A DNA stretch of 22,074 nucleotides from a virus. The notes below the pieces were generated by a model. That model was not told where the DNA came from. It made no database searches and saw only the letters and a list, made by a program, of their open reading frames with translations. The DNA is taken from IMG/VR virus record IMGVR_UViG_3300028837_001627, positions 1-22,074 of that record; one strand, written 5' to 3'. Shown here piece by piece: positions 1 through 22,074 of the stretch (its first letter is position 1; every line of letters begins with the position of its first letter). The translations under genes were made by a program, and so were the position numbers.

Positions 1-64
1 ACGGCGACCACCGAGATCTACACAGAGTAGATCTTCGGCAGCGTCAGATGTGTATAAGAGACAG
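1..64 (+). other. Illumina Nextera i5 adapter and Tn5 mosaic end (sequencing artefact)
   Basis: Bases 1-23 match the P5 end of the Illumina adapter, bases 24-31 (AGAGTAGA) are the Nextera 504 i5 index, and bases 32-64 match the read-1 transposase adapter ending in the 19-base Tn5 mosaic end AGATGTGTATAAGAGACAG. The only difference I see is T for G at position 34. This is library sequence retained at a contig end and should be trimmed. Real sequence begins at about position 65. Confidence 0.97.
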
Positions 65-567
65 TAGGTAGGGAAATTATAAGATTAAGGCCTAAAATAC
101 CATTTGATAAACAATTTGGCAAGTATGGTTTTACTTCATTTAGAAGGCGTTGGTGTACAAGTAGAAAAACAGATACTATAAAAGTATTTTGTAATAAACA
201 TAAACCGCATACCCAATGGATAGGTTTTAGCTACGATGAAGCCAAACGGATCAAAAAGACAATGGGGTATTGTTATCCGCTGGTAGATTGGAAGATGACC
301 GAAGAAGATGCCCTAAAATATTGTCTAGATAAGGGCTTTAATTGGGGTGGATTATACGAGAAATATAAAAGGGTCAGTTGTTGGAATTGTCCGTTACAAT
401 CGTTGAAGGATCTAAAAGTATTATGGCTATATTTTCCGGATCATTGGAATAAATTATTAGAAATGCAGAAACAAAGCAAATGGCAATTTAGAAAAGATTA
501 CACATTAGAAGAATTAGATGAAAGATTTAGAAGAGAAGAAAGCTATTATCAATTAGATTTACAATAA
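65..567 (+). CDS. PAPS-reductase-like protein, C-terminal part (5' truncated)
   Basis: The reading frame is open from the adapter junction to the TAA at 565-567. An ATG occurs at 262, but the codons before it read as homologous protein, for example RRRWCTSRK near bases 149-175 and IGFSYDEAKR, so the real start lies off the contig. The later part carries the pattern YPLVDWKMTEEDALKYC, then RVSCWNCPLQ and a trailing yP-x-x-W segment. This is the arrangement of the C-terminus of phage and bacterial PAPS-reductase/ATP-pyrophosphatase family proteins (COG0175), with paired cysteines that may bind metal. The N-terminal nucleotide-binding loop is missing, so activity cannot be judged. In phages such proteins are sometimes proposed to act in sulfur or nucleic-acid modification; that is inference here. 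It is followed by a nuclease gene 14 bases downstream. Confidence 0.75.
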
Positions 568-581
568 GAAGGTATATAAAA

Positions 582-1016
582 ATGGAAGTAGCCAAAGGCG
601 GTTACCGGAAAGATCTAAAGCAATTTTTCAGGTCAAAGATGGAAGCAAACATGTGCCGATATTATAGATATACCAGGGAACTATATATCTATGAATGGAA
701 AGAATTCGAGTTTAAAGGAATAAAAAGAGGAAGCAGATATTACAAACCGGACTTTTACCTGCCGGCTTCCAATAGATGGATTGAGGTCAAGGGCTGGTTT
801 AGGAAAACAGACAAGACCAAACTTAAACGATTCAAGAAATATTATCCGGAGGAATTTAAGAGATTGAGATTTGTAATTCCCGATAAGTACGCTAGGGATA
901 AGGCCAACGGAGAAATGATTAAATTTTTATGTGATGATCTGGGAGTAGATTTTGAGGAAATAGAAAGCTATAAAGAAATGGAGAAATGGAGCGGATTAAT
1001 TTCCGGGTGGGAATAA
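582..1016 (+). CDS. PD-(D/E)XK endonuclease, Holliday-junction-resolvase or VSR-like
   Basis: This 144-residue protein has an N-terminal RSKMEANMCRYY helix with Glu21, followed by KPDFYLP (Asp57) and WIEVKGW (Glu68, Lys70). The order E, PD, ExK is the catalytic core of the PD-(D/E)XK nuclease fold, as in phage endonuclease-I-like and VSR-like enzymes that cut branched or mismatched DNA with divalent metal. The C-terminal half has a basic stretch (KTKLKRFKKYY) suited to DNA binding. The ATG is preceded by AAGAAGGT at a suitable distance. It sits between a PAPS-reductase-like gene and a Com-like gene, in what looks like an early or middle accessory block. A role in resolving replication intermediates before packaging is plausible but inferred. 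Confidence 0.75.
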   Translation: MEVAKGGYRKDLKQFFRSKMEANMCRYYRYTRELYIYEWKEFEFKGIKRGSRYYKPDFYLPASNRWIEVKGWFRKTDKTKLKRFKKYYPEEFKRLRFVIPDKYARDKANGEMIKFLCDDLGVDFEEIESYKEMEKWSGLISGWE

Positions 1017-1044
1017 ATTGGCTAATTGGGATAGGTGAATTAAA

Positions 1045-1233
1045 ATAAAAAAAGAAGAGATAAGATGCAAAAATTGTGGTCGAAGGATGTTTGACGGATC
1101 ACCAGGATTTGAAATAATGAGTGATAAGCCAAAAGAGCAATATATTATATGCCCGAAATGTGGAGCTATGAATTTGGTTAGTGTTAAAATGTTTGAAAAA
1201 GTAACGGTAAAATTAGTGAGGTTAAAGGAGTGA
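1045..1233 (+). CDS. Com-like zinc-ribbon protein with apparent AUA start
   Basis: The frame encodes 62 residues beginning (M)KKEEIRCKNCGRRMF and ending at TGA 1231-1233. Cys8-x2-Cys11 and Cys36-x2-Cys39 (CPKCGAMN) form the two knuckles of a zinc ribbon like the Mu Com family, which binds RNA and activates translation of the mom DNA-modification gene. The in-frame stop at 1036 leaves no ATG, GTG or TTG before the first CxxC; the first ATG (1087) would delete it. An AGGTGA motif at 1033-1038 sits six bases before ATA 1045, and that start gives the N-terminus typical of Com proteins. The spacer between the knuckles is longer than in Mu Com. No mom-like gene is visible, so the target is unknown. 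A sequencing error at the start codon is the main alternative. Confidence 0.65.
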   Translation: MKKEEIRCKNCGRRMFDGSPGFEIMSDKPKEQYIICPKCGAMNLVSVKMFEKVTVKLVRLKE

Positions 1234-1409
1234 ATATAAAAAGATTCATTTATTTATCGAAATTTTATCTTAAATTTTTCTTTATGTTTCTGTTGCCAGT
1301 CTTGCCAGTATTAATTCTTTTGGAACTAATATGTTTGGGAACCAGGTTAATACCCGATAGGTTCGCAGATGCGGTATTTGATGCAATGAAAATAGATTAC
1401 AAAGGCTAA
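1230..1409 (+). CDS. Small single-span membrane protein
   Basis: The frame runs from GTG 1230 (or ATA 1236) to TAA 1407-1409, giving 59 or 57 residues. It starts KRFIYLSKFYLKFFF and continues into a long hydrophobic segment, FFFMFLLPVLPVLILLELI, with a polar C-terminal tail (PDRFADAVFDAMKIDYKG). This fits a one-span inner-membrane protein with a basic N-terminus. It overlaps the end of the Com-like gene, so the two are probably translated together. AAAGGAG at 1224-1230 is placed for ATA 1236; a weaker GAGG at 1218-1221 would serve GTG 1230. I do not recognise the family, and the function is unknown. Confidence 0.45.
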   Translation: MNIKRFIYLSKFYLKFFFMFLLPVLPVLILLELICLGTRLIPDRFADAVFDAMKIDYKG

Positions 1410-1513
1410 TTGGACTTTCTTTCGCTTAACATAAAAGTGGATCTGTGTAGTCCTGGGAATATTGAGAAATAAAGGCTTTAAGAAATATGAGAAAAAAAAG
1501 ATGGTAGTGTTTA

Positions 1514-1660
1514 ATCTTTTACTTAATCTATATTACGTTTATGTTAGTTAAATTAAGCAAAACAGAAGATAGGGCAAAAAAAAACTTGTTTTCCGGTATG
1601 GTTTGGGGAGGGTTGTATTTAACACAAGACTTATTGTGTATAATTCTAAAAGCTATATAA
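1514..1660 (+). CDS. Possible small two-span membrane protein, start uncertain or broken by TAG
   Basis: The frame ends at TAA 1658-1660. It reads LIFYLIYITFMLVKLSKTED, then a basic segment and GMVWGGLYLTQDLLCIILKA: two hydrophobic helices around a charged loop, like many tiny phage membrane proteins. The only standard start in the frame is ATG 1541, which lies inside the first helix and has no ribosome binding site. Just upstream, in the same frame, MRKKRW (ATG 1487) is followed by TAG 1505-1507, so the intact protein would have a basic N-terminus followed by a helix if that TAG were a sense codon. It may be a decayed gene, a sequencing error or a gene with a rare start (ATC 1514). TAG is used as a normal stop elsewhere in the window. 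Confidence 0.25.
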   Translation: MFYLIYITFMLVKLSKTEDRAKKNLFSGMVWGGLYLTQDLLCIILKAI

Positions 1661-1691
1661 AATAAGGGTTATAGAATATTTGAATTTATTT

Positions 1692-1731
1692 TGGTATAAT
1701 ACTTGCTTTTTTGTTTATCCTATGTTATGAT
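1692..1731 (+). promoter_or_regulatory. Candidate promoter for the zinc-finger gene
   Basis: An extended -10 element, TGGTATAAT, lies at 1692-1700 with a perfect TATAAT. Overlapping it, TTGCTT (1703-1708) and TATGAT (1726-1731) are separated by exactly 17 bases, forming a second sigma70-type candidate. Either would give a short leader before the strong GGGAGGGT ribosome binding site and ATG 1774. The site follows the longest weakly coding stretch, which supports a new transcript starting here. Confidence 0.5.
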
Positions 1732-1773
1732 TTAGTCAGATAGATTAAATAAAATATAGGGGAGGGTAACGAA

Positions 1774-2052
1774 ATGAAAACTCAAACTTGCGGAGCTTAT
1801 GAAGGACCTTTTAAAGTTCGTGGAGTATACGAAAAACATCTTAGACAATGTAAGAGAAAAGCGAGATATTATTGTCCTGATTGTAATATTTTCTATTGCA
1901 AGATACATCTAAAAAAAGCTCGAACTTTTGATGTAAATCCCATCGACATAAAAACTGGGAAAGAAGTAGATAGATATATTTTACATCATAGCGGAGAAAT
2001 AAAATTGCAAGGGTATACTGTGCGAGGTCTGGCTATAGCAAATTTCGATTAG
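1774..2052 (+). CDS. B-box-like zinc-finger protein, hypothetical
   Basis: This 92-residue protein is rich in Cys and His in its first half: Cys6, His22, Cys26, Cys34, Cys37, Cys42 and His45. The run Cys26-x7-Cys34-x2-Cys37-x4-Cys42-x2-His45 (YYCPDCNIFYCKIHL) resembles a B-box or similar small treble-clef zinc site. The C-terminal half (about 55-92) is polar with no motif I recognise. A very strong ribosome binding site (AGGGGAGGGT) precedes the ATG, and a candidate promoter lies upstream, so it is probably well expressed. It may bind nucleic acid or a protein partner. No family name can be given with confidence. Confidence 0.6.
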   Translation: MKTQTCGAYEGPFKVRGVYEKHLRQCKRKARYYCPDCNIFYCKIHLKKARTFDVNPIDIKTGKEVDRYILHHSGEIKLQGYTVRGLAIANFD

Positions 2053-2083
2053 CAAATCAATATTTTAAAAGGTGGTGTTAAAT

Positions 2084-2662
2084 ATGAATATCGTAGAACC
2101 GATAAGGTCAGAAAATCGGATAAAACAGATCAGGGGGAACCTATATCGGCAAAAAAATCCGAGGGATTATTTGTTATTCGTTTTTGGTATTAACTCCGGC
2201 CTGAGGATCGGGGATATATTATCCCTGAGACTTAGAGATGTCAAAAATAACCGGGGGGAGTTAAAAGATTATTTGGATATCAAAGAACAAAAGACCGGAA
2301 AGACCCGGAAGGTTTTCTTTAATAAGCAGATCAAAGAGGCCTTGAATCATTACTTGAAAAGGACCGATATATTTGACCTGGATCAATACCTATTCACTAA
2401 CGAGAAATCAAAAGAGAATAAGCCAATCACCAGGATCAGAGCCTATCAGCTAATAAACAAATGGTGTAAAGATACAGGCCTTAAATGCAAGGTCGGCGGT
2501 CATACGCTTAGAAAAACCTTTGGCTATCACTTGCGCATGCAGGGAATCAGTATCGAAAGAATCTCTAACCTATTGAATCACCGGAATATTAAAGTAACTT
2601 TCAGGTATATTGGGATCGATGATGATGAGAATAAAGAAGTCATTAATGGATTCGGGATATAG
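2084..2662 (+). CDS. Tyrosine recombinase, catalytic domain only
   Basis: The 192-residue protein carries the complete catalytic set of the lambda-Int/XerCD family: Arg41 in SGLRIGD, Lys70 in QKTGKTRK, His140 and Arg143 in GGHTLRKTF, His166 in LLNHRNIKVT and the nucleophile Tyr175 in RYIGI. It lacks the N-terminal core-binding/SAM-like domain of ordinary integrases (usually 300-400 residues in total). ATG 2084 is chosen because AAAGGTGGTG ends just before it; GTG 2072 overlaps that site. Short recombinases of this kind occur next to terminase genes in several phages and may act in integration, inversion or resolution. No attachment site is evident nearby, so its target is unknown. Confidence 0.85.
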   Translation: MNIVEPIRSENRIKQIRGNLYRQKNPRDYLLFVFGINSGLRIGDILSLRLRDVKNNRGELKDYLDIKEQKTGKTRKVFFNKQIKEALNHYLKRTDIFDLDQYLFTNEKSKENKPITRIRAYQLINKWCKDTGLKCKVGGHTLRKTFGYHLRMQGISIERISNLLNHRNIKVTFRYIGIDDDENKEVINGFGI

Positions 2663-2694
2663 AGGTATTATAATTTAAATGTGGAGGCGGATAG

Positions 2695-2901
2695 ATGAAA
2701 GAATTTTATATAACATTATTAAAAATAGCCTGGCATTTTATACCGAAATTTACTAAGATTGCTGCCCTGATTATTTTTATAGAAATGACAATCGTAATCA
2801 TGGTGGCCAATCCCCAAGATAGGTTTGGTTTAGTTGTCGGATTTATGTTTATGTTACCGGCTATTTTAATTGTATTGTTTATGTCAATAATTGAAAGGTA
2901 G
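2695..2901 (+). CDS. Small two-span membrane protein
   Basis: This 68-residue protein has an amphipathic, basic N-terminus (MKEFYITLLKIAWHFIPKF) and two hydrophobic helices, at about 21-38 (KIAALIIFIEMTIVIMVA) and 45-64 (LVVGFMFMLPAILIVLFMSI), joined by a short polar turn with Asn-Pro-Gln-Asp. The ribosome binding site is GTGGAGG. The size and topology resemble small phage holins or superinfection-exclusion proteins, but no lysis gene is adjacent. I do not assign a function. Confidence 0.6.
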   Translation: MKEFYITLLKIAWHFIPKFTKIAALIIFIEMTIVIMVANPQDRFGLVVGFMFMLPAILIVLFMSIIER

Positions 2902-2945
2902 GAGAATTACTATACATAAGGTATCTTATGGGACGTTGTTAAAAC

Positions 2946-2970
2946 CATTATAAACAAAGGGTTTATAATG
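2946..2970. repeat. AT-rich inverted repeat
   Basis: Two perfect 10-base arms (CATTATAAAC at 2946-2955 and GTTTATAATG at 2961-2970) flank a five-base loop. There is no T-run after it, so it is a poor terminator. It could be an operator or a regulatory RNA hairpin upstream of the 51-residue gene. Confidence 0.5.
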
Positions 2971-2996
2971 CGTTTTATCAATAAAAAGGGGTGATT

Positions 2997-3152
2997 ATGT
3001 TCATGGTGAATAATAAGGATAATGATCGATTGAGCCACGCTTTGGAATGGTGTAAAAAGCATAAGTTAGAATCGGACCGGTTAGATCTATTTAACCAGGA
3101 GCGCAAAAAGAAAAAGAAGAAATTAAAAATAAGCTCGGGGCCCCGAGCTTAA
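2997..3152 (+). CDS. Small basic hypothetical protein, 51 residues
   Basis: The frame starts at ATG 2997 after an AAGGGGTG ribosome binding site and ends at TAA 3150-3152. It has a polar helix-like body (DRLSHALEWCKKHKLESDRL) and a strongly basic tail with a run of six lysines ending SSGPRA. The last residues are encoded by a perfect palindrome that also forms a hairpin. A small DNA- or RNA-binding protein is possible. It lies where a small terminase gene might be expected but is much too short to be a normal one. I do not recognise it. Confidence 0.5.
   Translation: MFMVNNKDNDRLSHALEWCKKHKLESDRLDLFNQERKKKKKKLKISSGPRA
3130..3151 (-). terminator. Perfect 22-base palindrome, terminator-like on the minus strand
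   Basis: Bases 3130-3151 are a perfect GC-rich palindrome centred on GGGGCCCC. Read on the minus strand the hairpin is followed by ATTTTTAATTT, a U-rich tail, so it looks like an intrinsic terminator for leftward transcripts. Read on the plus strand it is followed by AACTCATAAC and lacks a T-run. A protein-binding operator is an alternative. Confidence 0.45.
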
Positions 3153-3424
3153 CTCATAACATGCAAGTCTTTAACCAAAAAAGTCAAATAATAGGTATAA
3201 TGATAAGCGGGGTTTTCTATACCCCCCTTAAAACGCAAATTTGAACGTTTTATTTTCGGTTTTATTAACAAAAATCAACGGAAAATCCTTATTTCTTATG
3301 GTCTATAGACATATTTAAGGTTTTAAGTAGATGAAAAGAGGTATACAATCATACGTTGAAGGTTAGGGAATCACTAACCAGGACTATCAGAGGTATTTTT
3401 AAGGCTATTCTAGAGGGGTGATCC
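3153..3424. promoter_or_regulatory. Non-coding leader before terminase with several inverted repeats and a -10 element
   Basis: These 272 bases show no gene of normal size. A perfect TATAAT lies at 3196-3201 after AGG, with only a weak -35, and is a candidate late promoter. Structures include GGGGT/ACCCC arms (3209-3213 and 3221-3225), the palindrome GTCTATAGAC (3301-3310) and a GGTTAG/CTAACC hairpin (3361-3379). A 21-codon frame from TTG 3356 to TGA 3419 (KVRESLTRTIRGIFKAILEG) ends inside the terminase ribosome binding site and could be a leader peptide. Position just before the large terminase also fits a packaging (pac or cos) site, but that is only inference. Confidence 0.4.
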
Positions 3425-4948
3425 ATTATCGCTAAGAATGTAAAGTTCCGACCGAAGTCAAGTTATCAGGCTAAGACTCCGGGAGCTAGAAAGAAAAAAC
3501 TTGATAACTTAAAATTAAGATGGCCGGAAAAGTTAAAAGTTGGCAGGGATAGAGGCTTTTCTTTCCTGAAATACAAAAAGGATATAATTCAATTTGCAGA
3601 AAAAGAAATCTATCTGCCCGAGAAGAGACAGAAACTAATCGAACTTGAGGATTGGGAGCTAGAGGTTTTTACAGATTGCTTTTATAAGAACAGACCTCGA
3701 TTGATTCTCGTAAGTTTGGCCAAAAAAAACGGTAAGTCTACCTTTTCGGCAATAGTCTTGAGTTGGTTCTTGATCTGCCAGGAGCCCGGCGAGATTTATA
3801 TTTGTTCCAATAGCAAGGACCAATCTAATTTCATTACTTATCGGAAAATTGTTTCCATGATCGAAAAGAACCCGAAGCTTAATAGGAAGTGCCGGATCCA
3901 TGCCGATTATATCGAGAATATTAAAACCGGAACGATTTTAAGATGCCTAAGTTCTTCTTTCCGGTCAAGTGCCGGACTTAATTGCCTATTAATTTGTATT
4001 GATGAATTGGCCTCTTTCGACACAGATTCTTTAAGATTCTTTTTTGACGAGTTGCAGCTATCCCCGACATATAAGTACCCTCTAATTCTAATAACTTCTA
4101 CCGCTGGAAGGTCAGAAGAAGGGATCTTGTGGGACCTGGTTAAGGAATCAGAAAAAGGCAATACCCCAGAAAGTTATTTCTACATTAAACAGGGGGAGGA
4201 AGCCAATCCTTCTTCTTTCGTAACTGATAAATATCTGGATAGCCAGGAACATAAACCGGGGATGAGGCCTAATCTATTCAAGCGGTTGCATAAAAATTTA
4301 TGGGTGAGCGAAGAGGATTCTTTTATAACTGATGAAGATTTTAGAGCTTGCATTGATTATAAATTAATCAAAAGGCCGGATAAAAAAATTCCTATATGGG
4401 TGGGACTTGACGTGGGATATAGAAATGACTATACCGCTATTTGTGGCGTAGGAAAAGTTAACAATAAAATCTTTTCGGTGGATCATAAAGTTTATATCCC
4501 ACTGAAAACAGAAGAATTACAATTTGATGATGTCAAGAGATATCTAATCGAATTATCTAAGATTTATGATATTCAAAGTTTATATTTCGATCCCTATCAG
4601 GCCATTCAATTGAGCCAAGATCTTAAAAAAGAAAAGATAAATATGGTGGAATTACCCCAGACCCAGGGAAATTGTATAGCCTTTTCTCAATGCCTTTTTA
4701 ATCTGATCAAAAGCCAGGGGATAAATTTCTATGAATCGGAGGAATTCAGGTTATCCCTTATCAATTGTAAGGTAGTTTATTCTACCAGGGGTTGGAGGAT
4801 TGTTAAAAAATCGGGAACTAAAAAAATCGATTTAGCTATTAGTTTGGCTATGGCCAGTTATGGCGCAGTAACTGCTCTAGAAGAGTCGGAGTCTATAATT
4901 GAAGGGAAGGGTGCCGGGAAACGACCAAGTGCCGAACAAGATTGGTAA
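3425..4948 (+). CDS. terL: Terminase large subunit, HK97-like, apparent AUU/AUC start
   Basis: This is the ATPase and nuclease of the DNA packaging motor. From ATT 3425 the protein is 507 residues. Walker A is at about 99-106 (AKKNGKST), Walker B at 189-194 (LLICIDE), motif III near 226 (STAG). The RNase H-like nuclease acids are Asp329 (WVGLDVGY), Asp389 (LYFDPYQ) and Asp469 (KKIDLAIS). The KNGKS form of Walker A is typical of HK97-type terminases (Terminase_1), not Mu gp28. TTG 3701 would begin only ten residues before the Walker A glycine and delete the adenine-binding N-terminus. Upstream the frame is open to TGA 3419, with no ATG, GTG or TTG in between. GAGGGGTGAT at 3413-3422 is correctly spaced for ATT 3425 or ATC 3428. 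No small subunit gene is recognisable. Confidence 0.9.
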   Translation: MIAKNVKFRPKSSYQAKTPGARKKKLDNLKLRWPEKLKVGRDRGFSFLKYKKDIIQFAEKEIYLPEKRQKLIELEDWELEVFTDCFYKNRPRLILVSLAKKNGKSTFSAIVLSWFLICQEPGEIYICSNSKDQSNFITYRKIVSMIEKNPKLNRKCRIHADYIENIKTGTILRCLSSSFRSSAGLNCLLICIDELASFDTDSLRFFFDELQLSPTYKYPLILITSTAGRSEEGILWDLVKESEKGNTPESYFYIKQGEEANPSSFVTDKYLDSQEHKPGMRPNLFKRLHKNLWVSEEDSFITDEDFRACIDYKLIKRPDKKIPIWVGLDVGYRNDYTAICGVGKVNNKIFSVDHKVYIPLKTEELQFDDVKRYLIELSKIYDIQSLYFDPYQAIQLSQDLKKEKINMVELPQTQGNCIAFSQCLFNLIKSQGINFYESEEFRLSLINCKVVYSTRGWRIVKKSGTKKIDLAISLAMASYGAVTALEESESIIEGKGAGKRPSAEQDW

Positions 4949-5069
4949 CAAGGATTTATAATTATAATGTAAAGTAAAAATTGACTAATAAATGATTTTA
5001 TGCTATTCTAAAAAAAATAAATATTCTCAAAGTGAGCCCCGGAATATATTTAATAATTTGACTAACTAC

Positions 5070-5126
5070 AGAGAGCCAGATTTGAGAAGCCTAAAAACTT
5101 CTTACTGGCTCTCTTTTTTTATTTTT
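5070..5126 (+). terminator. Intrinsic terminator after terL
   Basis: AGAGAGCCAG (5070-5079) pairs with CTGGCTCTCT (5105-5114), an inner AGAAG/CTTCT stem extends it, and a run of seven T follows, then ATTTTT. It is preceded by GAGCCCC at about 5034. The hairpin closely resembles the one at 20819-20868. An 88-codon frame (4992-5258) that reads through it is therefore unlikely to be translated as such. Confidence 0.85.
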
Positions 5127-5159
5127 AAAAGCAATGAAAAAAAATTAGAGGAAGTTTAT

Positions 5160-5258
5160 ATGTTTAAAATACAATTTGGATGGACTCACATAATTTTTGT
5201 GATTATATGTCTGTTTATAGGATTTGTCGCTTTTGTAAGCTGGGTTCTGAATCTATAA
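5160..5258 (+). CDS. 32-residue single-span membrane peptide
   Basis: ATG 5160 follows a GAGGAAG ribosome binding site and opens a frame of 32 codons: a short polar start (MFKIQFGWTH) and one hydrophobic helix (IIFVIICLFIGFVAFVSWVL). It lies between the terL terminator and the portal gene. Tiny membrane peptides are common in phage genomes, but no function can be assigned. A longer frame from ATG 4992 exists, but it would cross the terminator. Confidence 0.5.
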   Translation: MFKIQFGWTHIIFVIICLFIGFVAFVSWVLNL

Positions 5259-5288
5259 AAAATAAAATAAGGAACATTTTAAGACTAT

Positions 5289-7478
5289 ATGGATTTAAAA
5301 GATATATTTCAAAATACCAAAGACACCATAAAGAAATTAGTTAAACCGGAGATGGGCGAAATATCCCATTCTGGAACTGATATTTGGGGCATTGGTGATC
5401 TTCCTGTCTACAATCCTGATGACCTGGTAGAAAAAAAGGGCTTGGAAATATACAGAAAAATGCAAAGGCGGGATGGCCAGGTTAAAGCTGTTTTTATGTT
5501 GAAGAAGTTTGCCCGGTTGTCCACTCCCTGGGATATCAGGCCAGAAGATGAGGATGATCAGGAAGCGGTAAGACAAGCTGAATTTATAAAGCATTGTTTT
5601 TCAGATATGAAGGGGAACGTAAATAATACCCTGCTTAAAATTTGGAATGCCATGAGAGATGGTTATTCGGTGGCCGAGATTAATTATAAGGTCCTTTCTA
5701 CCGGAGAATTTAAGGGGATGATTGGGATCAATAATATCAAAGTCCGGAAAGCTGCAAATTATATGTTTAGATGTGATGAGCATGGCAATATTAAAGAAAA
5801 GGGCTTGATTGAAGGTCAAAATACTCAATTGCCTATTGATAAATTTATTCTTTTTACCTATAATCCCAATGATGACGATGCAAACAGCTTATATGGTGAA
5901 TCCGATTTTAGGGCTGCCTACCGGTATTATTTCTCTAATGATATCGTTCAGAGATTTTGGAATGTCTTTTTAGAGAAATTTGGCCAACCCACCGTAATAG
6001 GTCGTTATGAACCTAGCACTAATAAGGCGAAACAGGATGAATATTTAGATATATTAAAAAATATTCAGACTGATACCGCGATAGTTATGCCTAAAGGCTT
6101 AGAAGCTGAACTTTTAGAGGCTACCCGGAGAGGGGACGCAGGTTATAAATCGGCTTTTAATACTAATAATGCTATGATTGCCCGGGCTTTACTGGTGGGG
6201 ACTTTACTAATGGACACCGGGGAAAAGGGCTCCTGGGCTTTATCTAAGACCCATTTTGATATTTTTATCTATATTCTTGATTATTTAGGTACGGAAACCG
6301 AAGATACCATAATCCGGGAACAGATCATAAGGCGATTGATAGATTTTAATTTTGCACAACCGAAATATCCCTATTTTAAATTTAAATCATTGATTAAAGA
6401 GGACCAGGAAGCTAAAGCCAAGATCGCTAAAATGTTGGTCGATGCAGGGCTGATAAGTGCAGAGGAAGAGTGGGTCCGGGGATTCCTTAAAATCCCAGCC
6501 AAAGAAGAGGGGATAATTTTACCTGAACCCAAACCTAAACCCGGGGGCTTCGCAGAAGATTATCAGGCCAGGTTAAAAAGAAAACCCAACCAGTATGAAA
6601 AAAAATGTAACTTTACCAGGATAGTCAAAAACTTAGATGAATGGGAAACAAAAGCCAAAGAAGATCTTATAGAGATTATAACTAAACAGAAGGAAGCCCT
6701 TAAAAAAGATATCTTGAAAAGGAAGATCGTTGAAACTAATTCGGCTTCACAAATTGAAAAGATCCAATTGTCTTATGTGGGAGAATTAAAGAACAAAATA
6801 CAGGAATATTTAAGGGATTTATGGCAGTATGGCCGGGAAGAGGTAAAAAGTGAACTGGGTAAAATGAAATTTATCGATATAGTCCCTGGGTTGCCACCCA
6901 AAAAGGCCTTGCAATATTTAAACAATAAATCCTTCTGGATTGCTGGAGTGATAAGGGATAGCGTCTTAAAGGAAGCAAGGGCAATCTTATATAACGGTCT
7001 TAAAGGTGGGGCCACTACCCCGGAAATAATGTTTCAGTTAGATGGATTTTTTAAGGAATATATCGGGACTACCGCGATAGAGATAAAGACTGGGAGAGAA
7101 TTAACTCCCTGGCACCTTGAAAATGTAGTGAGAACCAATTTTAGTGATGCCTATAATGAGGGACGCTGGGCCATGATGAACGATCCGGATGTGGGGGATT
7201 TTGTACCGGCAGTTGCCTACTCTTCTGTTATGGATGAGGGGACTACCGAGATATGTGAACGGTTGGATGGCCAGGTATTTGAGAAGGGCGATCCTGATTT
7301 AGCCAGGGTGAAGCCACCCAATCATTATGAGTGCAGGGGAACTCTGGTCCCGGTTACTAAATATGAAAAATTTACCCCCATATCTAAAGAAAGGAAAGCG
7401 GGGATCATGGCTATAAAGCCTAAAAATTTTATAAATTTGGAAGGAGATGAGTTATATGCCTTACAAATATCCGGATAA
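5289..7478 (+). CDS. Portal protein (Mu gp29-like, DUF935) fused to a Mu F-like head morphogenesis domain
   Basis: The 729-residue protein forms the dodecameric ring at the packaging vertex, joined to a minor head protein. Residues about 40-420 match the DUF935 portal pattern, with VRKAANYMFRCDEHG and the LFTYNPNDDDANSLYGESDF stretch followed by a helical region. A Pro/Lys-rich linker (about 410-425) and a long charged helical segment follow. Residues about 605-705 resemble the Mu F/SPP1 gp7 domain: VVRTNFSDAYNEGRW, MDEGTTEICERLDGQVF, then PPNHYECRG with the expected His and Cys. In Mu these are separate proteins (gp29 and gp30). The ATG has only a distant AAGGA, about 15 bases away. The 3' end overlaps the protease gene by 23 bases. 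Confidence 0.9.
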   Translation: MDLKDIFQNTKDTIKKLVKPEMGEISHSGTDIWGIGDLPVYNPDDLVEKKGLEIYRKMQRRDGQVKAVFMLKKFARLSTPWDIRPEDEDDQEAVRQAEFIKHCFSDMKGNVNNTLLKIWNAMRDGYSVAEINYKVLSTGEFKGMIGINNIKVRKAANYMFRCDEHGNIKEKGLIEGQNTQLPIDKFILFTYNPNDDDANSLYGESDFRAAYRYYFSNDIVQRFWNVFLEKFGQPTVIGRYEPSTNKAKQDEYLDILKNIQTDTAIVMPKGLEAELLEATRRGDAGYKSAFNTNNAMIARALLVGTLLMDTGEKGSWALSKTHFDIFIYILDYLGTETEDTIIREQIIRRLIDFNFAQPKYPYFKFKSLIKEDQEAKAKIAKMLVDAGLISAEEEWVRGFLKIPAKEEGIILPEPKPKPGGFAEDYQARLKRKPNQYEKKCNFTRIVKNLDEWETKAKEDLIEIITKQKEALKKDILKRKIVETNSASQIEKIQLSYVGELKNKIQEYLRDLWQYGREEVKSELGKMKFIDIVPGLPPKKALQYLNNKSFWIAGVIRDSVLKEARAILYNGLKGGATTPEIMFQLDGFFKEYIGTTAIEIKTGRELTPWHLENVVRTNFSDAYNEGRWAMMNDPDVGDFVPAVAYSSVMDEGTTEICERLDGQVFEKGDPDLARVKPPNHYECRGTLVPVTKYEKFTPISKERKAGIMAIKPKNFINLEGDELYALQISG

Positions 7479-8808
7479 TATCCCGGAAGGGATAAAAGGT
7501 CTACCGGCAGAAGCCCAAAAAACCTGGATTGATATATATAATAATGCCTATGAGCAATACAAAGATCGGGCAGAAAGAGAAGGTTTGGCCAATGCCACAG
7601 CCTGGGCCGGTCTTAAAAAAGCAGGTTGGAAAAAAGATAAAGAAGGTAACTGGATTAAAACAGAACAGGGAAATTTAACCGCTATGGAATTAGCGATATG
7701 GGAGGCCTACTCTCAGACTTATGAGTTAACTGGTGTTGAGGTCTTTGGTATTGGAGTATGGAAGGGTAATAAAATAACTGATAAAGATCTTGATGATATT
7801 GTAAATAACACTAATGAAATAATCGATAAATTAAAACCGAGAGTAAAATTAGGACATGATGATAAGCAGGCGCTATTACAAAGAACGGGATTGCCCGCTG
7901 GTGGCTGGATCACCAAATTAAAGAGGGCAGGGGATAAAATTTTAGTGGACATAAAGGAAGTGCCTAAGGTCTTATATCAATTAATCAAAAATGGAGCATA
8001 TAAGAGGATATCAAGTGAGATTTTAGCCGGTTATACCGAGCCCAGCACCAAAAAGAAATATAATAAGGTCCTTTCAGCCATAGCTTTTTTAGGTGCTGAT
8101 CTACCAGCAGTAACCAATTTAAAGGACATTGCTGCCCTATATGATTCTGATGATAACGCTAAATTAATTATATATGAGAAAACGACTAAGAAGGTCGATA
8201 AAAAAAGAAAGGAGGTATATATTATGCCAGGTAAAGTAACAATAACTGAATTAGAAAATAAAAAATATGTAGCAGTGGAAGATTACGAGAAAATTGAAAA
8301 GGAGAAGGAAAAAATTGAAAAGGAGAAAGAGGAGGCCAAGGGATTCAAGGAAAAATTTGAAGCCGAAGAGAAAAAATCCAAAGAATCAGAAGAAAAACTA
8401 GGCAAAATCTCTAAGGAAAAAAGAGAAGCTGAAATTAAAACCTTTATCGATGATCACTGCTCCGATAAAGACATGCGTTTTCTACCTAAACAGAAAGAAG
8501 TTTTAATGGCTCTTGTAGAGTCCACTTCTGATGAGAAGAAGATTAAGTTTACAGTAGATGACAAAGAAACCGAACTTTCACAGCGAGAATTACTGGAGAA
8601 ATTTATCGAACTTCAACCCAATTTCTCTGATTCCATTTTTGCTGAATTAAGCAAGGGCGAAGAGGAAGGGGACGAGGATAAAGATAAAGATAAATTAACT
8701 CCGGAAGAAAAGAAGGTCCAGAAATACATGGCTGATCATGAAAAAGCTACTTATCGAGAAGCGGTCCTAGCCTGTCTGGATGCTACCGAAGAAAAAAAGA
8801 AAAAATAA
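7456..8808 (+). CDS. Head maturation protease with N-terminal ChaB-like domain and C-terminal scaffold (Mu gpI-like)
   Basis: The 450-residue protein processes and helps build the procapsid. Residues about 1-62 (YPDNIPEGIKGLPAEAQKTW to GWKKD) look like a ChaB-like domain, found near or fused to several phage proteases. Residues about 85-245 match the Mu I protease region, including VKLGHDDKQ and GAYKRISSEIL, with a likely catalytic His and Ser. Residues about 257-450 are highly charged and coiled-coil-like, rich in Glu and Lys, as in scaffold domains. ATG 7456 is chosen because AAGGAG sits nine bases before it; ATG 7447 abuts that site. A perfect ribosome binding site inside the gene precedes ATG 8224. 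Confidence 0.85.
   Translation: MPYKYPDNIPEGIKGLPAEAQKTWIDIYNNAYEQYKDRAEREGLANATAWAGLKKAGWKKDKEGNWIKTEQGNLTAMELAIWEAYSQTYELTGVEVFGIGVWKGNKITDKDLDDIVNNTNEIIDKLKPRVKLGHDDKQALLQRTGLPAGGWITKLKRAGDKILVDIKEVPKVLYQLIKNGAYKRISSEILAGYTEPSTKKKYNKVLSAIAFLGADLPAVTNLKDIAALYDSDDNAKLIIYEKTTKKVDKKRKEVYIMPGKVTITELENKKYVAVEDYEKIEKEKEKIEKEKEEAKGFKEKFEAEEKKSKESEEKLGKISKEKREAEIKTFIDDHCSDKDMRFLPKQKEVLMALVESTSDEKKIKFTVDDKETELSQRELLEKFIELQPNFSDSIFAELSKGEEEGDEDKDKDKLTPEEKKVQKYMADHEKATYREAVLACLDATEEKKKK
8208..8226 (+). promoter_or_regulatory. Internal ribosome binding site and start for a nested scaffold protein
   Basis: AAAGGAGGT at 8208-8216 lies eight bases before ATG 8224, in frame with the protease gene. Within the protease it is read as KKRKEVYIM. 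The match to the anti-Shine-Dalgarno sequence is better than that of most true starts in this window. Confidence 0.75.
8224..8808 (+). CDS. Nested scaffold protein (in-frame internal start within the protease gene)
   Basis: Translation from ATG 8224 gives 194 residues identical to the C-terminal part of the protease: MPGKVTITELENKKYVAVED, then an almost uninterrupted Lys/Glu-rich coiled coil (about 20-70), a mixed helical region, and an acidic/lysine tail. This copies the arrangement of Mu gpI/gpZ and lambda C/Nu3, where a protease and its free scaffold share one frame. The scaffold would be made in excess and cleaved by the protease during maturation. The strong internal ribosome binding site is direct evidence; the product itself is inferred. 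Confidence 0.7.
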   Translation: MPGKVTITELENKKYVAVEDYEKIEKEKEKIEKEKEEAKGFKEKFEAEEKKSKESEEKLGKISKEKREAEIKTFIDDHCSDKDMRFLPKQKEVLMALVESTSDEKKIKFTVDDKETELSQRELLEKFIELQPNFSDSIFAELSKGEEEGDEDKDKDKLTPEEKKVQKYMADHEKATYREAVLACLDATEEKKKK

Positions 8809-8843
8809 TTAAATTAAAAACTAAAGAAGAGAGGTATTAAATA

Positions 8844-9239
8844 ATGTCTCAAGCTACCGCTGGAACTTTAGATATAACTTTTAAAGCTGGTGAGGCCTTA
8901 ACTAATTATCAATATCATTTTGTAAAACTCGATGGGTCTGGTGGTATTGTCCATTGTGGTACTGCCAAAGAACTTTCTATCGGGATTTTACAAAATTATC
9001 CTGCTATTAATAGGGCTGCCAGGGTAAGATTATTAGGTACGAGTAAATTGGTTATGGGTGCATCATGCAGTGAAAATGCACTCTTAACTCCTACCACTGA
9101 CGGACACGGAGCCGTAGCGGTTACAGATAAAGATTATGTCGGAGCAATAGCTCTGGAAGCTGGCACTGCTGCAGTAGGTGGACTATATGATGTGATAGAA
9201 GTTTTAATTACTAAGTTAATGCTTAAAGTTAATGGATAA
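8844..9239 (+). CDS. Capsid decoration protein (DUF2190-like)
   Basis: This 131-residue protein is rich in Gly, Ala and Thr with predicted beta strands (GTLDITFKAGEALTNYQYHF, KLDGSGGIVHCG, SIGILQNYPA). Its position between protease/scaffold and major capsid protein is that of head decoration proteins such as lambda gpD and DUF2190-family cement proteins. These bind outside the expanded capsid and stabilise it. The start follows GAGAGGT. Assignment rests on size, composition and place more than on a signature motif. Confidence 0.7.
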   Translation: MSQATAGTLDITFKAGEALTNYQYHFVKLDGSGGIVHCGTAKELSIGILQNYPAINRAARVRLLGTSKLVMGASCSENALLTPTTDGHGAVAVTDKDYVGAIALEAGTAAVGGLYDVIEVLITKLMLKVNG

Positions 9240-9272
9240 ATAATTTATAAAAAAGAATCGAGGTGAAATTAA

Positions 9273-10181
9273 ATGCCAGAACTGGAAAATGTTCACACTG
9301 ACGCAATCTTAACTAATATTTCGATACAATATCGTAATGCTGCTTATGTCGGAACTCAATTAATGCCGATTGTACCGGTAAAAAAGAGATCTGATTTATA
9401 TTATATATATGATTCTAAGGCTGATAGGTTTAGGATTCCCAAAACTTTGAGAGCCCCCAAATCTGAATCGAGGACAGTGGATTGGAAAGTAACGGAAGGG
9501 CAATATAGCTGTGATGAGCATGCCTTAAATGATTTAATTGATGATATAGAAAGAGATAATGCGGATAAACCTCTAAATCTTGAAGTAGATACCGTAGAAT
9601 TTTTGACTGATATCATTCAATTGAGCCTAGAGATGAGGATTAAAACTGTAGTAACAGCAGCCTTAACCGGCAATACTCCGACTACTAAATGGTCCACCCC
9701 TGCTACTTCTGACCCCATAGGGGACATTGAAACCGGGAAAGCTGCCATACATGCAGTAATTTTTAAACATCCCAACGTGTTACTCTTAGGCCAGCAGGTC
9801 TATGATGTATTAAAACATCATCCCGATATTCTGGATCGAATTAAATATGTCCAGAAGGGGACAGTTACCGCTGAACTTTTAGCCTCTATATTTGAGGTTG
9901 ACAAAGTAATAATCGGTGCTGCTGGTTATAATACAGCCAAAGAAGGTAAGGCTGCGGTTTATAATTACCTATGGGGAAAGAATGCCATTTTGGCCTATGT
10001 AGAACCCAGGCCCGGAATAAAGAAATTTTCTTTGGGCTATACATTCCAATCTAAGAAATTTCAAACCAGAAGGGCAAGAATAGAAGTAAAACATAGTGAC
10101 TGGTTTGAAGTGGGTCAAATAGAAATCGAGAAAATAGTCGCTGCAGCTTGCGGATATAGGATATCTGATGCAGTGGCTTAA
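9273..10181 (+). CDS. Major capsid protein
   Basis: The 302-residue protein lies directly after the decoration gene, behind a GAGGTG ribosome binding site. It begins with an arm (ENVHTDAILTNISIQYRNAA), continues with YVGTQLMPIVPV and a strand-rich region containing KADRFRIPKTLRAP, and has a spine-helix-like segment (VDTVEFLTDIIQLSLEMRIK) followed by HPNVLLLGQQVYDVLKHHPD. This order is that of HK97-fold coat proteins of the kind found in Mu-headed phages. It forms the icosahedral shell. A hairpin follows its stop codon, which may limit read-through into the next gene. Confidence 0.85.
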   Translation: MPELENVHTDAILTNISIQYRNAAYVGTQLMPIVPVKKRSDLYYIYDSKADRFRIPKTLRAPKSESRTVDWKVTEGQYSCDEHALNDLIDDIERDNADKPLNLEVDTVEFLTDIIQLSLEMRIKTVVTAALTGNTPTTKWSTPATSDPIGDIETGKAAIHAVIFKHPNVLLLGQQVYDVLKHHPDILDRIKYVQKGTVTAELLASIFEVDKVIIGAAGYNTAKEGKAAVYNYLWGKNAILAYVEPRPGIKKFSLGYTFQSKKFQTRRARIEVKHSDWFEVGQIEIEKIVAAACGYRISDAVA

Positions 10182-10192
10182 TCATAAAAATT

Positions 10193-10224
10193 AGAGGGGA
10201 AGTTGGTCTATGATCTTCCCCTCT
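10193..10224 (+). terminator. Hairpin after the capsid gene (attenuator-like)
   Basis: AGAGGGGAAG (10193-10202) and CTTCCCCTCT (10215-10224) form a perfect 10-base stem with a 12-base loop, followed by TAATGAAAGG without a full T-run. It is probably a partial terminator or a 3' mRNA stabiliser. The upstream and stem sequence is nearly the same as that of the hairpin at 11191-11220. Confidence 0.6.
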
Positions 10225-10246
10225 TAATGAAAGGAGAATAAAGAAA

Positions 10247-11182
10247 TTGGATAAATTTTATAGAAAAGGAGTGTTTCTTGGAGATGCTCATTTTTACGAA
10301 AATATGTTTTTTAGAGGAAGCCAGGTATTCGGAGCATACGGAAAGATATATTTTGTAGACAAGAAGAATGGGGTAGACACCAATAGCGGTTTATCTTGGG
10401 CCCAGGCGGTTAAGACCATTGCCAAAGCTATTGCATTATCCAATGCAACCATCGATTGGGCTGGCGATCCCTGGTTAGTTGATAATTATATTATCATTGC
10501 TCCGGGATTATATAAGGAAAATTTAGAATCAGTCCCTCATTCCTGTCATATGATCGGATTGGGTGTGCATGGGACTGATACCCCGGTTGAAATACATCCT
10601 GATACCGGAAAGGCAATTGCTGTCGCTACTGCGGTAGGAGTTCATTTTTACAATATTCGATTTGAGGCTACTGGTGCAGTACCGATAATCGATTTTGGTA
10701 TTTGCAATAATGTGATCTTCCAAAATTGCCAATTTGCTCCTACTGGCGCGGGGGTGACCTGTTATATAGAAACCGACAATTGTTCACATTTGCAGATTAT
10801 AAATTGTCAATTTATGTCAGGGCTTGGTACTCCGGTTATAACCAACGGATTACATTTCAAGGGTGGCGCGGATAAATTCCTGTTTGCTTCATTGATCAAA
10901 GGCAATATAATTTCAGGGATTAAATCCGGTGGAACAGGTATAAGAATCGTTGCCGGTTGCACCGCTTCTGAAACGGTGATCCAGGATAACGTAATTATTG
11001 TACCGGGAGCAGGCAAGGGCATTTTGGATGGAAACGGCAATACCTATTGCATTAGAAATAAAATATTTGTAGGTTCAGGCGGAGATTGTATTGATCATGC
11101 CGGCGGAGATTCCCATTTATTAGGGAATTTAGTTAATGTAAATGGTACAGTCAAGGATGAGCCTAAAATAGACTTAACCTAA
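10247..11182 (+). CDS. Right-handed parallel beta-helix protein (pectate-lyase-fold), inserted in the head module
   Basis: The 311-residue protein starts at TTG 10247 after AAAGGAG. Residues about 36-60 (YFVDKKNGVDTNSGLSWAQA then VKTIAKAI) are the classic entry to a DUF1565/pectate-lyase-like beta helix. The rest is a ladder of short repeats ending in asparagine turns: VHFYNIRFEA, NVIFQNCQFAP, LQIINCQFMSG, LIKGNIISG, TVIQDNVIIV, YCIRNKIFVG. Such folds occur in phage tailspikes, depolymerases and surface lectins. No clear catalytic residues can be assigned, so it may bind glycans without cleaving them. Its place between capsid and connector genes is unusual. A capsid-surface fibre or decoration is a reasonable inference. 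Confidence 0.8.
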   Translation: MDKFYRKGVFLGDAHFYENMFFRGSQVFGAYGKIYFVDKKNGVDTNSGLSWAQAVKTIAKAIALSNATIDWAGDPWLVDNYIIIAPGLYKENLESVPHSCHMIGLGVHGTDTPVEIHPDTGKAIAVATAVGVHFYNIRFEATGAVPIIDFGICNNVIFQNCQFAPTGAGVTCYIETDNCSHLQIINCQFMSGLGTPVITNGLHFKGGADKFLFASLIKGNIISGIKSGGTGIRIVAGCTASETVIQDNVIIVPGAGKGILDGNGNTYCIRNKIFVGSGGDCIDHAGGDSHLLGNLVNVNGTVKDEPKIDLT

Positions 11183-11190
11183 TAAATAAA

Positions 11191-11220
11191 ATTAGAGGGG
11201 AATATACGTTCCCCTCTAAT
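11191..11220 (+). terminator. Hairpin after the beta-helix gene (attenuator-like)
   Basis: Perfect 12-base arms, ATTAGAGGGGAA (11191-11202) and TTCCCCTCTAAT (11209-11220), enclose a six-base loop. The following bases are TAATAGGAG, leading into the next ribosome binding site, so termination is probably partial. The same core is found in the hairpin just upstream of the beta-helix gene. Confidence 0.6.
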
Positions 11221-11237
11221 TAATAGGAGAAATATAA

Positions 11238-11684
11238 ATGGCTTTTTGTGAAACTACTGACGTTTTAACTAATTTGAATATGTCGGCAACCGATGTTCCC
11301 GAAGAATTGTTGGCCAAGGCTATTATTAAAGCTGACGCAGAAGTAAGGGCAGCTTTTTCATCCGACCTATTGGCTGCCCTTGACGCTTTAGGGACTACCC
11401 CGGCCATTATAAAATCTTTGGCTGAAGATATTGCTTCATATTATGTAATGAGGGGATTGTATTCGGGGAAAATGCCGAGCACCAACGAATGGATTGACCG
11501 GTACAAAGAGGCTAAAGATACCCTTAAAAAAATTGCCGAAGGTACTTTACAGATCGAAGGTATTACCGTAGACGTGGGGGCAATTCAATCTACTACAAAA
11601 GATTATAAAAGGACGTTTAATGAAAGTGATGAGACAAATTGGGAAATAGATTCTGGTAAATTGGAGGATCTGGCTGATGACTAA
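11238..11684 (+). CDS. Head-tail connector, Mu gp36-like (DUF1320)
   Basis: The 148-residue protein has the pattern of DUF1320: an N-terminal CETTDVLTNL, helices with AKAIIKADAEVRAAF, then IIKSLAEDIASYYVMRGLYS and RYKEAKDTLKKIAEGTLQI. In Mu, gp36 lies after the capsid gene and is thought to act at the head-tail joint. The start follows AATAGGAG, and the 3' end overlaps the Mu G-like gene by eight bases, showing translational coupling. Confidence 0.85.
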   Translation: MAFCETTDVLTNLNMSATDVPEELLAKAIIKADAEVRAAFSSDLLAALDALGTTPAIIKSLAEDIASYYVMRGLYSGKMPSTNEWIDRYKEAKDTLKKIAEGTLQIEGITVDVGAIQSTTKDYKRTFNESDETNWEIDSGKLEDLADD

Positions 11685-12240
11685 CGGAGCATTAATCAGT
11701 TACGAAATTAAGAATGATGAGAAGGTAAAGGCTCTATTAAAAAAGGCCGGGAATAAAGCTAAGGATCTTAGAATCCCTTTGAAGCGATCCGGTATTTTAA
11801 TGTTAAGATCTATCGATAAAAATTTTAGGGCAGAAGGTAGGCCCAAAAGGTGGGCCCCACTTTCCCCAATGACTATTGCTATGCGGAGAAAGAAAGGAAA
11901 GGGGGCTAAAATCCTTCAAGATACCGGAATGGGGAAGGGATCTATTACTTATGAAGTCGTATCTAATCAAAAAGTACAGATAGGAACTCGGCGCGATTAT
12001 ATGAGGATACACCAAACAGGCGGTTCTATCAAAATACCGGCCAGGGATATCTACCCGATAAAAGCAAAGGCTCTGCACTGGGTTGATCCGGGCACCGGGG
12101 AAGATGTTTTTGCTATGCACGTTCACCAAAAGGAAAGGACGGCCAAGATACCCCAGCGTAAATTTTTACTTTTTCAGGAAGATGATAAGAAGAATATAGT
12201 TAATATTTTTACTGAATATTTAGAGGAGATAACCAGGTGA
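11677..12240 (+). CDS. Virion morphogenesis protein, Mu gpG-like (Phage_tail_S family)
   Basis: The 187-residue protein contains the family signature RSIDKNFRAEGRPKRWAPLS, then MTIAMRRKKGKG, ILQDTGMGKGSITYEV and IGTRRDYMRIHQTGG. The C-terminus has PQRKFLLFQEDD. Mu gpG and its relatives are needed late in assembly, for head-tail joining or tail completion. GGAGG lies upstream of ATG 11677 inside the previous gene. The reading frame ends in an overlapping GTGA with the next gene. The protein carries about 20 extra residues (IPARDIYPIKAKALHWVDPG) in the region following HQTGG, common in versions from Gram-positive-type phages. Confidence 0.85.
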   Translation: MTNGALISYEIKNDEKVKALLKKAGNKAKDLRIPLKRSGILMLRSIDKNFRAEGRPKRWAPLSPMTIAMRRKKGKGAKILQDTGMGKGSITYEVVSNQKVQIGTRRDYMRIHQTGGSIKIPARDIYPIKAKALHWVDPGTGEDVFAMHVHQKERTAKIPQRKFLLFQEDDKKNIVNIFTEYLEEITR

Positions 12241-12683
12241 AATTAGAAAAAATCTGGGATAAGATCAAAACTATTTTGACAGAGGATCCTGTTTTAAGCC
12301 CTTATATCAAAGTGGTATATTCGGGGACTAGGGATAATATCCCGGTTAATATGTTCCCCTGTATTATTATGGAGCCTACCAATGCACCGGAAGAGGCAGT
12401 AACTATGCCCCACAATACGGAGATAAATTTCACCGTCACTATCTGGGCTTATGTGAAGATCTTTGATGTGGATAAGCAGATAGTCGGGGATACTGCCACC
12501 AAAGGGGTGCTCGATATTAATTTCGATATTAAAAAAGCCCTGGGGGCCCACCTCGATCTGGATGGGGAATGTCTATATTTCAGCTTCCCGAATACCAGGT
12601 TTGATTTTGATTCTTTTCCGTTCAGGGGAGTAGGGATTGATATGCAGATAGTTTTAAGGCAGGGTTTTGTAACTAGGGAATAA
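12237..12683 (+). CDS. Probable tail terminator or tail completion protein
   Basis: The 148-residue protein starts at GTG 12237, overlapping the previous TGA by three bases, with GAGGAG upstream. It begins with a helix (LEKIWDKIKTILTED) followed by alternating strands: YIKVVYSGTRDNIPVNMFP, EINFTVTIWAYVKIF, GVGIDMQIVLRQGF. A first helix plus a mixed beta sheet is the layout of lambda gpU/Mu gp37-type tail terminator proteins, which cap the tail tube and bind the connector. The assignment is from position and predicted fold; sequence identity to a named family is not evident to me. Confidence 0.55.
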   Translation: MKLEKIWDKIKTILTEDPVLSPYIKVVYSGTRDNIPVNMFPCIIMEPTNAPEEAVTMPHNTEINFTVTIWAYVKIFDVDKQIVGDTATKGVLDINFDIKKALGAHLDLDGECLYFSFPNTRFDFDSFPFRGVGIDMQIVLRQGFVTRE

Positions 12684-12707
12684 AAAAAAGGAAGGTGATT
12701 ATAAATA

Positions 12708-13073
12708 ATGGTTAAAAAGAGGATAGCTCTTACAGAGAATATATTTACCGTAACTATGGCGACTAACTTATCTACGGTCATAGACAAATCGCATTATAAA
12801 AATATGTTGATTATCATGCCCGCTGAATGGGATTCTGCCGATATTACCTTTGCGGTATTGGGGACTAAGACCGGGACTTTCAAAAAATTAACATACGCGG
12901 TTAGTGGAAATGAAGTAACTGCAAAGGCGGTCGCAGGTGTAGTTATCGCTTTAGACGGTATAGCAAAAGATGCTTTAGAGGCGTGTCCATTTGTAAAAAT
13001 ACGTTCTGGGACTGCTGCTTCACCGGTTACCCAGAGTCCAGCCAGGACATTCACTATAGTTTTATCGGGGTGA
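12708..13073 (+). CDS. Hypothetical beta-rich structural protein
   Basis: The 121-residue protein follows a GGAAGGTGAT ribosome binding site. It is made of short strands (NIFTVTMATNL, NMLIIMPAEWDSADITFAVL, GTFKKLTYAVSGNEVTAKAV) and ends with PVTQSPARTFTIVLSG. It has no catalytic motif or membrane segment. The position between tail terminator and tube suggests a virion component such as a decoration or tail protein with an Ig-like or jelly-roll fold. I do not recognise a family. Confidence 0.55.
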   Translation: MVKKRIALTENIFTVTMATNLSTVIDKSHYKNMLIIMPAEWDSADITFAVLGTKTGTFKKLTYAVSGNEVTAKAVAGVVIALDGIAKDALEACPFVKIRSGTAASPVTQSPARTFTIVLSG

Positions 13074-13079
13074 TGATTT

Positions 13080-13274
13080 ATGTTATTAAAATATAATAGG
13101 AAAAGGGAATTAGAAGTAGTCGGATTAGGCACTTTTCAATCTGATCAATTTGTAGTTGTCGGAGATGGAGAGAAGGCCAAAAAATATTTGGACTCCGGCT
13201 ATTTTGATTTAGTCAAAGAAAAAAAGAAAAAAATAAGAGTTAAAAAATCCAAAAGGAAAGGAGTTGATAAATAA
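13080..13274 (+). CDS. Small basic hypothetical protein, 64 residues
   Basis: The ATG follows GGGGTGAT overlapping the previous stop. The N-terminal part reads LLKYNRKRELEVVGLGTFQS and VVVGDGEKAKKYLDSGYFDL, resembling small head-tail proteins that sit before the tail sheath or tube in Mu-like phages. The C-terminus is a lysine/arginine tract (KEKKKKIRVKKSKRKG). The stop TAA 13272-13274 overlaps the tube gene ATG by one base, so the two are coupled. The function is not established. Confidence 0.55.
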   Translation: MLLKYNRKRELEVVGLGTFQSDQFVVVGDGEKAKKYLDSGYFDLVKEKKKKIRVKKSKRKGVDK

Positions 13275-14770
13275 TGAGCTTAGGAAATAGAGGATTTGTA
13301 GGGATTAAAAAAGAGGTCACTTGGAAAACAAGAGTAGATGGCGATAATGATGTTTATTTGCCATTCGTATCTGAGGGTTTAACCAGGGACATTGAAGATG
13401 TTATAAGTGCTATTCAAAGGGGAATACTCGATGAGCCAAAATCCTATCAAGGCGAAAAAGCCTTTGGGGGTCCTCTTGTGGTAGAAGTACATCCGTTAAG
13501 TATCGGACATATATTGAGAAGTGCTTTAGGCGCACCGTCTGATGGTGGAGTTGCAAGTTCTACCGAAACTAAAATATGTGATTGTGAAGCAGAATGGACT
13601 TCTCACACAAGCACGATAACCAGTAGAGATCCGACTGATAAAAAGAAAGGATTATATTCGGTTAAAATACAAGTACCTGCAGGCGTAACGGATGAGACCC
13701 TTTTAGGCTATTTTGATTTTCCTGCCGATATTGACATGCATGAAGTTACCGCTTTTAAATTCTGGATCAAAACAAGTATAGCATTAGTAAATGCAGCCGA
13801 TCTGGAATTTTTAGTTTCGGAAAGTGTGGCATGCGGAGGAGCCCCAAAGGTAATTAATGTTGGTACTTTGACAATAAACACCTGGACAGAAGTAACCATA
13901 ACAGCAACGGATATGGGATCTGGCGGGGGTTTAGATTGGGATGCGGTAAAATCATTAGGTCTTAAATTAGGTGCGGACTTAGCTGAATTTACTATTAGAA
14001 TTGATGATATAAGAATGGTGGTAGCCGGGAATGCTGATAAGGCCTATAAACATATATTTACTCCAATGCAGACTTTAGCTGAAGAGTTTGGCGGGGGTTC
14101 AAAAGATACTCCGTTATGGCCATACACTTTTGAAGTATTTAGAGATGAAGGCCAATCTTACCAATTCTTAGGTTGCGTAGTCAATACAATGGGTTTAAGT
14201 TTTTCTACTACCGACAAAATCCTAAAAGCTAATCTGGGAATTATCGCTGGGAATGCTGGTTATGTAGATAAAACTGGAAACGCACTCGAAGTCACCAGCC
14301 CATTTGTTTGGAAAGATGCAAAGATTTATTTAGGTGGAGTAACCGAGCCTACACATAGATATAATGACTTAGAAAGCTTTGCTTTAAATTGGGATAACAA
14401 ATGTATAGCAAAATATGCCTTAAATAACACGGCCACACCAAGAAAAATAATCAGGACCGGCTACAGGGAAATACCTATTAGCTTTACCGTAGACTTTACG
14501 GATAAGACTGAATACGACTATTTCCTCAGTGGTGAGGAACGACAGATGAGGATTCTGTTCACCGGTGCAAAAATTACCGGAGATGTTGCTGAAACACCAT
14601 TTAGCCTACAATTCGATATACCTAAACTTAGATATTTAGCTTGGCCTGTTGGTATGGGTGGACCTGGAAGAATGTCTGTTGCGGTTACCGGAAAGGCAAA
14701 GTTTGATTCCACTTATGCACTTTTAGTTACTTCAATTGACGATGAAGAGCATACAGAATATGCAGGTTAA
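13274..14770 (+). CDS. Major tail tube protein with inserted carbohydrate-binding-like domain
   Basis: The 498-residue protein builds the non-contractile tail tube. The N-terminus (GNRGFVGIKKEVTWKTRV, then YLPFVSEGLTRDIEDV) and the C-terminal part (IPISFTVDFTDKTEYDYFLS, LQFDIPKLRYLAWPVGMGGP) look like siphovirus tube proteins. Residues about 98-255 differ: CDCEAEWTSHTSTITSRDPT, KGLYSVKIQVPAG, AFKFWIKTS, LEFLVSES, NTWTEVTITATDMG and FTIRIDDIRMVVAG match the strand order of galactose-binding/CBM-like jelly rolls. The flanks (HILRSALGA and YKHIFTPMQ) would join directly without it. Ribosome binding site AAAGGAG. No sheath gene follows, supporting a siphovirus. Confidence 0.8.
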   Translation: MSLGNRGFVGIKKEVTWKTRVDGDNDVYLPFVSEGLTRDIEDVISAIQRGILDEPKSYQGEKAFGGPLVVEVHPLSIGHILRSALGAPSDGGVASSTETKICDCEAEWTSHTSTITSRDPTDKKKGLYSVKIQVPAGVTDETLLGYFDFPADIDMHEVTAFKFWIKTSIALVNAADLEFLVSESVACGGAPKVINVGTLTINTWTEVTITATDMGSGGGLDWDAVKSLGLKLGADLAEFTIRIDDIRMVVAGNADKAYKHIFTPMQTLAEEFGGGSKDTPLWPYTFEVFRDEGQSYQFLGCVVNTMGLSFSTTDKILKANLGIIAGNAGYVDKTGNALEVTSPFVWKDAKIYLGGVTEPTHRYNDLESFALNWDNKCIAKYALNNTATPRKIIRTGYREIPISFTVDFTDKTEYDYFLSGEERQMRILFTGAKITGDVAETPFSLQFDIPKLRYLAWPVGMGGPGRMSVAVTGKAKFDSTYALLVTSIDDEEHTEYAG

Positions 14771-14874
14771 GGTAATACCCTAAGGGGTAGGTTGAACTTT
14801 CGCTAATTTGCCTATATAGGGTCGTTTTTTGAGGGTATTCTAATAGAATTATCTAATAATAAGGAAGGAGTATT
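14771..14874 (+). promoter_or_regulatory. Structured intergenic region between tube and chaperone genes
   Basis: AATACCCT (14774-14781) can pair with AGGGTATT (14832-14839), closing a roughly 50-base loop that contains the palindrome CCTATATAGG (14811-14820) followed shortly by six T. It may be an attenuator that lowers transcription after the abundant tube gene, or an RNA that controls the next ribosome binding site. The spacing is long compared with the near-zero gaps elsewhere in the tail module. Confidence 0.4.
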
Positions 14875-15216
14875 ATGTCTAAAAATAAAAAAGTCAAAGA
14901 AGAAGAGGAAATCTTTACTTCCCCGGTTAAAATAGGGGATAAAGAGTATATAATCAAGCCTCTTTCTATGCTGGATATCAAGAAATTGAACATAGAAAAA
15001 AAGAAGTTAAAAAAAGACGATGATATTGCCGCTTATGATTATAGTTTTCATACCCTATTAACTGTAGTTAAAAAATGGAATCCGGAAGCAAAGGATCTGA
15101 CCGTAGATCAATTTGAAGAAATGATTGACGTTGATGATTTTGAGAGAGTGCAGGCAGCAATTGTGCAAATAGCCGGATTAAAAAAATATTTCAGGCCGGG
15201 GGATTCCGGGAAATAA
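14875..15216 (+). CDS. Tail assembly chaperone, G-like
   Basis: The 113-residue, strongly charged protein lies exactly between tail tube and tape measure, where lambda gpG/gpGT-type chaperones are found. It begins KVKEEEEIFTSPVKIGDKEY and has LSMLDIKKLNIEKKK and DQFEEMIDVDDFERVQAAIV, typical of tail chaperones that hold the tape measure during tube assembly. The ribosome binding site is AAGGAAGGAG. The stop is at 15214-15216. A downstream -1 frame open to 15374 begins within its last codons. Confidence 0.75.
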   Translation: MSKNKKVKEEEEIFTSPVKIGDKEYIIKPLSMLDIKKLNIEKKKLKKDDDIAAYDYSFHTLLTVVKKWNPEAKDLTVDQFEEMIDVDDFERVQAAIVQIAGLKKYFRPGDSGK

Positions 15217-15374
15217 CAAAAGTCTTATCTTTTGCCTATAATTATGGGTATAGAGATATCCTGGCAATCCCCCCTGATGATTTAGACTGGATAATGGAAG
15301 ATGCTCTTGAAATTTATGAGCTGAAAATGCTTTTTTACAGGGCATTTTTGGCTTTTATGGGGGTGAAAAAGTAG
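15198..15374 (+). CDS. Tail chaperone extension, GT-like, probably made by -1 frameshift
   Basis: From the run of five G at 15198-15202 the -1 frame is open to TAG 15372-15374 and reads GFREITKVLSFAYNYGYRDI, then LAIPPDDLDWIMEDALEIYE and LKMLFYRAFLAFMGVKK. It has no ATG near its beginning and ends two bases before the tape measure start. In many siphophages and in Mu the second chaperone is made by programmed frameshifting. Slippage on G-GGG-GAT (15198-15204) would give a fusion of about 166 residues. A separate start at ATA 15213 is the alternative. Confidence 0.65.
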   Translation, partial: GGFREITKVLSFAYNYGYRDILAIPPDDLDWIMEDALEIYELKMLFYRAFLAFMGVKK

Positions 15375-15375
15375 A

Positions 15376-17376
15376 TTGGCAGATATATGGGTTAATATTT
15401 TAGGTGACGGTTCAAAATTAAAAGGCGAATTAGATAAATCCAGTAAGAATGTTTCCAGTTTTTCTGAAAAAATAGGGAAAATTGGCAAGATCGCCACTGT
15501 TGCCGGAGCTGCGGTTACCGGGGTTTTTGCTGCTATCATATTAAAAACTGCACAAGCCGGTGATCAATTTGATAAAATGAGCCTGCGGACCGGGGTTGCA
15601 GTAGAGGATTTGTCGGCTCTGGCCTACGCTGCTGATATATCCGGTACAGATATTGGAACATTGGAAAAAGGTTTAAAGAGCCTGACCAAAGTAATGGATG
15701 ACGCTTCGATGGGAATTGGTGAAGGTATGGAGGCCTTTGAACTGTTAGATATTGCTGTTTTAGATAGCGAAGGAAATTTAAGAGGTACGGTTGATGTATT
15801 AAAAGAAGCAGCCCTCAAAATATCCGCAATAGAAAACCCTACCAAACAGGCAGCCCTTGCTATGGATCTATTCGGAGCAAGAGCAGGTCCGCAATTATTG
15901 CCTTTACTTAAAGCAGGTGAAGGCGGTATCGAAGATTTAATGAACCGGGCTAAAGAATTGGGTATAACCATGTCTACCGAAGCGGCCACTAAGGCAGCTG
16001 AATTTACCGATAGAATGACCGATTTAAAAGGATCTTTGGCTGGTGCAGGTAGGACCATTGGAGATACTTTAATACCGGCTGTTATTCCCTTAATAGAAAA
16101 AGTTACTGAAATAGTAGGAAAAGTTGTTGCCTGGACCAAGGAAAATCCTGAACTGGTTGCCACAATAACGAAGGTGGCTGCGGTGGTGGGGGTTGCTGCT
16201 GCGGTAGGTGGCCCAATCTTAATGCTTGTAGCTGCTTTTAGTGCAGTGGCTCCCGCGATAGCTTTAATAGGAACTATAGCGACTGGCCCAATCGGATTAC
16301 TTATCATAGCGGTTACTGCCATAATTGCAGTCTGGAAAAACTGGGATAAAATTGTAGAATTTGTATCGGGTTTTGTAGATAAAATAAAAGGTTATTTAGA
16401 AAACTTAAAAACTATGGCTATTCAAAAGGTAACTGAAATGATTGATTGGATAATAGAAAAATTTAAAGACCTGGCCAATTTGCCTAAAAAGATGATGGAC
16501 TGGGGAAAAAATGCCATTACTGGCTTCGCTGATGGAATTAAAGGTGCAACGTCAAAGGTAACAGATTCTATTAAAGGTGCAGCGAATAAAGTTAAAAATT
16601 TCTTCGGTTTTGAATCTCCACCGATAGAGGGTCCTCTTTCTGGATCTGATAAATGGATGCCCAATATGATGGTTATGTTTGGCAAAGGTATAACTGATAA
16701 TATCCCTAAAGTTATTATCCCGGTTGAAACATTATCAACTAACATTATGAGTATATTTGAAAATCTAAAGAATGATTTTAAATCTAACATTGTTGATCCT
16801 ATCGTGGGTTATCTTGAAAATCAGTTAACTTATGCAATTACCGGTCTTTTGGGTGGAGTAGAGGATTTTGAATGGAGTTGGAAAAGTTTTTGGGAAGGTC
16901 TAAAGAAAACATTAATAGATGCCGTAGCTGCCATGATCGCTAAATTAGTAGTATTGGCAACCTTTAAATGGTTATTTCCCTGGCTTGGGTTTGAAACAGG
17001 TGGCGGAGTAGGATATCAATTTGGTGGTGAAGTTAAAAAGTTTCAATCTGGTGGGATGGCTGATACTATACCAGCCAGATTAACGATCGGAGAATATGTT
17101 ATATCCAAACCAATGACCGATTTTATTAAGAGATTTAAGGCGATTCCCGGGAATTTAATAGCTGCAGTTGTTGGTGGATTTCCTACTCCTACCCCTGCTT
17201 TTGCTGGGGGTGGTGCAGTGGGAACTTCAAATATTACTTCCACCAGTTTTGGTGAAACTAAAATATATGTGGATATTCATGATAATAAAATATCTGATGA
17301 CGTAGATATTAAAAGATTGGCTATGACGGTAAGCGGGGAAATATTGAGAAAAATCAATCTTAAAAGGAGGCACTAA
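15376..17376 (+). CDS. Tail tape measure protein
   Basis: The 666-residue protein sets tail length and helps DNA entry. It starts at TTG 15376 after GGGGGTG and reads ADIWVNILGDGSKLKGELDK. There is a hydrophobic segment at about 35-55 and a long one at about 258-320 (VAAVVGVAAAVGGPILMLVA to LLIIAVTAIIAVW), as usual for tape measures. Alanine/glycine-rich helices and repeated lysine spacing fill the rest. The C-terminus GMADTIPARLTIGEYVIS is the familiar end motif of this family. At about 0.15 nm per residue the tail would be near 100 nm, an estimate only. It overlaps the tail-tip gene by one base. Confidence 0.92.
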   Translation: MADIWVNILGDGSKLKGELDKSSKNVSSFSEKIGKIGKIATVAGAAVTGVFAAIILKTAQAGDQFDKMSLRTGVAVEDLSALAYAADISGTDIGTLEKGLKSLTKVMDDASMGIGEGMEAFELLDIAVLDSEGNLRGTVDVLKEAALKISAIENPTKQAALAMDLFGARAGPQLLPLLKAGEGGIEDLMNRAKELGITMSTEAATKAAEFTDRMTDLKGSLAGAGRTIGDTLIPAVIPLIEKVTEIVGKVVAWTKENPELVATITKVAAVVGVAAAVGGPILMLVAAFSAVAPAIALIGTIATGPIGLLIIAVTAIIAVWKNWDKIVEFVSGFVDKIKGYLENLKTMAIQKVTEMIDWIIEKFKDLANLPKKMMDWGKNAITGFADGIKGATSKVTDSIKGAANKVKNFFGFESPPIEGPLSGSDKWMPNMMVMFGKGITDNIPKVIIPVETLSTNIMSIFENLKNDFKSNIVDPIVGYLENQLTYAITGLLGGVEDFEWSWKSFWEGLKKTLIDAVAAMIAKLVVLATFKWLFPWLGFETGGGVGYQFGGEVKKFQSGGMADTIPARLTIGEYVISKPMTDFIKRFKAIPGNLIAAVVGGFPTPTPAFAGGGAVGTSNITSTSFGETKIYVDIHDNKISDDVDIKRLAMTVSGEILRKINLKRRH

Positions 17377-20207
17377 TGGGGATAACAGTCAAAATCGGTG
17401 GTGTGGATCGGACTGAATATGTTGACGCAAGATCATTAAATATAATTAATGAGCTTACTAGCCGGGTCAATTCTGCTTCCTTTATTTTTATCTGCAATGA
17501 TATAGCCCTGGCTCCTGCCGCTGGCCAGGCGGTTTTAATCGAAGAAGGTACAACTAAATTATTTTCCGGAAGGGTCTTAACCAAAGAGGAAGATTTTTTA
17601 AATCCCAATCTCTTAAAATATCAGGTTGAATGTATTGACAATACTCGGGATCTTGATAAAAAATTGGTAATAGAAAGTTATATAGATACGTTGGCCGGGG
17701 ATATTATCAAAGATATTATTGATAAATATACTACCGGATTTACTTATGTCCATGTCAGCGATGGACCCACTATAACCAGGATAGCCTTTGATTATATTCA
17801 AATATCGGAGGCAATAACTAAAATAGCCGAAACTTGCGGTTACGAATGGTATGTGGATCATGATAAAGACATTTATTTCTTCCTAAAAACTGACTATCCG
17901 GCCTCTTTCCAGTTAGATGATGATCAGGCCCATTATCGGGATCTGATTATTAATACCGATATATCTCAGTTGAGAAACCGGGTTTATGTAAAAAGTGAAA
18001 AATATGAAACCCTGGATTTTACAGAATTATTTATGGGTGATGGGGAAACTGTAACCTGGACCTGCAAATATCAAGCGAATGCTTTACCAGCCCCCTCATT
18101 GACATTAAAAGGAGTAGCCAAAACCGTAGGCTGGTATGGGGTAGATAACCCTGATGATTATGATTTTATGTTAAATGCCACTACCAAAGTTTTGTCACTA
18201 GGGACTTCTCAATCTACCCCTGCCGATGGTGATGAAATAGTTATCACTTATGGGGCTGATGTGGCTATAATTATCAGGTGGGATGATCAGGATTCTATCG
18301 ATGCAGTTAAAGCTATTGAAGGTGGGGACGGTATATTTGAATATTGTATAACTGATAATAATATTGATACTAAAGAATGGGCTATCGATAGAGCTAAGGC
18401 TGATTTACTTCAAAATGCTGATCCGGTTATTGAGGGAACTTTTATAACTAATCAGAGCGATATTAGAAGTGGTCAGATTTTAACTTTAAATTCTACTAAA
18501 AGAAACATTAATCAAAATTTTTTAGTACAGAAAGTAGAATTAATTCGGGTTGATGTGATTACCGAATATCCTCATATTCCTTATAAACCGGCTGCTGAAG
18601 CGGTAATAGGATATAAACCGGCTGATGAGGCAGAAGAAGGATATAGAAGTGCTACTGGCAGTGAAATTATTTATTATATTTATCAAGTTACCATTGCCAC
18701 TAAATTAAAAGGGTTGGAAGATCTATTATTAGGATTGTTATATCGGGGCAGTGAAAGTTTAAAGCGGGATACCACTGCCCCCGATACCTCTACCGGGTTG
18801 GCTTTATCTACCGGGATGGGTTCAATTACTCAGGCCAGTTTAGCCTGGTTAAAAGCTACCTGGGATGCTAATACCGAAGATGATTTTTCTCACTATGAAT
18901 TAAAATATAAAAAGACTGCTTACTCTGATTTTGGTTATGTTACTACTACCAATATTACTTTTATCTGGACCGGATTAGAGCAGAATATAGAATATCAGGT
19001 TTATATTAGGGCAGTAGACATTTACGGAAATAGAAGTGCTTGGAGTGGAGTTCAAACTCAGGTTACCGCTACCGACAGCGATACCCCCGCTCAAGTATCC
19101 GGGGCAATAGCAAGCGCATTGTTGGCAGGAATTAAAGTTACCTGGGATAGATCAAGTGAAGATAATATTGCCGGTTATGCAGTGGAAAGACAGGAAAGTG
19201 ATGACGGAACAACCTGGACCGGAGAATGGACCGAAAGGGTTAGAACTGACGCTACCATGTGGCTGGATTTGCTATTAACCTATACCAAATATTATCGTTA
19301 TCGAATCAAAGCCTTTACTCAAACTGGAACAGAGGGGACTACCTCTACCCCTACCGCTGATAGTATTAAGCCTAATAAAGCGGGTACTAATGATATTGTG
19401 GCCGGTGCTATAACCGCTGATTTAATAGCGGCTAATTCTATTTACACTAATGCTATTCAGGCAGGGGCAGTTACGGCAAGTAGATTAAGTGCTTCTTATA
19501 TTGTAGTAGGTGGAGCAGCAGGGGATGTAAATAATGGTGTTACCACTATCAGTGGTGGGAAAATAACTGCAAATACTATTACTGTTACACAATTAAATTT
19601 TACTCCGGTCAAAAGCACTGATGTTATAGCAAGAATCAACGCTTCCGCAGAAGGAATTAGAATAGATGCAGATAATATTTATATTTCAGGGTTGACTACT
19701 TTTGCAGGCGGATATAATCCTACTGGTAAGATTGCTGTAGGTGGAGCAGCAGCAGATGTTAATGCTTATACAACAACAATTCACGGCGGAAAAATAACCA
19801 CTTATTCAATTGCTGCAAATAGAATTAATGTAGACAATTTAGCAAGTATTAAAGCCATTTTAGGAACGGTTCACGCCGGGACGATCTACGGAACGAGGAT
19901 CAGGGTAGGTGGCGGAGAGGATGAGGATATCTTATTCGAGGATAGCGGGATAAGATTTTATGATGTTAGTTCTAATCATTTGAGGATGTATAAATCTGGC
20001 TTGCAATATATAGATTTTTTTGTCGGTATCGGTGGAGTTGAAATATCATCTGATGGAGTTTTAGGGTTAAAATCTTTATTTGTTCATAACAATGGAACAA
20101 TCGAAATGCATAATTTTAGTAGTAACCCCGGTGGACAATCTGGTGGAATATGTATGGTTAATAATCAATTAAAATATTGGGATGGTGGAAATTGGGTCGA
20201 TGCGTAA
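17376..20207 (+). CDS. Tail-tip / baseplate hub protein with FN3 domains and receptor-binding-like C-terminus
   Basis: The 943-residue protein probably sits at the tail tip. Residues about 1-440 resemble the hub (gp27/Tal-like) fold, with IGGVDRTEYVDARSLNI and DIIKDIIDKYTTGFTY. A short tandem YKPAAEA/YKPADEA repeat lies near 405-425. Two fibronectin-III-like domains follow at about 466-565 (FSHYELKYKK, EYQVYIRAVDIYGNRSAWS) and 568-665 (YRYRIKAFTQTG). GTNDIVAGAITADLIAANSI near 669 is typical of lambda J-like central tip proteins. The C-terminal part has two copies of a VGGAAxDVN...GGKIT repeat, a domain ending GGICMVNNQLKYWDGGNWVD, and likely carries host recognition. Ribosome binding site AAGGAGG. 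Confidence 0.85.
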   Translation: MGITVKIGGVDRTEYVDARSLNIINELTSRVNSASFIFICNDIALAPAAGQAVLIEEGTTKLFSGRVLTKEEDFLNPNLLKYQVECIDNTRDLDKKLVIESYIDTLAGDIIKDIIDKYTTGFTYVHVSDGPTITRIAFDYIQISEAITKIAETCGYEWYVDHDKDIYFFLKTDYPASFQLDDDQAHYRDLIINTDISQLRNRVYVKSEKYETLDFTELFMGDGETVTWTCKYQANALPAPSLTLKGVAKTVGWYGVDNPDDYDFMLNATTKVLSLGTSQSTPADGDEIVITYGADVAIIIRWDDQDSIDAVKAIEGGDGIFEYCITDNNIDTKEWAIDRAKADLLQNADPVIEGTFITNQSDIRSGQILTLNSTKRNINQNFLVQKVELIRVDVITEYPHIPYKPAAEAVIGYKPADEAEEGYRSATGSEIIYYIYQVTIATKLKGLEDLLLGLLYRGSESLKRDTTAPDTSTGLALSTGMGSITQASLAWLKATWDANTEDDFSHYELKYKKTAYSDFGYVTTTNITFIWTGLEQNIEYQVYIRAVDIYGNRSAWSGVQTQVTATDSDTPAQVSGAIASALLAGIKVTWDRSSEDNIAGYAVERQESDDGTTWTGEWTERVRTDATMWLDLLLTYTKYYRYRIKAFTQTGTEGTTSTPTADSIKPNKAGTNDIVAGAITADLIAANSIYTNAIQAGAVTASRLSASYIVVGGAAGDVNNGVTTISGGKITANTITVTQLNFTPVKSTDVIARINASAEGIRIDADNIYISGLTTFAGGYNPTGKIAVGGAAADVNAYTTTIHGGKITTYSIAANRINVDNLASIKAILGTVHAGTIYGTRIRVGGGEDEDILFEDSGIRFYDVSSNHLRMYKSGLQYIDFFVGIGGVEISSDGVLGLKSLFVHNNGTIEMHNFSSNPGGQSGGICMVNNQLKYWDGGNWVDA

Positions 20208-20263
20208 TCATTATAATTGTAATATTTTATAAGATGATCTAGAATATAAAAGGGTGAAATTAT

Positions 20264-20776
20264 ATGAAAAAAATAATATTATGCTTATTGATGATATGCT
20301 TATTGACAGGTTGCGGTTCGGGTTTATACAATTTAAATAATTTTGTTTTACCCGATGATATTGAATTTCTTATAGTGATTGAAGAAATTTATACGCCAGA
20401 AAAAATCGGGAATTATATGCTGGAAAACTTTACTTATGAAGCACATAATTTTACAGCACAAAGTCCTTATGAATTATTTCTTTCTAAAAAGGGAGATTGT
20501 GATGAATTTGCAAAGTTTGGAGTATTTATTGCTGACTATCATGGCTATGAGACATATCAGATTGGATTAACTTTTAAAACAACTTCAATGACTCATTGGA
20601 TAGGAATATATGTAGAAGATAAATTATCATTTACAAATAACCGAATGTATTATTATGGATTCGATACATTTAGAGAAATAGTAGAATTCGGCACATCCCA
20701 GACAGGACACGAATGGACAAAATATACCATCTACGACTACGATATGAACATCGTAGAAACAGTATATAATAATTAA
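20264..20776 (+). CDS. Lipoprotein with transglutaminase-like cysteine peptidase domain
   Basis: The 170-residue protein has a short signal sequence (KKIILCLLMICLLTGC) with lipobox LLTGC, so Cys17 would be lipidated after cleavage and the protein anchored to the host membrane. The mature part contains SKKGDCDEFAKFGVFIADYH (Cys79), MTHWIGIYVE (His111) and SFTNNRMYYYG with a nearby Asn/Asp, the Cys-His-Asp/Asn order of transglutaminase-like domains. It may be a peptidase, a cell-wall or protein-modifying enzyme, or an inactive binder. The base composition is more AT-rich than the tail genes, and a terminator follows, so it looks like a separately acquired moron. A role in superinfection exclusion or surface change is inference. 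Confidence 0.7.
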   Translation: MKKIILCLLMICLLTGCGSGLYNLNNFVLPDDIEFLIVIEEIYTPEKIGNYMLENFTYEAHNFTAQSPYELFLSKKGDCDEFAKFGVFIADYHGYETYQIGLTFKTTSMTHWIGIYVEDKLSFTNNRMYYYGFDTFREIVEFGTSQTGHEWTKYTIYDYDMNIVETVYNN

Positions 20777-20818
20777 GTAACTAGTTTCTAAAATTAAATA
20801 AACCGAGAGCCCCATTTT

Positions 20819-20870
20819 AGAGAGCCAGATTTTAAAGGCCGAAAAAGCCTTTTAATCTGGCTTTTTTTGT
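20819..20870 (+). terminator. Strong intrinsic terminator after the lipoprotein gene
   Basis: AGCCAGATTTTAAAGGC (from 20823) pairs almost fully with GCCTTTTAATCTGGCT (to 20862) around a short A-rich loop, followed by seven T. GAGAGCCCC precedes it. Sequence and layout are close to the terminator at 5070-5126. Confidence 0.9.
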
Positions 20871-20891
20871 TAATTAAGAAAGGAGAATATT

Positions 20892-21062
20892 ATGGAAGAA
20901 CTGGCCAAAAAAATAGAACAGATACTTAACCAATTTTTTATCGAATGTCAGGGAAACAGATTAAACCAATTTGCCTGGGTTACTCTTGTAAAAACGATTT
21001 TAGATACAATCAGGAACCATAAACCTATTAAAAGTGAGGTGGAAAAAGATGTTAAAAAATAA
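20892..21062 (+). CDS. Small helical hypothetical protein, 56 residues
   Basis: ATG 20892 follows AAAGGAG and opens a 56-codon frame ending at TAA 21060-21062. The sequence (EELAKKIEQILNQFFIECQG, then RLNQFAWVTLVKTILDTIRN) is predicted to be two amphipathic helices with no membrane segment. It overlaps the next gene by 14 bases and lies directly after a terminator, so a new transcript should begin nearby, though I see no clear promoter. The function is unknown; a chaperone or partner for the adjacent fibre-like protein is possible. Confidence 0.55.
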   Translation: MEELAKKIEQILNQFFIECQGNRLNQFAWVTLVKTILDTIRNHKPIKSEVEKDVKK

Positions 21063-22074
21063 AATATGGTTAGGGATATTCTTATCAATTATTCTGTTAA
21101 TATTCAGCATAAACGGCTTTGCTGCATATTACAAATATACCCAGGAGTCGGGAGATCTCTTTTATGTGGGGACCGGTGACAAGGCCGATGCCCTGGAAGA
21201 TACCAACGAAATGAGACAGATAATCGATGATCTAGGGGCTTTGCTGTTCCATTCAAAGAGGGATGGCGTATATCCTAAAGGTGGCGATTTTGGCGGCACA
21301 ATACAAATCCCCGAAGCCGGATTAAATTTTTCCAACGCTCCTGAGAATAATGATATCGCTGCTTATATTGCCGGCGAAATGATGTGGAAAACAAAAGCAG
21401 AATTAGGCATTGATTTATCACTTTATTATCTCAAGACCGAAATAGACACACTTGGCGAAGTGGAAACTATATATTCTGCTGATATTACTGATAGTACAGA
21501 ATTAGCTACTGCCTTAACAAGCTATTATCTAAAAACTGCCATAGATACTATTGGAGAAGTAGAAACAATATGGATTAAGGACATAACCGATAGTGATGAA
21601 TTAGCTGCTGCTTTAACAGATTATTACTTAAAAACTGCAATTGATAGTCAAGGAGAAGTAGAGACTATTTGGGGAGTGACTTTGGCTACTGATAGCGAAT
21701 TAAATACCGCTTTGGCTGATTATTATTTAAAGACTGCGATAGATACTTTGGGGAAATTGGAAACTATTTATACCAAAGACATAATTGATAGCGATGAACT
21801 TGCTGTTCTAAAATTTACTGATTTGGCGGATACCCCTGCCAATTACGAAGGTCAGGCGGGAAAATATGTCAAAGTCAATGCGGGTGAAACGGATTTAGAA
21901 TTTGGAACTCCTACCGGTGGAGCAGGGACTTACCTTGAATTAGACGATACCCCTGCTGCCTACGATAATGGGAAATACGCTAAATCAACCGCTGACGGTG
22001 TAGTTTGGGATACTCCTGCTGGTGCTGGAACTGTTACTACCTCTGGAACTCCCGAAGTTAATGATATAGCCAGA
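21049..22074 (+). CDS. Fibre-like repeat protein with N-terminal signal peptide (3' truncated)
   Basis: The frame is open from ATG 21049 to the window edge, 342 codons so far. GAGGTGG lies about eight bases before the ATG. The N-terminus (LKNKIWLGIFLSIILLIFSI then NGFAAYY) has a basic start, hydrophobic core and an AxA-like end near 24-26, a typical Sec signal peptide. After a short region (FYVGTGDKADALED) come four tandem 33-residue repeats (bases about 21424-21811) built on YYLKTAIDTxGEVETI...DSDELA. Then follow two repeats common in phage tail fibres (FTDLADTPANYEGQAGKYVK and LELDDTPAAYDNGKYAKS). Tail fibres do not normally carry signal peptides, so it may instead be displayed on the host surface. 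Confidence 0.75.
   Translation, partial: MLKNKIWLGIFLSIILLIFSINGFAAYYKYTQESGDLFYVGTGDKADALEDTNEMRQIIDDLGALLFHSKRDGVYPKGGDFGGTIQIPEAGLNFSNAPENNDIAAYIAGEMMWKTKAELGIDLSLYYLKTEIDTLGEVETIYSADITDSTELATALTSYYLKTAIDTIGEVETIWIKDITDSDELAAALTDYYLKTAIDSQGEVETIWGVTLATDSELNTALADYYLKTAIDTLGKLETIYTKDIIDSDELAVLKFTDLADTPANYEGQAGKYVKVNAGETDLEFGTPTGGAGTYLELDDTPAAYDNGKYAKSTADGVVWDTPAGAGTVTTSGTPEVNDIAR
21424..21811 (+). repeat. Four tandem 99-base coding repeats in the fibre-like gene
   Basis: Units start at 21424, 21523, 21622 and 21721. Each encodes about 33 residues beginning YYLKT and containing GEVETI (GKLETI in the last) and an acidic xDSxEL segment. The DNA has diverged more than the protein pattern, so the copies are old or under selection. 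The last unit runs into the FTDLADTP fibre repeat. Confidence 0.8.

Follow-up and report, generated by a model that had tools for sequence, protein, structure and literature searches.

Why does a phage protein built of tail-fibre modules begin with a signal peptide for Sec export? This question is raised by the last gene of the IMG/VR record IMGVR_UViG_3300028837_001627, which is exactly 22,074 bp long; the window analysed here is the whole of that record. We examined the gene in the window, in related viral contigs, and in structural models of full-length relatives, and asked whether the product is best seen as a virion fibre, a surface adhesin of a carrier cell, a lysis accessory, or an exported protein that acts on the infected cell.

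RESULTS

A fibre-like gene with a signal peptide downstream of the tail genes

The window carries a siphovirus-type late region with genes for terminase, portal, head maturation protease, decoration protein, major capsid, tail tube, tape measure, and tail-tip protein. Downstream of the tail-tip gene are a lipoprotein gene, a 56-amino-acid (aa) ORF, and the fibre-like gene (Table 1). The tail-tip protein has its C-terminal module in common with that of contig L030, although the two proteins are otherwise unrelated. At the other end of the window, an ORF resembles the C-terminal part of the phage phosphoadenosine phosphosulfate reductase family (262-567; 2.5e-12), and a short tyrosine integrase is encoded at 2072-2662 (PHROG integrase, 1.7e-55).

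Table 1. Features of the window around the fibre-like gene
Feature	Position	Strand	Evidence or remark
Tail-tip (J/YqbQ-like) protein with fn3 domains and its own fibre-like C-terminus, without signal peptide	17376..20207	+	Pfam fn3 4e-8; YQBQ weak; PHROG central tail fibre J 5e-13
Lipoprotein, lipobox LLTGC; separate unit upstream of terminator	20264..20776	+	Weak, sub-cutoff transglutaminase-core match
Strong intrinsic-terminator hairpin and T-run, between lipoprotein and fibre unit	20819..20870	+	MFE -24.8 kcal/mol, z -3.8
56-aa helical ORF	20892..21062	+	3' end overlaps fibre start by 14 nt
Ribosome binding site GAGGTGG of fibre gene	21036..21042	+	
Predicted exported fibre-like protein, 3' end missing at contig end	21049..22074	+	ATG start 21049
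Sec-type signal peptide MLKNKIWLGIFLSIILLIFSINGFA	21049..21123	+	Conserved in 23/24 contigs
Conserved mature N-terminal domain, YYKYTQESG...DKADALEDTNE.RQI.DDLG.LL.HSK	21127..21312	+	19 invariant alignment columns; dN/dS 0.08
Four 33-residue tandem repeats, YLKTxIDTxGEVETIxxxDIxDSxELAxALxxY	21427..21822	+	Lag-33 self-match
Fibre ('DTPA') modules FxDLxDTPAxYxxxAGKYVKVNxxExxLEF, cut by contig end	21805..22074	+	PHROG tail protein 7.5e-10, residues 252-317

A sequence-only reading of this DNA had begun the fibre gene at 20892. That position is the start of the separate 56-aa ORF, and the fibre gene itself extends from 21049 to beyond 22074. The same reading had described a good ribosome binding site at the gene start and a signal peptide on a fibre-like protein with 33-residue repeats, and in these points we agree with it: GAGGTGG precedes the ATG, and the signal peptide and four repeat units are present, the former conserved in relatives. 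The repeats span residues 127 to 258 and give 60 identities at lag 33, against a maximum of 28 over all lags in shuffled sequences.

The fibre-like protein begins with MLKNKIWLGIFLSIILLIFSINGFA, a 25-residue Sec-type signal peptide with an n-region charge of +2 and a 12-residue core (mean Kyte-Doolittle value, 3.16), which is followed by AYYKYTQ. The call is based on composition, conservation, and the (-3,-1) rule. The signal peptide contains no lipobox, and the part of the protein that lies in the window has no further hydrophobic stretch. The capsid, portal, tube, and tail-tip proteins of the window are without signal peptides.

The signal peptide is conserved among N-domain relatives

Scans of the viral collection returned 23 further contigs encoding the N-terminal domain (N-domain), making 24 with the window; L022/L024 and L031/L032 are near-duplicate pairs. 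These relatives are exclusively uncultivated (metagenomic) viral contigs. A full-length relative had no match at 1e-3 among 50,697 phage records, where no isolate-phage relative was found, and the N-domain has no sequence relative in the PDB. Two scans of 84,980 prokaryote genomes for the host, one with the N-domain and one with the M15 endolysin, found nothing; judging from the lipoboxes and the endolysin, the host is bacterial.

A signal peptide with a positive n-region and a strong hydrophobic core was present in 23 of the 24 N-domain contigs. Across 13 sequences, dN/dS was 0.17 for the signal peptide, indicating purifying selection, and 0.08 for the N-domain that follows. A ribosome binding site precedes the signal-peptide start in nearly every relative, which together with the codon conservation rules out a misassigned start codon. 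The cleavage site is weak in a subgroup whose signal ends in ...NGFT before AYY; there the signal could possibly be an uncleaved anchor, and this weakness counts against export as we read it.

Homologues without the hydrophobic N-terminus, which the sequence-only reading had held would speak against it, were looked for and found once among the 24 contigs, with one distant match besides. The first is L036, whose protein starts with M-PYKFTQESG, precisely where the mature form of its relatives begins; a separate ribosome binding site serves this start, and in-frame stops lie just upstream. The second is a distant N-domain relative in the L059 record. These two indicate that gain or loss of the signal peptide is possible, although almost all members keep it. 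L036 counts against export and masking and favours a different explanation, that the protein is a virion tail fibre or receptor-binding protein whose hydrophobic N-terminus serves, unusually, for virion attachment or as a membrane segment, or which joins virions after export or lysis. We regard this as somewhat unlikely. With its predicted Sec export, the protein would not in this form be an ordinary tail fibre assembled in the cytoplasm, and only L036 lacks the signal.

Unrelated N-termini carry signal peptides as well

The middle of the fibre protein is highly mosaic, and relatives that match only the repeats or the C-terminal head carry other, unrelated N-termini. Three such types were seen, each with a signal peptide: a GPYFDDTYF type (GPYFDDTYFDLSDDALILKV; L011, L014, and L040), a YELG type (YELGxGSGTxYPGAIDTDT; L012 and L044-L046), and a third in L059. 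The three types stand at comparable places, and their signal peptides are unrelated in sequence. Recurrence on four N-terminal types rules out a chance hydrophobic N-terminus, and canonical signal peptides of unrelated sequence on all four are also hard to reconcile with a virion tail fibre.

As a control, we examined the same head domain outside these phages. In 14 of 16 contigs the protein had no signal peptide, nor did an annotated Flavobacterium phage tail fibre with the same head, so that same-head fibres elsewhere likewise argue against the virion explanation. The two exceptions, L070 and L078, are both unrelated phages. L078 encodes three signal-peptide proteins in a row (2423-6798), of which the second has this fibre head; a small TM ORF and an M15-peptidase-looking ORF (assigned by eye) come next. 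Conserved and convergent as the signal peptide is, export is the simplest reading.

The fibre gene lies with the tail and lysis genes

The receptor-binding protein of a siphophage is usually encoded just after the tail-tip gene. The fibre gene occupies this canonical position, directly after the tail-tip gene and before holin and endolysin, in L017, L004, and others, which suits a role in the virion and makes that explanation a serious rival to export and masking; in L044-L046 the fibre is exceptionally upstream of the tail-tip gene. The fibre repeats, the PHROG tail matches, and the gpD-like head of relatives fit a virion fibre too. However, the N-domain is paired with two tail-tip families whose N-terminal hubs have no significant similarity, so that a single dedicated docking partner in the tail is unlikely, and the tail-tip proteins already have lectin-like or fibre-like modules of their own.

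Relatives usually carry the fibre gene just upstream of the holin and endolysin genes. In L004 the order is fibre, a second signal-peptide (lectin-like) protein, a holin-like protein, and an M15 endolysin, neighbouring genes being less than about 15 bp apart. Such a place in an apparent lysis operon, combined with an export signal, would also suit a periplasmic or wall-associated helper of holin, endolysin, or spanin. This we consider highly improbable: a search for an enzymatic domain found none, fibre and head modules like these are usually seen in proteins for adhesion or in those of the virion, and the middle of the protein is mosaic. Homing-endonuclease-like ORFs, identified by eye, adjoin the fibre gene in L003 (5093-5818), L007 (5253-5996), L008 (5073-5858), and L044 (5437-6204).

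The sequence-only reading had grouped the fibre with the upstream lipoprotein and the small helical protein as a possible surface-display cassette. The lipoprotein is real and the helical ORF often adjacent, but a strong terminator splits the lipoprotein from the fibre. Similar hairpins, 16 to 31 nt before the fibre unit, recur in most type-A relatives, and where lipoproteins lie between the tail-tip and fibre genes, a strong terminator is usually downstream of them. In L017 there is no intervening lipoprotein, and just 27 bp lie between the tail-tip gene and the fibre. By this arrangement, the lipoproteins resemble accessory units that were inserted, and the fibre seems to belong to a late tail/lysis operon. 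The helical ORF is beside the fibre in many relatives and displaced in others (before the holin-like gene in L017). Just upstream of the hairpin, from 20802, is a conserved ACCGAGAGC motif that recurs in L016, L020, L023, L034, and L036; a search of the viral collection for the motif with the terminator returned only two contigs, both already known.

Terminator-flanked lipoproteins that look like added units, together with the integrase-like gene of the window, favour yet another explanation, in which the protein is a surface adhesin or lysogenic-conversion factor on the carrier cell, where it would promote attachment or aggregation or act as a decoy against other phages. A precedent exists in the PblB-type tail adhesins of phages, for one of which a signal peptide is predicted (PMC4508584). 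Against it, the fibre is contiguous with the lysis genes, and the distance from the T-run to the next start codon is only about 20 nt, in which a promoter would hardly fit; no separate promoter was apparent between terminator and start. Among the records of 14 relatives, which may be incomplete or fragments, one had an integrase (Phage_integrase match) and none a resolvase. We thus find an adhesin distinctly unlikely. Of the host-surface role put forward in the sequence-only reading, the predicted export stands, whereas a late lytic role fits better than surface display in lysogens, since integrase is rare in relatives and the fibre is just upstream of holin and endolysin.

The head domain and a lectin-like partner in relatives

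The fibre of the window ends before the head domain, and the head and the downstream neighbours were seen in relatives only. Full-length relatives have a C-terminal domain like gpD and the phi29 head fibre. In the AlphaFold2 model of the full-length L017 relative, the head (residues about 230 to 352) was confident, with a pLDDT of about 90; the N-terminal part (N-domain) was poor and of low confidence. Among the folds listed by the structure searches, the head resembled the capsid decoration proteins of HFTV1 and a mycobacteriophage, lambda gpD, and SHP, as well as two phi29 proteins, the head-fibre base and the appendage. The comparison with HFTV1 gave a Z of 11.6 and an rmsd of 3.0 over 112 aligned residues; another match had a Z of 10.4.

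A second protein with an export signal, lectin-like, is usually encoded downstream of the fibre in relatives. Its model is a confident jelly roll (pLDDT 87) that matches the lectin-like domain of Cwp84 (Z 12.4; rmsd 2.8; 135 aligned) and also resembles CBM domains of carbohydrate esterases and phage baseplate or tail-tip domains. This modelled likeness alone does not prove glycan binding. Without a signal peptide, the same lectin-like family occurs inside the tail-tip protein of L018, L019, L022, and L031, each of which has an exported copy too, and as separate proteins in L025 and L036. The L036 record, whose fibre lacks the signal peptide, showed no separate exported lectin-like protein, and both lectin-like copies found there lie in other proteins. 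Exported and tail-tip lectin-like domains were 45 to 48% identical within a genome, compared with means of 46 to 49% across genomes. A genome's own pairs are thus no closer than cross-genome pairs, and matched specificity or a shared receptor is not shown by them.

At 10842-11864, L017 encodes a lipoprotein with an N-terminal part like that of the window lipoprotein and a C-terminal lectin-like domain. In L006, a signal-peptide protein built of repeated 'GVNWTExQPAGAADKNWYCCS' units (7326-7970) takes the place of the exported lectin-like protein and retains its W-rich C-terminal tail (WNTKEIxKWNDLE).

DISCUSSION

Export of the fibre-like protein is well supported, as a prediction from sequence. 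What it would serve is less certain, and we tentatively favour, at a little less than an even chance, a late exported copy of fibre and lectin modules that acts on the infected cell's surface, most likely by masking receptors. A late exported fibre and lectin beside the lysis genes, with modules that are also found on the tail tip, fit such masking. The fibre-like protein would be made with the late tail and lysis genes and exported by the Sec pathway of the host. Outside the membrane, its repeats and trimer-type head would probably form a short fibre, which may bind the infected cell's own surface glycans together with the co-encoded exported lectin-like protein. With the receptor masked or altered, kin phages could not superinfect the cell, and released progeny would not stick to its debris.

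A broader proposal, which we think unlikely, is that this is a recurrent, undescribed strategy: as infection ends, phages would export secreted duplicates of the fibre and lectin modules that they already possess, and this would have evolved independently in several lineages. The purpose would be either the masking of receptors or the loading of virions with fibres outside the cytoplasm. L078 has the same order, with a signal-peptide fibre, a signal-peptide protein, a holin-like ORF, and a peptidase-like ORF. More generally, receptor-type modules with export signals would let phages control re-adsorption at the protein level with no need for a small lipoprotein, and many metagenome genes annotated as 'tail fibre' would then not encode virion parts. 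L036 and its relatives are a natural pair with and without the signal peptide, which makes the question directly testable.

Comparison with known systems

PblB was the only precedent found in the literature for a tail fibre with a signal peptide: in S. pneumoniae NTUH-P15 it is a phage tail-fibre-like adhesin for which one is predicted (PMC4508584). PblA and PblB, of Streptococcus phage SM1 and NTUH-P15, were compared by features; they share with the present family a tail-fibre-like character and repeats, and they bind carbohydrate at the cell surface, as the present protein may. However, PblB of SM1 is set free when the lytic cycle is induced and is required for tail morphogenesis, and the present family differs from both in its nearly universal signal peptide and in the exported lectin-like protein next to it. 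T5 Llp, which is periplasmic and allosteric, prevents adsorption to infected cells and debris (PMC9586334). The likeness to superinfection-exclusion lipoproteins of the Llp/Cor type would be one of proposed logic only, an exported phage protein that blocks adsorption. Llp, a small lipoprotein, acts on FhuA by allostery from within the periplasm, whereas the fibre-like protein is non-lipidated, without a lipobox; neither Llp nor PblB is a demonstrated relative of it. By the modelled head fold, full-length relatives resemble the head-decoration proteins gpD and SHP, the phi29 head-fibre base gp8.5, and the appendage gp12. Those are virion proteins without a signal peptide, whereas here the fold is the C-terminal head of a protein predicted to be exported.
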